A stretch of DNA of 64,000 nucleotides from Granulicella sp. S156 (lineage in GTDB: Bacteria; Acidobacteriota; Terriglobia; Terriglobales; Acidobacteriaceae): positions 496,332 to 560,331 of the forward strand of contig NZ_LMUH01000013.1 in the NCBI RefSeq assembly GCF_009766105.1, in the 5' to 3' direction. The notes beneath the pieces were generated by a model, which searched no databases, was not told the DNA's origin, and saw only the letters and a list, made by a program, of their open reading frames with translations. A program made the translations under genes and the position numbers. Below are positions 1-64,000 of this stretch, piece by piece; within the stretch, counting starts at the first letter, position 1, and every line of letters begins with the position of its first letter.

Positions 1-87
1 GAACACCAGGGATGGGATTGACAGCCTTCGGGCGCGTTCAATCAAGCGCCGGAGGTGAGGCCGTTTGATGGGATGGGTGATGTGCAT
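1..87 (-). CDS. 5' end of an unidentified gene, cut by the window edge
   Basis: Reading leftwards on the minus strand there is an ATG at 85-87, preceded at 5 bases by a clear GGAG ribosome-binding site, followed by 29 codons with no stop before the window ends. The visible peptide is basic (start MHITHPIKRPHLRRLIERAR). It matches no family I recognise. A copy of the 49-bp repeat at 168-216 lies about 80 bases upstream, in the same relative orientation as the other copy has to the gene at 3457. The strength of the Shine-Dalgarno site is the main argument that this is a real gene; too little is visible to say more. Confidence 0.45.
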   Translation of the reverse strand, partial: MHITHPIKRPHLRRLIERARRLSIPSLVF

Positions 88-511
88 TGTTGCTCCTTTT
101 GTTTACATCTCCGGCGAGTGGGTGCTCTCCGTTGCAACGTCTGGAGCGAAGGTAGGCGAGAATTGGGTCGCGATTATTACCTTTTGCGACGCATTATTCC
201 ATCTGAGGCAATAATCCAGAGACACAGATCGCGCTGGTTGAGACACACAGGAAGGGCATATTGGGTTGCGCTGTGGAGGCGCAGAGATTCTCTCTCGCTG
301 GTCTGGGCTTTTTTCTATTTAGGGGTGTCCAGGGGGGATATTTCTCTTTTTAGGGAATGCAACGAGATCATCAAGGTAGACAAACTGCTGGTCTCAGCCA
401 CAGGCCTTCCTCGCAGAAGGCGGTTTCGCTTGCCGCTTGCGGGTCAATGAGTGACTCGGCGATTTAGCACCATTCCAGGCCCATCCATGCCGCTATGCTT
501 CGGAAGCTTAC
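88..511. other. Gene-free stretch containing one copy of a 49-bp repeat
   Basis: Apart from the repeat at 168-216 I see no credible gene here. A 131-codon plus-strand frame crosses it but has no ribosome-binding site, a composition unlike a folded protein, and overlaps the start of the better supported minus-strand gene at 87. Confidence 0.5.
168..216 (+). repeat. 49-bp inverted repeat, left copy
   Basis: The 34 bases 168-201 are identical to the reverse complement of 3384-3417, and the similarity continues with a few mismatches to 216 (partner 3369). Both copies sit upstream of outward-facing genes (minus-strand gene at 87, plus-strand gene at 3457). They may be terminal repeats of a mobile segment or a shared promoter/operator region. 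Confidence 0.85.
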
Positions 512-1495
512 TCAGATTGAGACGCTGCGTCCACGATGAACAGCTGGATTTGAAGTTCGCGTGGGTTTCGCTCGGATCCTGGGTTCGTTGCTGACATTCC
601 TGATCAAGTTGCGAAGCCAGACGCACCCTGCGTCAGCATGAGTACGCGCCGAATGCAGGAGATACTCATCGAATGAACCGACGTCCAGGGGAACACTCTT
701 GTTCACCAGATTGAGGATAGAAGAGTGTGCGCGGGCGAGGCGTTCAGGAATCACTGCTATGAGATCACTTTGTGCGACGAGATGAAGAGCATCCATGTAG
801 TGCGGAACGGAGGCGATCACCCGCCGCGTATGGCCCAGTTCTTCGAGCCACTCGTCAATTGGGTCCGGGGTGAACTCCACAGGCACAACCCCAACGTGAG
901 CGGCGTTCAAAAACGTCTTGAGGTCCAGCCTCTTCGTACACAAGGGATGGTTCGAACGCAAGACGCAGATGTCTCGGTCAGAGAAAAGAAACTCTCTCTT
1001 GAAGCCGGGCACATCCTGTGTCTGACACGCGACGACCGCGTCCGGCAGCGGAGCGTTCTGGAATGAAGCCGCGATGTTTCCCCTCCATGGATGGATTTCG
1101 ATCCGGGTCGCAGGAGCTTGCGCTTGCATGCTTCTCGATAACGCGGGCAGAAGCAGGTTGCTCGCGTAATCTGACATGACAATGCGAAACGTACGCGTGC
1201 TCAAAGCAGGGATGAAGGTGTCGCTGACAAATATTTCCCGAACACGCTCGACTGTATCCCTCACTTGTGGCCTCAACGATTGGGCTCGCAAAGTCAGTTC
1301 CATCTTGCCGCCGACTCTCACCAGAAGCGGATCCCCAAGCAGATCGCGCAGCTTTTCCAGAGAGTGACTCATTGCAGGCTGTGAGAGGCCGACTTTCATC
1401 CCTGCCCGGCTGACGCTCTCTTCCTGGAGAAGAGCGTCCAACGCGGCAAGCAAGTTGAGATTCAGGGAAGCTATATTCACTGAGAGAATATACAT
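512..1495 (-). CDS. LysR-family transcriptional regulator
   Basis: The 327-aa product has the standard LysR layout: an N-terminal winged helix-turn-helix (about residues 10-70, with the SQPAMSHSLEKLRDLLGDPL recognition segment) and a C-terminal substrate-binding domain of NodD-like type. The longer open frame reaches 1546, but the family N-terminus fits the ATG at 1495 or the GTG at 1480 better. The gene is divergent from the RidA-family gene at 1629, the usual arrangement of a LysR regulator and its target. A 21-bp palindrome at 1472-1492 overlaps the first codons. The ligand cannot be deduced. Confidence 0.9.
   Translation of the reverse strand: MYILSVNIASLNLNLLAALDALLQEESVSRAGMKVGLSQPAMSHSLEKLRDLLGDPLLVRVGGKMELTLRAQSLRPQVRDTVERVREIFVSDTFIPALSTRTFRIVMSDYASNLLLPALSRSMQAQAPATRIEIHPWRGNIAASFQNAPLPDAVVACQTQDVPGFKREFLFSDRDICVLRSNHPLCTKRLDLKTFLNAAHVGVVPVEFTPDPIDEWLEELGHTRRVIASVPHYMDALHLVAQSDLIAVIPERLARAHSSILNLVNKSVPLDVGSFDEYLLHSARTHADAGCVWLRNLIRNVSNEPRIRAKPTRTSNPAVHRGRSVSI
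1472..1492. promoter_or_regulatory. Palindrome at the LysR/RidA divergent promoter
   Basis: TATATTC and GAATATA form a perfect 7-bp inverted repeat separated by 7 bases, and the site contains the T-N11-A pattern typical of LysR binding sites. It overlaps the assumed start of the LysR gene and lies about 140 bases before the RidA start, fitting autoregulation and target control. If the GTG at 1480 is the true start, the site straddles it. Confidence 0.5.
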
Positions 1496-1628
1496 TATGA
1501 GCACAATCGATTGGAAGAATACTGCTGATTCTCTTAGTGTAGGCATAGCCGAAAAGAGATCTGCGACCAGAGATGCAAGCTGTCGCGGAACCTCAAGCTA
1601 TAAGCGCAGTACGCAGAGGAGAAGCACC

Positions 1629-2048
1629 ATGCCAGAAGTTCGCCAGGTTACGTTATTTAATCCAGAGACCATGTTCAAGCCCACCGCAGGATACTCCCAA
1701 GTCGCGGAAGTGAAGAGCGGCAAGCTCGTTTACATTGCAGGCCAGATTCCGTTCGATCAGGAGGGGAATTTAGTTGGGAAAGATGACTTCCTGAGCCAGG
1801 CGGAGCAGGTGTTCAAAAATTTGAAGGCAGCAGTAGAGGCGGCCGGAGGTACTCCCGAGGACATCGTGAAACTGAATTACTTCTGTGTCGAAAGCGTGGA
1901 TCCCTCGTTGACTCCCGGAATTCTGGCGGTACGAGATCGCTTCGTAAACGTTGCAGCGCCGCCAATCAGCACCTTCGTAGTGGTAAAGCGGCTTGTTCGC
2001 CCAGAGTGGCTCATCGAAATTGAAGCGGTAGCTGTTATCAATGCTTAG
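1629..2048 (+). CDS. RidA/YjgF/YER057c/UK114-family protein
   Basis: The 139-aa product has the RidA fold signature: KLVYIAGQIPFDQEGNLVG near the N-terminus, EQVFKNLKAAVEAAGGTPEDIVKLN in the middle (quoted as landmarks), and a C-terminal region ending in IEIEAVAVI. RidA proteins hydrolyse reactive enamine/imine intermediates to keto acids plus ammonia; divergent members act in catabolic pathways. The ATG at 1629 follows a purine-rich GAGGAGAAG site, so I use it rather than the longer frame from 1455. Insertion of SVDPSLTPG in the middle departs from the housekeeping RidA, so a catabolic paralogue controlled by the divergent LysR regulator is likely. Confidence 0.88.
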   Translation: MPEVRQVTLFNPETMFKPTAGYSQVAEVKSGKLVYIAGQIPFDQEGNLVGKDDFLSQAEQVFKNLKAAVEAAGGTPEDIVKLNYFCVESVDPSLTPGILAVRDRFVNVAAPPISTFVVVKRLVRPEWLIEIEAVAVINA

Positions 2049-2323
2049 ACAGTGAAAACTAAACTGAGAAGACATCACATTGCTCACTCCTCGCGGGAAG
2101 CTCCGGAGAGGCATGAAAAAGCTCTCGTATTCAATCCCAGCCTCGACTGGCGCATTCAGGTCAATGCACTCATCCACTCCGGTTTGTGGCCGCGAATTCA
2201 TCAGATCTGGGCATTCCCACCATGATTGGCAGAAAATTCGCGGGTATGCCGCGGGTCAAGGCTGGAGCCCAGATGATCGAAGAAGAATGTGCGCCTTGAG
2301 GCGCGGCGGGCACGCGAGCAAAA

Positions 2324-3046
2324 TCAAACTCGCGTGGGAATGCCCATTCCGGGGGACCGCTTTGCAGCAATCCTCCGGTGGACTCTGTTCAGACGATCGA
2401 TGGCATGGTGGAAGTACGCATCGTCCATTTCCACGCCGATGTACCTTCGGCCAGCGAGCAATGCGGCTGCACATGAGCTTCCACTACCTGCGAAGGGATC
2501 GAGCACCAGCTCTCCAGGGAGTGAGAAGCAGCGGATCAAAGGAGCCAGAGCTTCTACAGGTTTCTGAGTGGGATGAAGCTTGTTGCCGCTGTATGGCATC
2601 TCCATCACATCGCCGAGCGGCTGTTTCGGCAGCGGGGGTCTTCCCTTGGCCAGCAGAAATGCCTGCTCATGCTGATAACGGAGGAACCTGCTCTTCGAGC
2701 TATAGCTCTTGCGAAAGACGATGTGTCCGACAGGCTGAAAGCCCGCGCTGCGCCATGCTTCGAAGAACGCATCGACCTTCGTCCATCCGTAGAACATCAC
2801 GGCTACCCGGTCCTGCTTCAATACCCGATATGCTTCTGCCATCGCCGGCTTGAGCCAGGTGTCATCGGCATCATTCTGAATCGTGCGCCCGGTGCGGTCG
2901 CGATAGTTCACCAGGTAGGGTGGATCAGTGAGTATGAAATCCACGCTGTTTGTGGGCATCTGACGCATCACTTCGATGCAGTCGCCATGAAGGATCTGGT
3001 TCGTGAAGCTGCTCTGCTGCGCGGTTGCTACGGTTGTGGTTGCCAT
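2324..3046 (-). CDS. Beta-class DNA methyltransferase (N6-adenine or N4-cytosine)
   Basis: The 240-aa protein carries the catalytic motif DPPY at residues 41-44 near the N-terminus and the S-adenosylmethionine motif DPFAGSGS near residue 190, the order of beta-class amino-methyltransferases. GDCIEVMRQMP before the catalytic motif is also family-typical. The frame extends upstream to 3241, but the ATG at 3046 has a strong AAAGGAG site 9 bases before it. No restriction endonuclease gene is adjacent, so it is an orphan, as often found on mobile elements as anti-restriction or regulatory methylase. The segment just upstream is the structured repeat at 3083-3287. Confidence 0.9.
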   Translation of the reverse strand: MATTTVATAQQSSFTNQILHGDCIEVMRQMPTNSVDFILTDPPYLVNYRDRTGRTIQNDADDTWLKPAMAEAYRVLKQDRVAVMFYGWTKVDAFFEAWRSAGFQPVGHIVFRKSYSSKSRFLRYQHEQAFLLAKGRPPLPKQPLGDVMEMPYSGNKLHPTQKPVEALAPLIRCFSLPGELVLDPFAGSGSSCAAALLAGRRYIGVEMDDAYFHHAIDRLNRVHRRIAAKRSPGMGIPTRV

Positions 3047-3082
3047 CGCTGAAATCTCCTTTGGTCCCATGTCTCTGAAGGC

Positions 3083-3287
3083 GACCGGGACACACCACGC
3101 GAAGCGATGCGAGGGGCCCGCCTCCCAAGGCAAGCGGGTGCATTTTCGGGAGGGCCGAAAGAATGTTCTGCGCTCTTTGCAGAAGATTGTTTTGGAGAGA
3201 TCCGAAACCCGCAGGGCGGCCGCCAGGCCGAAGCAGAACAAGCGCAGTCCGCAGGGCGGCGGTCAAGACCCGAAGCAGTGTCCGGTC
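3083..3287. ncRNA. Candidate structured RNA, copy A
   Basis: This 205-base segment is homologous to 18527-18700. Shared blocks include the CACACC start, CTCCCAAG, TGCATTT, CCGAAGCAG and CCGCAGGGCG. The ends pair: GACCGG(G)ACAC at 3083-3093 with GTGTCCGGTC at 3278-3287. The corresponding pair in copy B is GTCAC with GTGAC, so the A:T pair in the middle is inverted while pairing is kept. Inside there is a perfect TTCTGC/GCAGAA hairpin. It lies just upstream of the methyltransferase gene. The transcribed strand is not known; plus is the direction in which the blocks are quoted. It could be an orphan guide-like RNA of the IscB/HEARO type, but I cannot confirm that. Confidence 0.5.
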
Positions 3288-3368
3288 GATGCGCAGAGAG
3301 ATTGGACTGGGGATCAGCTAGTTGGCATTCTTTACAACGGGGCAGCAGAGAGGTCTTCCGGGGCGTTC

Positions 3369-3417
3369 GATTGTTGTCCCAGGTGGAATAATGCGTCGCA
3401 AAAGGTAATAATCGCGA
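3369..3417 (-). repeat. 49-bp inverted repeat, right copy
   Basis: This is the reverse-complement partner of 168-216; 34 bases (3384-3417) are identical. It ends 39 bases before the start of the small gene at 3457, where it may act as promoter or operator. The core has two AATAAT boxes on either side of GCGTCGCAAAAGG. Confidence 0.85.
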
Positions 3418-3456
3418 TCATTTTCCGACCTAGTTTAGGGCTTGGAGTGCTCGGCA

Positions 3457-3684
3457 ATGAGCAAAGAAGCCCTGGATAAGCCAAACCCGGTTGAGCGGCG
3501 AATCGTGATCGTCGGAGGTGCGAGCGAAGTTCTCGACGACGCTCTAAAGGACTTCATAGTTGAGTGGCTGGTGCCCAAGCTGGTTGACGAATACATCCGC
3601 ATTCATTCGAAGGGTCCAATTCACGGTGGAGCGCGGGGTGTTGACCTCGACGCGCAGGAGTTGAACCTGAGCGCTGGAACGTGA
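3457..3684 (+). CDS. Small hypothetical protein upstream of the serine recombinase
   Basis: The 75-aa product (start MSKEALDKPNPVERRIVIVG) is acidic and probably helical, with no domain I recognise. The ATG at 3457 has a GGAG site 10 bases upstream. It is followed at 94 bases by the recombinase gene in the same direction, suggesting co-transcription and a role in the mobile element such as recombination directionality or regulation; that is only an inference from position. Confidence 0.55.
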   Translation: MSKEALDKPNPVERRIVIVGGASEVLDDALKDFIVEWLVPKLVDEYIRIHSKGPIHGGARGVDLDAQELNLSAGT

Positions 3685-3778
3685 TGCTGTTCAGAGTGCA
3701 TCTTGACGAGAAATAGCGGCTAAATAGCCGCGGCAACGGCCAATTTGCGAGTTAAACTCTACGACAAGGAAATTGGCT

Positions 3779-5503
3779 ATGCGATGCGCTATATACGCTC
3801 GGTTCTCGTCTGATCTACAACGTCCTACTTCCATTGAAGACCAGCTTCGCCGGTGTAGAGAATTCGCAGAAAGGCAAGGCTGGTCGGTTGTCGAGGAGCT
3901 TGTTCGCTGCGATGAAGCTAGATCGGCAGCGACCTTAGCTGGGCGTGATGCGCTCACAGAGTTGATGAAAGCGGCGAAGACGAAGCCCCGCCCGTTCGAC
4001 TGCCTTCTTGTGGATGACACTTCACGTCTGGCTCGCAATCTGCCGGATGTCTTGAACATGAACGACCGGCTCCTCTATTCCGGCGTATTTATCTACGCTG
4101 TTGCCCAACGCCTGGATTGCCGCGAGAAGACATCCCGACCGCTGTTGACGCTCCACGGCATGATGGACGAGCAGTTCCTCGTGAGCCTCGGAGAAAAAGT
4201 ACATCGTGGTCAGGAGGGAAGGGCGTTGAAGGGAATGCAACCCGGTGGACGGTGTTTCGGCTACCGGAATGTTCCTATCGAAGATCCGACCCGGATGGGC
4301 AAGTACGGCCGCGCTGCGGTGAGCGGCGTGAAGCTGGAATTCGATGAGGAGCAGTCCGCAACTGTTCTTCGCGTTTTCAATATGTATGCCGATGGCAACA
4401 GCCTCGCGGCGATAGCAAAAATCTTGAATTCCGAGGGCGTACAGGCTCCTCAGCCTCCCCGCACACGCCAGATTCGAGCATGGCATCCATCTGCGATTCG
4501 GGAGATGGTGCGTAACGAACGCTACCGTGGAGTTTTTGTCTGGAATCGGACGCGTAAGGAGAGGAACCCCGAGACCGGACGCAAGACCAGCAGGCCACGT
4601 CCCGAGTCAGACTGGATGCGGGTGGAGGTTCCTGAATGGCGGATCGTGCATGAGGAACTCTGGAAGCGAGTTGAAGCCCAAATTCATAGAGTGAATAAGA
4701 GATTCGGGGCAGTCAGCGTCGGAGGGCATGGTCGAATGGGTCGGGGACCGAGATACCTTTTCAGCGGATTTATGATTTGCGGCCTCTGCGGGGCGAGGAT
4801 GATTATCGTTTCGGGCGATGGCAAGCGAGCATACGTCAAGTACGGCTGCCCCAGCCATCGCTACCGTGGAGTCTGCACGAACAGCGTCCTCATGCGTCGG
4901 GACAGACTTGAAGCGCAACTTCTCGACGGATTGTCGAACCGAACCCTCCACCCGGTTGCGGTTGCGTTCGCTCTCGAGCGTTTCCAGGAAGCATTGCAAC
5001 GTCGTTTAAACCAAATACGCGATCAAGCGGACAGTGCTGCTAACGGGGTAGCGGCACTTCAGGCGAAGCGACAGGACTTGAAGATGCAGGTGAATAACGT
5101 GACCGAGGCGATTGCGACAATCGGTCATTCGCCCAGTCTCTTATCGAAATTGGCCATGATCGAAGCGGAGATCGGTAGGTTAGACGACCGGCTTGCTGAG
5201 ATGAACGAACCGCGAGACCTATCGCTGTCGCTGGATGAACTGAGGGAGTTTTTGTGCCAGCAGGCCGCTGAAGTTGACAGGCTTCTGCATGGCGATGTCG
5301 AAATTGCGCGGCAGACGCTGGGCAAACACATTGAGCAGCTTATACTTACGCCGACAGAAGCTCCCGATGGACCTCTACTCGAAGTTTCCGGAGACGTTGA
5401 ACTATTCAACGTATTGGGAGACTCGGGGGATGTGTGTAGCAGTAATGGTGGCCAGAGACGGCATCGAACCGCCGACGCCGGCCTTTTCAGGGCCTTTTGT
5501 TGA
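3779..5503 (+). CDS. Large serine recombinase/integrase
   Basis: The 574-aa protein has the resolvase N-terminal catalytic domain (about residues 1-150; nucleophile Ser10 in YARFS, later DDTSRLAR), then a recombinase DNA-binding domain (about 170-290), a zinc ribbon (CGLC ... CPSHRYRGVC, about 335-365) and a long coiled coil (about 390-470), all typical of phage or island integrases that join attP and attB without repeat-directed homology. The ATG at 3779 has AAGGAA 9 bases upstream; a TTG two codons earlier is possible. The last 18 or so codons (from about 5446) are made of the tRNA-Phe fragment, so the normal C-terminus was probably altered by integration or by design lies on the attachment site. 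Confidence 0.93.
   Translation: MRCAIYARFSSDLQRPTSIEDQLRRCREFAERQGWSVVEELVRCDEARSAATLAGRDALTELMKAAKTKPRPFDCLLVDDTSRLARNLPDVLNMNDRLLYSGVFIYAVAQRLDCREKTSRPLLTLHGMMDEQFLVSLGEKVHRGQEGRALKGMQPGGRCFGYRNVPIEDPTRMGKYGRAAVSGVKLEFDEEQSATVLRVFNMYADGNSLAAIAKILNSEGVQAPQPPRTRQIRAWHPSAIREMVRNERYRGVFVWNRTRKERNPETGRKTSRPRPESDWMRVEVPEWRIVHEELWKRVEAQIHRVNKRFGAVSVGGHGRMGRGPRYLFSGFMICGLCGARMIIVSGDGKRAYVKYGCPSHRYRGVCTNSVLMRRDRLEAQLLDGLSNRTLHPVAVAFALERFQEALQRRLNQIRDQADSAANGVAALQAKRQDLKMQVNNVTEAIATIGHSPSLLSKLAMIEAEIGRLDDRLAEMNEPRDLSLSLDELREFLCQQAAEVDRLLHGDVEIARQTLGKHIEQLILTPTEAPDGPLLEVSGDVELFNVLGDSGDVCSSNGGQRRHRTADAGLFRAFC
5444..5494. repeat. Left attachment site: 51-bp copy of tRNA-Phe 3' part
   Basis: These 51 bases equal 19029-19079 with a single mismatch (C at 5462, G at 19047). 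They cover the CCA end, acceptor 3' strand, T arm, variable loop and anticodon arm of tRNA-Phe, but the 5' half of the tRNA is missing here. Direct orientation and 13,585-bp spacing mark it as an integration duplicate. Confidence 0.9.
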
Positions 5504-5814
5504 TCGCTCTAAGTCGTCTGGAATCAGCGGATATTACTGAGGAAAAAGAAATTATAGCCGCGCAAAAAGTGGGATAGAGAAGGAGATTTTGGGATCTTTT
5601 TGGATCTGTGGTGTACCCCTAATGTACCCACCTAACCCCTGCACTGTTAGCTTCTCGCAGCGTGAGCTGATCCGAATCAAACGAGCGTATATTCCGAATT
5701 GGACGAATCAAAAATCCAGGTCATCGTACAGCGTGATGTGCGAGACATCGCTGAGGTCGAGCAGCTGGATCAGCCGAAGCGCGCCTTTTCCATACTCGCG
5801 GTGTTCTCGTTTGG
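5504..5814. other. Intergenic stretch with an ATPase gene remnant
   Basis: No intact gene is visible between the recombinase end and the HipA end. The right third contains the reading-frame remnant listed at 5667-5818. The left part is AT-rich and shows nothing I can name. Confidence 0.5.
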
Positions 5815-5818
5815 TTAG
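5667..5818 (+). pseudogene. Remnant of an AAA-type ATPase (DUF4143-like) gene
   Basis: In one plus-strand frame the segment VQRDVRDIAEVEQLDQ (from 5726) closely resembles the conserved region of prokaryotic AAA ATPases that carry a C-terminal DUF4143 domain, found in toxin/defence contexts. The frame has no start, is closed by TAG at 5816-5818, and only about 45 codons remain. It is probably debris of a lost island gene. The match is from memory of the motif, without a search. Confidence 0.35.
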
Positions 5819-7098
5819 ATCTGGCCGGCGGTTCTGATCTCTTCAGGCGCGTCATAAAATGCGAAAGGATTCAGGAACTGTCTGCCGTAGAGGAGCGCGC
5901 GGTCTGCCGCTGATAGATTCGCCTCATCGCAAATACCATCCCAGTGTGCCCGGATGGTATTGACCTGTCGCAAAATGATGGCGCGTGCGTCCGCATCGGT
6001 GAGTTGGAATTGCGGCGCAGATTTCAGACACAATCCCAATTGACTCCTGTTTTCGTTGCCCTCGATCAACATGCCCTGCCCGGCCTCGTTGCCGGTGCGA
6101 AGTTGCGGGCATACGTCGTAGGCAGGGGTGAGACGCAGATTCTTTCCATTCCAGAACGCGGCGTGGTTGCGTGCGTGGTCATCGGTGTTCCCGCACAGGA
6201 TGTTGAAGGTAAGCCTTCCGAATAGCTCGCGAAGGTCTTCCTGGGGATTCTGAAAGCGACGCCGGATAATCTCCGCCAGCGTCTCGTAGCTTGCGTGCCT
6301 GGCCAGCATTTCGTCGAGTTCGAACATGGTAAGGGCAGACACGAACGCCTTTCGGCTCCATCCGCCCTTCTGCTCCTCGCGATCAAAGCGTTCTACCAGT
6401 AGCACATCTTTGCCGAGCGCTGCTTCCATCCGCACCGGCGAAACATTGAGCCCCGCCAGGCTTGCGAGTCGCATCGCAATGTACTCTGCTTTCACGACGT
6501 TGTAGATGTCTGTGCTCATGGAGAACTTGGCGATGAACTTCTTGTCATCGGATGTCAGGAGAGCCTTGGGCCTGGCCCCACCCAATGACGTCCCGTGCTG
6601 AAGAGCTTTATCCAGCTCTGGAGAGAGAGGGACTCCTTTTTCTACCTGCTCCGCTGAACGCAGCAGATCGGCCAGAGAGGCTTGGTTCATACTCCGTGGC
6701 TCATATTTGGACGGGGATACCTGGAAGTCCAGGGCACCGGCGCGGTCTGAGCCGGATTCGAGAAGGTAGGTCAACTCACCCAGATCGTGGCTGGCGGCTT
6801 CCTTCCCCTTGACGCTGAGCACGCGGTGGATCAGAACACGCCTCCCCCAGGCATCGGGAGAGGCATCTCGAATACAACCAGGCATCGAGAGGCCGTCTGC
6901 GAGTGGGATCTCACCGGCCTGAAGAGGAAGTTCGGGCTCGTAGATCGAGATCGCGTTCTCTCGCGCCAGATAACTCCGGCCATAGTTGAACAGCAACTGA
7001 TCTCCGACGCGCTGCAGGACGCCAGCGACGACGGGCTTTGTCTCGCCGGGGAGCCAAATCCAAACGTATGCCTCTTTGTAGTCGTCCTTAGAAATCAT
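5815..7098 (-). CDS. hipA: HipA-family serine/threonine kinase toxin (module 1)
   Basis: The 427-aa protein has the full HipA layout: an N-terminal subdomain to about residue 110, the SLGGARPK phosphate-binding/autophosphorylation loop (near 172), the catalytic GNTDDHARNH segment (near 307) and the metal-binding TPAYDVCPQ segment (near 328). HipA kinases phosphorylate targets such as glutamyl-tRNA synthetase and induce dormancy; the partner HipB neutralises and represses. Its start overlaps the end of hipB by 11 bases, so translation is coupled. All catalytic residues look intact. It is not closely similar to the second HipA at 12701. Confidence 0.93.
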   Translation of the reverse strand: MISKDDYKEAYVWIWLPGETKPVVAGVLQRVGDQLLFNYGRSYLARENAISIYEPELPLQAGEIPLADGLSMPGCIRDASPDAWGRRVLIHRVLSVKGKEAASHDLGELTYLLESGSDRAGALDFQVSPSKYEPRSMNQASLADLLRSAEQVEKGVPLSPELDKALQHGTSLGGARPKALLTSDDKKFIAKFSMSTDIYNVVKAEYIAMRLASLAGLNVSPVRMEAALGKDVLLVERFDREEQKGGWSRKAFVSALTMFELDEMLARHASYETLAEIIRRRFQNPQEDLRELFGRLTFNILCGNTDDHARNHAAFWNGKNLRLTPAYDVCPQLRTGNEAGQGMLIEGNENRSQLGLCLKSAPQFQLTDADARAIILRQVNTIRAHWDGICDEANLSAADRALLYGRQFLNPFAFYDAPEEIRTAGQI

Positions 7099-7423
7099 CG
7101 TGGATCACTCTCTTCGATTTGCGTGCATGCTGGGGCAGCAAGCTGAGCTTCTCCCTTAGCGCCGCCCGATGTGTCTGGAGCCGGCCTGGGTCGGTTTCGA
7201 ATAGAGGGACACCTGCGATGACAGCGACTTCGAAGACGGCCCCGATAGCGCAGCTCGGATCACCTTCCTCAATGCGTTGCAGGAGGGTTCGGGAGACGCC
7301 CGCTCGTGTCGCCATGTCTCGCGTGGTGATCTTCCGCTCGATCCTGCCGGCGCGAATCATCTCGGCCAACAATTCGATGGCTTCGATGTTTTGACGTGAA
7401 TAGATGCGCGATGGTTTTGCCAT
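7088..7423 (-). CDS. hipB: HipB-like antitoxin/repressor (module 1)
   Basis: The 111-aa protein has an XRE-type helix-turn-helix at about residues 25-60 (TTRDMATRAGVSRTLLQRIE), as expected for HipB. The ATG at 7423 has an AAGGTGG site 5 bases upstream; the longer frame to 7540 would run through the operators and is not used. The C-terminal 45 residues form a charged tail that could carry the toxin-contacting part. Four palindromic operators lie at 7432-7571 directly upstream, so strong cooperative autorepression is likely. Confidence 0.9.
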   Translation of the reverse strand: MAKPSRIYSRQNIEAIELLAEMIRAGRIERKITTRDMATRAGVSRTLLQRIEEGDPSCAIGAVFEVAVIAGVPLFETDPGRLQTHRAALREKLSLLPQHARKSKRVIHDDF

Positions 7424-7431
7424 ATTCCACC

Positions 7432-7453
7432 TTGGTCTTATATATGACGCCAA
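7432..7453. promoter_or_regulatory. HipB operator S1
   Basis: TTGGTCT-N8-ACGCCAA, a 22-bp site of the TTGGNCT-N8-AGNCCAA type with one mismatch. It begins 9 bases before the hipB start codon and overlaps its ribosome-binding site, so binding could also hinder translation initiation or late promoter steps. Confidence 0.65.
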
Positions 7454-7462
7454 AAGGAGCTT

Positions 7463-7484
7463 CTGGCCTAATATACGAGTCCAA
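7463..7484. promoter_or_regulatory. HipB operator S2
   Basis: CTGGCCT-N8-AGTCCAA, 22 bp, centred exactly 31 bp from S1, about three helical turns, placing S1 and S2 on the same DNA face. Confidence 0.7.
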
Positions 7485-7518
7485 TAATCTCCCAGAAAGT
7501 GATTCGAGTCAAGCGTAT

Positions 7519-7540
7519 TTGGCCTTACTAATGAGTCCAA
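7519..7540. promoter_or_regulatory. HipB operator S3
   Basis: TTGGCCT-N8-AGTCCAA. Flanking AT on both sides extends the symmetry to ATTTGG...CCAAAT, making this the most perfect copy of the set. Confidence 0.72.
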
Positions 7541-7549
7541 ATAACGCTT

Positions 7550-7571
7550 CCGGACTTATTAGCAAGGCCAA
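7550..7571. promoter_or_regulatory. HipB operator S4
   Basis: CCGGACT-N8-AGGCCAA, centred exactly 31 bp from S3, repeating the S1-S2 spacing. A shorter related palindrome (TTGGCT-N6-AGCCAA) follows at 7585-7602 and may be a degenerate fifth site. Confidence 0.7.
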
Positions 7572-7865
7572 ACTCGTCAAACCTTTGGCTTTTATGAGCC
7601 AACTTGAACGTCATCCGCCGCTTGTATTGGACTTTGTTCTGCTGGCCTCCGGTGTTTGGCTTCGAGCTTCTCCAGTAACTCCATCTCATCAGCCCGCAAC
7701 GACGAGTCGGCGCCCATGATGAGCGCGCATTGAGGATGCAGGTTTGACAGAAGACGCGGAAGCGCAAAATTACGTGGAGATCTCCGCCTGTACGACGGAA
7801 CGGGGATCGTTCCGTTCAGAGATCGTTTGTTTGCAGCTCCCATATCCTGTTTATGGGGTTAATTC
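7572..7865. other. Gap without a supported gene
   Basis: Between the operator array and the metallophosphoesterase gene I see only short minus-strand frames (for example 41 codons from 7717) with no convincing ribosome-binding site. The palindrome at 7585-7602 is the only structure noticed. Confidence 0.4.
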
Positions 7866-8504
7866 ATGCGTCTTGTTGTAATTTCTGACACTCATGGTCT
7901 CCACAATAGAATTCAGGAGCTTCCTGACGGCGATGTTCTGATTCATGCTGGAGATTTTATGAATTCTGGCTACGATCCGGAGGACATCCGGTCATTCAAT
8001 CGTTGGCTGGGGAGACAGCCCTTCGAGCATCGCGTGGTTTGCGGCGGGAATCACGATCGATATTTCCAGAATTCACCGCATCAGGCCCGCGCTCTTCTTA
8101 CCAATGCAATCTACCTGGAGAACGATGGTGTCACGATCGACAACGTCTTTCTCTGGGGATCACCCTACACACCCGAATTTATGAATTGGGCATTTATGTA
8201 CCCTCGTGGCTTAGCAGCCAGACAGTACTGGGACCAGATCCCATATAACCTGGACGTGCTCATCACACACGGGCCGCCTTGGGGTACTCTCGACCAAGCC
8301 ATGCCAGGCGGCGTACATCTCGGTTGCGAAGAATTATTTGAAGCAGTGAAAGAGAAGAAACCCAAGATACATCTCTTCGGCCATATTCATGGAGGTGCTG
8401 GGACATTTGAGAACGGGGTCACCCGCTTTGTGAATGCCGCATACCTCAACGAACAGTACAAACCGTTGGAACCCGCGGGCAAGGTGCGCATCGTTGACCT
8501 TTAG
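7866..8504 (+). CDS. Calcineurin-like metallophosphoesterase
   Basis: The 212-aa protein shows every motif of the two-metal phosphoesterase fold in order: DTH at residues 8-10, GD with DVLIHAGDF (near 29), GNHD (near 61), THGPPW (near 137) and GHIHGG (near 174). It is of the small MPE type related to eukaryotic MPPED/239FB proteins that hydrolyse phosphodiesters or cyclic nucleotides. It starts right after a GGGGTTAATTC leader with a weak site. Neighbours on the island give no substrate. In a defence-rich island a role in second-messenger or nucleotide turnover is conceivable but not shown. Confidence 0.88.
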   Translation: MRLVVISDTHGLHNRIQELPDGDVLIHAGDFMNSGYDPEDIRSFNRWLGRQPFEHRVVCGGNHDRYFQNSPHQARALLTNAIYLENDGVTIDNVFLWGSPYTPEFMNWAFMYPRGLAARQYWDQIPYNLDVLITHGPPWGTLDQAMPGGVHLGCEELFEAVKEKKPKIHLFGHIHGGAGTFENGVTRFVNAAYLNEQYKPLEPAGKVRIVDL

Positions 8505-8666
8505 CCGTCTCGAAGTGTGCCTCGACAGAAAATCTCCATACTCGGGAATCGCATTTGTCATAGCCGTTGCATCTTCTGTCACGAATAGGACACGCTTCAA
8601 ACTGCCATTCACCAACAATGAGCTTCGATCCCATCCTCAACCGACTCTGAAATTGCATGGAAGCGC

Positions 8667-8689
8667 CTGCTCTTTAATAAATAGAGCAG
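8667..8689. promoter_or_regulatory. Palindrome upstream of the tyrosine integrase
   Basis: CTGCTCT and AGAGCAG form a perfect 7-bp inverted repeat with a 9-base AT-only spacer, about 34 bases upstream of the integrase start. No T tract follows, so it is more likely an operator or arm-type site than a terminator. Confidence 0.4.
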
Positions 8690-8722
8690 TACGAGCAAAA
8701 CCGTCTATTAAGGAGAATCTGG

Positions 8723-9844
8723 TTGTCCGTTTGTAAAAAAGGAAAAGGGATCTATGTTGTTCGCTGGCGTGAAGGAGATCGTCACAGGAGCCTGAAGGTC
8801 CATGGCACAGAAGAGTTCGCGAGAAAAGTGGAGCGAGAAAAGCTTTGCCTGCGCGATGAGAACCGGTACCCCGACATCTCGAAAGAGATCAACTACAGAA
8901 TGTCTGAGCTGATTGATCGTTACTGGGTTCAATATGGGGTCAAAAAAGCTTCTGCAGGCCGAGAGAGGAGTATTTTAGCGGGCATCGGTTCCGAGTTGGG
9001 ATCCATGTTTGTACGAAACGTGGACGGCACTCACATCCAACGCTGGTGCGATAACCTTACTGGCAAGCGTGGGCTGGCAGAGAACACCGCAGTGAGGCAC
9101 TTCAACGTCATGCATCACCTGATGAAGAAGGCCTCGACGATCTGGTCCAGGGAGACTGGACTCACCCAGAATCCGGCCGACATGGTTGAGATAAAACGTT
9201 CCGATGATTCACGGGAGCGTTTCCTTTCGAAAGAAGAACTCAAGAGGCTGAAGATAGCCCTGGACGAAAGAATATTCCGCAAGGGAACCAAAGACTTTAA
9301 TCAGACAAATCTTCGGATGAGGCTGATTGTATTGCTCGCCATTTCAACCGGGATGCGTTCAGCCGAGATTTATAGCCTCCGCTGGCCGGACGTGATGTAT
9401 CGCGAAAAACTGATTGCGGTCCGAGCAAAGCTGAAGAAGGGTAAGCACCGTTATGTTCCCATGACGTCGGAGTTGGCCGAAGAGATTCGACGGTATCCAG
9501 CAGTGATCGGTAAAGATCGCCTCTTCCTGCCAACATGTGGAGACGAAAATAAAAGGCAAAGGCTGGCAGGAAATTTCAATAATCTGCTCGCACGGGCACG
9601 AATTCGGGACTTTCGATTTCACGATCTGCGTCACACCTTCGCGTCCTGGTACATGATGAACGGCGGCGATCTCTACGAACTTGCGAAGCTCCTCGGCCAC
9701 TCCAATATTAAAATGACCGAGCGTTATGCCAAGTTGGGACGCGCCCATATTGCCAAGACCGGAACCACGGCCAGAGTGATCTGGAGCATGATGGACAAGG
9801 CATCGGAGCAGGAAGAAGAGGAAAGGGAATGGCATACCGCTTGA
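8723..9844 (+). CDS. Tyrosine recombinase/phage-type integrase
   Basis: The 373-aa protein has an N-terminal SAM-like core-binding domain (about 55-150) and a C-terminal catalytic domain with Arg212 (STGMRSAEI), a beta-hairpin Lys region (near 238), His300 and Arg303 (HDLRH), His326 (LGHS) and nucleophile Tyr335. All key residues are present. TTG at 8723 is taken as start because AAGGAG lies 7 bases upstream. It sits inside the tRNA-Phe-bounded island, 3.2 kb from the left end and 9.2 kb from the right, unlike most tRNA-island integrases, which abut an attachment site. Confidence 0.93.
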   Translation: MSVCKKGKGIYVVRWREGDRHRSLKVHGTEEFARKVEREKLCLRDENRYPDISKEINYRMSELIDRYWVQYGVKKASAGRERSILAGIGSELGSMFVRNVDGTHIQRWCDNLTGKRGLAENTAVRHFNVMHHLMKKASTIWSRETGLTQNPADMVEIKRSDDSRERFLSKEELKRLKIALDERIFRKGTKDFNQTNLRMRLIVLLAISTGMRSAEIYSLRWPDVMYREKLIAVRAKLKKGKHRYVPMTSELAEEIRRYPAVIGKDRLFLPTCGDENKRQRLAGNFNNLLARARIRDFRFHDLRHTFASWYMMNGGDLYELAKLLGHSNIKMTERYAKLGRAHIAKTGTTARVIWSMMDKASEQEEEEREWHTA

Positions 9845-9931
9845 CGACGATGCGCGTTATTCCCGTCTTGACCTAAACAGTACGCTGAAACTACAGCTAA
9901 GTTTTCGACATGTGGCTTGGCGAGGCAGGAT

Positions 9932-9965
9932 CGGTTTGATCATGCATATGCAGCTGATCAAACCG
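9932..9965. other. Long perfect hairpin between convergent genes
   Basis: CGGTTTGATCA and TGATCAAACCG form an 11-bp perfect inverted repeat with a 12-base loop, located between the integrase end (9844) and the end of the convergent 412-aa gene (10069). It lacks a T tract, so it is not a standard intrinsic terminator. It may be an RNA stabiliser, a factor-binding site or a recombination site. Confidence 0.55.
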
Positions 9966-10068
9966 GCCCCATTCGATCGCACAATGCCCGAGTACTGGTT
10001 GGCCCAGGGGGCAAATCGCATATTCGAATTTGAGCTTTGGTCAATTCAGGAATATGCGGAAAATACGA

Positions 10069-11307
10069 CTATTTTATTTTCCAGATAGGCTTAGGAAATT
10101 CAAAACGAGGTTCTTTTTCTGGAGCTGCGTAAGGATCACGATAGTTCGACACATCATCTTCACGATCGATAATTGAAATGGGGCTTTCCTTAAGGGGATC
10201 GAGACGATCAGCTTGCTGCTCCATCCAGATCAGCCAATCCCCAAACTGGGTTCCCGGCTGTACTTCCTGCCCATTCTCAATCGCTGCATCTCGTGCCGCC
10301 TGGATGAAGGTACGGAGTTGATCAGCACGTATCCAGTCGCCTGTAGTGCGATGCAATGCTTCGACTCTTGCCTTCTCTTCTTTGATCAACCGATGTAACC
10401 TGGCACGATCCTTATTTTTGCGCTGTCGTTCCTGATCGGCAGCACGCTCTTTGTCTCTTTCTGTTCTTTCTGCCAATGCGATACGGATAAAGCTCGCAAC
10501 TATTCGAGGCAGAATTCCTTCTAACAAAGAGTCTTTTTTGTCTCTCCATCGCTTCGGATCGGCCTGCCATGGCTTCCAAATCTCGAGGGAAAGCTGTCCC
10601 GTGGGATGGAACGCGACATCTGTTCCGCCATAGGAAAGGACCTTTTTCAAAATGTTCTCCGAAAGAAGGGAGATGGCATCGACTCGTTCTGCATTTTCAA
10701 CAATTCCAAATGCGATCTCCTGTTCATGAATGACTGCCGTGGTCTGCTCACGAGAGTTTTTGACAACCTTTACAACAAAACCTTCGTTTTCGATCAGGCT
10801 GATCAGTCCAGCCATGATCCTTAATGCTCTATCCAGACTCTTCTTTGATACCCGGATATCGAGACACTGTTCCCGGACCTGGAGGATGTGCCTGTCGTCT
10901 TCCGTGGCTCGCGCCAGTACGATGCGGGCTTGAGCAATCAAAGGATGAGACAAGCTGCCGTGCTTAAGAACATATTCGCTTGGCAGTTGTTCGAGGCGTT
11001 CAAGCTGGAGTCGCTCCTGCTTATTTGCTATTTGTTCGACTCTCGGAATCTCCTTGCGCGGCACAGGCTTCCAGACTCGAATTTCCTCAGAAAGCTTTGG
11101 GAGTGGCGTTCTCGCTACAATCTGTCCGGCGGCTATTCTTGCCCAATCTCCTCTGCCTGGCCGCGGGATCGAAAGCTTGCGGCAAACTTTCGCAAGGCCA
11201 ACGTCAGAGATGCCATATTTCTCGGCCAGTCTCTGCATCGGAGTCGTCCATACTTCTTCGTAAAGCGCATTCCGATCCCAGAACTTGTCCGTCTCATTCG
11301 TCTTCAA
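10069..11307 (-). CDS. Unknown 412-aa protein with N-terminal HTH-like segment
   Basis: I do not assign a function. The N-terminus (about residues 8-60: LYEEVWTTPMQRLAEKYGIS ... KVCRKLSIPRPGRGDWAR) looks like a helix-turn-helix with a conserved block I have seen in other uncharacterised island proteins. The middle (about 90-260) is mixed alpha/beta. Residues 270-330 are a very charged helix (ERTERDKERAADQERQRK), probably a coiled coil, and the C-terminus is short and acidic/proline-rich. It starts 23 bases after the end of the ankyrin gene and is surely co-transcribed with it. No nuclease or ATPase motif is visible. Confidence 0.75.
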   Translation of the reverse strand: MKTNETDKFWDRNALYEEVWTTPMQRLAEKYGISDVGLAKVCRKLSIPRPGRGDWARIAAGQIVARTPLPKLSEEIRVWKPVPRKEIPRVEQIANKQERLQLERLEQLPSEYVLKHGSLSHPLIAQARIVLARATEDDRHILQVREQCLDIRVSKKSLDRALRIMAGLISLIENEGFVVKVVKNSREQTTAVIHEQEIAFGIVENAERVDAISLLSENILKKVLSYGGTDVAFHPTGQLSLEIWKPWQADPKRWRDKKDSLLEGILPRIVASFIRIALAERTERDKERAADQERQRKNKDRARLHRLIKEEKARVEALHRTTGDWIRADQLRTFIQAARDAAIENGQEVQPGTQFGDWLIWMEQQADRLDPLKESPISIIDREDDVSNYRDPYAAPEKEPRFEFPKPIWKIK

Positions 11308-11330
11308 CTTTCAGATCTCCAATGTTTCGA

Positions 11331-12464
11331 CTATAGCTTTATACCCAAACCAGACATGTGTGATTTCATCTGCGGTGAATCCAAAAGCTGCTCCATCGTC
11401 TCGAGGGAAGCGGTTTTGTGACGGGAAAACAGCTTCAGAATGCTGACCGTAACCTCGGGATCAAATTTCATCAGCGACCTTCGAACCCAAATTAGATTCT
11501 TTCGCTCTTCTGGTCGCCAAAGAGCACCGCTCTCCACTAATGCCTGGATGCAATCCAGACCATGTCCAATGAGGTACTTCGGAATCAGATCCCTCCGCAT
11601 CTCGTCACGCTGAGCATGTAGATCTAGATGGCGCAGGCTCTGGTCCAGGATGGAAGAACCTCCGTTCGGCAGATCATTGGGGTTGACGCCGAGTTCGACA
11701 AGATATCGAATCACATCCGCGGACGCTGACAGAAATGATGCCTGGAGCAGTTCCGTCAGATTGTCGTTGACAGGATCAGGTTTCATCTTCTTCAAGAGAT
11801 CGAGATTTCCTGCATTACAAGCTTCCTTGAGAGCGGTTGTATAGCATTCAGGATCATCATCGTCAGACAATACCGGCCCGCTCGAGCGTGGGTTAGCGCC
11901 AGCCACCATAAGCAGCCTTCCCCATTTCAAATTGCCTTCGGAGGCAAAATAACGCAATGCACAATCCGTTTGCTTCTGAAGCTCACTTGCAAGTTCTGGA
12001 TGAGCCTTCTTGTATCTGGTGAATGCTTGCCATGAGATCCAAACTTCCTCCCGAAAAGCATCTTCAAATGGATGATCGGTTATGGCATCAGCACCGCTTT
12101 CAAGAAAGTACCGCATGATCTCCAGCTTCGAGGTGCGTAGCGCATCAACCAATGGGACAGCTCGAATTGCTGCGCCATGCTCGACCAGCAACTGCACGAG
12201 ATCGAGTCTCTTTGTTGAAACTGCTTCTGACAGCGCCCTATTCTTGATCTCCTGAGACGCTTCGTTTCGAACCAGCAATTCCACAAGACTATGGAACCCA
12301 GTCTGGATTGCCACTTGCAAGGGCGTCTTTGGCAGCTTCCTGGAAGGAGGAGGTGGTTGGATTGATTTTCCGGACGCGATCCACCTCTCGACTTCATAGA
12401 GTCTGCCGGCACGGCAATGTCCAATCAGCAGTTTGGCTTCTTCCAACGTGAGAGTTTCGTCCAT
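11331..12464 (-). CDS. Ankyrin-repeat protein
   Basis: The 377-aa protein consists largely of degenerate ankyrin repeats: TPLQVAIQTGFHSLVELLVR (about 46), then RALSEAVSTKRLDLVQLLVE, VDALRTSKLEIMRYFLESGA and, further on, TALKEACNAGNLDLLKK and SADVIRYLVELGV. There is no signal peptide or membrane segment, so it is cytoplasmic and presumably binds a protein partner. The ATG has a GGAGA site upstream. It is the first gene of a two-gene unit with the 412-aa protein at 10069; the tight spacing suggests a joint function, possibly sensor or regulator plus effector. Confidence 0.85.
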   Translation of the reverse strand: MDETLTLEEAKLLIGHCRAGRLYEVERWIASGKSIQPPPPSRKLPKTPLQVAIQTGFHSLVELLVRNEASQEIKNRALSEAVSTKRLDLVQLLVEHGAAIRAVPLVDALRTSKLEIMRYFLESGADAITDHPFEDAFREEVWISWQAFTRYKKAHPELASELQKQTDCALRYFASEGNLKWGRLLMVAGANPRSSGPVLSDDDDPECYTTALKEACNAGNLDLLKKMKPDPVNDNLTELLQASFLSASADVIRYLVELGVNPNDLPNGGSSILDQSLRHLDLHAQRDEMRRDLIPKYLIGHGLDCIQALVESGALWRPEERKNLIWVRRSLMKFDPEVTVSILKLFSRHKTASLETMEQLLDSPQMKSHMSGLGIKL

Positions 12465-12700
12465 GGGAGAATCTCCTATCCAGAGTTGCGGCCCTCACGC
12501 GTGAGTGAAACCGATTTGCAATATTCGGTCAAATGCAGAATTTGAACAATTGAAAAGGACAACGAATAGCGGTTCAAGTTGCAGTTAGCATTAGCTTTAT
12601 GAGTGTGGATAGGCGGTAAGCCGTAACAGGGAATCAGCAAGAATCTGGACGCGGTCGCGATTAAGGTCAACGCCGGCCCGGACAAAAGGGGTGTAGACGA
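12465..12700. other. Gap upstream of the ankyrin/412-aa unit
   Basis: No gene is supported here. An open frame continues past the HipA stop on the minus strand in another phase (down to 12597) and may be 3' debris of an older allele. The promoter of the ankyrin gene should lie in 12465-12600. Confidence 0.35.
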
Positions 12701-13927
12701 TCACCGTAACCCGATCTTGTCTACGATCTCTTTGGCCGATTTTCGCGAAACTTCTGCCAGTTCTGCATAGCGTGGCCAATTGGCCATGGCGCTCTCTACC
12801 TTCGCCAGAATCTCCGGCGCGTTTTTTATCCCATGCTGTTTGCCCAATGCCTGGAGCTGGGCTGCGCCGGGATTCCTTCCCTCGCCCATGACGAGCATGC
12901 TTTGCTCGCCGCCCGGGCCGTAGGAAAAGACCAGATCGTAGGCGGGCGCGAAGGTCCACTCATTTCTCGCGTTGAGAAGGAACGAAAAATTCTTCACATG
13001 ATCGTCGCGGTTATGGGCAAGGACGTTGAAGCAGGCCAGCGCATAGGCCCTTTCGGCATCCTGGATATTCTTGGTCAACGCCAGGGTCACGCGCAGAACC
13101 GTATCGTAGTCGAGGCTGGGACTGCGATGATCGGCATGAATCAGGCCGCCAAGGCTATGCATATGGATGCGGGCGTCGCCGTCCCGGTCGAAGCGTTTCG
13201 TGCCGAAATATTTGTTCCGTTTCGTGCGGAAAAGATGGGTTTCTTGCATCTCTACGCCTGCATCCTTTGCCATCAGGCTATAGGCGTATTCGATCGCCCC
13301 CACGTCCCGCGCGTCCTGGGAAGACGGAAACTTGATCATCCAGTGCGCGAAGCTGGATTGCAATTCCTGCTGGCCGTGAATGATTCTTTTCTTGTCGGCG
13401 CTCACTTGTGCCACGATCTTAGGACGGGCGCCCGAAGAGGAGCCATTGAGCCGCAGCAACTCTTCAAATACCTCTTCGTTTGCTCCAGCCAGCACGGCGG
13501 CTGATTCCTCAGCGAGTTTGTCGAGCGCCAACGGAACATCATCGGTGTTTTCGAGACCCAGTTCCGGCTCGTAACTGAGAGCGCCCATGCCGTGCCGCCC
13601 CACATAGGCCAGCCGGTCGAGCGGATTCAGTTGGCCGCGATGGACACCATTTTTTTCCACCGTGCGGTCGAGCAGAAGACGGCCCCATCCGTCCGGCAGG
13701 CTGTCATTGAATACGCCGAACAGGCCGTCGAAGATCGTAGTGTCGGCAATGGATACACCCGGCCTGAGTGGCAGTTTGATTGGCGAGATCTCGATGTCGG
13801 AAGCGATGAATGAAGCGTCATACTCGAAAAGGACCTGCCTATCCTTGAAAGCGAGTCGCCCAACCTTGCGGCGTTGGTTTCGCGCGTCCAGATAGACGGT
13901 CAGCAACTCTATCGGGCTATATGCCAT
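12701..13927 (-). CDS. hipA: HipA-family kinase toxin (module 2)
   Basis: The 408-aa protein has the N-subdomain (about 1-105), a SSSGARPK phosphate loop (near 158), catalytic AHNRDDHVKNF (near 302) and FAPAYDLVFSYG (near 324), so an active kinase is expected. It belongs to a different HipA branch from the one at 5815: shorter spacer regions, NRDDH instead of NTDDH, and little similarity outside motifs. The ATG at 13927 has AAAGGA upstream and overlaps the end of hipB by 11 bases; the frame to 14047 lies inside hipB and is not used. Confidence 0.93.
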   Translation of the reverse strand: MAYSPIELLTVYLDARNQRRKVGRLAFKDRQVLFEYDASFIASDIEISPIKLPLRPGVSIADTTIFDGLFGVFNDSLPDGWGRLLLDRTVEKNGVHRGQLNPLDRLAYVGRHGMGALSYEPELGLENTDDVPLALDKLAEESAAVLAGANEEVFEELLRLNGSSSGARPKIVAQVSADKKRIIHGQQELQSSFAHWMIKFPSSQDARDVGAIEYAYSLMAKDAGVEMQETHLFRTKRNKYFGTKRFDRDGDARIHMHSLGGLIHADHRSPSLDYDTVLRVTLALTKNIQDAERAYALACFNVLAHNRDDHVKNFSFLLNARNEWTFAPAYDLVFSYGPGGEQSMLVMGEGRNPGAAQLQALGKQHGIKNAPEILAKVESAMANWPRYAELAEVSRKSAKEIVDKIGLR

Positions 13928-14249
13928 GGCCGCGTCCTTTCCCGCCCGTCGCTCTGCGCCGCAACGCCGGCGTGGCCAGCAGGGCGTCGAGCGATTGGGC
14001 GGCCGGGATTGACTGGCTTTTCCCGGCCAGCTTGTCGAAATCGTCAAGGCAATCCAGCACCAGGGCCAGATTCAGAAGCGAATCCAGCGAAATCAATCCT
14101 TCGCGCTCAAATCGCTTCAGCGAACTCCAAGTCACGCCCGAGCGCGCCGCCAGTTCTTTCTGCGTCAGGTTCATGGCAAGCCGCCGGGCCTTGAACCGCC
14201 CTGCGATTCCTGTCTTTACCTCTTGCACTGTCCTGAGATAAACAGACAA
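13917..14249 (-). CDS. hipB: HipB-like antitoxin/repressor (module 2)
   Basis: The 110-aa XRE-family protein has its helix-turn-helix at about residues 18-65 (RLAMNLTQKELAARSGVTWS), with a Gly/Arg-rich C-terminal tail. I take the TTG at 14249 as start because AGAGGT lies 7 bases upstream; a GTG at 14228 is the alternative. Two palindromic sites at 14244-14306 overlap and precede this start, of a sequence unrelated to the operators of module 1, so the two modules are probably regulated independently. Confidence 0.88.
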   Translation of the reverse strand: MSVYLRTVQEVKTGIAGRFKARRLAMNLTQKELAARSGVTWSSLKRFEREGLISLDSLLNLALVLDCLDDFDKLAGKSQSIPAAQSLDALLATPALRRRATGGKGRGHGI

Positions 14250-14268
14250 TATATTACCTCTTGTTTCT
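14244..14268. promoter_or_regulatory. Putative HipB-2 operator O1
   Basis: AGACAATA ... TTGTTTCT is a less perfect version of O2. It overlaps the TTG start codon and ribosome-binding site of hipB module 2, 40 bases from O2. Confidence 0.5.
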
Positions 14269-14283
14269 ATTATACCAAGTAAC

Positions 14284-14306
14284 AGACAAAATATTGACTT
14301 TTGTCT
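14284..14306. promoter_or_regulatory. Putative HipB-2 operator O2
   Basis: AGACAAAA-N7-TTTTGTCT is a perfect 8-bp inverted repeat in the divergent region between hipB and the DUF763 gene at 14402, so it could control both. Confidence 0.62.
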
Positions 14307-14401
14307 ATAAAGAGAAAATCATGGGAACTTCTTCATTCTCTATACAATACAACTTGCATTTTGGCGAATAAATAACGAAAATATGGGAGGGTTCTTCTTG
14401 G

Positions 14402-15622
14402 ATGAAACGCTCTGGCACCGCCGATCTTCCGCTTCATAACGGCCATGTGCCTCCCTGGCTGGCAAGCCGGATGACAGAACTTGGAACTGCCATCGCCGAG
14501 CAGATCATCCTGAATTACGGTTGCTCCGAATTCCTTACCCGGTTAAGCGATCCGTTCTGGTTTCAATCATTTGGTGCTGTGATGGGTATGGACTGGCATT
14601 CCTCCGGCATCACAACGTCTGTACTAGGCGCGCTGAAGCGTGGTATCAATCCGCGCTTCTCTGAACTTGGTGTGATGGTCTGCGGCGGACGCGGTCGACA
14701 TTCCGTTCGAACACCCGATGAGCTACGAGCTTTCTCTGTGAAGGCCGGTCTCGATGGCGAGGCGCTCGCACGCACCAGTCGACTCACGGCGCGTGTCGAT
14801 AACAACGCTGTCGCCGATGGCTTTCAGCTTTATCTGCATTCCTTTGTTATTACGAAGTCAGGCGAATGGGCTGTCGTGCAGCAGGGAATGAATCCCGCAA
14901 ATCACCTGGCGCGGCGGTACCACTGGCACTCGGCAGCGGTTCGTGACTTCGTATCCAATCCGCACACAGCGATTGTCGGTAAGACACAAGGAGAAATTCT
15001 CAATCTGGTGGATGCTCGCGCAGAGAAAGCTCAAAACGCAATGCTCACAATGATGAAAGAGCCACCGACGAATGTTTTGAATGAAGCTCGCAAGCTCACC
15101 ATGCCGATGCATCACGATGTACGTGCCAAGGATGTGGATCTGAAACGTCTAGGGGCAGTTCTTGCAGTTGCCCATGAACAGGACCTTCGCGATTTCGCAT
15201 CCTTACTTCTTGTCGAGGGGTTTGGGCCACGAACGCTGCAATCTCTGGCATTGGTTGCCGAGGTCGTACACGGAGCGCCGAGTCGATTTTCGGATCCCGC
15301 GCGCTTCTCGTTCGCCCATGGAGGCAAAGATGGGCATCCTTTCCCGGTGCCGCTTAAGACCTACGATGAATCACTTGCAATTCTCCGGCGATCTCTCGAC
15401 GCAGCTCGCCTCGGCCACACCGAAAGGGTCGAGGGATTCAAGCGCCTAGATCGTCTTACACGCACAGTAGAAAGTGATCGCCAGCCGCTTGCGGACTTTG
15501 ATGCAGCACTTAAACATGAGCGAGTAATCTCGCCTTCGCTCAATGGCCGGACTGTATTCGATGATAAGGCACCGAAAAAGCATCCGGTCATCACGTCACA
15601 ACTAAATCTCTTTCGTTGTTGA
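14402..15622 (+). CDS. DUF763 family protein
   Basis: The N-terminus MKRSGTADLPLHNGHVPPWL is the hallmark of DUF763, a family of about 400 aa spread in archaea and some bacteria. The 406-aa protein is full length and soluble. Its middle contains VADGFQLYLHSFVITKSGEW and a helical segment (RDFASLLLVEGFGPRTLQSL) like a helix-hairpin-helix, which suggests nucleic-acid binding; the biochemical function is unknown. The gene is divergent from hipBA module 2 and shares its regulatory region (153 bases). GGGAGG lies about 16 bases before the ATG, a poor spacing. Confidence 0.88.
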   Translation: MKRSGTADLPLHNGHVPPWLASRMTELGTAIAEQIILNYGCSEFLTRLSDPFWFQSFGAVMGMDWHSSGITTSVLGALKRGINPRFSELGVMVCGGRGRHSVRTPDELRAFSVKAGLDGEALARTSRLTARVDNNAVADGFQLYLHSFVITKSGEWAVVQQGMNPANHLARRYHWHSAAVRDFVSNPHTAIVGKTQGEILNLVDARAEKAQNAMLTMMKEPPTNVLNEARKLTMPMHHDVRAKDVDLKRLGAVLAVAHEQDLRDFASLLLVEGFGPRTLQSLALVAEVVHGAPSRFSDPARFSFAHGGKDGHPFPVPLKTYDESLAILRRSLDAARLGHTERVEGFKRLDRLTRTVESDRQPLADFDAALKHERVISPSLNGRTVFDDKAPKKHPVITSQLNLFRC

Positions 15623-15824
15623 CCTGAGCACTTCAGAGCTTGTTGCGGATCCAACCTACCGATGCATGATTCGCGGCGAACATAGGTCAAATACAAGGCG
15701 GCTCGTTGCTAATTAAGCAGGTCGCGATCTCTGCCCTATTGACCTCTCTTTCCCGACCTCTGGTTTCGGCAATGGGCCGTAGCCGCTTCATCTTATAATC
15801 CAGAAGATCAGATACAACCCATAT

Positions 15825-16102
15825 ATGCCGCTACGAGAATACGACTTTGCGATTGAGTACCGAACTGGCACCGATGATTTGGTGGGAGACTTCTACCGCC
15901 CGGCGCTGAGTAGGGCCATGCGGTATTGGAGGGCTGCCGGTTTCTTTGCGAGTACCTCGTTCGAGACTATCGGTGCTCCCATGGGGGGAATTCTTCTATC
16001 GAGGGGGTACGGTTCGCCTCATTACTTCCGTTCGATTGAGCCACGAAGACATCTCTGCAATAGAAGCAGGCATAGACGGTCGCCAAGTTTGTGAAGATCG
16101 TA
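15825..16102 (+). pseudogene. Frameshifted N-terminal fragment of a PLD-like/helicase protein
   Basis: The start (MPLREYDFAIEYRTGTDDLV) and the following YRPALSRAMRYWRAAGFFAS match the N-terminal phospholipase D-like module of large DEAD/DEAH-helicase restriction proteins. After MG at about 15983 a run of six Gs shifts the frame; the next frame continues the same domain (EFFYRGGTVRLITSVRLSHE ... GRQVCEDRIL) to about 16102 and then ends in unrelated sequence. So there is a +1 frameshift and a large 3' deletion. A TATAAT box lies at 15794-15799. The neighbour is the HNH enzyme at 16212, and such helicases often accompany it. Confidence 0.65.
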
Positions 16103-16120
16103 TCCTGTCCCAGAAAGGAG

Positions 16121-16172
16121 TTACTACGGGGCTTTCGCCCCATAGTAAAGCGTCTATTCGGCGCGAAGCGCC
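16121..16172. repeat. Tandem hairpins before the HNH restriction gene
   Basis: TTACTA-GGGGC-TTTC-GCCCC-TAGTAA (16121-16148, one mismatched pair) is followed by GGCGC-GAA-GCGCC (16160-16172). They mark the point where the truncated helicase ends and may belong to the deletion-causing element. Confidence 0.5.
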
Positions 16173-16211
16173 AAAGTGTGAAATTTGAATTATTGAGGTA
16201 GCTAGAACTCT

Positions 16212-17099
16212 ATGACTTCGGGAGATAAGACTATAAAAGCGTTTGCCGCGATCAACATCTGGAAGCGTGGCAGTGAGCGAGCGCCCCACAAACCATTGTT
16301 GATGCTTCACGCGCTCAGCCAAGTTCAAAGAGGACACCAGAGACTGCAGCCGTTTGTAGAAATTGAGCCAGTGCTGAAGAAGCTTCTAATCGAATTCGGA
16401 CCTTCTCGTCGTAGCTATCATCCTGAGTACCCTTTCTGGAAACTACAGAATGACGGGATTTGGCAGGTTACAAATGCCGAAGATTTGAAGCGCCGAGCTG
16501 GCAAGTCAGACCCTCTCAGAAATGAACTTCTACAAGGCTCCACAGAGGGTGGTTTTACCGAAGAGCACTACAAGACGCTTAGCAAGCGTCCCGAGATATT
16601 AGTGGCCGTGGCGAGAGATATTTTAGCGGCTCATTTCCCGTCTACCCTGCATTCACTGATCGCTAATGCAATCGGCATCGAGTTAGAGGTCTCGGTACGC
16701 ACAAGCAACCGTGATTCAAAGTTCAGGGATGAGGTCCTGACCGCATGGGGTCATCGATGTGGTTTCTGCGGCTATGACATAAAGCTCGGCCACGCAGATT
16801 TGGGTTTGGATGCAGCGCATATACGATGGGTTCAACACGGCGGACCGGATATCTCAGCGAATGGTATAGCCTGTTGCTCCATCCATCATCTTGCTTTCGA
16901 TAGAGGAGCAATTGGCATAGATGAGGAGCGCAGAATTCTTATTTCCTCGCTTGTTCATGGGGGAACTTTTTTCGATGAGCTTTTTCTGAAACTCCAAGGA
17001 AAGAAAATCAATCGCCCATCGCTCGAACGTGCATTGCCGCGACCTGAGTACTTGGTGTGGCATCAGAAGCACGTATTCAAAGGCGAAGCACGGTTTTAG
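16212..17099 (+). CDS. Phosphorothioated-DNA-dependent HNH restriction endonuclease
   Basis: The 295-aa protein combines an N-terminal sulfur-binding-type domain (about 8-150; APHKPLLML and RRSYHPEYPFWKLQNDGIW are typical) with a C-terminal HNH nuclease (about 175-240; CGFCGYD, LDAAHIRW, NGIACCSIHH). Enzymes of this type (type IV restriction, McrA/SBD-like) cut DNA carrying Dnd phosphorothioate modification. Motif residues appear complete, so it may be active even though the adjacent helicase gene is broken. There are no dnd genes in the window, consistent with defence against modified foreign DNA. The ribosome-binding site is weak. Confidence 0.85.
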   Translation: MTSGDKTIKAFAAINIWKRGSERAPHKPLLMLHALSQVQRGHQRLQPFVEIEPVLKKLLIEFGPSRRSYHPEYPFWKLQNDGIWQVTNAEDLKRRAGKSDPLRNELLQGSTEGGFTEEHYKTLSKRPEILVAVARDILAAHFPSTLHSLIANAIGIELEVSVRTSNRDSKFRDEVLTAWGHRCGFCGYDIKLGHADLGLDAAHIRWVQHGGPDISANGIACCSIHHLAFDRGAIGIDEERRILISSLVHGGTFFDELFLKLQGKKINRPSLERALPRPEYLVWHQKHVFKGEARF

Positions 17100-17110
17100 C
17101 TTTTGCTCTT

Positions 17111-17154
17111 GCCGCCAATGGCGGCTGAAACATGCGCCCACGAGAATCGTGGGC
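17111..17154. repeat. Tandem hairpins after the HNH restriction gene
   Basis: GCCGCC-AAT-GGCGGC (17111-17125) and GCCCACGA-GAA-TCGTGGGC (17136-17154) are two perfect stems 11 bases after the stop codon. They could act in mRNA end formation, though no T tract follows. Their layout mirrors the pair at 16121-16172. Confidence 0.55.
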
Positions 17155-17300
17155 TACCGCTAGACGTCGATGCAGGTCGCCACAATGCCCTACCAAGTCA
17201 TCTTTCTGAGTTCGAAACACTGGCAGCCGCACCCATGGACGAAAGGACTGACGACTGATCGTCGCCAACACGGCGGAACACCCTGGCATAAACTTCGTGA

Positions 17301-17648
17301 ATGACTTCATTGCCAGAATCTGAGGGCCTCACCGCTTTCGAGCAAGGCATCGATCAACACCCCGATGCCTTGCGTCAGTTCATTGCTTCGTGGGAGGGTT
17401 TTGACTGGTTTTGGCAATTGATTGTTTTCGTCACCTACTCTGAACGAACTGATATCGCCGAACGGCTCGAAGGAGCCCTTTCGCGACTTGCAGCATCAGC
17501 GACGCCTGAATCAAATGCCGAACTTGCAGACCAACTTCTCAGCAAAGTGCAGACTATTTACGAATTCACAAAGGAAGATCTGCTTCACCAGGAGGTGCAG
17601 AGACTTGCGCTCATCCTCGTTCCAACTCAGCAACGCAGGACAATCTGA
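17301..17648 (+). CDS. Hypothetical 115-aa island protein
   Basis: The product (start MTSLPESEGLTAFEQGIDQH) is acidic, soluble and mostly helical, with a central tryptophan/phenylalanine-rich stretch (WEGFDWFWQLIVFVTYSER). No family is recognised. It follows the HNH gene by about 200 bases in the same direction and precedes the convergent AbiEii remnant. Confidence 0.5.
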   Translation: MTSLPESEGLTAFEQGIDQHPDALRQFIASWEGFDWFWQLIVFVTYSERTDIAERLEGALSRLAASATPESNAELADQLLSKVQTIYEFTKEDLLHQEVQRLALILVPTQQRRTI

Positions 17649-17708
17649 GATGCGGAGACTCACCTGCTAATACCCAACCCGTCCATTTCGACAGATCGTT
17701 TTCTTGTC

Positions 17709-18615
17709 CTAAAGCAAGTCGCGAAGCTCCATGAAACGGGCTTGCACGATCTCCCAGGACGGGTGGGAGCCGAAACAGAGAATTTCGCACTAGCCCTTGT
17801 ATTCGCGACCAATCGTGGCAGAAAGGTCTCCCGTCGCAAAGAGCGCGTCGCTGTTGGCAAAGCTCATTTGATCCGGGTAGAAGTAGCTGCCAGAAAAGTG
17901 TGTGCGGCTGATGCGGTCGTAGTCCTGCTTAATTTCCCCATACTCGGCAGATTGCAGCATTTCTAAAACCTCGGGCCGCAATAATGCGAGTTGAAACAGG
18001 TCGTAGTGGTGCCGAGCGTAGGTGCCCAGAGCGCGTCCGTCCCGTTTGAGGATTTCCACCTTACTGTGAATAGCAAACATCTTCTCTACGAAGGTCCGCC
18101 TCAAATGAAGCAAGCGCATCGGGAACGAGCTTTCGTCTTCCGCCCCGAATGTGATTCCTCTTTCGTATAGAACTGACCGAGGTAGGAGCGCAGCTCAACA
18201 TTCGTGGTTCCCGACCGCTGGCGGCTCCTGCTTCGAGGAGTACACGGCTTGCGACTTCACCGGAGCCGCCGTAGAGCTGGTGATAGGAAAATCGGTCATT
18301 GCGTCCGAAGCCTTATATCGTTTGGCTCTCCTCCGGAACAAACTGAAGAGCTGGATGCGCGGCCACGGCATCGCGCAGGTTCTTTAGTTCGCGGTCAATG
18401 CCGCGTTTGGTCAGGGGTGGCTCGAAGGCAAGCAGGTCGAGGAAGATGTCAATGTCCTCCGAAAAACGCTGGATCAAGTTCCGGCCTTTCGAGAGGCTGG
18501 TTCTCCGTTTGTTGAATTTCCCGATCTTGCTCGGGTCACACCGGGCGGAGCCAAGCGTGAGAACCCGGCTCCCAAGTGCCGAAGCTCTGCATTTACGGAG
18601 GGTTCGGCACGGAAA
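17709..18615 (-). pseudogene. Broken AbiEii/AbiGii-type nucleotidyltransferase toxin gene
   Basis: Minus-strand pieces of one protein lie in order but in different frames. The N-part (near 18500-18320) has SLSKGRNLIQRFSEDIDIFL, the nucleotidyltransferase signature of AbiEii toxins. The C-part (18119-17790) has LLHLRRTFVEKMFAIHSKVE ... RTHFSGSYFYPDQMSF. After EYKG an in-frame TAG interrupts the frame, and the remaining CEILCFGSHPSWEIVQARF piece ends at the TAG at 17709-17711. Thus at least one frameshift, one nonsense mutation and a lost N-terminus. The glycines of the usual KGGTSLSK motif are replaced by Lys-Arg-Arg. The structured repeat copy B lies where the N-terminal codons should be. No AbiEi antitoxin gene is seen. 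Confidence 0.75.
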
Positions 18616-18700
18616 CCGCAACCCGAAGGGCGGCGAAGCCGAAGCAGAAGAGCGAGCTGCCGCAGGGCGCCGGATAGGCCCCAAAGCAGTGACAGGGCAG
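18527..18700. ncRNA. Candidate structured RNA, copy B
   Basis: Homologue of 3083-3287. GTCAC (18535-18539) pairs with GTGAC (18689-18693), and TTGCTC (18527-18532) with GGGCAG (18695-18700) using wobble pairs. A strong internal stem GTGCCGAA/TTCGGCAC encloses the TGCATTT block. The sequence abuts or overlaps the broken 5' end of the AbiEii gene, as if inserted there. Transcription direction unknown. Confidence 0.5.
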
Positions 18701-18975
18701 GAAGCTAAGCAATCAATATATAAATCGGATTTCTCTTTGCTCGCAGTTGTGAGAGCGCGATGGGGCTTGTACGTCAGCAAAAATGCAGTATCCCTTTTTG
18801 GGGGAGAGCAATAGTCGCACTTTGAACCAATAACTTATTGAAATAATTATGTTTAGCGCTGGTAAATTTAAAGTTCGACTGTAGAGTCGAACCAATGTCT
18901 GCTGGCCTTTTTACCGCTGCAACTCTACGTCTTCGTATAATATTGAATATAAACGACTTATAGAGAAAATTAGAA
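18701..18975. other. Gap at the right end of the island
   Basis: AT-rich, no gene supported. It would be the left arm of the attachment site of the element ending at 19079. Confidence 0.4.
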
Positions 18976-18997
18976 AAGCCTCCGCTGAGGGAGGCTT
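18973..18997 (-). terminator. Intrinsic terminator downstream of tRNA-Phe
   Basis: AAGCCTCC and GGAGGCTT (8-bp stem, 6-base loop), followed on the minus strand by a short T run. It lies about 35 bases past the 3' end of tRNA-Phe and in the right sense to end its transcript. Confidence 0.8.
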
Positions 18998-19028
18998 CGA
19001 ACTTATTTCCTGTAAGTTATTGATTCTA

Positions 19029-19079
19029 AATGGTGGCCAGAGACGGGATCGAACCGCCGACGCCGGCCTTTTCAGGGCC
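19029..19079. repeat. Right attachment site within tRNA-Phe
   Basis: The 51-bp partner of 5444-5494 (one mismatch). It covers the 3' portion of the intact tRNA-Phe gene, so integration left the tRNA functional. Confidence 0.9.
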
Positions 19080-19105
19080 GCGCTCTACCACTGAGCTATC
19101 TGGCC
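19031..19105 (-). tRNA. tRNA-Phe (GAA)
   Basis: On the minus strand the sequence folds as a standard tRNA: acceptor GGCCAGA pairing with TCTGGCC, D arm with GCTCAGTGGTAGAGC, anticodon arm with loop CTGAAAA (anticodon GAA), T arm with GGTTCGATCC, and an encoded CCA end at 19031-19033. It is the target of the island integration. Confidence 0.97.
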
Positions 19106-19437
19106 TTGGCAATGGAACGCCTACCGGGCTGCCAAGTGCGCCCGTCAAGCTCGTGCGTTTCGACTTCGCCTGCCTGAGGTGGGGAGGGAATGAGCCTGCT
19201 GCGTTGCCACACGCGGCCCTCGAGAACGTCGAAGGCCAGTATACCAATGACTGCCATATCGCGCCAACCTCAACATGACTCTTGTCGCGACATGGTGCTT
19301 CTGCTTGCTGTTATTGTGATTTGCCAGTGTCTCGGAAGCATCACCGAAGCATCTGCATTTTCCCGTAATCACTTGGGTAACCCTGTCCTCATCTCGGTCT
19401 TAGCGGTACGATAAGTCCTTAAAGAGGTACACCCGGC
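19106..19437. other. Gap between tRNA-Phe and the deaminase gene
   Basis: Contains only short frames derived from the antisense of the tRNA and flanks. The tRNA-Phe promoter (minus) and the promoter of the gene at 19438 (plus) must be here; I cannot fix their boxes. Confidence 0.45.
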
Positions 19438-21117
19438 ATGATGAGTTTTCGTAACAACCCTATCCAGGGGTTGCTCTGTTCTTTTGTTCTAGTTGCAGTT
19501 GGCTCATCGGCTGCAGACAACATTACGCGAGCACAGACCGCTCATTCCGTGCTTGCACCCTCTGAAGTCCGTGCTTCTCATGCCTTTGAAGCTGCAAAGA
19601 AACTCGGGGCGCCGGAGCTTTATGCATTCCTCAAGCCGATGCCTAAGGGAGCAGATCTCCATATGCACCTCTCCGGAGCAGTGTACGCGGAGACCTTTAT
19701 CGCGGAGGCCGTTATGCAGGGCCTTTGTATCGCCCCAGTCGACCCTGGCGTGCCTCGTGTTCCAGAAGGACCAAACGCTGTACGCTTCGTTCCGAAGGTT
19801 TCGGCTGACCCCGAAAATTCCGCTTCCTGCGCTCCTGGTCAGGTGCCAGCCGCGGAAGCGCTCAAGCGCCAGCCGCTTTATGACGATCTCATCGATTCCT
19901 TCTCCATGCGCGGCTATGTGCCGACTCCCGGTATTACGGGGCACGACCAATTTTTTTCAACCTTCGAGCGTTTCGGCGGTCTCAAAAATGTAGCTGGCGA
20001 ATGGCTCGACGAGGTCGCCAGCCGCGCCGCTGCACAGAACGAACAATACCTTGAGATTATGCAAACCCCTACGTTCACCCATGCTGCTACGCTCGGCTAC
20101 AAACTCGGCTGGCCTGCCGGTGCAGAAAAGGAGGTTACGCACGATCAACTCGCGCAACTCCGTGATGCTTTGTTGGCAGGTGGTCTCCGCGATGAGGTTG
20201 CTGTAGACACGAAAGAACTTGCCGATGCCAAGGCCGCACGCGCAGAGATTGAATATTGCCACTCTGACGCAGTAAGTGCGTTACGAGCTCCAGGTAATCC
20301 TTCGGGTTGTTTCATCCGGATTCATTGGCTCTATCAGGTTCTCCGCGGCTTTCCGCCTCCACAGGTCTTTGCTCAGACGCTCCTTGGCTTCGAAGTCGCC
20401 AGCGCCGACCCTGATGTCGTCGGCATTAACTTCGTAATGCCCGAAGACGGTCGCGTCTCCATGCAGGATTACCACCTCCAGATGCAGATGCTCGACTATC
20501 TGCACTCGGTCTACCCCAAAGTTCGCCTCTCGCTCCACGCCGGCGAGGTCGCTCCGGGCATGGTTACGCCGGATGGCCTCCGCTTCCACATTCGCGAAGC
20601 CGTAGACCTCGGTCACGCTGAGCGTATCGGCCACGGCATGGACGTCCTCTACGAAGACCACCCTGCTGAACTGCTGAAAGAGATGGCAGACAAGCACGTC
20701 ATGGTCGAGATCAACCTGACCTCGAATGACGTCATCCTTGGCCTTAGTCATACTGACCATCCGCTCGCGGCCTATCGAGCTGCGCACGTGCCTGTTGCAC
20801 TTTCCACCGATGACGAAGGCGTCAGCCGCATCGATCTTACCCATGAGTATGTCAAAGGCGCGGAAGAGCAGGGACTTACCTACAGAGATCTCAAGGACAT
20901 GGCGCGCACTTCACTGGAGCACGCATTCCTTGCCGGTGAAAGCCTCTGGGCCTCTCCCGACGACTTCACGCGACGCAAGACAGCCTGCGCCGCACCCATT
21001 ACGCCAACAAGCAATCCCACTTCTGCTTGCGCAGCAGTTCTCAAGTCCAGTGAGCGCGCGGCAGAGCAGTGGGAGCTCGAACGCCGCTTCGCCACCTTCG
21101 AGGCCTCTATCCACTAG
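19438..21117 (+). CDS. Exported adenosine deaminase-like (ADGF-type) amidohydrolase
   Basis: The 559-aa protein starts with a signal peptide (about 1-26, LLCSFVLVAVGSSAA), then an adenosine/AMP deaminase TIM barrel. Metal ligands are visible in DLHMHLSGA (near 75), SLHAGE (near 363), GHGMDV (near 397) and STDDEGVSR (near 460). It is longer than cytosolic Add (about 340 aa), resembling secreted ADGF/CECR1-like enzymes. The likely reaction is adenosine to inosine plus ammonia in the periplasm or outside, for purine salvage. ATG at 19438 (or the next codon) follows a GAGG site. It stands alone at the edge of the core chromosome. Confidence 0.87.
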   Translation: MMSFRNNPIQGLLCSFVLVAVGSSAADNITRAQTAHSVLAPSEVRASHAFEAAKKLGAPELYAFLKPMPKGADLHMHLSGAVYAETFIAEAVMQGLCIAPVDPGVPRVPEGPNAVRFVPKVSADPENSASCAPGQVPAAEALKRQPLYDDLIDSFSMRGYVPTPGITGHDQFFSTFERFGGLKNVAGEWLDEVASRAAAQNEQYLEIMQTPTFTHAATLGYKLGWPAGAEKEVTHDQLAQLRDALLAGGLRDEVAVDTKELADAKAARAEIEYCHSDAVSALRAPGNPSGCFIRIHWLYQVLRGFPPPQVFAQTLLGFEVASADPDVVGINFVMPEDGRVSMQDYHLQMQMLDYLHSVYPKVRLSLHAGEVAPGMVTPDGLRFHIREAVDLGHAERIGHGMDVLYEDHPAELLKEMADKHVMVEINLTSNDVILGLSHTDHPLAAYRAAHVPVALSTDDEGVSRIDLTHEYVKGAEEQGLTYRDLKDMARTSLEHAFLAGESLWASPDDFTRRKTACAAPITPTSNPTSACAAVLKSSERAAEQWELERRFATFEASIH

Positions 21118-21192
21118 TCCATGCGCTAAACTTATGTCGCATCAGGTCGCGTGTATTCCGCAGAAAGCCTTGAGCTCAAGGAGGGTCCTTCG

Positions 21193-21498
21193 TTGAAACG
21201 AGTGATTTCGGTAGTGTTGCAAACGATTCTGCTGCTGGCCGTCTTCGGTGCTGGGTCGTTTCTTCCGGCTTTCAACGTCCTGCCGATGTGGAAGATGGGG
21301 GCAGGGGCCACGCACGACTTCGTGCTCGACGGTCTGGTCTTCATGATCGTGCTCTACCTGATCATTCTCGCCATCGAAGCGATCCGGAAGCGGCTGAATA
21401 CCTCCGGCGTCCTCACCACCATTGCTTTTGTGATCGCCCTGATCCTCGGTTTTGCGATGAAGTTCGGCATGGTCAGCGTCGGTTCGGCTGCCTCTTAA
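21193..21498 (+). CDS. Small membrane protein
   Basis: The 101-aa product has three predicted transmembrane helices (about 4-24, 45-65 and 75-98). The TTG at 21193 is used as start because AAGGAGG lies 8 bases upstream; the open frame begins at 21151. No family is recognised. It lies 75 bases after the deaminase gene. Confidence 0.65.
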   Translation: MKRVISVVLQTILLLAVFGAGSFLPAFNVLPMWKMGAGATHDFVLDGLVFMIVLYLIILAIEAIRKRLNTSGVLTTIAFVIALILGFAMKFGMVSVGSAAS

Positions 21499-21784
21499 AC
21501 CGCCGTCTCCAGTGCTTGCAGTGGTTCGTTTAGCGGTTGCCGCGACGAACCATTAGCCACCTCTGGTAAGCGTTTTCCACAGGCCGGAATCTGCCTCGGA
21601 ACCAGGATTTTCTGTCCAAAAGGTCGTTTTTTGCTAGACTTTAAAGAACGAAGCACTATCATCGGTCAAACGATTGAGCACGTACATCCATGTAGGTGAG
21701 ACCGGAGGGGCATTTGTTTCTATCCAGAAATTGCTGTAATCGCCGAGATATTGCACGGTTGAGAAAAGGATCCTACCCCTCCGC

Positions 21785-23572
21785 ATGAGCTTCTCCACCT
21801 CTTCCCCTCATCCCATTTCTGCCCCCGCCATTGATCTCGCCGAACGCAAGATCGCTTACTTTTCGATGGAAATTGCTCTCTCCAAGTCCCTGCCCACGTA
21901 CTCCGGCGGCCTGGGGATGCTTGCGGGAGACACTTTGCGCTCTGCCGCCGATACGGGTGCGCCCATGGTGGTAATCTCACTGGTTCACCGTCGCGGCTAC
22001 TTCCAGCAGCACCTCGATGCAGCTGGCCAGCAGACCGAAAGTGACGTTGTCTGGTTCCCCGAAACAACTCTGCCCTCTGCCGGGCAAGAGATTGTGCTCA
22101 TCATGCAGAACCGCGAGGTCAAGGTTCGCGCCTGGCGCTTTGATGTCGTGGGTGTAACCGGTCACATTATCCCCGTCTTTCTACTCGACACCGACGTCGA
22201 AGGGAACGACTTATGGGATCGCAGGTTGACCGATCATCTCTATGGCGGCGATACCTACTACCGGCTTTGTCAGGAGACGATTCTGGGTTTGGGCGGCGTG
22301 CAATTACTGCACGCACTCGGTTGCCAACCTGAAGTCTGTCATATGAACGAAGGGCACGCCGCGCTGTTGACGATCGGTTTGCTCGAAGAACGACTGAACG
22401 GGGTCCCCCTTCGCGATGCCACGGAGGCCGACGCGGAAGCGATTCGCCAGCAGTGCGTCTTTACGACGCACACGCCAGTGCCTGCAGGCCACGATAAGTT
22501 TGGTCTCGACCAGATGTTCGCTGTGCTCGGTCACGAGCGTGCCTCGGCTATCGAGCGCTTTGGCTGTCTGCACGACGGCTTGATGAACATGACGTACCTT
22601 GCGCTGCGCTTCTCCCGTTACGTCAACGGCGTCGCTATGCAACACGGCAAGGTTTCGCAGCATATGTTCCCCGGATACAAGGTGCATGCCATCACCAACG
22701 GCGTTCATGCGGCGACGTGGCTCTCGCAACCCTTCCAGCAATTGCTGGACAAGGAAGTTCCGGAGTGGCGCCACGACAACCAGTACTTCCGTTCGGTCTA
22801 TGGCATTGCTCCGTCAGCTATCGATGCAACGCATGCCATCGGCAAACAGCGACTCTTTGCAACGGTCAAACAGCGTACTGGCGTCGAGTTGGATCCGAAC
22901 GTGCTGACCCTAGGCTTTGCGCGTCGTGTCGCCACTTACAAGCGTGCAAGCCTGCTCTTCCATTCGCCCGAGCGCCTCGCAGAGATTGCAGAAAAGCTTG
23001 GCGGCTTGCAGATTCTCTATGCCGGCAAAGCACACCCTGCCGACAATGCGGGCAAGGGACTGATCCGTGATGTCTTCAGTGCCGCAGCCAGGATCAACAG
23101 TTCGAAGCTGCGCATTCTTTACCTGGAGAACTATGACTGGGATCTTGGCGAGCAACTGACTGGTGGTGTCGATGTGTGGTTGAACACGCCACTGCGTCCC
23201 TATGAGGCCTCCGGCACCAGCGGCATGAAGGCTGCGCTCAACGGCGTGCCTAGCCTCAGCGTGCTTGATGGTTGGTGGATCGAGGGTTGCGCCGAGAGCA
23301 TTACCGGCTGGGCGATCCCCGACTGCGACGACGAGGCTACCGAGGCGAATCTGCTCTACGACAAGCTTGAGAACTCCATCGCTCCGCTCTATGCCAACAA
23401 GACTGGCTGGGCTGAGGTGCGCCGTCACTGCATTGCGATCAACGGTACGTTCTTCAATACTCACCGCATGCTGGGCCAATACGTCTCTAATGCCTACTTT
23501 CCGCAATCAGCCTCGGTTGCAGCAACTGACCAGGTTGTTGAGGACGAGGTCCGCGAGACTGTTTTTGCCTAA
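21785..23572 (+). CDS. glgP: Alpha-glucan (glycogen) phosphorylase, short form
   Basis: The 595-aa enzyme is of the compact alpha-glucan phosphorylase family. Landmarks are YFSMEIALSKSLPTYSGGLG at about 20, VFTTHTPVPAGHDKF near 225, GFARRVATYKRASL near 380, and the pyridoxal-phosphate region EASGTSGMKAALNG near 478. It releases glucose 1-phosphate from glycogen or maltodextrin, the counterpart of GlgC encoded at 38159. Compared with classical GlgP (about 800 aa) it lacks the N-terminal regulatory region. A terminator follows at 23599. Confidence 0.93.
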   Translation: MSFSTSSPHPISAPAIDLAERKIAYFSMEIALSKSLPTYSGGLGMLAGDTLRSAADTGAPMVVISLVHRRGYFQQHLDAAGQQTESDVVWFPETTLPSAGQEIVLIMQNREVKVRAWRFDVVGVTGHIIPVFLLDTDVEGNDLWDRRLTDHLYGGDTYYRLCQETILGLGGVQLLHALGCQPEVCHMNEGHAALLTIGLLEERLNGVPLRDATEADAEAIRQQCVFTTHTPVPAGHDKFGLDQMFAVLGHERASAIERFGCLHDGLMNMTYLALRFSRYVNGVAMQHGKVSQHMFPGYKVHAITNGVHAATWLSQPFQQLLDKEVPEWRHDNQYFRSVYGIAPSAIDATHAIGKQRLFATVKQRTGVELDPNVLTLGFARRVATYKRASLLFHSPERLAEIAEKLGGLQILYAGKAHPADNAGKGLIRDVFSAAARINSSKLRILYLENYDWDLGEQLTGGVDVWLNTPLRPYEASGTSGMKAALNGVPSLSVLDGWWIEGCAESITGWAIPDCDDEATEANLLYDKLENSIAPLYANKTGWAEVRRHCIAINGTFFNTHRMLGQYVSNAYFPQSASVAATDQVVEDEVRETVFA

Positions 23573-23598
23573 CCCGAACAAATCGCAGCTTCTATAAG

Positions 23599-23626
23599 GG
23601 CGTCGCACACCAGCGGCGCCTTTATT
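23599..23626 (+). terminator. Intrinsic terminator after glgP
   Basis: GGCGTCGC and GCGGCGCC (8-bp stem with one wobble pair, 6-base loop) followed by TTTATT, 27 bases after the stop codon. Confidence 0.75.
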
Positions 23627-23677
23627 CTGTCTGTGCTTGCATTCTTGTATCTGTGCAGTTCTCCCTGTATAGACACT

Positions 23678-23691
23678 CGTGTAATTACACG
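23678..23691. promoter_or_regulatory. Perfect palindrome upstream of the MarR gene
   Basis: CGTGTAATTACACG is a 14-bp perfect palindrome ending 28 bases before the MarR start codon, as expected for a MarR dimer autoregulatory site. Confidence 0.65.
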
Positions 23692-23719
23692 CATACAATG
23701 ATTCACAGGAGATCTGTGA

Positions 23720-24154
23720 ATGACCCCAAACCCCGGTGATCCTGGCTGTACCTGCTATCGCCTGCGACAGACCGCCCGCCTGGTCTCCCGTACCTACGAT
23801 CGCTTCCTGGCACCTGCAGATATCAGCATCGGCCAGTTCGGTATGCTGTCCACTCTAGCGGCGATGGAGGGGAAGTCAATCTCTGAACTCGCTGATGTGC
23901 TTCAGATGGAACGCACAACTCTCACCCGCAATCTCTCACCGCTAAAAAAGCTCCGATATATCACGATCGCGGAAGGTCAAGACAAGCGAGCCAAATCTCT
24001 ACGCTTGACCAAAGCCGGCGAGAAAGCGCTCTCGTCGGCGAAGCCACTCTGGCGCGCCGCTCAACAAAGCCTGGAGCGGCAGCTCGGCAACGCGGAAGTG
24101 AAATCACTCACCAAGACATTGGATAACGTGATGGACCGTCTGTCTGCCAATTAG
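23720..24154 (+). CDS. MarR-family transcriptional regulator
   Basis: The 144-aa protein has the winged-helix MarR core: SISELADVLQMERTTLTRNL recognition region (about 52-72) and the wing with DKRAKSLRLTKAG (about 88-100). Two N-terminal cysteines (GCTCYRLR) precede the first helix and could sense redox or ligands. The ATG has a GGAG site 9 bases upstream. It is 20 bases upstream of fabF and probably co-transcribed. The palindrome at 23678 suggests autorepression. Confidence 0.9.
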   Translation: MTPNPGDPGCTCYRLRQTARLVSRTYDRFLAPADISIGQFGMLSTLAAMEGKSISELADVLQMERTTLTRNLSPLKKLRYITIAEGQDKRAKSLRLTKAGEKALSSAKPLWRAAQQSLERQLGNAEVKSLTKTLDNVMDRLSAN

Positions 24155-24174
24155 CCTCACGAAAAAGGAGCCCT

Positions 24175-25422
24175 ATGAATCAACAACGGCGTGTTGTCGT
24201 AACCGGCGTAGGTCTCATAAGCCCGGTTGGTATTGGCACGGAAGAGACCTGGGCCGCCCTACTGAACGGCGAATCGGGCATCGCTCCAATCCAGTTGTTC
24301 GATGCCTCCCAGTTTGCCTGCCGGTTCGCCGGTGAGGTGAAAGACTTTGTCCCAGAGAGATACATCGATCGCAAAGACATCAAAAAGATGGGTCGATTCA
24401 TCCAGTTTGCGATGGCCGCTGCAGAATTTGCTTTAGCGCAAGCGGGGCTGCACATCACAGAAGAAAATGCGGAACGCGTAGGTGTCTATGTTGGTAGCGG
24501 AATCGGCTCATTTGAGGTAATCGAACGGGAGCACGCGAAGCTCCTCGCAAGTGGCCCTGATCGTGTCTCGCCCTTCTTTATCAACGCTACGATCGCGAAT
24601 CTGGCGTCGGGACAGATTTCCATCAAGTACGGTGCGAGGGGGCCAAATCTGACCTGTGCCACGGCTTGTACCACTGGCGCACATGGCATAGGGGAAGCCT
24701 GGCACATCATTCGCCGTGGCGATGCAGATGTCATGATCTGCGGTGGCAGCGAAGCCGCTGTAACGCCTCTCTCTATCGCTGGTTTTGCCGCGATGCGTGC
24801 GCTCTCTACATGTAACGAGAATCCCGAGACAGCATCACGCCCGTGGGATAAACAGCGGGATGGATTCGTTGCGGGTGAGGGAGCCGGAGTGCTGGTCCTC
24901 GAGGAGCTGGAAAGTGCTCAGGCTCGAGGAGCGACGATCCTCGCCGAACTTGTTGGCTACGCCGCTAACTCCGATGCCTTCCATACCAACGCGCCGCCGG
25001 AAGACGGTCGTGGCGTGCGGCGAGTGATGCAGCTTGCCCTCGATCGCGCAGGACTTGTGCCGGCTGACATCCAGTATCTAAATGCTCACGCCACTTCAAC
25101 GCCACTCGGCGATCGCGCCGAGGCTCGCGCGATTGCCGATGCGTTCGGAGATCACGCGGACAAACTGCTCGTGAGTTCTACCAAGTCGATGACAGGGCAT
25201 CTGCTTGGTGGAGCGGGAAGTCTCGAAGCGGGCATCACCGTTCTGGCTCTGCGGGATCAGATGGCGCCTCCCACTACAAACATTGAACAACTGGATGAAA
25301 CGATCAAGCTGAATCTTGTTCTCGACAAAGGCGTCTCCACGCCGATGAAGTATGCGATGAGTAACTCCTTCGGCTTTGGGGGGACCAACGCTTCACTCAT
25401 CTTTCAAAGATGGTTGCCTTGA
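24175..25422 (+). CDS. fabF: Beta-ketoacyl-ACP synthase II
   Basis: The 415-aa protein is a complete KAS II: nucleophile Cys in CATACTTGAHG (near 164), first His in NAHATSTPLGD (near 304), Lys in STKSMTGHLLGG (near 335) with the second His near 340, and FGFGGTNASL at the end. It condenses malonyl-ACP with acyl-ACP in fatty-acid elongation. Being outside a fab cluster and behind a MarR regulator, it may be a second, regulated FabF paralogue. AAAGGAG precedes the ATG. Confidence 0.93.
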   Translation: MNQQRRVVVTGVGLISPVGIGTEETWAALLNGESGIAPIQLFDASQFACRFAGEVKDFVPERYIDRKDIKKMGRFIQFAMAAAEFALAQAGLHITEENAERVGVYVGSGIGSFEVIEREHAKLLASGPDRVSPFFINATIANLASGQISIKYGARGPNLTCATACTTGAHGIGEAWHIIRRGDADVMICGGSEAAVTPLSIAGFAAMRALSTCNENPETASRPWDKQRDGFVAGEGAGVLVLEELESAQARGATILAELVGYAANSDAFHTNAPPEDGRGVRRVMQLALDRAGLVPADIQYLNAHATSTPLGDRAEARAIADAFGDHADKLLVSSTKSMTGHLLGGAGSLEAGITVLALRDQMAPPTTNIEQLDETIKLNLVLDKGVSTPMKYAMSNSFGFGGTNASLIFQRWLP

Positions 25423-25441
25423 TCTTGAAATGGCTACCGTA

Positions 25442-26338
25442 TCAGAGCCATTCAAGCTGCCGGGGTTTAAACCCAAGTACCCTCTTCGCCTTTGCATTCG
25501 AAGCCCCGCGCAGCTTCGTTTGGTAATAGACAGCGTCTTCTCCAGCAGTCCTTCGGGCATCCTCAACTGAAACCCGTTCTGGTGCCGGAGCTGCAACAAA
25601 CCGGCAAAACGCGGGCAGCCACTCACGCATCAGGCTCGGCTCATCCTGTACCACGTGATAGATCCCGGGCTCGCAGTCGAGAGCTGCGACAGTAGCCAAC
25701 GCAGCATCCTCAATATGCACCCAGTTCCATGCGCCTTCGCCCTCGCCGATCAAAGGCAGTTGCGCTGCCCGCACTTGGTCTGCCGCGCCGCCATCAGGGT
25801 GATACCACGTGTTTGGCCCATAGAAAAATCCATAACGCAGAGCGATGCCTTCCATAGAACCCAGTACGCGGGTTTCCAGAGCGGTGTAGGTTTGTGAGTT
25901 GGTAGACACGCCGGGGCTTGCATCGACGGCCAGTCCTTCTGACTCGTCTGCGAGTCCGTTACCGGGTCGCAGAAAGAACCCGGTCGACTGCTGAATGTAC
26001 CGTCGCACTCCGCAAGCCTGAGCTGCACGATGCAGATTTCCTCCGCCCTCCAGTCTCAGCTTTCGGTCACCGGGCTGATAGGCGGGCATGTCTCTTGGAT
26101 CTTTCGGCAGGGCGGTAAGCTCATCGATCACCACCTCGGCCTGCGACTGCCGCAGCGCGGATTCCAAGGCTGCCGCATCGAACGCATCTACCATTGCAGC
26201 GGTCGCGCCTATCTCACGAAGCTTCTTGGCTGCTGTTTCGGTTCGTGTCATGCCGGTGACCGCATGTCCCTTGCGAATCAGCTCCGTAATGAGCGGCTGC
26301 CCAATCGCTCCACTGGCGCCTGCAACAAAAATATTCAT
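25442..26338 (-). CDS. NAD(P)-dependent epimerase/dehydratase (extended SDR)
   Basis: The 298-aa protein begins with the Rossmann dinucleotide motif (MNIFVAGASGAIGQPLITEL, GASGAIG near residue 7). A YIQQSTGFF strand and an ALETRVL segment follow, with the substrate part at the C-end. The Tyr-x3-Lys catalytic pair is not in the classical form, so an atypical SDR. ATG at 26338 has AAAGGAGG upstream. It is convergent with fabF, with only 19 bases between, and heads leftward behind the cupin/AhpD-like pair. Confidence 0.85.
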   Translation of the reverse strand: MNIFVAGASGAIGQPLITELIRKGHAVTGMTRTETAAKKLREIGATAAMVDAFDAAALESALRQSQAEVVIDELTALPKDPRDMPAYQPGDRKLRLEGGGNLHRAAQACGVRRYIQQSTGFFLRPGNGLADESEGLAVDASPGVSTNSQTYTALETRVLGSMEGIALRYGFFYGPNTWYHPDGGAADQVRAAQLPLIGEGEGAWNWVHIEDAALATVAALDCEPGIYHVVQDEPSLMREWLPAFCRFVAAPAPERVSVEDARRTAGEDAVYYQTKLRGASNAKAKRVLGFKPRQLEWL

Positions 26339-26389
26339 CTCTTTTCCTCCTTTGGAATGGATGGGCTTCAATCGAAGGTGGCTGTATCG

Positions 26390-26770
26390 CTACTTTACGG
26401 GCTCCAGGAGCGGGGCTCCTTTGTCCTTGACGAAAAATACGAGAAACTTTGCCGGTTCGGTTTTGCTCGCGTTTCGGCCGACGACATGAATGTCCTGCGG
26501 TGATTCGTAGAACGTATCGCCGGGTCTGAGCGTCCGTTCCTTTCCACCCTTCACCTGCATCACCACAGTGCCTTCGAGCACGTAAACAAACACATGCGCA
26601 TTGTGGCGATGTACGGCATCAACCTCTCCGGGCGCAAACTCCACGGTGATCATCGTGCCTTCTTTGCCGGGAATACCGGTGAGGTCTTTTGAGAGAAGCG
26701 GTGTGACCTTCGCCTGTTGAGCTGTCAGGGGCATCGTCAGGAGGAACAACAGGAGGAGGATGCGCTTCAT
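26390..26770 (-). CDS. Exported cupin-domain protein
   Basis: The 126-aa protein has a signal peptide (about 1-18, KRILLLLFLLTMPLTAQ) and a single cupin barrel with HRHNAHVFVYVLEG (metal His) and RPGDTFYESP. It is thus a periplasmic small-molecule binding or modifying protein. The start codon shares one base with the stop of the upstream gene (TAATG), so translation is coupled. Function unknown beyond the fold. Confidence 0.85.
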   Translation of the reverse strand: MKRILLLLFLLTMPLTAQQAKVTPLLSKDLTGIPGKEGTMITVEFAPGEVDAVHRHNAHVFVYVLEGTVVMQVKGGKERTLRPGDTFYESPQDIHVVGRNASKTEPAKFLVFFVKDKGAPLLEPVK

Positions 26771-27249
26771 TACTTTCCTCCCTCCGTCTTGTGTGTGCTC
26801 GGCTGGTATTCTCCCGGCACCATGCGGAATGGAATCGCTATGCGGTTCCAACCATTGATGGTGATGACCACAAGTGTCAGGTTGACAAGTTCCTCGTCGG
26901 AGAACCGCTGTTTCGCCTCCTCGTAGACCGCATCGGACACATGGCCCTCGGTAATCAGCGTTACCGCTTCGGTCCATGCCAGCGCTGCACGCTCGCGATC
27001 GGTGAAGAACGGTGTCTCGCGCCATGCGGAGAGCGCATAGAGGCGCTGCTCGGTCTCGCCCTCGGCGCGAGCATCCTTTGAGTGCATATCGATGCAATAA
27101 GCGCATCCGTTGACTTGCGAGGCACGCATCTTGACCAACTCGATCAGAGAGGGCTCTAGTTTGGAGGCCTTCCTGACAAATGCCTCCATGCTGAGCATAG
27201 CCGTGTACGCTGCCGGAGACGCCTTCTGTGCTTCTAATCTGGGTTTCAT
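26770..27249 (-). CDS. Carboxymuconolactone decarboxylase/AhpD-like protein
   Basis: The 159-aa protein contains VNGCAYCIDMHSKDAR, the CxxC-His motif of AhpD-like alkylhydroperoxidase proteins (about residue 54-66), followed by helices typical of the CMD fold. It likely has peroxidase or thiol-disulfide activity. Start ATG at 27249 has GGAGAGGAG upstream. It is divergent from the MocR regulator at 27352 and co-transcribed with the cupin gene and probably the SDR gene. Confidence 0.9.
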   Translation of the reverse strand: MKPRLEAQKASPAAYTAMLSMEAFVRKASKLEPSLIELVKMRASQVNGCAYCIDMHSKDARAEGETEQRLYALSAWRETPFFTDRERAALAWTEAVTLITEGHVSDAVYEEAKQRFSDEELVNLTLVVITINGWNRIAIPFRMVPGEYQPSTHKTEGGK

Positions 27250-27315
27250 GATCTCGCTCCTCTCCTTCAAAGCATAGAGAGAATGTGGTCTAGCAGTAAG
27301 GTCCATAATTAAAAT

Positions 27316-27329
27316 GTGGAATAGTCCAC
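27316..27329. promoter_or_regulatory. Putative MocR operator in the divergent region
   Basis: GTGGA-ATAG-TCCAC is a perfect 5-bp inverted repeat, and GGTCCAT at 27300-27306 repeats one arm. MocR-type regulators often bind combinations of direct and inverted repeats in the divergent promoter. Confidence 0.4.
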
Positions 27330-27351
27330 TTGCTCGACGGAATTGAGGATC

Positions 27352-28845
27352 ATGCCAAAGACCGAAACGTTCCAGGACCTATCCCTTGTCAGTTCGGGGA
27401 GCCACGGTGAACTCTGGCGCTGGCTCTATACGGAACTGAGGGCCGCGATCCTCGATGGCCGTCTACGCCCAGGGAGCAGGCTCCCCTCTACGCGTAGCCT
27501 GGCTGTGCAGTACCAGCTTTCGCGCGGTACCGTTGTAGCGGCGTTTGATCAGTTGCAGGCCGAGGGCTATACGCACACAGAGATCGGCTCTGGAACCTTC
27601 GTCGCCTCAGGTCTGCCAGACCCTCCCTTATCGTCGCCGCGCACTAAGCCTGCGCTTACGCTGCCACCGTCCACTGCTACGCTAAGCAAGCGTGCAATAG
27701 AAACCCTCAAAGGGATAACGGTTATGCCCGCACCGCACTCGGTCGGCAAAGCGTTTCGCGCCTATGAACCTGCCATCGATCTCTTTCCTGTCGAACTTTG
27801 GGCCCGCGTTGCGGCTCGTGTCCTTCGTCACGCGCCCAGGTCTCTCTATGGCCACGGCAATGCCGCTGGATATCCACCGCTACGCCGCGCTATAGCGGAA
27901 TACATTGGGACGTCACGCGGTGTGCGTTGTTTGCCGGAGCAGATCATCGTTACCTCGGGGGCGCAACAGGCTCTCGACCTCATCGGACGCTTTTTGCTGG
28001 ATCCCGGCGATCCTGTCTGGATAGAAGACCCTGGCTATCCCGGCGCATGGCAGACGCTTCGAGCTACCGGCGCGCGCATGATCCCGGTCCCCGTCGATCA
28101 AGACGGTCTCAACGTTGTAGCAGGGATGAAGCTCTCGCCCCGTGCAAAGCTGGCCTATGTAACACCGGCCAATCAATTTCCGCTGAGTGTCACCATGTCC
28201 GCCGATCGCCGCATGGAGTTGTTGAACTGGGCCGTGGGTGCGGGAGCATGGATCGTCGAAGACGAGTACGACGCCGAGTACCGCTACCACGGTCGTCCTG
28301 TAGCTGCTCTGCAAAGCCTTGATCGCTCAGGATCCGTCATTTATGTTGGGACCTTCACCAAGATGCTCTTCAATGCGTTGCGTCTGGGTTTCATGGTGCT
28401 GCCGCAACGGCTGGTTGGAGCCTTTGAAGCCGCCAGAAGCTTTGTGGACCGTCACCCTCCGACGCTCGATCAGGCGATTCTCGCCGAATTCATCACGGAG
28501 GGTCACTTCGGCCATCATGTACGCAGAATGCGCCAGACCTACTCCGAGCGGATGGAGATATTGAAGGAATCAGCAGACAAGGACTTGGATGGTCTGCTCG
28601 ATGTGACTGCCGCTGCTGCAGGCATGCGGACTGTAGCGTGGCTCAAGGCAGGAACATCGGACAAGGTTGCAGCCGAGCGAGCCAGCCAGCTCGGACTCGA
28701 GGTCATGGCCTTGTCGGCATTCACTTTTCAGCAGAAACAAAGGCCTGCCCTGATACTGGGCTTTGCCGGGTGCAATCCCGACGAGCTTCGCCGCGGCGTA
28801 TCGGTATTGGCGACAGCCCTGCGAGGCTCTCCCGCGCTACGATAG
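27352..28845 (+). CDS. MocR/PdxR-type GntR regulator with aminotransferase domain
   Basis: The 497-aa protein has an N-terminal GntR winged helix (about 20-85; GSRLPSTRSLAVQYQLSRGT) and a C-terminal fold-type I aminotransferase domain (about 130-490) with VEDEYDAEYRYHGRP and the PLP-lysine segment YVGTFTKMLFNALRLG. Such proteins use PLP as effector and control PLP or amino-compound metabolism, or neighbouring transporters and oxidoreductases. It is divergent from the AhpD/cupin/SDR set, its probable target. The ATG at 27352 is preceded by GAGG at short spacing; a TTG 9 bases earlier is possible. Confidence 0.92.
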   Translation: MPKTETFQDLSLVSSGSHGELWRWLYTELRAAILDGRLRPGSRLPSTRSLAVQYQLSRGTVVAAFDQLQAEGYTHTEIGSGTFVASGLPDPPLSSPRTKPALTLPPSTATLSKRAIETLKGITVMPAPHSVGKAFRAYEPAIDLFPVELWARVAARVLRHAPRSLYGHGNAAGYPPLRRAIAEYIGTSRGVRCLPEQIIVTSGAQQALDLIGRFLLDPGDPVWIEDPGYPGAWQTLRATGARMIPVPVDQDGLNVVAGMKLSPRAKLAYVTPANQFPLSVTMSADRRMELLNWAVGAGAWIVEDEYDAEYRYHGRPVAALQSLDRSGSVIYVGTFTKMLFNALRLGFMVLPQRLVGAFEAARSFVDRHPPTLDQAILAEFITEGHFGHHVRRMRQTYSERMEILKESADKDLDGLLDVTAAAAGMRTVAWLKAGTSDKVAAERASQLGLEVMALSAFTFQQKQRPALILGFAGCNPDELRRGVSVLATALRGSPALR

Positions 28846-28863
28846 AGTCCGAGGAGATTTATC

Positions 28864-29325
28864 ATGCAACCGCAAGTAGGCGAACTCGTAGAAAACTTCA
28901 CCCTGCCCGATCAGGATGGGAACACCATCAACCTCACCGACTTCGCCGGCAAGCCCGTCGTACTCTTCTTCTATCCGAAAGCCGATACGCCCGGCTGCAC
29001 GATCGAAGCCTGCGGCTTCCGCGATCACTTCGCCAAGCTCCAGAAGGCAGGTGTCGTCGTCCTTGGCATCTCTCGCGATACGGTGAAGGCCCAGAAGAAA
29101 TTCGCCGACAAGTACGACCTGAAATACCCCTTGCTCGCTGACGCCGATCAAACGATCGTCAACCGCTTCGAGCTCGTCAAGCCGAAGACGATGTACGGCA
29201 AGCTGGTCAGCGGCGTTGAACGCACAACCTTCGTCATCGGCCCTGATCAGAAGCTGTTGCACGTCTTCCATAAGGTCAAGCCGGAAGGCCACGCCGAGGA
29301 AGTTTTGGCGCTATTGAAGAAGTAA
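28864..29325 (+). CDS. bcp: Thioredoxin-dependent thiol peroxidase (Bcp/PrxQ)
   Basis: The 153-aa peroxiredoxin has FFYPKADTPGCTIEACGFRD with peroxidatic Cys45 and resolving Cys50, the five-residue spacing of the Bcp/PrxQ class. It reduces peroxides using thioredoxin. ATG follows GAGGAG. Only two bases separate its stop from the deacetylase gene, so they form an operon. Confidence 0.95.
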   Translation: MQPQVGELVENFTLPDQDGNTINLTDFAGKPVVLFFYPKADTPGCTIEACGFRDHFAKLQKAGVVVLGISRDTVKAQKKFADKYDLKYPLLADADQTIVNRFELVKPKTMYGKLVSGVERTTFVIGPDQKLLHVFHKVKPEGHAEEVLALLKK

Positions 29326-29327
29326 CG

Positions 29328-30062
29328 ATGATTGCCCCAACCATCCCTGAAGATCTGGTGCTCGGCGCAACTGTGGCCGCTGCGGCGGCGTTCGTCGTGA
29401 CCAACGCCGCCCTTCGGCCTGGGTCCCAGCTCTTCGGCAGCACTTTGGTCGCGGGCAGGAACCCTCAGGAAGTAGCCCTCACCTATGACGACGGCCCGAA
29501 CGACGACGCGACCGGCGAGTTGTTGAACCTGCTGGCGCGTCACAATGCCCGTGCCACCTTCTTCATGATCGGGCGCTTCGTACGGCAGCGGCCCGAGATC
29601 GTCCGCGCGGTGCAGGCTGCCGGCCACCTCATCGGTAACCATACTGAGACGCATCCGTGGCTTGCCTGGCAATCTGCGCGTGTGATTCGTGAAGAGTTGC
29701 GCACCTGCAACGAGGCGCTGGAAGATGCGCTTGGCGCTCCTGTACGCTACTTCCGCCCACCCCATGGAGCTCGTCGTCCGGCAGTTATGCGTATTGCCCG
29801 CGAACTCGGCCTGACAACGGTGCAGTGGAATGTAATGGGGTTCGACTGGGAGCCTATCGGTGCCGACGGCATCGTGCGCCACGTAGACAGGGGACTGGCC
29901 CGCGCGCAGAGGCGTGGGGTTGGCGCGAACATCCTGCTACATGACGGCTATGACCAGGCGATGGGAACAGACCGCAGTGCCACAGTGAAGGCAACAGGTG
30001 CCTTGCTGGAGCGCTTTAGCAGAGAAGGCAAGCGTGTCGTTACAGTCGACGCATGGGGATAG
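29328..30062 (+). CDS. Polysaccharide deacetylase (NodB/CE4 domain)
   Basis: The 244-aa protein has an N-terminal hydrophobic segment (about 10-27) that may anchor it, then the CE4 domain: TYDDGP (catalytic Asp, near 52), NHTETHPW (metal His pair, near 103), YFRPPHG (near 139) and a late LLHDGY (near 205). It probably N-deacetylates a cell-wall or exopolysaccharide sugar. Confidence 0.9.
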   Translation: MIAPTIPEDLVLGATVAAAAAFVVTNAALRPGSQLFGSTLVAGRNPQEVALTYDDGPNDDATGELLNLLARHNARATFFMIGRFVRQRPEIVRAVQAAGHLIGNHTETHPWLAWQSARVIREELRTCNEALEDALGAPVRYFRPPHGARRPAVMRIARELGLTTVQWNVMGFDWEPIGADGIVRHVDRGLARAQRRGVGANILLHDGYDQAMGTDRSATVKATGALLERFSREGKRVVTVDAWG

Positions 30063-30079
30063 CAAAAAAATGAGGGATA

Positions 30080-30156
30080 TGGTGCACCCGAGAAGATTCG
30101 AACTTCTGACCTACAGCTTCGGAGGCTGCCGCTCTATCCAGCTGAGCTACGGGTGC
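30080..30156 (-). tRNA. tRNA-Arg (CCG)
   Basis: The minus strand folds as tRNA with acceptor GCACCCG, a D arm, anticodon loop CTCCGAA (anticodon CCG, reads CGG), T arm with GTTCGAAT, and an encoded CCA (30080-30082). Confidence 0.96.
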
Positions 30157-30183
30157 ACTGCTTAAGCGTAGCATAGGGGCATT

Positions 30184-30717
30184 ATGAACTCACTCCGCAC
30201 CGCCCTCCTCGCAGCCGTTTTTGCCCCGCTCACCCTCATGGGCGTGGCCCAAGAGCCTCTTGCCTCTCCCGCAGCTACCGCCGAGACCACCCTCGCGGGC
30301 CAGTCAGTCACCATCCATTACAACTCGCCTGCAATTCGCGGACGCAAGATCATGGGCGGACTCGTTCCTTATGGCCAGGTCTGGCGTACCGGCGCAAACC
30401 CAGCGACGACCCTCATCACCGCCACCGGCCTGAAGATTGGCACGCTGGACGTTCCCGCCGGTACATACACCATCTACACACTGCCTGCCGCTCCTGGTAC
30501 TCCATGGTTGCTGATCGTGAACAAGCAGACCGGTCAGTGGGGAACCGAGTACCACCAGGAGCAGGACCTCGGCCGCACGCCGCTGCACTTCGACAAGCTT
30601 TCAGCGCCGCAGGAATCCATGAGCATCAGCTTCGAGAAGACAACCGCACACTCAACCGAACTGCATGTGAAGTGGGAGACGACAGACGAGTGGGTGAAGG
30701 TCGAAGCAGCGAAGTAG
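30184..30717 (+). CDS. Exported DUF2911 protein
   Basis: The 177-aa protein has a signal peptide (about 1-21) and a DUF2911 domain with SVTIHYNSPAIRGRKIMGGL and PYGQVWRTGANPATTL. This family is common in Bacteroidota and Acidobacteriota; its function is unknown. Ends just before a strong bidirectional terminator. Confidence 0.9.
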   Translation: MNSLRTALLAAVFAPLTLMGVAQEPLASPAATAETTLAGQSVTIHYNSPAIRGRKIMGGLVPYGQVWRTGANPATTLITATGLKIGTLDVPAGTYTIYTLPAAPGTPWLLIVNKQTGQWGTEYHQEQDLGRTPLHFDKLSAPQESMSISFEKTTAHSTELHVKWETTDEWVKVEAAK

Positions 30718-30736
30718 CTGTACCTGACTGAAACAG

Positions 30737-30765
30737 AAAGGCCTGCTCCTAGGAGCAGGCCTTTT
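30737..30765. terminator. Bidirectional terminator
   Basis: A 28-bp perfect palindrome (AAAGGCCTGCTCCT and its complement) flanked by A and T runs, between the convergent DUF2911 gene and gcvPB, serving both. Confidence 0.9.
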
Positions 30766-30783
30766 GCTGTTTTCTATCCGTCG

Positions 30784-32331
30784 TTACCACTCTTTCGCCG
30801 CGGTATCCGGTGTGAGCTGCGTCGAAGCCACTGGGGCTTTCCAGCGCAGGATTGGCTTGCGCGCGGCGGTGGTCTCATCCAGCCGCTGTAGCCGTGTGGA
30901 GTGCGGAGCGTTCTGCACCAGCTCAGGATTCTCCTCGGCCTCGCGTGCAATCTGCTTCAGCGCATCGATCAGCAGGTCGAGCTCTTCGCGCGACTCACTC
31001 TCCGTTGGCTCGATCATCATTGCGCCGTTGACCACGAGAGGGAACGAGACCGTGTACGCATGGAAGCCGTAATCGATCAGCCGCTTGCCCATATCGCCGG
31101 TCTTGACGCCGTTCTTGGCCTGCAGTTTGTCGCTGAACACGACCTCATGCAGGGATGGCGACTTGTACGGCAGTTCGAAGGTGCCTTCGAGCTTGGCACG
31201 GATGTAGTTCGCGTTGAGCACGGCGTCTTCGGTCGTCTGGCGCAGGCCATCGGGACCGTTGGCGAGGATGTAGGCCAGAGCGCGAATGAACATGCCGAAG
31301 TTGCCGTACCAGGCGCGCACGCGTCCCACCGACTGCGGACGGTTGTAATCCAGGCCCAGCGAGCCGTCGGGGTTGGTCTTGACGACAGGCGTTGGCAGAA
31401 ACGGCTCAAGGATCTTCTTGCAGGCGACCGGTCCCGAACCCGGACCACCACCGCCGTGCGGCGTCGAGAAGGTCTTGTGCAGGTTCAGGTGCATTACGTC
31501 CGCGCCAAAGTCGCCGGGCCGCGTCTTGCCGCACAGAGCGTTCATATTCGCGCCGTCCATGTAGAGCAGCGCGCCCTTCGCATGCAGAATGTCCGCAATC
31601 TTGTGAATATCGCTCTCAAAGACGCCGATCGTCGAAGGATTCGTAAGCATCAGGGCGGCGACATCCCCATCGACCATCCGCTCCAGTTCGGCAAGATCGA
31701 CCATGCCCTGGGCGTTCGACTTGAGGTTTGCCACCTGGTACCCGCACACTGCTGCAGTAGCGGGATTCGTCCCGTGCGCGGAGTCGGGGATGAGCACCTT
31801 CTTGCGCGGATTCCCCTGCGACTGATGATAGGCGCGCGCCAGCAGGATGCCGGTGAACTCACCATGTGCTCCGGCGGCAGGCTGCAAGGTGATCGTGTCC
31901 ATGCCGGTGATCTCGATGAGGCAATCGGACAGGAGCTTCATAATACCCAGCGCGCCCTGGCTCAGAGATTCCGGCTGATAGGGGTGTGCCTCTGCCAGCC
32001 CTTCAAGTCTCGCCACGGCCTCATTGATACGCGGGTTGTACTTCATGGTGCAGGAGCCCAGCGGATACATGCCGAGGTCGATCGCATAATTCCATGTAGA
32101 TAGACGCGTAAAGTGACGGATGATCTCTATCTCCGAAAGCTCGGGCATCGCGCCGAGATCGTCGGTGCGTACGGTGTTGCCCAGAAGGGAGGCGGCATCC
32201 ACCGCAGGCACATCGAGCTGCGCGAGACGATAGCCCTTCTTGCCGGACGAGGACTTCTCGAAGATCAGGTCTTCGTTCTGATTGACGTGCGTGGTTGCCT
32301 TAATGGGTGTTCCAACAAATTTATCTGACAT
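30784..32331 (-). CDS. gcvPB: Glycine dehydrogenase (decarboxylating) subunit 2
   Basis: The 515-aa protein is the PLP-binding half of a split P protein of the glycine cleavage system. PLP lysine lies in DVMHLNLHKTFSTPHGGGGP (near 290), with IPDSAHGTNPA and LMLTNPSTIGVFE upstream. With GcvPA it decarboxylates glycine and passes the aminomethyl group to GcvH. ATG at 32331 (MSDKFVGTP) is used; the frame extends 11 codons further. It is the last gene of the cluster and separated from gcvPA by a 114-aa gene. Confidence 0.95.
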   Translation of the reverse strand: MSDKFVGTPIKATTHVNQNEDLIFEKSSSGKKGYRLAQLDVPAVDAASLLGNTVRTDDLGAMPELSEIEIIRHFTRLSTWNYAIDLGMYPLGSCTMKYNPRINEAVARLEGLAEAHPYQPESLSQGALGIMKLLSDCLIEITGMDTITLQPAAGAHGEFTGILLARAYHQSQGNPRKKVLIPDSAHGTNPATAAVCGYQVANLKSNAQGMVDLAELERMVDGDVAALMLTNPSTIGVFESDIHKIADILHAKGALLYMDGANMNALCGKTRPGDFGADVMHLNLHKTFSTPHGGGGPGSGPVACKKILEPFLPTPVVKTNPDGSLGLDYNRPQSVGRVRAWYGNFGMFIRALAYILANGPDGLRQTTEDAVLNANYIRAKLEGTFELPYKSPSLHEVVFSDKLQAKNGVKTGDMGKRLIDYGFHAYTVSFPLVVNGAMMIEPTESESREELDLLIDALKQIAREAEENPELVQNAPHSTRLQRLDETTAARKPILRWKAPVASTQLTPDTAAKEW

Positions 32332-32373
32332 GCCTACCGCCTTAACTCGTATCTCGAAACTCACGACTCGAAA

Positions 32374-32718
32374 CTAGAAATCCTCTTCGTCCAAGCCACT
32401 GCCGTCAGCGGAATAACTTCCAGCCTCCGGTCCATCTAAATCTTCTTCACGCAGACCCAGCGCAATGACCGTACCGCTTTCGAACTCGATTGTCAGCGAC
32501 TCCATCTCTTCCAACGCGGCCTTTGCGACTGTCTCGCCGATCTGCGCGCAGAGGGCGTTGCGATACTCCGGCTCGCCGAAAGCGATGCTGAAGTCCGCGA
32601 GCAGCACGTGCGGCCATGCGTAGAGAGTGACCAGGGGCCCTTCGAAGCGCAGACGGACGTAGTCGGCGACGAACTCGACCGCCGTTAGTTCCTGACCTTC
32701 GATCTCGGTGATGTCCAT
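32374..32718 (-). CDS. Hypothetical 114-aa protein between the gcvP halves
   Basis: The acidic protein (start MDITEIEGQELTAVEFVADY) is soluble; it contains ADYVRLRFEGPLVTLYAWPH and ends in a Glu/Asp-rich tail. No family recognised. It lies in the same direction 42 bases before gcvPB and 72 after gcvPA, so it is part of the transcript, but an involvement in glycine cleavage is not indicated by sequence. Confidence 0.75.
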   Translation of the reverse strand: MDITEIEGQELTAVEFVADYVRLRFEGPLVTLYAWPHVLLADFSIAFGEPEYRNALCAQIGETVAKAALEEMESLTIEFESGTVIALGLREEDLDGPEAGSYSADGSGLDEEDF

Positions 32719-32749
32719 TACGCTTCCGTTCTTTGTGTTTAGGAGTAGC

Positions 32750-32767
32750 GCGGGGCTTTAGCCCCGC
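32750..32767. repeat. GC-rich hairpin between gcvPA and orf114
   Basis: GCGGGGC-TTTA-GCCCCGC, perfect 7-bp stem, no T tract on the minus strand; an mRNA structure that may attenuate or stabilise the polycistronic message. Confidence 0.7.
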
Positions 32768-32790
32768 AAACCATCTCCGAAAAGCAAAAG

Positions 32791-34158
32791 CTAAAGTGCG
32801 GTGGCTGCTGTGTCGATCTGGGCCTTGGTCGTAAGCTCCGTTGCACACCACAGCGTCGCGTTCTCGCCAAGCTCGGGATACCACTTCGCCAACGCGAGGC
32901 CGCCGATGATTTGTTTGTCGAGCAGCTTTGCATTCAGCTGCTCTGCCGATTCTGTAGACGCTAAAACGAACTCGTGGAAGCGGGGTGCACCGTCGAATTT
33001 TGTCGTCGCACCAGCCGCAACCAATGCACTGCGCAGATACGCTGCTTTCGCGAGGTTCTGTTCCGCGAGTTCGCGCAGGCCCTGTTTGCCGTAGACGGTC
33101 AGGAAGATCGTCGTCATCAGCGCGACCAGCGCCTGGTTGGTGCAGATATTCGATGTCGCCTTCTCGCGGCGGATATGCTGTTCGCGTGTGCTCAGTGTGA
33201 GCACGAAGCCCCGCTTGCCGTTCTTGTCTTTGGTCTCGCCGACAAGGCGGCCGGGCATCTGGCGCAGGAACTTTTCCTTGCACGCGATCACACCGCAGTA
33301 AGGTCCGCCAAAGCCCACAGCCACGCCAAAGCTTTGCGCCTCGAGCGAGACGATATCAGCTTCTACCGGGGCTTTCACGATACCGAGAGAGACAGCCTCC
33401 GCGATCGAAACGATCAGCAGAGCGCCCTTTTTGTGGGCGATTTCGGCGATAGTTGCCACATCCTCAATCGTGCCGAAGAAGTTCGGCGATTGAATGAGCA
33501 CACAGGCGGTATCGTCGGTAATTGCGGCGTCCAGCGCCGTGAGATCGACCCGGCCTGTCTCGGCGACATAGCCAACTTCCGTTGCCGGAATGCCCTGATG
33601 CTGTGTTGCAGTATGCAGTACTTCGCGGTATTCCGGGTGAACGGTCCGGGCTACGACGGCGCCATTGCGGCCTGTCACGCGTACAGCCATCATCACGGCT
33701 TCCGCGGCGCCCGTCGAACCGTCGTACATCGAGGCGTTGGCGATCTCCATGCCGGTGAGTTCGCAGATCATCGTCTGGAACTCGAACATGGCCTGGAGCG
33801 TGCCCTGGGCGATTTCGGGTTGATAAGGCGTGTAGCTGGTGAGGAACTCGCCGCGCTGCACGAGCGAATCGATGATCACCGGCCGGTAGTGCCGGTATGC
33901 ACCCGCGCCGAGGAAGCTCGCATAGGGCTTGCTCGCGGGCTGCTGAACCAACTGGTTAAATTCGCCGCTCGCGATATTCCCTGCAAATGCGCGAAAACGG
34001 TCCAGCACCTCGGACTCCGAGTGCTGACGCGGGATATCGAGGTCACGAGTCAGGCGGTATTCAGCGGGGATCGTCTCAAAGAGATCTTCGATGGAGGAGA
34101 CGCCGATGGCTTCGAGCATTTCTGTGCGGTCGGCGGGAGATTTGGGGAGATAGCGCAT
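32791..34158 (-). CDS. gcvPA: Glycine dehydrogenase (decarboxylating) subunit 1
   Basis: The 455-aa protein is the N-terminal half of split glycine decarboxylase (start [72 protein letters not shown]). It forms a heterotetramer with GcvPB. It is the usual length. A long perfect hairpin separates it from gcvH upstream. Confidence 0.95.
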
Positions 34159-34191
34159 GGGAAGGGAACTTTCTGGAGCCTGATATGTCTT

Positions 34192-34243
34192 CGCGAAGCC
34201 TCTTCATGGCGAGACGATACGACTGCCATGAAGAGGCTTCGCG
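34192..34243. repeat. 19-bp perfect inverted repeat between gcvH and gcvPA
   Basis: CGCGAAGCCTCTTCATGGC at 34192-34210 pairs fully with 34225-34243 around a 14-base loop. On the minus-strand transcript there is no T tract, so a processing/stability element that sets the GcvH:GcvP ratio is more likely than termination. A T run follows on the plus strand, where no gene needs it. Confidence 0.85.
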
Positions 34244-34258
34244 GATCTTTTCTAGAAA

Positions 34259-34648
34259 TTAGTGACCGGTCTCTTCGGAGACGAATTTTTCGTACTCTGC
34301 GGCGGAAAGCAAGGCGTTTCCGTCGTCGTCGCTGGTCAGTTTGAGCTTGAGGAGCCAGGTGTCGTTCGCGGCAGTGTTGATGGTCTCGGGCTCGTCGTTG
34401 AGCGACTCGTTGATCTCGGTGACGGTGCCAGTTACGGGCGAGTAGAGTTCGCTGACGGCCTTAACCGACTCCACGGATCCGAAGGAGTCACCGGCAGTAA
34501 GCTCCTGGCCTACCTTGGGCAGTTCAACAAAGACGATATCGCCCAGCGAGCTCTGCGCGTAGTCGGTGATGCCGACACTGCCGGTGTCGCCATCGATTGC
34601 GAGCCACTCGTGCGACTTCGCGTAACGGTACTTTTCGGGATAAGACAT
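34259..34648 (-). CDS. gcvH: Glycine cleavage system H protein
   Basis: The 129-aa protein is a complete H protein. The lipoyl attachment residue is Lys63 in FGSVESVKAVSEL, and SHEWLAIDGD and GITDYAQSSLGDIVFVELP are typical. It shuttles the aminomethyl group between P, T and L proteins. It follows gcvT by 57 bases. Confidence 0.96.
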   Translation of the reverse strand: MSYPEKYRYAKSHEWLAIDGDTGSVGITDYAQSSLGDIVFVELPKVGQELTAGDSFGSVESVKAVSELYSPVTGTVTEINESLNDEPETINTAANDTWLLKLKLTSDDDGNALLSAAEYEKFVSEETGH

Positions 34649-34705
34649 TTGAGGTTCTCCGAAGAAGATTGTAGAGGATTGCTGAGGGTGAGGCCGCGCT
34701 GAAAA

Positions 34706-35875
34706 CTAGGATAGTGGCGCGGTAATCGGCGCTGCGACGGCCTTAGGGCGTTTGTAGAAGGGGGTTGGGACAACCACCGCCTTCACCAGTTGGCCACGAA
34801 TCTCGACCGCGAGCTCGGTACCGACCTCCGTATAAGCCACGGGTACGTAGGCCAGAGCGATGTTTTTCTTGAGAAATGGGGCAGGGGAGCCCGAAGTGAT
34901 CTCTCCGATGCGGGTTCCGTCGAGGGTGGCGACCGGATAGCCGTCGCGTCCGATGCCGCGGTCGACCATCTCCAACCCAACCAGCCGGCGAGCCGGGCCA
35001 CCGCTGTTTTGTACCTCGAGCAGTGCCTCCCGCCCGACGAAGTCCGTCCCCTTGTCCAGCTTGCAATACCGGCCAAGATTCGCCTCGAAGACGTTGATCG
35101 TGTCGGAGATCTCGTGCCCGTAGAGGGCCATGGAGGACTCCAGGCGCAGCGTATTCCTTGCGCCGAGCCCGCAGGGGATGATCCCGAACTCCTCGCCGGC
35201 GGCGAGCACCTCGCCCCACACCCGCGCGCTGGTCGGCTCGTCGGAGGGGATATAGATCTCGAAGCCGTCCTCGCCGGTGTAGCCGGTGCGGGCGATCATC
35301 ACGTTGTGGCAGCCGCAAACCTGTCCCCAGGTGAACCAGTAGTTCTTGATCGGGGTGAGGTCAACGCCGGTCAGCTTTTGCAGGGTCGCTTGTGCCTTCG
35401 GGCCCTGGATCGCGAGCTGCGTGTAGTAGTCGGAAAAGTCGTTGACATGAACGCCGCTCATGCCGCCGATGACCTGCCGCACCCACTGCACGTCCTTCTC
35501 CCGGGTGCCGGCGTTGATGACGATGAGGTAGTCGTTGTCGCCGAGCTTATGCAGAACGACATCGTCGACGAAGGTCCCGTTCGGATACAGCATCGCGGAG
35601 TAGTGCGCCTGTCCGGTCTGGAGCTTGCTGGCATCGTTCATCAGCAGCTTCTGCACAGCGGCCAGCGAGTTTGGCCCGCGTAGCTGAATATCGCCCATAT
35701 GCGAGACATCGAAGAGGCCGACTGCGGTGCGCACGGCCATATGTTCTTCGATCAGTCCGCGATACTGAACGGGCATATCCCAACCGCCAAAGTCGACCAT
35801 GCGCGCCTTATGCGCGTGGTGAGTGGCGTGAAGGGCGGTACGGCGGAGAGCGGAGGGGGTTTCGGTCGTGGTCAT
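34706..35875 (-). CDS. gcvT: Aminomethyltransferase (T protein)
   Basis: The 389-aa protein shows T-protein landmarks: MVDFGGWDMPVQYRGLIEEH near the N-terminus, VGLFDVSHMGDI, ARTGYTGEDGFEIY, GLGARNTLRLES with folate contacts, and GEITSGSPAPFL. It transfers the one-carbon unit to tetrahydrofolate. ATG at 35875 follows AAGGAC. It is the first gene of the gcv cluster. I found no glycine riboswitch in the 97 bases to the next gene. Confidence 0.95.
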   Translation of the reverse strand: MTTTETPSALRRTALHATHHAHKARMVDFGGWDMPVQYRGLIEEHMAVRTAVGLFDVSHMGDIQLRGPNSLAAVQKLLMNDASKLQTGQAHYSAMLYPNGTFVDDVVLHKLGDNDYLIVINAGTREKDVQWVRQVIGGMSGVHVNDFSDYYTQLAIQGPKAQATLQKLTGVDLTPIKNYWFTWGQVCGCHNVMIARTGYTGEDGFEIYIPSDEPTSARVWGEVLAAGEEFGIIPCGLGARNTLRLESSMALYGHEISDTINVFEANLGRYCKLDKGTDFVGREALLEVQNSGGPARRLVGLEMVDRGIGRDGYPVATLDGTRIGEITSGSPAPFLKKNIALAYVPVAYTEVGTELAVEIRGQLVKAVVVPTPFYKRPKAVAAPITAPLS

Positions 35876-35972
35876 ATGTCTGTCCTTAGGATGCACCAGA
35901 GCGCGCAGTTCGCGCGAGGCAACTGTCTACGATAGCAAACCTCAGGCATAGCCTCAGGAGCGCTGCCCCAAC

Positions 35973-36488
35973 CTAATGGGCCGGCGATACGACGGCTTTC
36001 AGGTCGTTCAGCAGGGCAGCGATTCCATCATCGAAGTTGCGATCATGCGTCTTCTGTAAGTATGCGACATCGACGGATTCGGTAAACGTCCACAGGATGT
36101 AATGGGTCGGCCGATCGTAGATCACAAGCCGAAACATCGGCAGCGGATCGGCCGCACCCTTTACCTTGGCTCCCTGGTTGTCTCCAAAGGCAGGTCCTTT
36201 GGGCGCTACCAGTTGAATCTCGAAGACGAGGTCAGCTTCAGCTGGGCTTGTCTTCAGGGAAAACGTTTTATCTGCCGCCAACGCCATATAGAGCGCGGTA
36301 TAGGGCCGCGCCGTGTCGCCGCTGAAGGGGTGAGGGAATAGTCCGCTGTCGGCGCCTGCGTTGGAGACAAACACGCTCTTGCCCGCAAGCAGTGGCGCCG
36401 GTACGGGAGGCCGGTTTGGAAGCTGTTGGGACTGTATCGCGCCGGGTAGAAGCAGGAACGAGAGTAGAAGCACGGAACGAAGCCGCAT
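35973..36488 (-). CDS. Exported hypothetical protein
   Basis: The 171-aa protein has a signal peptide (about 1-20) and a soluble domain that contains DLVFEIQLVAPKGP and RLVIYDRPTHYILWTFTESV. No family name is recognised; similar short exported proteins with a lipocalin-like beta fold are frequent in acidobacteria, an impression not checked. The ATG at 36488 has AAGGAC upstream. It lies 97 bases before gcvT but has its own probable role. Confidence 0.7.
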   Translation of the reverse strand: MRLRSVLLLSFLLLPGAIQSQQLPNRPPVPAPLLAGKSVFVSNAGADSGLFPHPFSGDTARPYTALYMALAADKTFSLKTSPAEADLVFEIQLVAPKGPAFGDNQGAKVKGAADPLPMFRLVIYDRPTHYILWTFTESVDVAYLQKTHDRNFDDGIAALLNDLKAVVSPAH

Positions 36489-36631
36489 GATGGTGTCCTT
36501 TTTAGCAGCAAGGAGTGTCGTCTGTCTGCTAGGCAAGAGACGTGGGATTTTTACAGTTGGTCTCTTGGGAAAGATATTCGGTGAACCAAACCTACCCCTG
36601 GGACCGTGACTGCGTAATTAGGCCCCTTTGC

Positions 36632-36739
36632 TTTTCTAGTTGTCATTCCCGGAGGGAATCTGCTTCTTTCTTTGCTGGTAAGAAGGTTGTGGCTATACGA
36701 ACCAACAGCAGATTCCCTGCGGGAATGACAACCAGAAAA
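36632..36739. repeat. Paired REP-like palindromes forming a long inverted repeat
   Basis: Two head-to-head copies of GTCATTCCC-x3-GGGAATCTGC (36642-36663 and, inverted, 36708-36729) with matching flanks form a stem of about 33 bp around a 41-base centre. Each copy also contains its own small ATTCCC/GGGAAT stem. Single copies lie at 46159, 47010 and 53989. The layout resembles BIME/REP pairs mobilised by RAYT enzymes. Confidence 0.8.
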
Positions 36740-36839
36740 ACAACAACAAAAGCAAGAAGACCTCTCTGCTCCCGTTGGTTGGTCGAAATGGCAGCTTTTG
36801 GAGGGGGTTCGGGAGAGATTCTTCAGTAGAACTGTAGTA

Positions 36840-37325
36840 CTAGCGTCGCTGCCGGCGGCTCGCGCGCACGAAGCTGCTGACGGAGAAGTACGCGAAGACC
36901 AGAAACACGGCCAGGTAAAAGTAAGCCTTGTGAGCTTCGGGTGTGATTGGCGACGCTTTGAAGCTGTTGCGCAGCCGCCACACGCCTTGCGCCAGGAACA
37001 GCGCAAACAGCGCGAAGAAGGTGCCTGTTACCTCCAGCCAGAGAACACTGGAAAACCGTTTCACGGGAGTCAGTACGGACTGACCGAGGCCACGTGCATG
37101 GGTTCTGGCATTTTTTTTCACTTCGGCAACGGTGCGGTAGGCCTCTGCGACCTGGGCTATGGGGGAAGGTTGAGGGGTTGTATTTGCAGGGGTGGGCTGT
37201 GTCGCTCGCTGCGAAGTCCCAGCCGAAGGATTTGGCGCTGTGGCTGCGTCGACGGCACTGATTAGCGTCTTTGTGGCGTGGCGCGCGCCGTAGCCAAGAG
37301 CGCGACCGAGGCGAACCCTGTCCAT
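36840..37325 (-). CDS. Membrane protein with two C-terminal helices
   Basis: The 161-aa protein has a Pro/Thr-rich segment (about 35-60) and two C-terminal membrane helices (about 95-118 and 130-150), ending in a very basic tail. No family recognised. ATG at 37325 is chosen because the plus-strand gene at 37395 diverges there; the longer frame to 37562 would overlap it entirely. Confidence 0.65.
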   Translation of the reverse strand: MDRVRLGRALGYGARHATKTLISAVDAATAPNPSAGTSQRATQPTPANTTPQPSPIAQVAEAYRTVAEVKKNARTHARGLGQSVLTPVKRFSSVLWLEVTGTFFALFALFLAQGVWRLRNSFKASPITPEAHKAYFYLAVFLVFAYFSVSSFVRASRRQRR

Positions 37326-37394
37326 GGCCCAAGTGTATCGTGCCCCCACCTGTTGCCGCGAAGCGCGAAGTCCACGCCTTGCATCCAACGGCAT

Positions 37395-37589
37395 ATGGCG
37401 TCTGTCGATGGGGAAGATGAGAGTACGGGAAGCCTGAAGAAATGGGCCTGGTTGGTGGGAGGGCTGTGCGCCGCTGCGGCGGGGTTCCTGGTGTGGGGAC
37501 CAAAGCGCGTCAAGCCGGTCCAGGACCTGGCGCATCGCCTTGAAGAGGCCTGGGAAGAGCACGACGAAGGCCAGGATATAGAGATCTAA
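37395..37589 (+). CDS. Small single-pass membrane protein
   Basis: The 64-aa product has a helix (about 16-34, AWLVGGLCAAAAGFLVWG) and a charged C-terminus. It is divergent from the membrane protein at 36840 and may act with it. Supported mainly by its clean membrane-protein composition. Confidence 0.5.
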   Translation: MASVDGEDESTGSLKKWAWLVGGLCAAAAGFLVWGPKRVKPVQDLAHRLEEAWEEHDEGQDIEI

Positions 37590-37738
37590 AGGCCACCTGG
37601 TAAATCATGTTTTGCGACACCGCCGACATCGGCGTAATCTTGAGGGCAGTTGCACCCGCTGCTGCCGTTCCCAAAAGGTTGGTTTTGGGAATACCCGGTG
37701 CGTGGTCAGGGCATTCTGAACGAAGCCGGGAGGTGGCA

Positions 37739-38062
37739 TTGAATCAACAGGTCAAGGATCTTATCCAAAAGTTAGGCGAAGCGATTCACGAGTCGGTAGC
37801 TGAATCGGAAGCGATTGCGGGCGTGGTCCGCGAGATACGCGAGCAAGGCTTCGACGTGATCCTGATGCTGGAAGCGACCATCGGCTTGAACGAGGTCGAT
37901 GATGACGACGAAACGGCAGAAAACGACGAAGGCAATGAGGCGGCGCACGGTCCTTTTACGCGCAACGATCTAACCTTCCTGAAGTCTTTGCGCATCACAA
38001 CAGAGGAGCATGAATCGGGCTCCAGCAGCGACACTGGTAGTGGTGGGCCCGACGGTGCATAA
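37739..38062 (+). CDS. Hypothetical acidic protein
   Basis: The 107-aa product (from the TTG at 37739; GGAGGT is 4 bases upstream) starts with a helical block LNQQVKDLIQKLGEAIHESV, then a short beta/helical part and a Glu/Asp/Ser-rich disordered tail. No family recognised. An upstream ATG-less extension to 37607 is possible but has no site. It precedes glgC by 96 bases. Confidence 0.6.
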   Translation: MNQQVKDLIQKLGEAIHESVAESEAIAGVVREIREQGFDVILMLEATIGLNEVDDDDETAENDEGNEAAHGPFTRNDLTFLKSLRITTEEHESGSSSDTGSGGPDGA

Positions 38063-38158
38063 CTGCATCTGCCTCAATGTTTTGACCGTGTGCTAGACTC
38101 GTCGCCAGTTTTGCGTCTTGTGAGATTAAATGCACTTTGGGAGAGGTAAAGGGAGTAC

Positions 38159-39421
38159 ATGAGAGATACGTTGGGTGTATTGCTCGCCGGTGGGGCGGGC
38201 GAGAGATTGTTTCCCTTGACTCGCGACCGTGCTAAACCAGCGGTACCTTTTGCGGGGCAGTACCGCATCATCGACATCACACTTTCGAACTGCATCAACT
38301 CCGATCTTCGTCACGTCTACATCCTGACGCAGTACAAAGCGCTGTCGCTGAATCGCCATATTCGCGAGGGGTGGGGGCCGGTAGTCGCGAGTGAACTGGG
38401 CGAGTTCATTGAGATTCTGCCGCCGATGCAGCGTGTCTCCAAGAGCTGGTACCAAGGCACGGCCGATGCGGTCTTTCAGAACATCTACTCCATCGGCTCC
38501 GAAGAGCCAAACTATGTGTTAATTCTCTCCGGCGACCACATCTACAAGATGAACTACGCGCTGATGAGGCAGCAGCACATCGAATCGGGCGCGGATGTAA
38601 CGATTGCCACCCTGCCGGTGAACCCGGATCAGGTCTCTCAGTTCGGCGTTGTCGAGGTCGGCAAGAACGCTGAAGTTGCAGGCTTCGTCGAAAAGCCGAA
38701 GGAGACGAATATTCGGTCCCCTTTCAACCCTGACATGGTCGATGTCTCGATGGGCATCTATCTCTTCAACACGGACGTGTTGATTCCCGAGTTGATGAAG
38801 GACGCCGAGGACCCGAACTCCAAGCACGACTTCGGCCACGACATTCTGCCAAAGCTGCTGGGGCGTTACAAGATACACGCCTATAACTTCGTCGATGAGA
38901 ACAAGCAGCGCGCGCTCTACTGGCGCGATGTGGGAACCCTGGAGGCCTACTACGAGGCCAACATGGACATCGCTGCGGTGGCGCCAACCTTCAACCTCTA
39001 CGACAAGGCGTGGCCGATGCGTACGCGGGCCTATCAGTACCCGCCGGCCAAGTTCGTCTTCGGGGAACCCGGTCGCACAGGTATGGCGATCAACTCGATC
39101 GTCAGCGCCGGCTCCATCGTCTCAGGCTCGGTGGTGCGCAACTCGGTGCTTTCGCAGGATGTGCGTGTGAACAGCTATGCGGATGTCGATTCCAGCATCA
39201 TCTTCTCGCACGTCAACATCGGCCGCCACTGCCGTATTCGGCATGCCATCATAGACCGCGACGTGCATATCCCGGATGGCACGGTCATCGGCTACGACCC
39301 CGCCGAAGATAAGAAGAACTACTTCGTCACTCCCAGCGGCCTAACCGTCGTCACGCGCGACTACTCGGTCTATGAGAACCCGGTTTCGACGGATTTCAAG
39401 CAGGTGAGCGAAGGCTGGTAA
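38159..39421 (+). CDS. glgC: Glucose-1-phosphate adenylyltransferase
   Basis: The 420-aa enzyme has the nucleotidyltransferase loop GGAGERLFPLTRDRAKPAVP (near 12), the PFAGQYRIIDITLSN block, YQGTADAVFQN, SGDHIYKM, FVEKP (substrate) and YWRDVGT, then a C-terminal left-handed beta helix. It makes ADP-glucose for glycogen synthesis. ATG follows GGGAG. A strong terminator lies in the composite hairpin downstream. Confidence 0.96.
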   Translation: MRDTLGVLLAGGAGERLFPLTRDRAKPAVPFAGQYRIIDITLSNCINSDLRHVYILTQYKALSLNRHIREGWGPVVASELGEFIEILPPMQRVSKSWYQGTADAVFQNIYSIGSEEPNYVLILSGDHIYKMNYALMRQQHIESGADVTIATLPVNPDQVSQFGVVEVGKNAEVAGFVEKPKETNIRSPFNPDMVDVSMGIYLFNTDVLIPELMKDAEDPNSKHDFGHDILPKLLGRYKIHAYNFVDENKQRALYWRDVGTLEAYYEANMDIAAVAPTFNLYDKAWPMRTRAYQYPPAKFVFGEPGRTGMAINSIVSAGSIVSGSVVRNSVLSQDVRVNSYADVDSSIIFSHVNIGRHCRIRHAIIDRDVHIPDGTVIGYDPAEDKKNYFVTPSGLTVVTRDYSVYENPVSTDFKQVSEGW

Positions 39422-39425
39422 AGAC

Positions 39426-39532
39426 AGTGACCAGTGTTAAGTGACAAGTGATAAGTAAAAGCTAAGCGGCGCGGAATGAATATCGTTCCGCGCCGCTTTT
39501 GTCTTACTACTTGTCACTTACCACTGGTCACT
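39426..39532. terminator. Composite palindrome with terminator core after glgC
   Basis: The core AGCGGCGCGGAA/TTCCGCGCCGCT (39465-39497, followed by TTTT) is a strong intrinsic terminator. It is enclosed by two further inverted repeats: AAGTGACAAGT/ACTTGTCACTT and AGTGACCAGTG/CACTGGTCACT. Thus a nested cruciform of 107 bases between the convergent glgC and outer-membrane gene. Confidence 0.85.
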
Positions 39533-39544
39533 TATTCACTGCCT

Positions 39545-40327
39545 TTATCTCTTTCCGAACTTATAGACCAGTCCCGCCGAGATCGAGAAGAACTCGCGGG
39601 TCTCCGTTCCGAAGTGTTCGAAGATGAGATCGGGCTGCAGGCGTACGGCTACGCGCGGTGCATAGTTGAAGTCGATGCTGCCGCCTACTGCGCCAAAGGG
39701 AGAGGTGCTGTTGCAGTAGAGTCCCAGATTTCCGATCTGGCCGGGCTGCTGCTGTGACGGGCAGGCAGAGACGGGGCTGCCTCCCGGGAAATTCGCCGTA
39801 GCGTGATCGAAGATGCCCTCTGTAGCGCCGACGAGCGCGTGATAGTCGATTGCGGCGTAACGGTTCTTCGGGCCGCGCCACTGTATGCCGCCGCTCTCAA
39901 TGTTCTGCATGACGAGTACACGGTTCAGATTGGTCAATTGATTGGATCCGGGATTGGGGGAGGTAGGCGTGGTTCCAGCCTGAAAGCGATAGTCTCCCGC
40001 GATGCCGAGATGGTTGGTCAGCCAATAGGTGCCCATCAATTCGCCGCCACCCATGTTGTAGTGCTTGGGCAGGTTCTGGCCGGCCTGGCCGTTGCTGTAG
40101 CTCAGGCCGCCGTAGACCTCCCACCGATTGTCATAGCGTGGTCCGGCGTAAGGCGCCAGCGCTGGTGAGGTTACGGTGGTCGACATGGGTTTGGTCCCGG
40201 GGGCTGCAACCTGTGCCTGCAGGCTGCTGGCGCAGAAAAGGGATGTTCCTGTCAGAGTTGTCAAAATTGCCAGAACAAGCGCCGCTATCGGCGTGCGGCG
40301 CGTGGATAAAGCTGTCTGATTCGTCAC
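39545..40327 (-). CDS. Outer-membrane beta-barrel protein
   Basis: The 260-aa protein has a signal peptide (about 1-38) and a small barrel with alternating aromatic strands (RWEVYGGLSYSNGQAGQNLP near 68, GGELMGTYWLTNHLGIAGDY near 94) and the C-terminal strand FFSISAGLVYKFGKR. It is of OmpA/OprF-barrel size without a peptidoglycan domain. Function unknown. GTG start. Confidence 0.8.
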   Translation of the reverse strand: MTNQTALSTRRTPIAALVLAILTTLTGTSLFCASSLQAQVAAPGTKPMSTTVTSPALAPYAGPRYDNRWEVYGGLSYSNGQAGQNLPKHYNMGGGELMGTYWLTNHLGIAGDYRFQAGTTPTSPNPGSNQLTNLNRVLVMQNIESGGIQWRGPKNRYAAIDYHALVGATEGIFDHATANFPGGSPVSACPSQQQPGQIGNLGLYCNSTSPFGAVGGSIDFNYAPRVAVRLQPDLIFEHFGTETREFFSISAGLVYKFGKR

Positions 40328-40647
40328 GTGGAAGATTGTCCTCTACTGCCGGCGCCGGAGCGCGCTATTGTTCAAGTGCGCGCCTTCGCGGTGCGTTCCT
40401 CTAAGGATATAACGCCGGGGCATGATTTGCGGCGAATCCTGCGGATTGGATAACGCGTTAGTTTGGATCGTGGAACGGCACGGCTCCAGCGCCTGTTGTT
40501 GTCGTGCAGAAGAGGGACTTGAAGTCCGCGGCCCTGGCAGCTTGAGGCCTGTACCCTTCAAGCCGCACTCACCAAGGACTGCTGGATCGTGCGACAATGG
40601 TACGTCGCCGCCCCGTTCGACTGGGTACGGCAGCAGGGAGACTTCGT

Positions 40648-40869
40648 ATGGGTGAACTTTTTACACCAACCCACCTGATTGTGCTGGCTGTTGTGGCTAT
40701 TGTGCTCTTTGGCGGCAAAAAATTGCCGGAGCTTGGCAAGGGCCTCGGTGAAGGCCTGCGTGGCTTCAAGGAAGGCGTTAAGGGCATCACAGAAGATCCC
40801 AATGCCGCCGCCAAGACCAGCGAGGCGCCCAAGCCCGGAGACTCGCTCAAACCGCCACCGGCAGCCTAA
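40648..40869 (+). CDS. tatA: Sec-independent translocase TatA/E
   Basis: The 73-aa protein has the TatA layout: short N-terminal membrane helix (about 5-22, [20 protein letters not shown]), the [10 protein letters not shown] hinge, and an amphipathic helix ([15 protein letters not shown]) with an acidic/proline tail. It forms the pore of the twin-arginine export pathway. GGGAG is 8 bases before ATG 40648. Confidence 0.94.
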
Positions 40870-40895
40870 CTGGTTTTTTATCGACAACACAGGAG

Positions 40896-40927
40896 CGACG
40901 GTCCCCTGCGACCGTCGTTTTCTTTTT
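40896..40927 (+). terminator. Intrinsic terminator after tatA
   Basis: CGACGGTC and GACCGTCG (8-bp stem, 6-base loop), followed by TTTTCTTTTT. Confidence 0.88.
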
Positions 40928-40974
40928 CGGTGAATGCCCGGCGTTTGCCGGGATCTCCCAAAGAGGCCATCTCC

Positions 40975-41883
40975 ATGAAGTTGAAATCAAGCTACTTCGT
41001 AAAGCCGCACAGCAAAGTGCGGCTTTCGCGTCTCTCCACCTCTGAGACCGGCAGTTTCCACGACAAGGATGACGTGGAGCCTGTGCTCGCGAAGCATCTC
41101 GAGCAGCTTGCGGCCCTGCAGGAAGTCCTCTACGCCTCCCAGTCCAAGGCCGTGCTGATCGTGCTGCAGGGCATGGATACCGCAGGCAAGGATGGCACTA
41201 TCCGGCACATCTTTTCGGGGATCAATCCTCAAGGCTGCGATGTTGCAGCCTTCAAGGTGCCGACACCGTTGGAGGCCCGGCATGAGTTTCTATGGCGCTG
41301 CCAGGCCCAGACGCCAGCGCGCGGCATGATCGAGATCTTCAATCGTTCTCACTATGAGGATGTGCTTTCCCCGCGCGTCCACGGCTTGATCTCAGACAAG
41401 GTTGCGCGCCGCCGTATGGACGATATCAACGCCTGGGAGCAGACGCTGGCGGACAACGAGGTTGTGATCCTCAAGTTCTTCCTGCACATTTCGCACGCGG
41501 AGCAGACACGCCGTCTGCAGGCGCGCATCGACACGCCCGACAAACGCTGGAAGCTTTCACCCGCCGACTTCGCCGAACGCAAATTCTGGCCGAAGTACGT
41601 TGACGCTTACGAGGACATCCTTCGCGACACCAGCCACAAGCACGCCCCATGGTTCGTGATTCCGGCGGATAACAAGTGGTACCGCAACATCGCGATCTCT
41701 CAGATTCTGGTAGACGCGATGAAGGGCCTGAAGCTGGAGTATCCGAAACCGACGTTCGATCCATCCGGCATCAAGCTGACGAAAGAGAGCGCGGATTCGG
41801 CCGTGAAGAAGATCGCGGCGCGCAAGAAACGCAAAGGCAAAGATGCCCCTGCTGCCGATGCGACTCCAGCGAGCAGCAAATAA
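40975..41883 (+). CDS. ppk2: Polyphosphate kinase 2 family protein
   Basis: The 302-aa protein has the PPK2 core: Walker A GMDTAGKDG (near 65), FNRSHYEDVLSPRVHG (near 122, lid and Walker-B neighbourhood), RIDTPDKRWKLSPADFAERK and the WFVIPADNKWYRN end. It transfers phosphate between polyphosphate and nucleotides. The C-terminal 35 residues are Lys/Ala-rich and probably flexible. ATG at 40975 follows AGAGG. Confidence 0.92.
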   Translation: MKLKSSYFVKPHSKVRLSRLSTSETGSFHDKDDVEPVLAKHLEQLAALQEVLYASQSKAVLIVLQGMDTAGKDGTIRHIFSGINPQGCDVAAFKVPTPLEARHEFLWRCQAQTPARGMIEIFNRSHYEDVLSPRVHGLISDKVARRRMDDINAWEQTLADNEVVILKFFLHISHAEQTRRLQARIDTPDKRWKLSPADFAERKFWPKYVDAYEDILRDTSHKHAPWFVIPADNKWYRNIAISQILVDAMKGLKLEYPKPTFDPSGIKLTKESADSAVKKIAARKKRKGKDAPAADATPASSK

Positions 41884-41907
41884 GGGTGGGATGAGGAGAG
41901 CAACTCC

Positions 41908-42792
41908 TCAGAGCGTAACCATCACAACTGCGGCCACCGCCATGACCATACCTGCGATCTGCCGTCGCGTAGGCCGCTCGTGCAGCCTCCATGCCGCCAG
42001 CAGAATTGTTGACGCAGGATAGAGCGAAGCCAGCACCGCCGCCACATCCAGCCGGCCCAGGCGAGTGGCCCATACGAAGAGCATATTGCCGCCGGTATCG
42101 AGCAGCACGACAGAAAGAGCCCACAGGGCAGCGGACCTGTTGATGCGGCCTGCGTCCTTGTCTGCGGCGCCTCCGCGAAGCCACAGCACCAGCAGTGTCA
42201 GGCCGCAGGTGGTGAGGCTTCCGATACGAGCCACGGCCAGTGGCACAAAGACTCCGAGCGGGTTCGCCATGCGCAGAGCTACGAAGTAAACGCCGAAGCC
42301 GATGCCGGCAAAGATGGCGAGGCCCAGCGTCCCTCGGGCAGAGTTTCCCGTAGAAGGCCCGGCAGCGATCACCCAGATAGCGACAAACGCAAACGCAAAT
42401 CCGGCCAGCCGTAGCGCGCCTGGAGCCCCTTCGAGCACCAGCGAGACCAGCGCAGGGATAGCAGCGGCCAGCAGCCCACTGATCGCGGCTGAAACACCCA
42501 TCTCACCGCGTGAGAGAGCGATATAGAACGCCGTCACGGAGGTACCGCCGGCAAAGCCTGCCAGCAAACTCCAGCCGAGCAGCGCACCGTGAGGCATCGA
42601 TTCATGCCGAAGCAGGATGATCGCCGCTAACACTGCAAAGCTGGTGAAGTGAGACAGCAGGATGACGCGCAACGCCGCCCGGAGCGAGCCTCCTGCGGCC
42701 TTGACGCCCATGCCGCCAGCGAAGTCACCGCCGCCCCATGCCACCGCCGCAGCAAGCGCCACCAGGGCGTTGCTTTGTATGTTCCAGTTCAC
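41908..42792 (-). CDS. EamA/DMT-family transporter
   Basis: The 294-aa protein consists of ten hydrophobic segments in two EamA repeats (about 10-140 and 150-290), the second with SVVLLDTGGNMLFVWATRLG and LYPASTILLAAWRLHERPTR. It is an inner-membrane drug/metabolite exporter of unknown substrate. GTG start after GGAAG. Confidence 0.9.
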   Translation of the reverse strand: MNWNIQSNALVALAAAVAWGGGDFAGGMGVKAAGGSLRAALRVILLSHFTSFAVLAAIILLRHESMPHGALLGWSLLAGFAGGTSVTAFYIALSRGEMGVSAAISGLLAAAIPALVSLVLEGAPGALRLAGFAFAFVAIWVIAAGPSTGNSARGTLGLAIFAGIGFGVYFVALRMANPLGVFVPLAVARIGSLTTCGLTLLVLWLRGGAADKDAGRINRSAALWALSVVLLDTGGNMLFVWATRLGRLDVAAVLASLYPASTILLAAWRLHERPTRRQIAGMVMAVAAVVMVTL

Positions 42793-42805
42793 AGACTTCC
42801 AGTGT

Positions 42806-44173
42806 CTACGGTACAGCCGAAGGCGTTACCGGCAGAGGGGTGCTGTTTCTGGGGGTTGGGAAGTAGCCATCCTTTGAGATGACCGTCAGGTCAGGCTTCA
42901 TGACACGAACTTCGATCTTGCGGAACTTCTCGTCGAGGATCGGCTCGTGGCTGTAATAGCCAACCGTGTACTGATACCGTACCTGTTCGGTAATCTTGCC
43001 AAAGCTCTTCTCGATCCCGCCCTGGCGGAACTCGGGATCGGTCTGTCCACCCGTCAACGCGGTAATACGTGGCAGAACATCGTCACGCATAGTCAGTGGC
43101 AGGTGAATGCGGTCGATGAAACCTAATCCGCGAATGGCCGAGTCACCCACCAGCGTCGCAAAGACCTCGATATTGTTGGTCTGGCAGAATTTGATGACTT
43201 CTTTTTCTTTTGCAGTGCTGCCGTATTCCTTGCCGTCGGAGATCACATACACAACCCGCAGCCGGTCTTTGCCCGCGTGTGTCGTCTCAATTGCCGCAGC
43301 GAGGATCGCATCGAGCAGCGTATGGAACTCTCTGGGAGGGGTCACAAACAGGCCCTGCTGTCCGCGTACCGGAGTGGTATTGGGATCAACCTGCTGATTG
43401 TTTTTCACCGTAGTCTGGTCGAGACCGCTGCCAAAGGACATATTGGGCTCGCGTCCAACCGCCTTGGATCTCTCCAGAACGACACCCAGGCGAGCACTCT
43501 GGGCCGCTGTAAAGGTCGTCTGTTCCTTCACGCCGTTGTTGTACGTAAAGACCGAGACCTCGTCGTACGGTGCGAATGCATCTTGCAGGGCGTGCAGCGA
43601 GTTGTTGATCTTGGTCATGGTGTCGAAGGTCACGCTCTGGTCGATGACCAGCGCAACCGACATCGGAGAGGGATCGCGCCCGAACACCATCATCTGTTGA
43701 CGCAGGCCATTCTCGTAGATGCGTACATCGCGCCACGTCAGCGCGGGAACCAACTGATTCTTACTGTCTTTGACGGTGAAGGGAACCGTGACGAAGTTTA
43801 CGTGCACACGCAGCACCGGAATGGCATCCGCACCACGCGGCGGTGGAGCGCCCTCGTTGTCATTGTCGGGGGCCTGCGCGCTGGCCGCGGATGACGAAGG
43901 CAGGGTACTGCCGGGCGCCGTCTGGCCGTCGCTGGCAGGAGCCTCTGCCGGGGCGGATGATGCCTGCGGTGCTGGAGCACTGGGCAGTGCGGCACCCACG
44001 GGGGTGATGCTATTGAGCTGCGGCAATGCCTGAGGGCGTGGCGCGTCCGGAACGTTCTGTTGCGGAGTGCTGGGAGTGCTCTGACCCTGCATTCCAGAGC
44101 CGAAGCCCGCTCCAAAGCCCACCAGCGCCACCGTTAGCGCCCCTACCCAAACTGTCTGCTTGCCGAACACCAT
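42806..44173 (-). CDS. Exported VWFA-domain protein (acidobacterial type), A
   Basis: The 455-aa protein has a signal/anchor helix (about 8-28), a Pro/Ala-rich linker (about 30-130), and a VWFA-related domain. Landmarks are RVHVNFVTVPFTVKDSKNQL, then ALVIDQSVTFDTMTKI with a divergent MIDAS motif (DQSVT in place of DxSxS), and YVISDGKEYGS. Such proteins are multiplied in acidobacteria; they bind proteins or peptides in the periplasm. It is divergent from a second member at 44397. Confidence 0.85.
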   Translation of the reverse strand: MVFGKQTVWVGALTVALVGFGAGFGSGMQGQSTPSTPQQNVPDAPRPQALPQLNSITPVGAALPSAPAPQASSAPAEAPASDGQTAPGSTLPSSSAASAQAPDNDNEGAPPPRGADAIPVLRVHVNFVTVPFTVKDSKNQLVPALTWRDVRIYENGLRQQMMVFGRDPSPMSVALVIDQSVTFDTMTKINNSLHALQDAFAPYDEVSVFTYNNGVKEQTTFTAAQSARLGVVLERSKAVGREPNMSFGSGLDQTTVKNNQQVDPNTTPVRGQQGLFVTPPREFHTLLDAILAAAIETTHAGKDRLRVVYVISDGKEYGSTAKEKEVIKFCQTNNIEVFATLVGDSAIRGLGFIDRIHLPLTMRDDVLPRITALTGGQTDPEFRQGGIEKSFGKITEQVRYQYTVGYYSHEPILDEKFRKIEVRVMKPDLTVISKDGYFPTPRNSTPLPVTPSAVP

Positions 44174-44396
44174 TAAGGTCAACCTCTTCTTGAACACGGT
44201 TGCCCGGGACCGACAGGTCACAGGCACACCCTTTGAGACTACCAGTGTGTGCGCTCCTCTGCTACATTCCGGCTATACCTCTTAATAGACTTATAGACGC
44301 ACGGAAGGTACACAGTGTTGTGCTGCTGGCCTGGACGGCCCGGAACCCGGCTTCCGTTTGTGGCCCCAAGAGGCCACTTCGTCGTCTAATAGACCT

Positions 44397-45458
44397 ATGC
44401 GACCTGTATTTCTGCGTCTTATTCCGGCTCTGACGTTCGCTCTTCTGGCCTGTGCGCCAGGTCTTCGTGCACAGGAGGCGCCCTCGCCCGACGGCCCCCC
44501 TCCGGCGAGCACGGCACCCGGCCAGCAGGAACGGGATCCCGACACCCAGACTCTCAAGGTCAACGTCAACCTGGTCGACGTCTATTTTTCCGTGCGCGAT
44601 AAGTCGGGCTTCATCACCGGACTGCACCAGCAGGACTGCGGCCTGTGGGAAGACGGTCAGCAGCAGACGATCAAGAACTTCACGCAGGAGAAGAATCTTC
44701 CGCTGACCATCGGTATTCTGCTGGACACCAGTGGGAGCCAGAAAAACGTGCTGCCGCTCGAGCAGGACTCCGGCGCCCGCTTTCTGAGTGAGGTGCTGAA
44801 GCCGAAGGACGAGGCATTTTTGATCTCCTTTGATGTCAACGTCGATCTTCTGGCCGACTACACCAATAGCGCTCGCGAGCTGAAGCGCGCTATCGATAAG
44901 GCCACCATCAACGCGGCCTCCTCCAGCGCCGGTGTTCCTGGTATTGGCGGCGGCCCGTTCCCGACGAGCAACCCTCGCGGCACGTTGCTCTACGACGCCG
45001 TTTACCTGGCGGCCCATGACAAGCTCCGCATCGAAGCCGGCCGCAAGATCCTCGTGCTGCTTACCGATGGCGGCGAGAACGGCTCGCAGGAGACCCTGAA
45101 GACGGCTACGGAAGCCGCCCAGAAGGCCAATGCCATCGTCTATGTGATCCTCATCGCCGACCGCGGCTTCTATGGGGGTGGCATCACGCTGGGATCGACC
45201 GGCGCCCGGGAGATGGAGCAGTTGGCCCAGGACACCGGTGGCCGTGTCATCAATGTCGGCAACAATGGCAAGAAGCTCGAAGAAGCCTTCGACCAGATCC
45301 AGGACGAGTTACGCACCCAGTATCTGGTCAGCTATACGCCCAAGAATAAAGTCGCCGACGGCAAGTTCCGCAAGACCAACATCGACTGCGGCAAAGGGAC
45401 GAATGTGCAGGCACGCAAGGGGTACTACGCGATTGTCGGCGGTGGCGACGATGAATAG
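44397..45458 (+). CDS. Exported VWFA-domain protein (acidobacterial type), B
   Basis: The 353-aa protein has a signal peptide (about 1-25), a short linker, KVNVNLVDVYFSVRDKSGFI, and a VWFA domain with the intact MIDAS core LLDTSGSQ (near 118), ISFDVNVDLLADYT and VLLTDGGENGS. Its paralogue lies divergent at 42806, but that one has a degenerate metal site, suggesting different ligand use. Convergent with hisA with no gap. Confidence 0.87.
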   Translation: MRPVFLRLIPALTFALLACAPGLRAQEAPSPDGPPPASTAPGQQERDPDTQTLKVNVNLVDVYFSVRDKSGFITGLHQQDCGLWEDGQQQTIKNFTQEKNLPLTIGILLDTSGSQKNVLPLEQDSGARFLSEVLKPKDEAFLISFDVNVDLLADYTNSARELKRAIDKATINAASSSAGVPGIGGGPFPTSNPRGTLLYDAVYLAAHDKLRIEAGRKILVLLTDGGENGSQETLKTATEAAQKANAIVYVILIADRGFYGGGITLGSTGAREMEQLAQDTGGRVINVGNNGKKLEEAFDQIQDELRTQYLVSYTPKNKVADGKFRKTNIDCGKGTNVQARKGYYAIVGGGDDE

Positions 45459-46133
45459 CTAAGCCTCCATAGCCCCTGAATACACAGCCATTCCAGCCAC
45501 GGCGTCCACGCCCATCGCATCGAGCGCGTCCACTTCGGAGCGTTCTTTGATGCCTCCGGCGACGATGAGCTGCCGGGCAGTCGTAGACCGTAACACTGCG
45601 GCAACGTCTATCGGAAAGCCCTGCATTGTGCCTTCGGTATCGACGTGCGTGTAGAGGAAGGCTGAGGTGTAATCCTCGAGCCACGTTACAGCCTCTTCGG
45701 GCGTCAGATCGACCGAATCCTTCCAGCCCTTTATCGCGACTTTGCCGTTCTTAGTGTCGACGGAGAAGCACAGCGCGTCTTCGCCAAGCGCTTTCTTCAG
45801 GCTTGCGGCGAATGCTTTGTCTACGCCCTCGCTGTTGAAGAGCGACGATCCATAGATCACGCGCTTAGCCCCGGCGTCGAGCAGCCGCTGGCCGTCCTCG
45901 GGCGTCTTGAGGCCGCCACCTACCTGGCAAGGCAGCCGCTTGCAGATCATCTCGATAAGCTCGCGGTTGTCGCCCTGCCGCATCGCCGCGTCCAGGTCGA
46001 TGAGCTGCACGGTCGGGTACTTGGAGAAGCGTTCGATCCAGTAGTCGAAGTCGTCAAAGGCGAGTTTGAGTTTCTCGCCCTGCACGAGCTGCACAATGCG
46101 CCCGCCCATCAGGTCAATCGAAGGAATCAGCAC
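45459..46133 (-). CDS. hisA: Phosphoribosylformimino-AICAR ribotide isomerase
   Basis: The 224-aa TIM-barrel enzyme has IPSIDLMGGRIVQLVQG, DLDAAMRQGDN (catalytic Asp, near 47), CQVGGGLKTPEDGQRLLDAG, and a second half with THVDTEGTMQGFPID and IVAGGIKER. The two half-barrel phosphate sites are present. It uses a GTG start and is the last gene of the his operon. A REP-like palindrome separates it from hisF. Confidence 0.92.
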   Translation of the reverse strand: MLIPSIDLMGGRIVQLVQGEKLKLAFDDFDYWIERFSKYPTVQLIDLDAAMRQGDNRELIEMICKRLPCQVGGGLKTPEDGQRLLDAGAKRVIYGSSLFNSEGVDKAFAASLKKALGEDALCFSVDTKNGKVAIKGWKDSVDLTPEEAVTWLEDYTSAFLYTHVDTEGTMQGFPIDVAAVLRSTTARQLIVAGGIKERSEVDALDAMGVDAVAGMAVYSGAMEA

Positions 46134-46158
46134 GTCGTTGTTCTTGCCTTTCTTTTTG

Positions 46159-46193
46159 TCATTCCCCTGAGCGTAGTCGAACGGGGAATCTGT
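46159..46193. repeat. REP-like palindrome variant between hisF and hisA
   Basis: GTCATTCCCC ... GGGGAATCTG with a longer, partly symmetrical loop; one more copy of the family found at 36632, 47010 and 53989. Confidence 0.7.
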
Positions 46194-46214
46194 TTCTGTT
46201 TTTGGCCATTGATC

Positions 46215-46985
46215 TCAGCACGGCAGCCGCATCGGCACACCCGCCGCCGCAACCTCAGCCTTCAACGCCCGCGAATCCGTAATCCCAAAGTGGAAGATGC
46301 TCGCCGCCAATGCCGCATCCGCCTTGCCGGCTTTGAACACCTCGGCAAAGTGTGCGGCCGAACCAGCACCACCGCTGGCGATCACCGGAATCTGCACGGC
46401 CTCCGACACGCGCCGCGTCAGCTCGCAGTCGAAGCCGTTGCGCATGCCATCGGTGTCCATCGACGTCAGCAGAATCTCACCTGCTCCGCGCTGCTCGGCC
46501 TCGCGTGCCCAGTCGACGACGCGCAGGCCAGTCGCCTTGCGTCCACCGCTGACATACACCTCGGCATCTTCTACGCCGTGCTCGCCGCGTCGGGCATCGA
46601 TTGCGACGATGACCGCCTGCGCGCCGAAGCTGGAACCGATCTCGCCGATCAACTCTGGCCGCGCGATGGCTGACGAGTTGATGCTGACCTTGTCGGCACC
46701 TGCATCGAAGACAGCCGCTGCATCTTCCGCGGAACGAATGCCTCCGCCTACGGTGAACGGCACGAAGAGCGATGCTGCCGTGCGTTTCACGGTATCGAGC
46801 AGCGTGCCGCGTCCCTCGTGGGTGGCCGTGATGTCGAGCAGCACAATCTCATCGGCTCCCGCAGCCGCGTGGCGATGCGCCAGCTCCGCCGGATCGCCCG
46901 CATCGACGATATCGACGAACTGAATGCCCTTTACGACGCGTCCGCCTCTTACATCCAAACACGCGATAATACGTTTCGTTAGCAC
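46215..46985 (-). CDS. hisF: Imidazole glycerol phosphate synthase cyclase subunit
   Basis: The 256-aa protein is complete: [19 protein letters not shown] (Asp11), [66 protein letters not shown] (Asp130) and [12 protein letters not shown]. It forms the synthase with HisH (47520). GTG start; spacing to the preceding gene 65 bases. Confidence 0.95.
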
Positions 46986-47009
46986 AGTTCAGCCTTTGCT
47001 TTTCTTTCT

Positions 47010-47031
47010 GTCATTTCAGCAGGGAATCTGC
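47010..47031. repeat. REP-like palindrome upstream of hisF
   Basis: GTCATTTCAGCAGGGAATCTGC, a diverged copy of the 22-bp unit whose symmetry is partly lost. Confidence 0.55.
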
Positions 47032-47050
47032 TTTTGGTTAGCGGCACAAA

Positions 47051-47485
47051 TTACGAACTCACGCTCATATCCATAACCGGGCACTTTGCCGCCGCAGCCT
47101 CGTTGCCGCCGACGCGGCCAAAGCCAAAATCATCGGTCCCAAGAAAGCTCATCTTGTGGTGACGAGCCATGCCGCTGAGGTCGTTATGCACCATGTGCAT
47201 CGCCATCTGGATGGCATGCGCCGAATCCGCGCCGCCAGCGGGAGTGATGTGCTCACGGCCCAGCGCGCTGATGCGGTAGGGGCATGCCCAGCCCTTGCCT
47301 TCGATGTGAAAGGGTTTGCCGAAGCCAACGGTCAGGGTTGCGGTGTGGCCTTCGTGTTCGATATCGAGAAAGCGTTCGGCGATGGTCTCAAACGGCACGA
47401 GATCCATGCCGGTCCAGTTTGCCGCCAAGTCTGGCTTCACCATTTCCACCGTGCCCTGCGAGATGTGTGTCGTGTCGCTAATCAT
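47051..47485 (-). CDS. Uncharacterised protein in the his operon
   Basis: The 144-aa protein has a central region with TVGFGKPFHIEGKGWACPYR and a helix GGADSAHAIQMAMHMVHNDL. This layout recalls small uncharacterised proteins of the DUF6968 kind; that match is from memory and not certain. ATG has AGGAGG upstream, the best site of the operon. It lies between hisH and hisF, 34 bases after hisH, so it is expressed with them. Confidence 0.75.
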   Translation of the reverse strand: MISDTTHISQGTVEMVKPDLAANWTGMDLVPFETIAERFLDIEHEGHTATLTVGFGKPFHIEGKGWACPYRISALGREHITPAGGADSAHAIQMAMHMVHNDLSGMARHHKMSFLGTDDFGFGRVGGNEAAAAKCPVMDMSVSS

Positions 47486-47519
47486 GATGAGCCTCCTGCT
47501 ACTGCGTTGCGGATCGATG

Positions 47520-48131
47520 CTAAAGCGCGAGAAAGTTCTTCAGTACGCGCAGGCCGGTTTCGGCCGACTTCTCAGGGTGAAACTGTACGCCCATTACGTT
47601 GTCACGTTCCACGGCTGCCGTGAATGCACCGCCGTAGAGTGTTGCTGCAGCGGTATCTGGCGAAACCGGAGCGCGCCATGAGTGTGTGTAGTACACAAAG
47701 CTTCCCGGTGTAACGCCCGCAAGCAGTCGCGAGTCTTCGCGCACATTTTCCAGCGAGTTCCAGCCCACATGTGGCGACTTCAGCTCGGCTCCCTCGAAGA
47801 CAGCAGGGAAGCGTTCACACTGGCCGCTGAAGTGGCCTAGGCCTGCGGTCTCTGGCGCTTCGGTCGAGCCGACATACAGCCATTGCAATCCCACGCAGAT
47901 GCCAAGAAACGGCGTGCCCTTTGCGACAGCCTCTCGCGTAGCCTGCGTCAGGCCGAGATCGGCGAGCAGTTGCGTCGACTGAAAGTGCCCGACGCCGGGC
48001 AGCACGATCTTGTCTGCTCGAAGTACATCTTCGGGCTTTTGCGTGACGACGATATCGTCAGCGCCAAGATGCCGCAACGCCTTTACGACGCTCGTCAGAT
48101 TGCCCGCTTTGTAGTCGATGACAGCGATCAT
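47520..48131 (-). CDS. hisH: Imidazole glycerol phosphate synthase glutamine amidotransferase subunit
   Basis: The 203-aa protein has MIAVIDYKAGNLTSVVKAL, LPGVGHFQS, the nucleophile segment FLGICVGLQWL (Cys near 80), and GVQFHPEKSAETG with the catalytic His-Glu (near 188-190). It supplies ammonia to HisF. Confidence 0.95.
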   Translation of the reverse strand: MIAVIDYKAGNLTSVVKALRHLGADDIVVTQKPEDVLRADKIVLPGVGHFQSTQLLADLGLTQATREAVAKGTPFLGICVGLQWLYVGSTEAPETAGLGHFSGQCERFPAVFEGAELKSPHVGWNSLENVREDSRLLAGVTPGSFVYYTHSWRAPVSPDTAAATLYGGAFTAAVERDNVMGVQFHPEKSAETGLRVLKNFLAL

Positions 48132-48173
48132 AGTGTTTTTCTTACGTTTCTTTCTGCCATTCCGCAGGTCCGC

Positions 48174-48449
48174 CTATCTCGATTTACTCCGCTTGGCTGC
48201 AAGCTTCGGCCAATACTGAAACTCGTCCACGTAGAGCTCAGCTTCGAGGTCGGCTGCACGCTGCTGTATCCGTGTCTGGGCATCCGTAATCGCCTTGTTG
48301 TAGATTGCGGGGCCGATCTCTTCGACGAAAAAATCCAGCAACAGACCAGCCGGTAATTGTCCGATCGGCTCAGGCATGTTCACCTCGAAGTACTGTTGGA
48401 TCGAGGCGATGGCATCTTTTCGCGCCCGTTCCGCAAGCTCGATCTTCAC
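48174..48449 (-). CDS. DUF2164 family protein
   Basis: The 91-aa protein contains [39 protein letters not shown] and [11 protein letters not shown], characteristic of DUF2164, function unknown. Its GTG start overlaps the hisB stop by four bases (GTGA), so translation is coupled to hisB. Confidence 0.88.
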
Positions 48450-49078
48450 AGCAGCCCCTTCGTGCTTGGCAGCAGCTCCCGCATCCGCTCATCGCGCGAG
48501 CACGCACCGCGCATGGCTCGCGCGAATGCCTTGAAGATCGCCTCGATCTTGTGATGGTTGCTGCGGCCATACATCGTCTTCACATGCACGTTGGCCTTCG
48601 CGCCGCGGGCGAAGCCGTCGAAGAAGTCCGCGACGAGTTCGCTCTGCAGGTCGCCTACAACGGGTACTGTTACCTGGTCGTCGACGACATACGCCACGCG
48701 CCCCGAGAGATCGACTGCAGCCACGGCGAGCGTCTCATCCATCGCCATGACGAAGTAACCGGCACGCAGGATGCCCTTCTTATCGCCCAGTGCCTCGGCA
48801 AATGCCTCACCCAGCGCTATGCCGACGTCCTCGACGGTATGGTGCTGATCCACATCGAGGTCACCCACGCACTTCAGTTGCAGATCGAATCCGCCATGCC
48901 GCGTAAACAGTTCGAGCATGTGGTCGAAGAAGCGAATGCCTGTCGAGACCGTATAGCTGCCCTGTCCATCGACATTCAACCGAAGGGAGATCTTCGTCTC
49001 CGTCGTATTGCGCTCAACGACGCCGATGCGTTCGTCGTTCCCCGGAACCACACCTAACTCCTGTACGAGATCACTCAT
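48446..49078 (-). CDS. hisB: Imidazoleglycerol-phosphate dehydratase
   Basis: The 210-aa protein is the monofunctional dehydratase: [48 protein letters not shown] (metal His pair), and [20 protein letters not shown]. No phosphatase domain is attached. ATG at 49078 overlaps the hisC stop (ATGA); the longer frame to 49312 lies within hisC. Confidence 0.95.
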
Positions 49079-50196
49079 GCTCGTGCCCTGCCTTCCTCGG
49101 GTGTCCACCCAATCTCTGCCAACGACTCGCGCAATGCCGCGATGCCGCGCGTTACATGTTCCTCGACGCCAATGGTGATGCGCACATAGCCATTGCAACC
49201 CGGATCGGTCGAGCGATCGCGCAGCAGTACGCCGCGCTTCCGCATCGCGGCTACAAGCTCTTTGTGCTTCGTCCCAATATCCATCAGGATAAAGTTCGAA
49301 GCACTCGGCCATGTCCGCACGCCGAGCTCCTCAAGAGCGGTAAATACTCGCTCGCGTCCCTGATGCACCTGAAGGATGTACCAGTTCAGGTAGTCCTCAT
49401 CGGCAAGCGCTTCGGGCAGTACGGCAAGTGCAACGCCGTTCACGTTATAGGGCGAGCTCACCTTGCGCAGAAAACCAATCAGCCGGGCATCACCGACCAC
49501 CATGCCTATGCGCAGATTTGCCAGCCCATAGGCCTTGGAGAACGTGCGCGCGACAATCAGGTTCGGCACGCTGCCAACATCGCCGAGAGTCGTCTCGCCG
49601 TGGAAGTGGAAGTATGCCTCATCGACCATCAGCACGGCCTGCGGGGCGGCAGCGGCAATTGCGAGCAGATGTTCGCGGCTCACGGTCGCGCCGGTCGGAT
49701 TGTTCGGCGAAGCGACGATGATCAGCTTGGTCTTCGGCGTGATCGCCGCAAGAAATCGCTCGAAGGGAAATGTCAGAGTGTCGTCGGTCTGTACCTTGCG
49801 CAGGCCGGAGGTCATCATGCTGATCGACACGTCATACATAAAGAACGTGGGCGTGCAGATCAGCGCCTCATCGCCTTCGTCGAGAAACGCGCAGGCCATC
49901 AGGTGAATCGCCTCGTCGACGCCGTTGGTCAGAAGGACTTGATCTACATCGAGTCCGAAGTGTGTTGCGACGATCCTCTCGACCGGCTGGCGCTCCGGGT
50001 AGATCGTCAGTCCTTCGCTGGTCAGCTTCTGTAACTTCGCAAATACGCGGGGGCTTGGCGAATTGGTGTTCTCGTTGAAGTCCAGCCGTAGAGCGTCGCG
50101 ACCGGCGAGAGGCGGGTGATACTCCGGCATCGCCAGCACAGCTTTGCGCGGTTGTACCGTTGCGGTTTTCAGGTCGTCCATCGTTAAGGTGCTCAT
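49075..50196 (-). CDS. hisC: Histidinol-phosphate aminotransferase
   Basis: The 373-aa class I/II aminotransferase has [59 protein letters not shown], the PLP lysine in [17 protein letters not shown] (near 222), and a C-terminal [18 protein letters not shown]. It converts imidazole acetol phosphate and glutamate to histidinol phosphate. ATGA overlap with hisD. Confidence 0.94.
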
Positions 50197-51452
50197 CTCA
50201 TCCTCACACGCACGCTTTCGGCGTGTCCTACTAAACCTTCTGCTTCGGCCAGCGCAATCGTATGCGGACCAACCTCGCGCAAGGCCTCGCGTGTGTATTG
50301 CTGCACGGTAATCACCTTCACGAAGTCGAGCACGCTCAGGCCGCCGCGCACACGGCCATTGCGGCCGGTGGGCAGCACATGGTTCGGTCCGCTGATATAG
50401 TCGCCCATCGACTGTGGTGTGTGGTGCCCGATAAACACCGAGCCGGCATTCTTCACCCAGCGCAGATCGGCGCCTGCATCCACGGTTAGGTGCTCGGGCG
50501 CAAGGCGGTTGGTCAGCACCTGCGCTTCTTCTACTGTCTTGGTGACGAATGCAAATCCCTGCGCTGCCAGTGAGGCCTGAGCAATCTCGTTGCCCTGAGC
50601 CTGGCGCTTTGTCTCGAGCGCGACCTCTTCGGCTAAATCCTGTTTGCTTGTGATGAGCACGGCCAGCGCCTCAGGATCGTGTTCGGCCTGCGCCACCAGA
50701 TCTGCGGCTATACCGCTTGGGTCGCCGCTTTCACTGGTCACTACGATCTCTGTCGGTCCTGCCGGCATGTCGATGCCGGTCTCCTGCGAGACCGCAATCT
50801 TCGCTGCGGTCACATACAGATTGCCCGGTCCAACAATCTTGTCGACGGCGCCGATCGTCGGGGTTCCAAAAGCCATCGCCGCGATCGCCTGTGCGCCGCC
50901 CACGCGATAGAACTCCGTCACTCCCGCGAGATAAGCCGCCGCCATCGTCTCGCGAGCGGGTTTTGGCGAGCACACCACGATGCGCTCTACGCCCGCTACC
51001 TGCGCTGGAGTTACGGTCATCAACAGCGTCGAGGGCAGGGGATAGCGCCCCCCGGGAACGTAGCAGCCTACCGAGCCCAGCGGCCGCACGATCTGTCCGA
51101 CTTCCATGCCGTCCGAAGGACGAAAGCTCCAGGCGCGTGGCAACTGCTTCTCCGCGAAGGTGCGGATGTTGGCCTGTGCCAACCGCATCGCCGCTTTCAG
51201 CTCTTCGCTTGTGGCCTCCCACGCCGATCGCATCTCCTCGCGGCTCACCAGCAGTGGCTGGTCATCCGCTAGTCCATCGAAGCGTGCTGCGTATTCCCGC
51301 AACGCAACATCGCCGCGCTCGCGTACTGCTGCAAGAATCTCGCGGACCACACCATCGACCTTGGCGGTATTCGCGGCGCCGCGCTGCTCGAGCTGCTGTA
51401 ATGCAGCCTCCGCTGCTGGCGCGCTATCGCCGAACGTCTTCAGAATTCTCAT
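50193..51452 (-). CDS. hisD: Histidinol dehydrogenase
   Basis: The 419-aa protein has VRPLGSVGCYVPGGRYPLPS, VDKIVGPGNLYVTAAK, PAGPTEIVVTSESGDPSGIA, QAEHDPEALAVLIT, the catalytic Glu/His segment LAPEHLTVDAG and FIGHHTPQSMGDYISGPNHV. It catalyses the last two oxidations to histidine. Follows the 131-aa gene by 17 bases. Confidence 0.96.
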   Translation of the reverse strand: MRILKTFGDSAPAAEAALQQLEQRGAANTAKVDGVVREILAAVRERGDVALREYAARFDGLADDQPLLVSREEMRSAWEATSEELKAAMRLAQANIRTFAEKQLPRAWSFRPSDGMEVGQIVRPLGSVGCYVPGGRYPLPSTLLMTVTPAQVAGVERIVVCSPKPARETMAAAYLAGVTEFYRVGGAQAIAAMAFGTPTIGAVDKIVGPGNLYVTAAKIAVSQETGIDMPAGPTEIVVTSESGDPSGIAADLVAQAEHDPEALAVLITSKQDLAEEVALETKRQAQGNEIAQASLAAQGFAFVTKTVEEAQVLTNRLAPEHLTVDAGADLRWVKNAGSVFIGHHTPQSMGDYISGPNHVLPTGRNGRVRGGLSVLDFVKVITVQQYTREALREVGPHTIALAEAEGLVGHAESVRVRMR

Positions 51453-51469
51453 GCCACCTCACTGCTTTT

Positions 51470-51865
51470 TTAATAACGCGCTTTGCGCATCTGCCGTCGT
51501 TCGCGTCGCGGGCCAGTCAGAACCACGCGCTTTGCAGCCTCTGGTCCAGCCGGATAGATACGATTCGGGTTCTTCGGGTCGATCACCACGGCGAGCCGCA
51601 CACCGGCAGTGATCTTCTGCCCCGGCTCTACCCGCGAGTGCAGTGTCACCGAACGATTGCTGCCGCCGGGCTCCTGAATCCACATGGAAATCTTCATCAT
51701 CGGTAAGGTCCTGCCGAACCGCTTCATAGGCTCCGCGGAAACCACTGTGGCATACACAGCCACGCCTTCACGTTCCGCCCTCTGCTGCCGCCAGCGCTGA
51801 AAAAAGTACAGCACGGCCGGCGTCGCGGCGGCCAAAAACAGGAGTGTCCAAATTGCAATCTTCAT
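51470..51865 (-). CDS. Membrane-anchored DUF3592-like protein, short
   Basis: The 131-aa protein has one N-terminal membrane helix (about 4-22) and a small beta domain ending VVIDPKNPNRIYPAG. The same signature, VVVDPKDPNRVYFAN, is found in the 346-aa protein just upstream, so they are paralogues, similar to DUF3592-type proteins. It is embedded between hisG and hisD. No histidine-related role is apparent. Confidence 0.7.
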   Translation of the reverse strand: MKIAIWTLLFLAAATPAVLYFFQRWRQQRAEREGVAVYATVVSAEPMKRFGRTLPMMKISMWIQEPGGSNRSVTLHSRVEPGQKITAGVRLAVVIDPKNPNRIYPAGPEAAKRVVLTGPRRERRQMRKARY

Positions 51866-51979
51866 CAAATGCCTTTCTTGTGCAGCGCTAGAGCTGTTCG
51901 CGTATTTCTTGTGCAACGGATGGTTCCTGCAAGCTCCGTTTTTCCTGGGGAAAAACGGCATACAGATCCGTGACTCACT

Positions 51980-53020
51980 CTACACCGATGGGGAACCGCT
52001 CCCACGTTCCTGCGCAACCTGCGCTGCAACCTTGCTGAGCTTTGCCAGCGCTAGTTTAGGATCGCCCCAGCCCATCGCGATGCTGTCGATCGTGAAGGTC
52101 TGTGGATCGTTTGGGTCGTAGCGGATGGGTATTGTGGCGCCTGTCTGGGAGACCACTGCCGCTTTGTCCGGGCTGCTTACTCCAACCGAAGCGCTTCCTT
52201 CATAGGGCGCGGAGCCGTCTTCCGGAAAAACAGAAAGCTGCAGCACCCATTTGCTGATGCCCTGACGGGTATAGGTCTCGGGAAGAGACTGCTGCACGGC
52301 AGAGTTGATTCTTGCCTGTCCTTTGGCTCCGGCAAACAGAATCTCATCGGCGAGCACCAGCGCATCTACCCGATTGCCGGTGCGTGGAATCGTCTGTCCC
52401 TTGGTGAACTCCGGAGGCATGATGTAGCCCGCTCGCGGTGGAGATAGCGTGTCCAGTTTCAAATACACGCGATCGCCAACGGTAAAAGGAGGTGTGCCGG
52501 GAAAGCTCTGCAGGCAGAAGACTGTCTGGCGCGGTTGCCCAATCTTCACAACATCGACCTGTACGCTTATCGAGCCATCGCCCGTGGGGGTCAAGGCGAC
52601 CACATCGCCAACCGCAAGGCTTCCGGAAAACTGTGGAGGAATAGACGTCGCCAGCCGCAGGTTGTCTGCAAGGGGGTCTTTGCGCTGGAGCGCCGTGGCG
52701 TTGGCAAAGTAGACGCGGTTCGGATCCTTTGGATCTACGACGACAGCGACCATCTGGCCCAGGGCCAGACTCATACCGGGTGGGATTACTTTGCGGATGC
52801 TGCAGCGTTTTGGTGGCCCGTCCAACTGCTCCACCTCTACGTCGATCTTCATGACCGGCTGATAGTTGATCGAGGTGTGAGTGGCACTGATATCGACAAT
52901 GGTGGCCATCGTCAAACGGCCTTTTAACTCGGCCCCGCGCCGGCGCCAGGCTCTCATCGCTGGAATCACGATGACCAGCGCGACGATCAGAATTAATGCA
53001 AACGTTGTCCCTAATGACAT
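51980..53020 (-). CDS. Membrane-anchored protein, long paralogue
   Basis: The 346-aa protein begins with a membrane helix (about 4-24), then a beta domain with VVVDPKDPNRVYFAN (near 95) and a second region with a similar end, TIPIRYDPNDPQTFTID (near 300), so it appears to contain a repeated module. It shares this with the 131-aa gene downstream. Unknown function, envelope location likely. It separates hisG from hisD in the operon. Confidence 0.7.
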   Translation of the reverse strand: MSLGTTFALILIVALVIVIPAMRAWRRRGAELKGRLTMATIVDISATHTSINYQPVMKIDVEVEQLDGPPKRCSIRKVIPPGMSLALGQMVAVVVDPKDPNRVYFANATALQRKDPLADNLRLATSIPPQFSGSLAVGDVVALTPTGDGSISVQVDVVKIGQPRQTVFCLQSFPGTPPFTVGDRVYLKLDTLSPPRAGYIMPPEFTKGQTIPRTGNRVDALVLADEILFAGAKGQARINSAVQQSLPETYTRQGISKWVLQLSVFPEDGSAPYEGSASVGVSSPDKAAVVSQTGATIPIRYDPNDPQTFTIDSIAMGWGDPKLALAKLSKVAAQVAQERGSGSPSV

Positions 53021-53065
53021 TAGACTGTCATCCTCCTTCCATCCCGCGCAGGCGGGAGCCCTGTA

Positions 53066-53941
53066 CTACAACACAACCTTGCTCAGCGGATACTCGACAA
53101 TCCCTGTGCCGCCGGCAGCCTTCAACTTCGGAATCACATCGCGCACGAGTGAGTGATCGAGAATCGTGTTCAGCGCGACCCATTCGGGATCCTGCAGATG
53201 CGAGATCGTCGGCGAATTCAGTGCCGGCAGTACGCCCAGTACTTTGTCGAGATCGGCTCGGCGCACGTTCAACATCAGGCCGACCTGGATCTGCGCGGCC
53301 ATCGCACCGTTTAACATCAGCGAGAGGGTCTCGATCTTCGTGCGCTTCCACGGATCGGTCCAGGCTGCCTTGTTGGCGATGAGCTGCGTCTCGGACTCCA
53401 TCAGGGTTTCGAGGATACGCAGACGGTTCGCACGCAGGGAGCTGCCGGTCTCGGTCACTTCGACGATGGCGTCGGCCAGCGTCGGCGGCTTCACCTCGGT
53501 CGCGCCCCAGCTGAACTCCACCGTTACAGGGATATTCTTCTCCGCGAAGTAGCGCTTGGTGAACTCCACCAGCTCGGTCGCGATGGTCTTGCCCGCCAGG
53601 TCCTCGGGCTTCTGAAAGGGTGAGTCCTCAGGCACGGCGAGCACCCACTTCACACGCGTGCGGGACTGCTTGGAGTAGGTGAGCGACGTAACGCGTTCGA
53701 CGTCGGATTGGTTCTCGAGCACCCAGTCGTTACCGGTCAATCCGGCATCCAGCGCACCATGTTCGACGTAGCGGGCCATCTCCTGGGCACGCACCAGCAT
53801 GCACTCGATCTCCGTGTCGTCGATGGTTGGGAAGTAGCTGCGGCCACTGGCATAGATGTGCCAGCCCGCCTGTTCGAACAGCGCAATCGTAGCGTCCTGC
53901 AGGCTGCCCTTCGGAATTCCAAGCTTCAATTTATTGCTCAT
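53066..53941 (-). CDS. hisG: ATP phosphoribosyltransferase (long form)
   Basis: The 291-aa protein has [39 protein letters not shown], an ATP-PRT catalytic part, and a C-terminal ACT-like regulatory domain (about 210-290; [20 protein letters not shown]), i.e. the HisZ-independent, histidine-inhibited form. It catalyses the first committed step. ATG 53941. Confidence 0.95.
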
Positions 53942-53988
53942 GTCGATTCTTCGCCTTCGCTTTTGCTCTTGCCGTTGTTTTTCTTACT

Positions 53989-54010
53989 GTCATTCCCGCA
54001 GGGAATCTGC
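53989..54010. repeat. REP-like palindrome between hisI and hisG
   Basis: GTCATTCCCGCAGGGAATCTGC, the most symmetrical copy; ATTCCC and GGGAAT form its stem. Confidence 0.75.
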
Positions 54011-54018
54011 TTCTGCTT

Positions 54019-54360
54019 TTACTTCTCGCCCAGGCCGAGTGGCTTGGTGAAGCAGCTCACCGTGCCTTCGTGGCACACCAGCCCATCGCCTTCGACCTCG
54101 ACGCGGAACAGTAGCGCGTCATTGTCGCAGTCGGTTGCGGCTGAAACCACGCGCAGCCGATTGCCGCTGGTTTCACCCTTCATCCACAGCTTCGAACGTG
54201 TACGTGACCAGAAGGTTACGAAACCCGTCTCCGTAGTCTTTTGATAGCTCTCTTCGTTAAGGAAGCCGAGCATGAGCACTTCGCCGGTCTTCGCGTCCTG
54301 GACAATGCCCGCGACCAGGCCGCCGGCTTTCTCGAAATCGATCTCTGTTGCTGTCGTCAT
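54019..54360 (-). CDS. hisI: Phosphoribosyl-AMP cyclohydrolase
   Basis: The 113-aa protein is the monofunctional cyclohydrolase: LVAGIVQDAKTGEVLMLGFL, TGFVTFWSRTRSKLWMKGET, ATDCDNDALLFRVE (zinc Cys) and CHEGTVSCF (Cys pair). No HisE domain is fused, and no hisE gene is seen. It is the first enzyme gene after the attenuator. Confidence 0.95.
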   Translation of the reverse strand: MTTATEIDFEKAGGLVAGIVQDAKTGEVLMLGFLNEESYQKTTETGFVTFWSRTRSKLWMKGETSGNRLRVVSAATDCDNDALLFRVEVEGDGLVCHEGTVSCFTKPLGLGEK

Positions 54361-54435
54361 CTTTCCAAATCCTCTTATTGATCGGCTGAAGCTACCTGTC
54401 TTCTACCCGGTTGAAGCTAAATATCGCCGCGCAGC

Positions 54436-54469
54436 AAAAAGCCCGCTCGCGATGTGCGCGTCAGCGGGC
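54436..54469 (-). terminator. Attenuator terminator of the his operon
   Basis: On the minus strand GCCCGCT and AGCGGGC, with an inner GC-rich stem, are followed by TTTTT. It lies 28 bases after the leader-peptide stop and about 75 bases before hisI, the expected position of a His-sensitive terminator. Confidence 0.85.
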
Positions 54470-54497
54470 CTGTCGTTGATCCTGTTGTGCGTTCTTG

Positions 54498-54581
54498 CTA
54501 CTTCGCCGCACCGGACACAGCCGCCAACACGCTTTGCGCATGATGATGGTGGTGGCCACGATGGTGCAGAAGAACGGTCAT
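54498..54581 (-). CDS. hisL: Histidine operon leader peptide
   Basis: A 27-codon frame (ATG at 54579-54581, TAG at 54498-54500) encodes a peptide with seven His in a nine-residue stretch: two, Arg-Gly, then five in a row. Followed by a terminator and hisI, it is a textbook ribosome-mediated attenuator: with low charged tRNA-His, the ribosome stalls on the His run and allows the anti-terminator. The start site is poor (AGAAAG). It is unrelated in sequence to enterobacterial HisL apart from the His run. Confidence 0.9.
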   Translation of the reverse strand: MTVLLHHRGHHHHHAQSVLAAVSGAAK

Positions 54582-54624
54582 TGCTTTCTACGGTATCCGT
54601 GGCGCTCGCGGATGTCAATGAAGG

Positions 54625-54630
54625 ATTATA
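54625..54630 (-). promoter_or_regulatory. -10 box of the his operon promoter
   Basis: TATAAT on the minus strand, 44 bases before the leader start; transcription would begin near 54618. A -35 box is not obvious. Confidence 0.5.
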
Positions 54631-54733
54631 GGCGGAGTAGGGTAGGTTAGATCCGGAGAGAGCTGTAATTGCCGGGAAAGACTGCTATTTTGACTGAAAT
54701 ATAGAGCTAGTGGTCAATTCCCGGATTGCCCAG

Positions 54734-55129
54734 TCAGGATCGATGTGCGAATGCGGCAGACGGACCAGCGATAGAATCTGCCTCATTTCCAAGGTCCATG
54801 GCTGCGATGAGACCGCTCTTCACACTGAATACGTGGAGAACTTCGCTATCCGAAAGAACATCCCCTTGAAGACTCTTGACGAGCTGGTGCACCCTGACGC
54901 GGATATTGTCTCCATCTTCCTCGGTCATCGCAAGCGGTACGACGTACGGATCGAACTCACCCCATTGTCGAGTCCAGTAGGCGCGGATCTCTTCCTTTCC
55001 GACGACCTTGCCGCCCTCCGAAGCCTTGGGCCAGCTCACGTCTTGCGTCATCAGTGCTAATGCACCGTCGATATCCCGCTTGTTGAATGCGGAGTACGCC
55101 TGCTCAATAAGGGTCTTGGTGTCTGCCAT
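54734..55129 (-). CDS. SnoaL-like/NTF2-fold protein
   Basis: The 131-aa protein has the typical start (TLIEQAYSAFNKRDIDGALA ... VSWP) and EIRAYWTRQWGEFDPYVVPL of SnoaL-like nuclear-transport-factor-2 folds, used as small isomerases or ligand-binding domains. Single domain, cytoplasmic, function unknown. Confidence 0.85.
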   Translation of the reverse strand: MADTKTLIEQAYSAFNKRDIDGALALMTQDVSWPKASEGGKVVGKEEIRAYWTRQWGEFDPYVVPLAMTEEDGDNIRVRVHQLVKSLQGDVLSDSEVLHVFSVKSGLIAAMDLGNEADSIAGPSAAFAHRS

Positions 55130-55416
55130 TCATCCTCCTGCAACGCTTGCCATGCACTCGGCTCTCATTATCCGGCCAGTACCTATTATCGCCAACGAGC
55201 TTCAGCAAAAGGAAGGGCGAAGCGGCGGACCATCTCATTAACGCGTTTTTGTTACGAAGCTTTCGAATGACCAGCGATCCGGAAACTAACTCGATGCCAA
55301 TACTTGCCAGGATGCATCACATCTATGCCACGCAAACTATCCTGTTGCCTTGCCGGGGCCATAACGCTCCAAAGGCTTTGATGGGAAGTTTTTCGCATCT
55401 TTGGAGACCCTGATTG
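55130..55416. other. Gap without a supported gene
   Basis: Only a doubtful plus-strand frame of 88 codons crosses this region; it lacks a good start site. Promoters of the divergent neighbours must be here. Confidence 0.4.
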
Positions 55417-55875
55417 ATGCTCAACTCACGGTTACTCACCGATCTTGGAGTCATTGCACTGGCAGGCCTGACCTGCGGTGTATTGGATATCACCTGCACG
55501 CTAACGCTGAGTAAGCTCAATGGGATTGCTCCAATGCGTCTGCTGCAGGCTGTCGCCAGTGGCCTGTTGGGTCCGAAATCTTTTACGGGCGGCGCTAATA
55601 CGGCGGCTCTGGGCCTGGGATTTCATTTCCTTATCGCGTTTACGGTGGCTGGTGCGTACTTTGCTGCGAGCCGGAAGTTAAGCGTTCTCAACGAACATGC
55701 TGTGCTTTGCGGCCTTCTCTATGGCATCGCTGTGCACCTGTTCATGAGCTTCGTCGTTTTGCCGCTGTCAGCTCTTAAACGTCCGTTTTCGATCAAGGCC
55801 TTTGCGACTCAACTGGTCGTTCATATGTTCTTTGTTGGCTTGCCCATCTCGCTCGTCGTTCGCCATTTCGCGTAA
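55417..55875 (+). CDS. Inner-membrane protein, YagU/DUF1440-like
   Basis: The 152-aa protein has four hydrophobic helices (about 10-30, 60-85, 95-115 and 125-150) and the pattern LAGLTCGVLDITCTLTL at the start, which recalls YagU-like membrane proteins. That likeness is tentative. GGAG lies upstream of the ATG at 55417. Ends 3 bases before the convergent carbonic anhydrase stop. Confidence 0.72.
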   Translation: MLNSRLLTDLGVIALAGLTCGVLDITCTLTLSKLNGIAPMRLLQAVASGLLGPKSFTGGANTAALGLGFHFLIAFTVAGAYFAASRKLSVLNEHAVLCGLLYGIAVHLFMSFVVLPLSALKRPFSIKAFATQLVVHMFFVGLPISLVVRHFA

Positions 55876-55878
55876 AGG

Positions 55879-56514
55879 CTACTTCTCCACCAAAGCAAAT
55901 GTCCGCTGCCCGTCCTCGGCAATCGATACCTGCCCTTTGCCGATGTCGTACAGCCAGCCCGAAACGGTCAACTCGCCCATCGCCATCGCACCGGCGACGG
56001 AGGGGTGTGTCTTCAGGTGCTGGAGCTGTAGCAGAACGTTCTCTTCTGTGAGGACAGAGATCAACTCCCGCCGCGACTCGGATTTAGTGTGCAGCGTCTC
56101 CGCCACAGAGAGGGCCGCCCGCGCATTCGTCAGCCAGCTCGTGACTGTGGGCATGTCCTTGGTGCTGTCCGGCTGGAGCAGAGCCTTCATGGCTCCGCAG
56201 TCGGTGTGGCCGCACACGACAATGTGCTGCACGCGCAGAGACTTCACCGCAAACTCGATCACGGCACTTACGCCGCCGAGCATCTCCCCGTACGCCGGTA
56301 CCAGGTTGCCGATGTTGCGGGTCACGAAGACCTCGCCCATGCCCGACTGAGTGATCTCGATAGGGTCGACCCGCGAATCGGCGCACGCAATGAACAGAGT
56401 GTGCGGCCGTTGCGCCTCGATCGCGGCGCGCGCATGCAGATGGGCCTGGTCCGGATAGACCTCCGTCCGAAACCGGCGCACACCATTCTTCAGTTGTTCC
56501 AGTACTTCGTCCAT
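55879..56514 (-). CDS. Beta-carbonic anhydrase
   Basis: The 211-aa protein has the zinc ligands and dyad: FIACADSRVDP (Cys, Asp-Arg; near 38-43) and VVCGHTDCGAMKAL (His, Cys; near 98-101), with RNIGNLVP and GGVSAVIEFAV between. It interconverts CO2 and bicarbonate. All active-site residues are present. Confidence 0.95.
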   Translation of the reverse strand: MDEVLEQLKNGVRRFRTEVYPDQAHLHARAAIEAQRPHTLFIACADSRVDPIEITQSGMGEVFVTRNIGNLVPAYGEMLGGVSAVIEFAVKSLRVQHIVVCGHTDCGAMKALLQPDSTKDMPTVTSWLTNARAALSVAETLHTKSESRRELISVLTEENVLLQLQHLKTHPSVAGAMAMGELTVSGWLYDIGKGQVSIAEDGQRTFALVEK

Positions 56515-56563
56515 GTAGCCGCCTGTAATTGTTTTAGTGCTGTAGCAAATTGGGTGGCAGGAA

Positions 56564-56626
56564 GGTTGTCAGTTCTCAGTTGTCAGTTCTCAGTGTTTTA
56601 CCTGACAACTGAGAACTGACAACTGA
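56564..56626. repeat. Long inverted repeat with internal direct repeats
   Basis: A 22-bp arm starting GTTGTCAGTTCTCAG at 56565 has its exact complement at 56602-56623. The arms contain the tandem unit GTTGTCAGTTCTCA. Similar in style to the outer arms of the palindrome at 39426-39532. It lies between carbonic anhydrase and the thioredoxin-like gene. Confidence 0.75.
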
Positions 56627-56659
56627 CCACCTGTCCCCCTATCGTTTCACGTGGCCGCG

Positions 56660-57265
56660 CTAGCTTTCCCGCCACTTGATATTGCAGCCGATGCTGCTGA
56701 TCTGGTTGGTGTCGGGGCGCTTACCTTTGACGACCGCATCCAGCGCCGCGCGCAGGTCTTTGCCGGTCACCGGAGTGTCGTTGCCGAAGTCTCCACGTCG
56801 TGGCCGGCTGTCGTCGAGCTGCCCGCGATAGACGAGTTTCAAATCCGCGTCGAAGATGAAGAAATCAGGTGTGCAGGCAGCCTCGTAGGAGCGGGCGACC
56901 TCCTGGGTCTCATCCAGCAGGTAAGGGAAGTTCCAGCCCTGGAGCGCTGCCTGCTCGCGCATGGGCTCGGGGCCGTCCTGGGGATACTCGGTGAGGTCAT
57001 TGGATTGGATGGCGGCAATGGCGATCGGTCCTTCGCCATTCTTGCCAAAGTAGTCATGGCCGATCCGGCCCAGCTCCGCTTCTACATGCTTTACGTAGGG
57101 GCAATGCACGCAGACGAACATCACCAGCAGTCCGCGCCGGCTCTCCGAGCCGGCAGTGGCGAAGATGTCGTCACTGCTCAGAGCTTTGCCGCTGACCACA
57201 TCCACCAGTTCGAAGGCCGGGGCTATTGTCCCCAGCTGCACCATCGTCGATTCCGTTCTGGACAT
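56660..57265 (-). CDS. Thioredoxin-like redoxin protein
   Basis: The 201-aa protein has an AhpC/TSA-redoxin fold with LGTIAPAFELVDVVSGKALS, VMFVCVHCPYVKHVEAELGR (Cys-x2-Cys at about 62-65 replaced as CVHC), YLLDETQEVARSYEAACTPD (cis-Pro region) and FFIFDADLKLVYRGQLDD. This subtype is a common cytoplasmic thioredoxin-family protein of unknown partner. ATG 57265 follows GGAG. Confidence 0.88.
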   Translation of the reverse strand: MSRTESTMVQLGTIAPAFELVDVVSGKALSSDDIFATAGSESRRGLLVMFVCVHCPYVKHVEAELGRIGHDYFGKNGEGPIAIAAIQSNDLTEYPQDGPEPMREQAALQGWNFPYLLDETQEVARSYEAACTPDFFIFDADLKLVYRGQLDDSRPRRGDFGNDTPVTGKDLRAALDAVVKGKRPDTNQISSIGCNIKWRES

Positions 57266-57566
57266 TTGCTGTTCTCCACTACCCATCATAGCGGCCACGC
57301 CCAGGGGGCTTTCGAGAAGAGAGGCATCTCCAATCTGAATGTTGATCTTATGTTCATGGGATCGCCCTCTCGCGTCAGATAAATCTGGCCGAGGTTGCGC
57401 TAAAGCTCTTATAATCACGGCATAATTCGTGCTTTACAAAAAGGTGGTGTGTAGACAGGTCTGAACAAGGCAGGTAACAATACTTCCGCGTTCATGCCAC
57501 AACGCACACACAAAAACCAATGAACCCTGGATTTCTCAAAATTCATTTCGTTCGTCAGAGGCCCTT
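57266..57566. other. Divergent promoter region of the redoxin and S53 genes
   Basis: No gene. A TATAAT box on the plus strand at 57410-57415 may serve the protease gene; no well-spaced -35 is visible. Confidence 0.4.
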
Positions 57567-60500
57567 ATGTCGCTAACTCGCCGCTCCGGTGTTCGTATCC
57601 CGCTATTCTTGGCCGTCCTTGTCTCAACGTTATGCCTGCCTCTGGCGGCTCAGAGTGCCTCAGGCTCCGCAGCTGCTGCACTGCAGCCCATCCCACAGGC
57701 CAACCGAGTGTCGGCACAAGCCAACTTTTCGCAGCAGACCCAACTCACTGGACACCTTCCGGGCTGGGTGACGGCGGACCGCCAGACGGCTGCTGCGGTC
57801 GATCTCAGCGCTCCGATGCATATCTCCATCGTGCTGCGCCGCGATCCTACGGTGCAGGTGGCGTTTGAGAAACTGCTGGCCAACCAGCAGAATCCAGCCT
57901 CGTCGCTCTACCATCATTGGTTGACGCCGCAACAGATAGGCGACCTCTACGGGCCAACATCCTCGGATGTTGCCGCGGTAACCGGCTGGCTGGGAGCGCA
58001 AGGGCTTAGTGTCGACTCGGTCGCGCCTAGCCGAGTCATCCTCTCGGTATCTGGCAGCACGGCCAAGGTGGCCAGTGCTTTCCGCACCAGCTTCGCCTAC
58101 TTCAACCTTGCTGGCAAGCAGCGCTTCTCCGCCACTACCGAGCCTTTCATCCCCTCGGCACTGATGCCGGTCATCAACTCCATCCACGGCCTCACCGAGG
58201 TTCCCCTTGAACCCCATAGCCATGGGACTGCGGCGAAGCGTCCCGTCTCTAGTTCGGGGGCCCCGCACCCGCAACTAACCATTACCAACAATGGCGTCAC
58301 TTCGTACTTCGTTACGCCGAACGATTTCGCTGTCATCTATGACATCCAAAGCGTCTATAGCGGCGGCAATACCGGGGCGACTATCGGCTCCAAGGCGCAG
58401 CATATCGCCATCGTCGGACTCTCGCGCGTTGTGGCGACCGACATCTCCGAGTACGAGTCCACTACCGGCCTTCCCAGTGTGCAGCCCAACGAGATTGTTC
58501 CCCCGACTGGTGTCGACCCTCTAATTACAAATAACGGCGATCAGGATGAGGCGACCCTGGATGTTGACCGCGTGATTGGTACTGCTCCCGGTGCCGTACC
58601 CGACCTCATCGTAAGCACACAGGCGAGTGGAGGCATCGCACTCGATGCAGAGTACAACGTCGACACGCTGCTCGATCCAGTCATGACGATCTCCTTCGGT
58701 AGCTGTGAGCTCAACGCTGGCACGAGCGATGTCAAATACTGGGACAGTCTCTTTTCTACGGCTGCAGGGGAGGGCATCTCGGTCTTCGTCTCCTCGGACG
58801 ATTCTGGTGCAGCAGGCTGCGAAACCGGTAACGCCACTCCTACTGGGACGCAGGTGTTGAGCATCAACTCCATATGCTCCAGTACATATGCCACTTGCGT
58901 CGGAGGTACGGAGTTCAACGATACCTCCAACCCCTCCAAATATTGGTCCACGACCAATAGCTCGACCGGTGAGTCCGCGCTATCCTACATTCCCGAAGGC
59001 GGGTGGAACGAGCCCACGACCACCAACAGCAGCAATCAGACTATCTACATTGACTCCGCAAGCGGCGGCGGCATCAGCACCATCATCACAAAGCCGACTT
59101 GGCAGATTGGGACCGGCGTGCCAAACGACGGCTACCGCGACGTGCCGGACGTAGCTCTCTCGGCCTCGAGTCACGATGGATACTATGCCTGTCTTGCTTA
59201 TGCGGGTGGCGACTGCTCGAATGGCTACTTTGAGTACTTTTCCGGCACCTCGGCGTCAGCGCCGGGCATGGCGGGCATCACCGCCTTGTTGAATACCAAG
59301 GCTGGCTCTTCGCAAGGCAATCTTAACCCGCTGCTCTACAAGTTGGCTGCTTCCACCCCTGGGGCCTTTCATGATGCGACCGTCTCCACATCGGGAGTTA
59401 CCGGCTGCACTAAGGCAACACCATCCATGTGCAACAACAGCACGCCAAGCGCCACCGGCCTGACTGGAGGCCTTGCCGGGTATCTACTTACTACCGGCTA
59501 CGATCAAGTCACCGGCCTCGGCTCACTCGATGTTGCAAACTTCCTGACGGCTGCGGCAACGACATCTGCGGCCACGTTCACCGTTACGCCCGCAACGACA
59601 GCTATCTCACTGGTGTCAGGTGCGACCACAGGAAACACCGACACCATCACACTGGCCTCGGTAAACTCCTTCGCTGGCGCAGTGGCTCTCACCTGCACGG
59701 CGACTAACGCCAGTGGCGCGGCAGCGGGTACCTGCTCTCTGGCACCTACATCGGCTACGCTCGCTTCTGGCGGCACAGGAACCAGCGTGCTTACCATCAA
59801 TACGACATCTGGCACGAGTGGTGTTCTCAACGTAATCGTTACCGGCACCAGCGGAACGACTGTCGTTACCTCGTCGACCATCGTCGTTACGGTGACGGCG
59901 CCGCTCGTGGCTTCGTTCACGCTGACGCCTGCCGCCTCAACCATTACATTGACTGCTGGAGCAACAACGGGCAACACGGACACCATCACACTGGCTTCCG
60001 TGAACAACTTCGCTGGCGCTGTCGCCCTGACTTGCTCGGTTGCGAACGCCAGCGGCACAGCGGCGGGCACCTGCTCTCTGGCACCCACTTCGTCTACGCT
60101 CGCTTCGGGTGGTACTGGAACCAGCGTGCTTACCATCAACACGACGGCCAGCACGAGTGGTTCCCTCGACGTAACGGTTACTGGCACCAACGGAACGACT
60201 GTCATTACCTCGTCGACCATCGTTGTTACGGTGACGGCGCCTCCAACTGCGGCCTTTACATTCAGCACGCCTTCCCCGCTCAGTTTTACCTCCGGAGCTA
60301 CCACTGGTAACTCCGATACGCTCACCCTCACCTCTACCAATAGTTTTGCCGGTTCCGTTGCGCTTACCTGCTCGATCACAACAAGTTCCGCTGCGTTCCA
60401 GCCAACTTGCTCCGCTGCGCCGACGAGTGTTTCGCTCACAGCAGGTGGTACAAACACCTCGACGATCGCTATTGGGTCGACGACGGCCCAGGCGAACGCA

Positions 60501-60791
60501 ACATCGGTGCAAGCGAAACTCGAGCGGCATTGGGGCTTGAGTGGCGGGGCCTTCCTCGCTATGCTGCTGTTTGTTCCATCGTTGCGCCGTCGCAAGGCCC
60601 TCCGCTCGTTGGCTGCGTTTGCGGTGATGCTGGTAGGGCTCGCAGCACTCTCTGGGTGTGGTGGCGGATCGACGTCCACATCGAAGAGCAGCGCCGGAAC
60701 GTATACCGTAACGGTGACGGGAATCGGTACGAGTGCTGGCACCACGACTGCCTCGACGGCGTCCACCACCTTCACGGTGACGATTAACTAA
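57567..60791 (+). CDS. Sedolisin/kumamolisin-type (S53) protease with Ig-like repeats
   Basis: The 1074-aa protein has a signal peptide (about 1-28), an activation propeptide (pro-kumamolisin, about 50-225) and an S53 catalytic domain (about 240-665) with Glu328, Asp332 and Ser562 (SGTSASAP). Two near-identical repeats of about 100 residues follow (about 667-765 and 766-865, each with GATTGNTDTITLASVN and TCSLAPTS), then a third diverged one, a membrane helix (about 990-1010), a basic stop and a Ser/Thr-rich tail with SGCGGGS. It is an acid-active endopeptidase, exported and probably cell-bound. The tail beyond the helix is unusual. Confidence 0.92.
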   Translation: MSLTRRSGVRIPLFLAVLVSTLCLPLAAQSASGSAAAALQPIPQANRVSAQANFSQQTQLTGHLPGWVTADRQTAAAVDLSAPMHISIVLRRDPTVQVAFEKLLANQQNPASSLYHHWLTPQQIGDLYGPTSSDVAAVTGWLGAQGLSVDSVAPSRVILSVSGSTAKVASAFRTSFAYFNLAGKQRFSATTEPFIPSALMPVINSIHGLTEVPLEPHSHGTAAKRPVSSSGAPHPQLTITNNGVTSYFVTPNDFAVIYDIQSVYSGGNTGATIGSKAQHIAIVGLSRVVATDISEYESTTGLPSVQPNEIVPPTGVDPLITNNGDQDEATLDVDRVIGTAPGAVPDLIVSTQASGGIALDAEYNVDTLLDPVMTISFGSCELNAGTSDVKYWDSLFSTAAGEGISVFVSSDDSGAAGCETGNATPTGTQVLSINSICSSTYATCVGGTEFNDTSNPSKYWSTTNSSTGESALSYIPEGGWNEPTTTNSSNQTIYIDSASGGGISTIITKPTWQIGTGVPNDGYRDVPDVALSASSHDGYYACLAYAGGDCSNGYFEYFSGTSASAPGMAGITALLNTKAGSSQGNLNPLLYKLAASTPGAFHDATVSTSGVTGCTKATPSMCNNSTPSATGLTGGLAGYLLTTGYDQVTGLGSLDVANFLTAAATTSAATFTVTPATTAISLVSGATTGNTDTITLASVNSFAGAVALTCTATNASGAAAGTCSLAPTSATLASGGTGTSVLTINTTSGTSGVLNVIVTGTSGTTVVTSSTIVVTVTAPLVASFTLTPAASTITLTAGATTGNTDTITLASVNNFAGAVALTCSVANASGTAAGTCSLAPTSSTLASGGTGTSVLTINTTASTSGSLDVTVTGTNGTTVITSSTIVVTVTAPPTAAFTFSTPSPLSFTSGATTGNSDTLTLTSTNSFAGSVALTCSITTSSAAFQPTCSAAPTSVSLTAGGTNTSTIAIGSTTAQANATSVQAKLERHWGLSGGAFLAMLLFVPSLRRRKALRSLAAFAVMLVGLAALSGCGGGSTSTSKSSAGTYTVTVTGIGTSAGTTTASTASTTFTVTIN
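59600..60250 (+). repeat. Coding tandem repeat in the S53 protease gene
   Basis: About 330-bp units at 59571-59907 and 59908-60240 share long nearly identical stretches (for example ACGGACACCATCACACTGGC and ACCAGCGTGCTTACCATCAA). This high DNA identity points to recent duplication or gene conversion of an Ig-like domain. Confidence 0.8.
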
Positions 60792-60809
60792 CTCGCAACC
60801 AGTCCCAAC

Positions 60810-60839
60810 AAAAGACCCTCGCCACAGCGAGGGTCTTTT
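60810..60839 (+). terminator. Intrinsic terminator after the S53 gene
   Basis: AAAAGACCCTCGC-CACA-GCGAGGGTCTTTT, a 13-bp perfect stem with A and T ends, can work in both directions. Confidence 0.92.
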
Positions 60840-60875
60840 GCTTTGTCCGGGCACGTGGGTATTCTTAAATCACCG

Positions 60876-61367
60876 ATGTCCACGCTGCCCTCGCGAATTC
60901 TCTCCGAAGCTGGCCACGCGCACCGCACCGCTCTGCCGGTGGGACCGAATGGTCTGCCGCTCTGCCGCTGGTGCCAGCTGGAGATCCTCGCGCGCCGCCG
61001 CCGCACCTTCTGCTCGGAGTACTGCGTGCATCAGTGGCGACTCCGGTCGGACCCGGGCTATCTGCGCGATCAGGTCTTCGCTCGTGATCGCGGTATCTGC
61101 ACGGCTTGCGGTACCGACACCGTTGCCGCATACGCTACCCTCAAGCGCAGTCGTGGCAAGGCTCGGGCTGAGGCCCTCGCTCTATGGGGACTCAAGACCG
61201 TCCAGGCGCGACGATCCCTCTGGGACGCAGACCACGTCCTGCCTGTCGCCGAGGGCGGAGGGCAGTGCGACCTCGACAACATCCGCACGCTTTGCCTGCC
61301 CTGTCATCGCGAAGCCACGGCAGATCTTCGTCTGCGATTACGTGGCGGCCAAGGGAAAAATCTTTAA
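60876..61367 (+). CDS. HNH endonuclease
   Basis: The 163-aa protein has two zinc-like Cys pairs (CRWCQLEIL, CSEYCVHQW and CTACGTD) and an HNH motif DADHVLPVAEGGGQCDLDNI followed by LCLPCHREAT. It is a small stand-alone nuclease of the type found next to many housekeeping genes; substrate unknown. ATG 60876 is used; the frame opens at 60843. Confidence 0.87.
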   Translation: MSTLPSRILSEAGHAHRTALPVGPNGLPLCRWCQLEILARRRRTFCSEYCVHQWRLRSDPGYLRDQVFARDRGICTACGTDTVAAYATLKRSRGKARAEALALWGLKTVQARRSLWDADHVLPVAEGGGQCDLDNIRTLCLPCHREATADLRLRLRGGQGKNL

Positions 61368-61480
61368 CGCAGAGGGCGCGGAGGTTTCGCGGAGGTCGCC
61401 ATGACATCCGTGGCACTTCTGCGTCCTCTACGCTAAAAGCCCCTTCCAGGGCGACCGCTTCAGCTTGTGTATTCCAGACG

Positions 61481-61514
61481 CAACAAAGCCCCAGCCGAAG
61501 CCGGGGCTTTGTTG
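61481..61514. terminator. Bidirectional terminator
   Basis: CAACAAAGCCCC and GGGGCTTTGTTG form a 12-bp perfect stem between the convergent HNH and bactofilin genes. Confidence 0.85.
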
Positions 61515-61533
61515 TGTAACAAAAACGAAGACA

Positions 61534-62070
61534 CTAGCTTTCGGTTGTTCCGGCAGGCTCGAGTGTGGCCTGTGTGGGAGAGGAAGAGGACGCTGTTCCG
61601 TTCTTTACCTCGGAGCCGGGCTTGCGGATGTCGATGCCGCCCTTGAAGAAGGCGCCATCCTCGATGGAGATGCGTGCCGCGATGACATCGCCGGTCAGCG
61701 ATCCTTCGCTGCGGATGTCCACGCGATCGGAGGCCTGGCAGTTGCCGCGCACCTTGCCGAGTACAACGATCTCGCGCGCCGAGATGTTCGCCGCGACCTG
61801 TCCGTTGCGGCCGACGGTGACGCGATTGCCGGGGAGGGTGATCGTGCCTTCGACCTTACCGTCGATGTAAAGCGACTCCGAGCCTGAGAGCTCGCCCTTT
61901 ATGACAAGGCTTTTGCCGATCGTGGCTTGTTCGCCGACAGGGATTGCGCCCGCGGCGGCTGGTGTTGAGGGACGTCCAGCTTCAAACGTTGTTCCGCCGG
62001 TAGGCGCCGTCGGACGTACCGGTTCCGGGGTTGAAGGTGTTGAGCTGCCGGTCTGGTTCGGTTTCCACAT
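61534..62070 (-). CDS. Bactofilin (polymer-forming cytoskeletal protein)
   Basis: The 178-aa protein has a Pro/Thr-rich N-terminal tail (about 1-45), the right-handed beta-helix bactofilin core (about 50-150; ATIGKSLVIKGELSGSESLY, GRNGQVAANISAREIVVLGK, GDVIAARISIEDGAFFKGGI) and a Ser-rich C-tail. It self-assembles into filaments that help shape cells or localise proteins. Confidence 0.93.
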   Translation of the reverse strand: MWKPNQTGSSTPSTPEPVRPTAPTGGTTFEAGRPSTPAAAGAIPVGEQATIGKSLVIKGELSGSESLYIDGKVEGTITLPGNRVTVGRNGQVAANISAREIVVLGKVRGNCQASDRVDIRSEGSLTGDVIAARISIEDGAFFKGGIDIRKPGSEVKNGTASSSSPTQATLEPAGTTES

Positions 62071-62265
62071 GATGTATTGCTTCCTTTCCTCGTTCCGGAG
62101 GGGATCTTTCGCAGGCTGGATACGTTGCGCTTCGTTGTGCGTATCACAGCGTTTGCCCGTGCTTCGTCCACGATACTACTTTGTCAACCCGTCTGACCTG
62201 TGGAGTTCCGCCCAAATCTTCATTAAAAGCTCCTTTACAGTAAACCCCCACAATGTTTTTCGTGT

Positions 62266-62279
62266 GCTACGCGCGTAGC
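62266..62279. promoter_or_regulatory. Perfect palindrome upstream of the bactofilin gene
   Basis: GCTACGCGCGTAGC, 14 bp, about 200 bases before the bactofilin start in an otherwise empty intergenic region (62071-62359). Could be a dimeric regulator site; nothing else is seen in this gap. Confidence 0.35.
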
Positions 62280-62359
62280 GAAAAGTGCAAGTTACTTTTC
62301 CAAGGCTCAACGCATCTTAGTCGCTACGAATTTGCCATAGGAGCGTGCCGGTTTCTGCC

Positions 62360-63046
62360 TTATTCCTCGGTGGCTTCGCCTTCCTCTACCAGCGAGCTCA
62401 GGCCGACGACATCAAACGTCATCGCCTGGCCGCCGGTCGGCTGGATGGTTGCGCGCATCGGCGTCCGTTGCCACTTCGCGGTGGCACACACTGGATGCGG
62501 TGCGTTGGCCTGCGGCCACGTCCCGATCACCTTCTGCACAATGGCTTTACGCGCGCCGAGTTCGGCGACGACAGCTACCAGGCCGCCATTCCTGACCGTG
62601 GTTGCGATGCCGCAGTAGGCCGCATAGTCGCGAAACCACACCGCCTCGGACACCTCCGGATCGAACGCGGGCAGATGCAGCGCGGTGATGTGGCCGGTGA
62701 TGCGATCGACCATCAGCCAGGGGCCGGGTTGCCAGGTCCATCGCGGTGCCTCGCCGGGCAGGGAATCGTTGATGCGCAGGGCTCTCCGCACCACAAACGA
62801 CCGGTCGGTGACATCGTGGATCTCGCCGACTGTCCACTCCTTCTGTGTGGTATCGACCAGCAGGGGCCGCACTCGCAGCGTGGTGGCTTCCTCGCTCTTG
62901 TTGTCGGGGTTTGCCTCGGGCGGGGTGTAGGGCACGCGCCGGGAAGGGCCAAGCGTGACGGTATGGACCTTGGGTGCGGCCAGCGCGGCCGGAACGCATA
63001 AAAGAGCAAGCAGCGGCACAAGAGCCAGGCGGAAGGGTGTCTGCAT
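62360..63046 (-). CDS. Exported hypothetical protein
   Basis: The 228-aa protein has a signal peptide (about 1-24, LALVPLLALLCVPAALA) and a soluble domain with TLRVRPLLVDTTQKEWTVGE, SFVVRRALRINDSLPG and WFRDYAAYCGIAT. Single cysteines suggest no disulfide scaffold beyond one pair. Unknown function. ATG 63046 chosen for the signal peptide; the frame opens at 63160. Confidence 0.75.
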   Translation of the reverse strand: MQTPFRLALVPLLALLCVPAALAAPKVHTVTLGPSRRVPYTPPEANPDNKSEEATTLRVRPLLVDTTQKEWTVGEIHDVTDRSFVVRRALRINDSLPGEAPRWTWQPGPWLMVDRITGHITALHLPAFDPEVSEAVWFRDYAAYCGIATTVRNGGLVAVVAELGARKAIVQKVIGTWPQANAPHPVCATAKWQRTPMRATIQPTGGQAMTFDVVGLSSLVEEGEATEE

Positions 63047-63171
63047 GGCTTGCAGCCTAGCAGAAAGGCAAGAATCTGCGCTTGGCATCGGGCCGCGGAT
63101 CAACTTGAAACCGCGATAGCCTGCTGGCAGGCTCTTATCCTGTCGTCTACCCTCTAACAAAAGGAATACCC

Positions 63172-63558
63172 ATGATCTCCCCCAGATCGATTGACCACCT
63201 GGTCTTCCGCGTCTCAGATCTCGATAGGACGGAGCCGTTTTACACGGCGCTCCTTGGCCAACCCTCTCACCGGGCGGAAGACAGCCTTATGTACAGTGTG
63301 GGCGAAACTCGCCTATTTTTCACGACTTCGACGGAGCCTCGGGCCGGAACATACGACAAGGAAAAGATCGGGTTGAATCATATTGCCTTCGGTGTTCGCA
63401 GCCTCACCGAGCTTGAGGCAATTCGGGAGCAACTGGACAATGCCGGAATCTCTCACAGCGGAATAAGGCTGGACCACTATGGCCTGAAGGAATTCATCTG
63501 GTTAGATGATCCCGACGGCCAGCGAATCGAATTCTATCTGCGCCCCGAACAGGAATAA
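63172..63558 (+). CDS. VOC-family (glyoxalase/dioxygenase-fold) protein
   Basis: The 128-aa protein has the two beta-alpha-beta-beta-beta halves of the vicinal oxygen chelate fold: SIDHLVFRVSDLDRTEPFYT (first metal His) and LNHIAFGVRSLTELEAIREQ with DPDGQRIEFYLRP at the end (metal Glu). Enzymatic identity (glyoxalase-like, resistance protein) cannot be set. AAAGGAAT precedes the ATG. Confidence 0.9.
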   Translation: MISPRSIDHLVFRVSDLDRTEPFYTALLGQPSHRAEDSLMYSVGETRLFFTTSTEPRAGTYDKEKIGLNHIAFGVRSLTELEAIREQLDNAGISHSGIRLDHYGLKEFIWLDDPDGQRIEFYLRPEQE

Positions 63559-63686
63559 TTGCCCCGCCTGTCCTCCACTTGAAGGCGCATCGCCTTCCCA
63601 GTCTGCAAGTAAATTCTCTTGCCAACGGAAGAGCCGGAGCAGCGTACTATGTGCTTTGCTCTTTCGATATTTTTCAGGAACATACG

Positions 63687-64000
63687 GTGCCTAATCTCCA
63701 GCTCACAAAGACTTCCACCATCATCAACTTTGTTTTATCGATTACGCTGCTGGCTCTCAGTCATAAGGTTTACGCCGCGCCGTTGTCATTGGACGGAATT
63801 CACTCTGACGCCGAACAATATGCAGTCTGGACAGCCCGCTTCACCGCGTGTGGAGGCTTCTTTCATGAAGATGAAGGGCTTCTGCTGCAGCAATACGACG
63901 AGCTGTTCATGGAAGGTGTTCGTCAGGATCTAGGGCGGCAACTGGGAAATGCGTCCCTGGACCTCGACGACGAGACATTAAAGTCGAATCCGGACGTGAA
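63687..64000 (+). CDS. 5' part of an exported protein, cut by the window edge
   Basis: A GTG at 63687 with AGGAA 6 bases upstream opens a frame that stays open to the end of the window (104 codons). The N-terminus has a signal peptide (about 13-32, IINFVLSITLLALSHKVYAA), then an acidic soluble part (TARFTACGGFFHEDEGLLLQ). It is unrecognised. The next 3' sequence outside the window is needed to name it. Confidence 0.7.
   Translation, partial: MPNLQLTKTSTIINFVLSITLLALSHKVYAAPLSLDGIHSDAEQYAVWTARFTACGGFFHEDEGLLLQQYDELFMEGVRQDLGRQLGNASLDLDDETLKSNPDV

Follow-up and report, generated by a model that had tools for sequence, protein, structure and literature searches.

The genes hipB and hipA of Granulicella sp. 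S156 are preceded by four inverted repeats, and the questions this locus raises are which protein reads them, whether their arrangement is peculiar to this genome, and whether their bases can be related to the protein that would bind them. The locus lies within the 64,000-nucleotide stretch of DNA that was analysed, here called the window. An earlier note on this DNA had described four 22-bp dyads of the form TTGGNCT-N8-AGNCCAA at 31-, 56- and 31-bp centre spacing, and had proposed that they are HipB operators.

Four clustered dyads around a predicted promoter

The sites were found where they had been described. In order from hipB, and all on the minus strand, they are the putative operators O1 (7432..7453), O2 (7463..7484), O3 (7519..7540) and O4 (7550..7571), with centres at -19, -50, -106 and -137 from the hipB ATG. 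Counted against the 22-bp dyad TTGGNCT-N8-AGNCCAA, O1 and O2 each have one mismatch, O3 has none and O4 has two. The centre-to-centre distances, all within the 150 bp before hipB, are indeed 31, 56 and 31 bp. At up to three mismatches the pattern itself is not enriched in the 64-kb window (24 matches versus 22.6 expected from the shuffle mean), and clustering was therefore tested instead. The 190 bp upstream of hipB were searched, with no motif supplied, for a two-plus-two array, allowing pair spacings of 24-40 and a gap of 30-70 and scoring the agreement of the eight half-sites. The best array fell exactly on the centres of O1-O4, with a score of 155, whereas the same search of 200 dinucleotide shuffles gave a maximum of 110 (mean 93.6, sd 3.8). 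The non-random part is thus the clustering and register of the dyads, not the frequency of the pattern in the window.

Numbered outward from the centre, the eight half-sites have G9 in 8/8, G8 in 8/8, C6 in 7/8, T5 in 8/8, A3 in 6/8 and T2 in 6/8. Since A3 and T2 each recur in six half-sites, part of the nominal N8 core is also constrained. Outside the invariant G9 there is mostly TT, which gives the TTGG of the pattern. A further dyad, TTGGCT-N6-AGCCAA, lies at 7585-7602, centred 33 bp further out than O4 and with a core two bases shorter. It is possibly a decayed fifth site; it fails the locus-specific profile and was dropped as a fifth operator.

The 56-bp gap between the two operator pairs holds a predicted sigma-70-like promoter on the hipB strand. 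Its -35 box, TTGACT (7507..7512, minus strand), begins 6 bp from O3 and stands 17 bp from a -10 box, GATTAT (7484..7489, minus strand), that touches O2. The combination matches the consensus at 9 of 12 bases and is the only sigma-70-like promoter reported in a scan of 7380-7900, where 0.5 would be expected by chance. From the usual distance, transcription is predicted to start within O2. A promoter could be placed in 64 loci. Measured upstream from the centre of O2, the biggest cluster puts the -35 box at 36-39 bp, in 18 loci, and the -10 box at 14-16 bp, in 17. The window's boxes, at 39 and 16 bp, have the register of this cluster. Another cluster is shifted some 10 bp towards the O2 centre, and the remaining loci are scattered.

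The hipBA module and its neighbours

The gene hipB (7088..7423, minus strand) encodes a 111-aa Cro/XRE-type HTH antitoxin that ends in DDF, and hipA (5815..7098, minus strand), which overlaps the hipB stop, encodes a 427-aa HipA-family kinase. With the HTH gene first and the HipA-like kinase gene overlapping its end, the locus has the organization of a hipBA type II toxin-antitoxin module. HipB scores barely over the cut-off of PF01381, and its 35.4 bits for NCBIfam couple_hipB (TIGR03070) fall under that model's curated cut-off of 71.65; judged by these scores, it is a relative outside the TIGR03070 subfamily. In the predicted structure the recognition helix, residues 45-52, is the second helix of the HTH, with a mean pLDDT of 95 over residues 41-50 and of 90 over residues 51-60. 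HipA matches PF07804 with an E value of 1.7e-49 and PF13657 over its cut-off. In an alignment in which the two proteins are 25% identical, S171, D306 and D328 of the window HipA are invariant with S150, D309 and D332 of E. coli HipA; we take them to be the P-loop serine, the catalytic aspartate and the Mg-binding aspartate, respectively. HipA is here a single protein with an N-terminal Couple_hipA domain, not one divided into HipS and HipT as in the hipBST type. The closest solved HipA by sequence is that of Shewanella oneidensis (4pu5/4pu3, E 7e-7), and Shewanella HipB (4pu7) is among the fold matches of the window HipB.

The module is flanked by a serine recombinase and a tyrosine integrase (3773-5503 and 8723-9844), which suggests a mobile or defence island. 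Divergent from hipBA is a calcineurin-like phosphoesterase gene (7866-8504) whose product matches the PADLOC phage-defence candidate PDC-S10 (E 4e-82), and an ankyrin-repeat protein encoded at 11331-12464 has a weak match to the defence candidate PDC-M72A. There is also a second hipBA module at 12701-14249 (hipB at 13917-14249), whose HipA is 30% identical to the first. No paired array was found in the region upstream of this second module, where the best score was 27 versus 24-30 in ten shuffles.

A paired spacing of 30 or 31 bp in homologous loci

One scan of genome contigs gave 47 relatives of the window HipB. At order level they occur in 9 of 298 genomes at a loose E of 1e-6, the window's own genome counted, with three close relatives among the eight others; the phylum-level search, at E 1e-15, found them in 2 of 297 genomes, the window's own and one among the 296 others. 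Further whole-genome searches, with the centre genome counted, gave 16/347, 24/369, 14/300 and 17/337, and a search of viral contigs gave no relatives. From 133 loci with a HipB hit, 19 were removed (duplicate fetch, broken frame, short upstream region, partial or distant hit), and 8 near-identical upstream regions were then dropped, to leave 106 non-redundant loci. The HipBs of this set end in Phe in 105 of the 106 loci, the window included, and in DDF in 91.

A family motif built from 39 homologue upstream regions, with the window excluded, reads approximately TGNYCYATwwATRGRNCA; the half-site, from outside to centre, is T9 G8 N7 Y6 Y5 N4 A3 T2. The motif finds 130 sites in 44 upstream regions (shuffle mean 7), and 60 of the 90 gaps between neighbouring sites are 30 or 31 bp. 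The window's own O1-O4 score below the motif cut-off, at less than 6 bits, the motif preferring T9 where the window has G9, and so motif-free measures were used. For each upstream region we took the distance at which two dyads, i.e., four half-sites, agree best. The comparison with homologous hipBA loci that the earlier note had put forward as a check came out in its favour: the best spacing was 30 or 31 bp in 69 of the 106 hipB upstream regions (31 in 54, 30 in 15). With one shuffle per region a spacing of 31 was best in 3, and of 103 stretches within hipA one gave 31 and three gave 30. In 84/106 loci, versus 3/106 shuffled regions, the best pair reached a score of 27 or higher. The other 22 upstream regions, that of the near relative L008 included, have no pair at this cut-off.

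Locus-specific profiles applied to the 84 loci with a pair gave two sites in 40, three in 13, four in 30 and five in 1. In all 30 four-site loci, the window included, both pairs are spaced by 30 or 31 bp, although the spacing of the second pair was not imposed by the search, and the two spacings are equal in 29 (31/31 in 24, 30/30 in 5, with one locus mixed). The gap between pairs varies from 35 to 63 bp, with 50-54 bp in 19 of the 30. Because pair spacing is nearly constant while inter-pair gaps vary, the rigid unit is the pair. One locus, L039, repeats the 31-56-31 layout of the window, with centres at -138, -107, -51 and -20 from its ATG. The inter-pair gaps show a weak tendency to whole helical turns (R 0.41, n=30, uncorrected for relatedness), from which the window's 56-bp gap departs. 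This bears on the earlier proposal that the array places paired dimers on one DNA face. Within a pair the proposal holds, 31 bp being 2.95 turns at 10.5 bp per turn; between pairs it does not, and since 56 bp amounts to 5.33 turns only the sites inside one pair share a face.

Close relatives keep the spacing but not the bases. The window's nearest relative, L014, whose HipB is about 77% identical, carries two copies of GCCTCATATATGAG at a distance of 31 bp; L007 carries two copies of another dyad at a distance of 30 bp. In each of these two loci a single pair was found, and in L008 none.

Covariation of operator bases with the recognition helix

Covariation between HipB residues and half-site bases was studied on the 84 loci whose pair reached the cut-off of 27; mutual information was computed on the 83 loci other than the window, and the window was included in the nearest-neighbour test described below. 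The strongest links join half-site position 4 to residues 47 and 50, followed by 62 and 69 with position 4, 47 with position 3, 49 with position 7 and 46 with position 6. Four of the six linked residues fall in the recognition helix; because 62 and 69, which lie outside it, also rank high, common descent contributes to the covariation. The bases associated with residue 46 can be read directly. HipBs with Gly46 and Leu47 (43 loci) go with T6 in 119/172 and C5 in 134/172 half-sites, and those with Ala, Ser or Thr at 46 and Leu47 (10 loci) go with C6 in 23/40 and T5 in 29/40. The window HipB has Thr46 and Leu47, along with the C6 and T5 counted above. Its G8/C6/T5 combination recurs in relatives with an SR[A/S]LL recognition helix (L014, L025, L048 and L117).

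To separate the contribution of common descent, the half-site of each locus was predicted from its nearest neighbour, chosen on the basis of either the helix or the remainder of HipB. When neighbours above 60% identity were disallowed, the helix scored 0.524 versus 0.439 for the remainder and 0.349 for random choice (p 3e-4, loci treated as independent). With neighbours limited to 50% the advantage of the helix was greater (p 9e-7, loci again treated as independent), and at a limit of 75% the helix gave no significant gain over the remainder of HipB (p 0.12). When 97 ten-residue windows of HipB were compared as half-site predictors, the four best started at residues 40-43. In 76 loci, Gly46 occurred with T6 in 35 and C6 in 5, and other residues with T6 in 7 and C6 in 29; for a tree-based, independent-pairs comparison of residue 46 with half-site position 6, however, the tree offers just 5 changes of the residue, too few to weigh.

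The relation was then carried to plasmids. Twelve plasmid loci were picked for variety from the 40 hits listed (113 records matched), and all 12 were counted; the helix in their HipBs was located by a pattern written after the family was seen. A rule based on the helix predicted 134 of 192 bases, versus 84 for the family majority. At positions 7, 6, 5 and 4 it was correct in 31, 21, 41 and 41 of 48 half-sites, the majority in 11, 17, 34 and 22; position 6 was thus poorly predicted, at 21/48. The rule beat the family majority in 8 loci and equalled it in 4. The test is not fully independent, because L150 nearly duplicates L020 (98% HipB identity, upstream region shared) and the set contains a 93% relative of L145. 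The totals are 122 vs 75 of 176 without L150, and 98 vs 59 of 144 without L145, L148 and L150. The best spacing was 30 or 31 bp in 8 of the 12, with ties counted against, and 10 have a 30/31-bp pair that scores 27 or higher.

In four of the plasmid loci no intact hipA adjoins hipB. In L146 and L148 no HipA match was found within 700 bases after hipB, L149 has HipA matches in two frames, and L150 has a 40-residue HipA remnant; in L148 a stop also lies close to the beginning of the hipB stretch. All four loci keep a 31-bp operator pair, with scores of 31, 34, 30 and 31, respectively.

Discussion

The sequence evidence assembled here makes it very probable that the four dyads are autoregulatory operators of hipBA, bound by HipB. 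A regulator other than HipB, nearby-encoded or global, might be proposed instead, and other DNA-binding genes do lie close by, namely those of the recombinases and the second hipB. This is improbable, given that the array travels with hipB across Alpha-, Beta- and Gammaproteobacteria, an Acidobacteria MAG and plasmids, that among divergent pairs the operator bases track the HipB helix better than they track the rest of HipB, and that the window's second hipB is without such an array. Less probable still is that the array is an ancestral leftover, functional elsewhere in the family and drifting unused in this genome. The deviation of the window's sites from the family motif and the rarity of the family in the phylum would fit a leftover, but the four sites agree with one another at G9, G8, T5 and C6, their register is exact, both hipB and hipA are open, and the kinase residues are present. 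It is most unlikely of all that the repeats work in RNA, as attenuator or terminator hairpins: O3 and O4 together do make up an inverted repeat of 21 nt (90%) whose arms are 13 nt apart, but only O1 would be fully transcribed, since O3 and O4 are upstream of the promoter and O2 spans the predicted start, the conserved features are a spacing of about three turns and bases that follow an HTH helix, and a terminator scan had its one hit at 7640-7654, with none in 7432-7571.

If the dyads are HipB operators, a HipB dimer would read each 18-22 bp dyad through its recognition helix, and two dimers would cooperate on one DNA face within O1-O2 and within O3-O4, three turns apart. HipA bridges operator-bound HipB in E. 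coli, and HipA would probably aid paired binding here as well. Because the promoter lies between the two pairs and O2 is at its -10 box and start, occupancy of the pairs would block RNA polymerase, and a fall in the HipB level would relieve the repression. It is by analogy with E. coli and from the anatomy of the locus that we propose binding and cooperativity, a role for HipA, and repression.

The four-operator arrangement is not a new kind, because hipBA of E. coli K-12 has the same plan, with four perfect TATCC-N8-GGATA sites at -125, -97, -58 and -30, i.e., a 28-39-28 layout. Both loci have four dyads in two pairs around a promoter, hipB first with hipA overlapping it, an HTH antitoxin, and an 18-bp dyad whose arms begin five bases from the centre, hence the same N8. 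They differ in pair spacing (28 bp in E. coli versus 31 here), in the gap (39 versus 56) and in the half-site, the window having TTGGNCT and not the E. coli type, as the earlier note had said. According to PMC3376134, and in the translated K-12 gene, E. coli HipB ends in Trp, versus DDF in the window. Cooperative binding of E. coli HipB to four sites is described in PMC3376134 and PMC3920265. For Caulobacter crescentus, PMC7029023 reports a series of identical inverted repeats in the hipBA1 and hipBA2 promoters, at intervals said to suit the E. coli higher-order complex, and PMC8545095 reports three operator sites; a series of inverted repeats is thus common to these promoters and the window. 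In Legionella hipBST, several conserved HipB operators upstream of the hip operon are bound in EMSA, according to PMC10653801, a likeness to the window; as given there, it differs from the window in having three evenly spaced sites with 53-bp gaps, six-base arms and a toxin split into HipS and HipT.

Two further statements of the earlier note have to be modified. It had presented the window's operators as a new HipB specificity; they appear instead as one variant within a HipB subfamily whose half-sites are approximately TG-N-YY-N-AT. By their sequence the putative operators are a variant of the shared paired four-operator plan, with a specificity that differs from that of E. coli and belongs to the subfamily (approximately TGNYCYAT). 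It had also held that the operator code is readable from sequence, whereas this site alone does not give it and homologues are needed. In searches of the open-access PMC literature, which leaves most subscription papers outside, we found no description of the 30/31-bp pair across this subfamily, of its half-site family or of the helix-operator relation.

On balance, and with some reserve, we favour a broader proposal: that HipBs of this subfamily, of about 111 aa and ending in DDF, share a rigid 30/31-bp pair module, often repeated on both sides of the promoter, whose specificity drifts with the recognition helix; that the geometry of the HipB-HipA bridge differs from that in E. coli; and that helix residues 46, 47, 49 and 50 constitute a simple, swappable operator code. 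A different bridge is predicted because the pair spacing is about 3 bp, or about 100 degrees of twist, off the 28 bp of E. coli, and the structural question raised is how 31 bp in the subfamily relates to 28 bp in E. coli. In the literature consulted, described HipB operators cover few modules, those of E. coli, Caulobacter and Legionella HipBST, with Shewanella by citation only, and no operator is described there for this subfamily, in which 84/106 loci have the paired layout. Operator bases are partly predictable from a ten-residue stretch of the antitoxin; at residue 46, for example, Gly pairs with TC, and Ala, Ser or Thr mostly with CT. Antitoxin-operator specificity, and with it the insulation between toxin-antitoxin modules, thereby becomes testable by residue swap.
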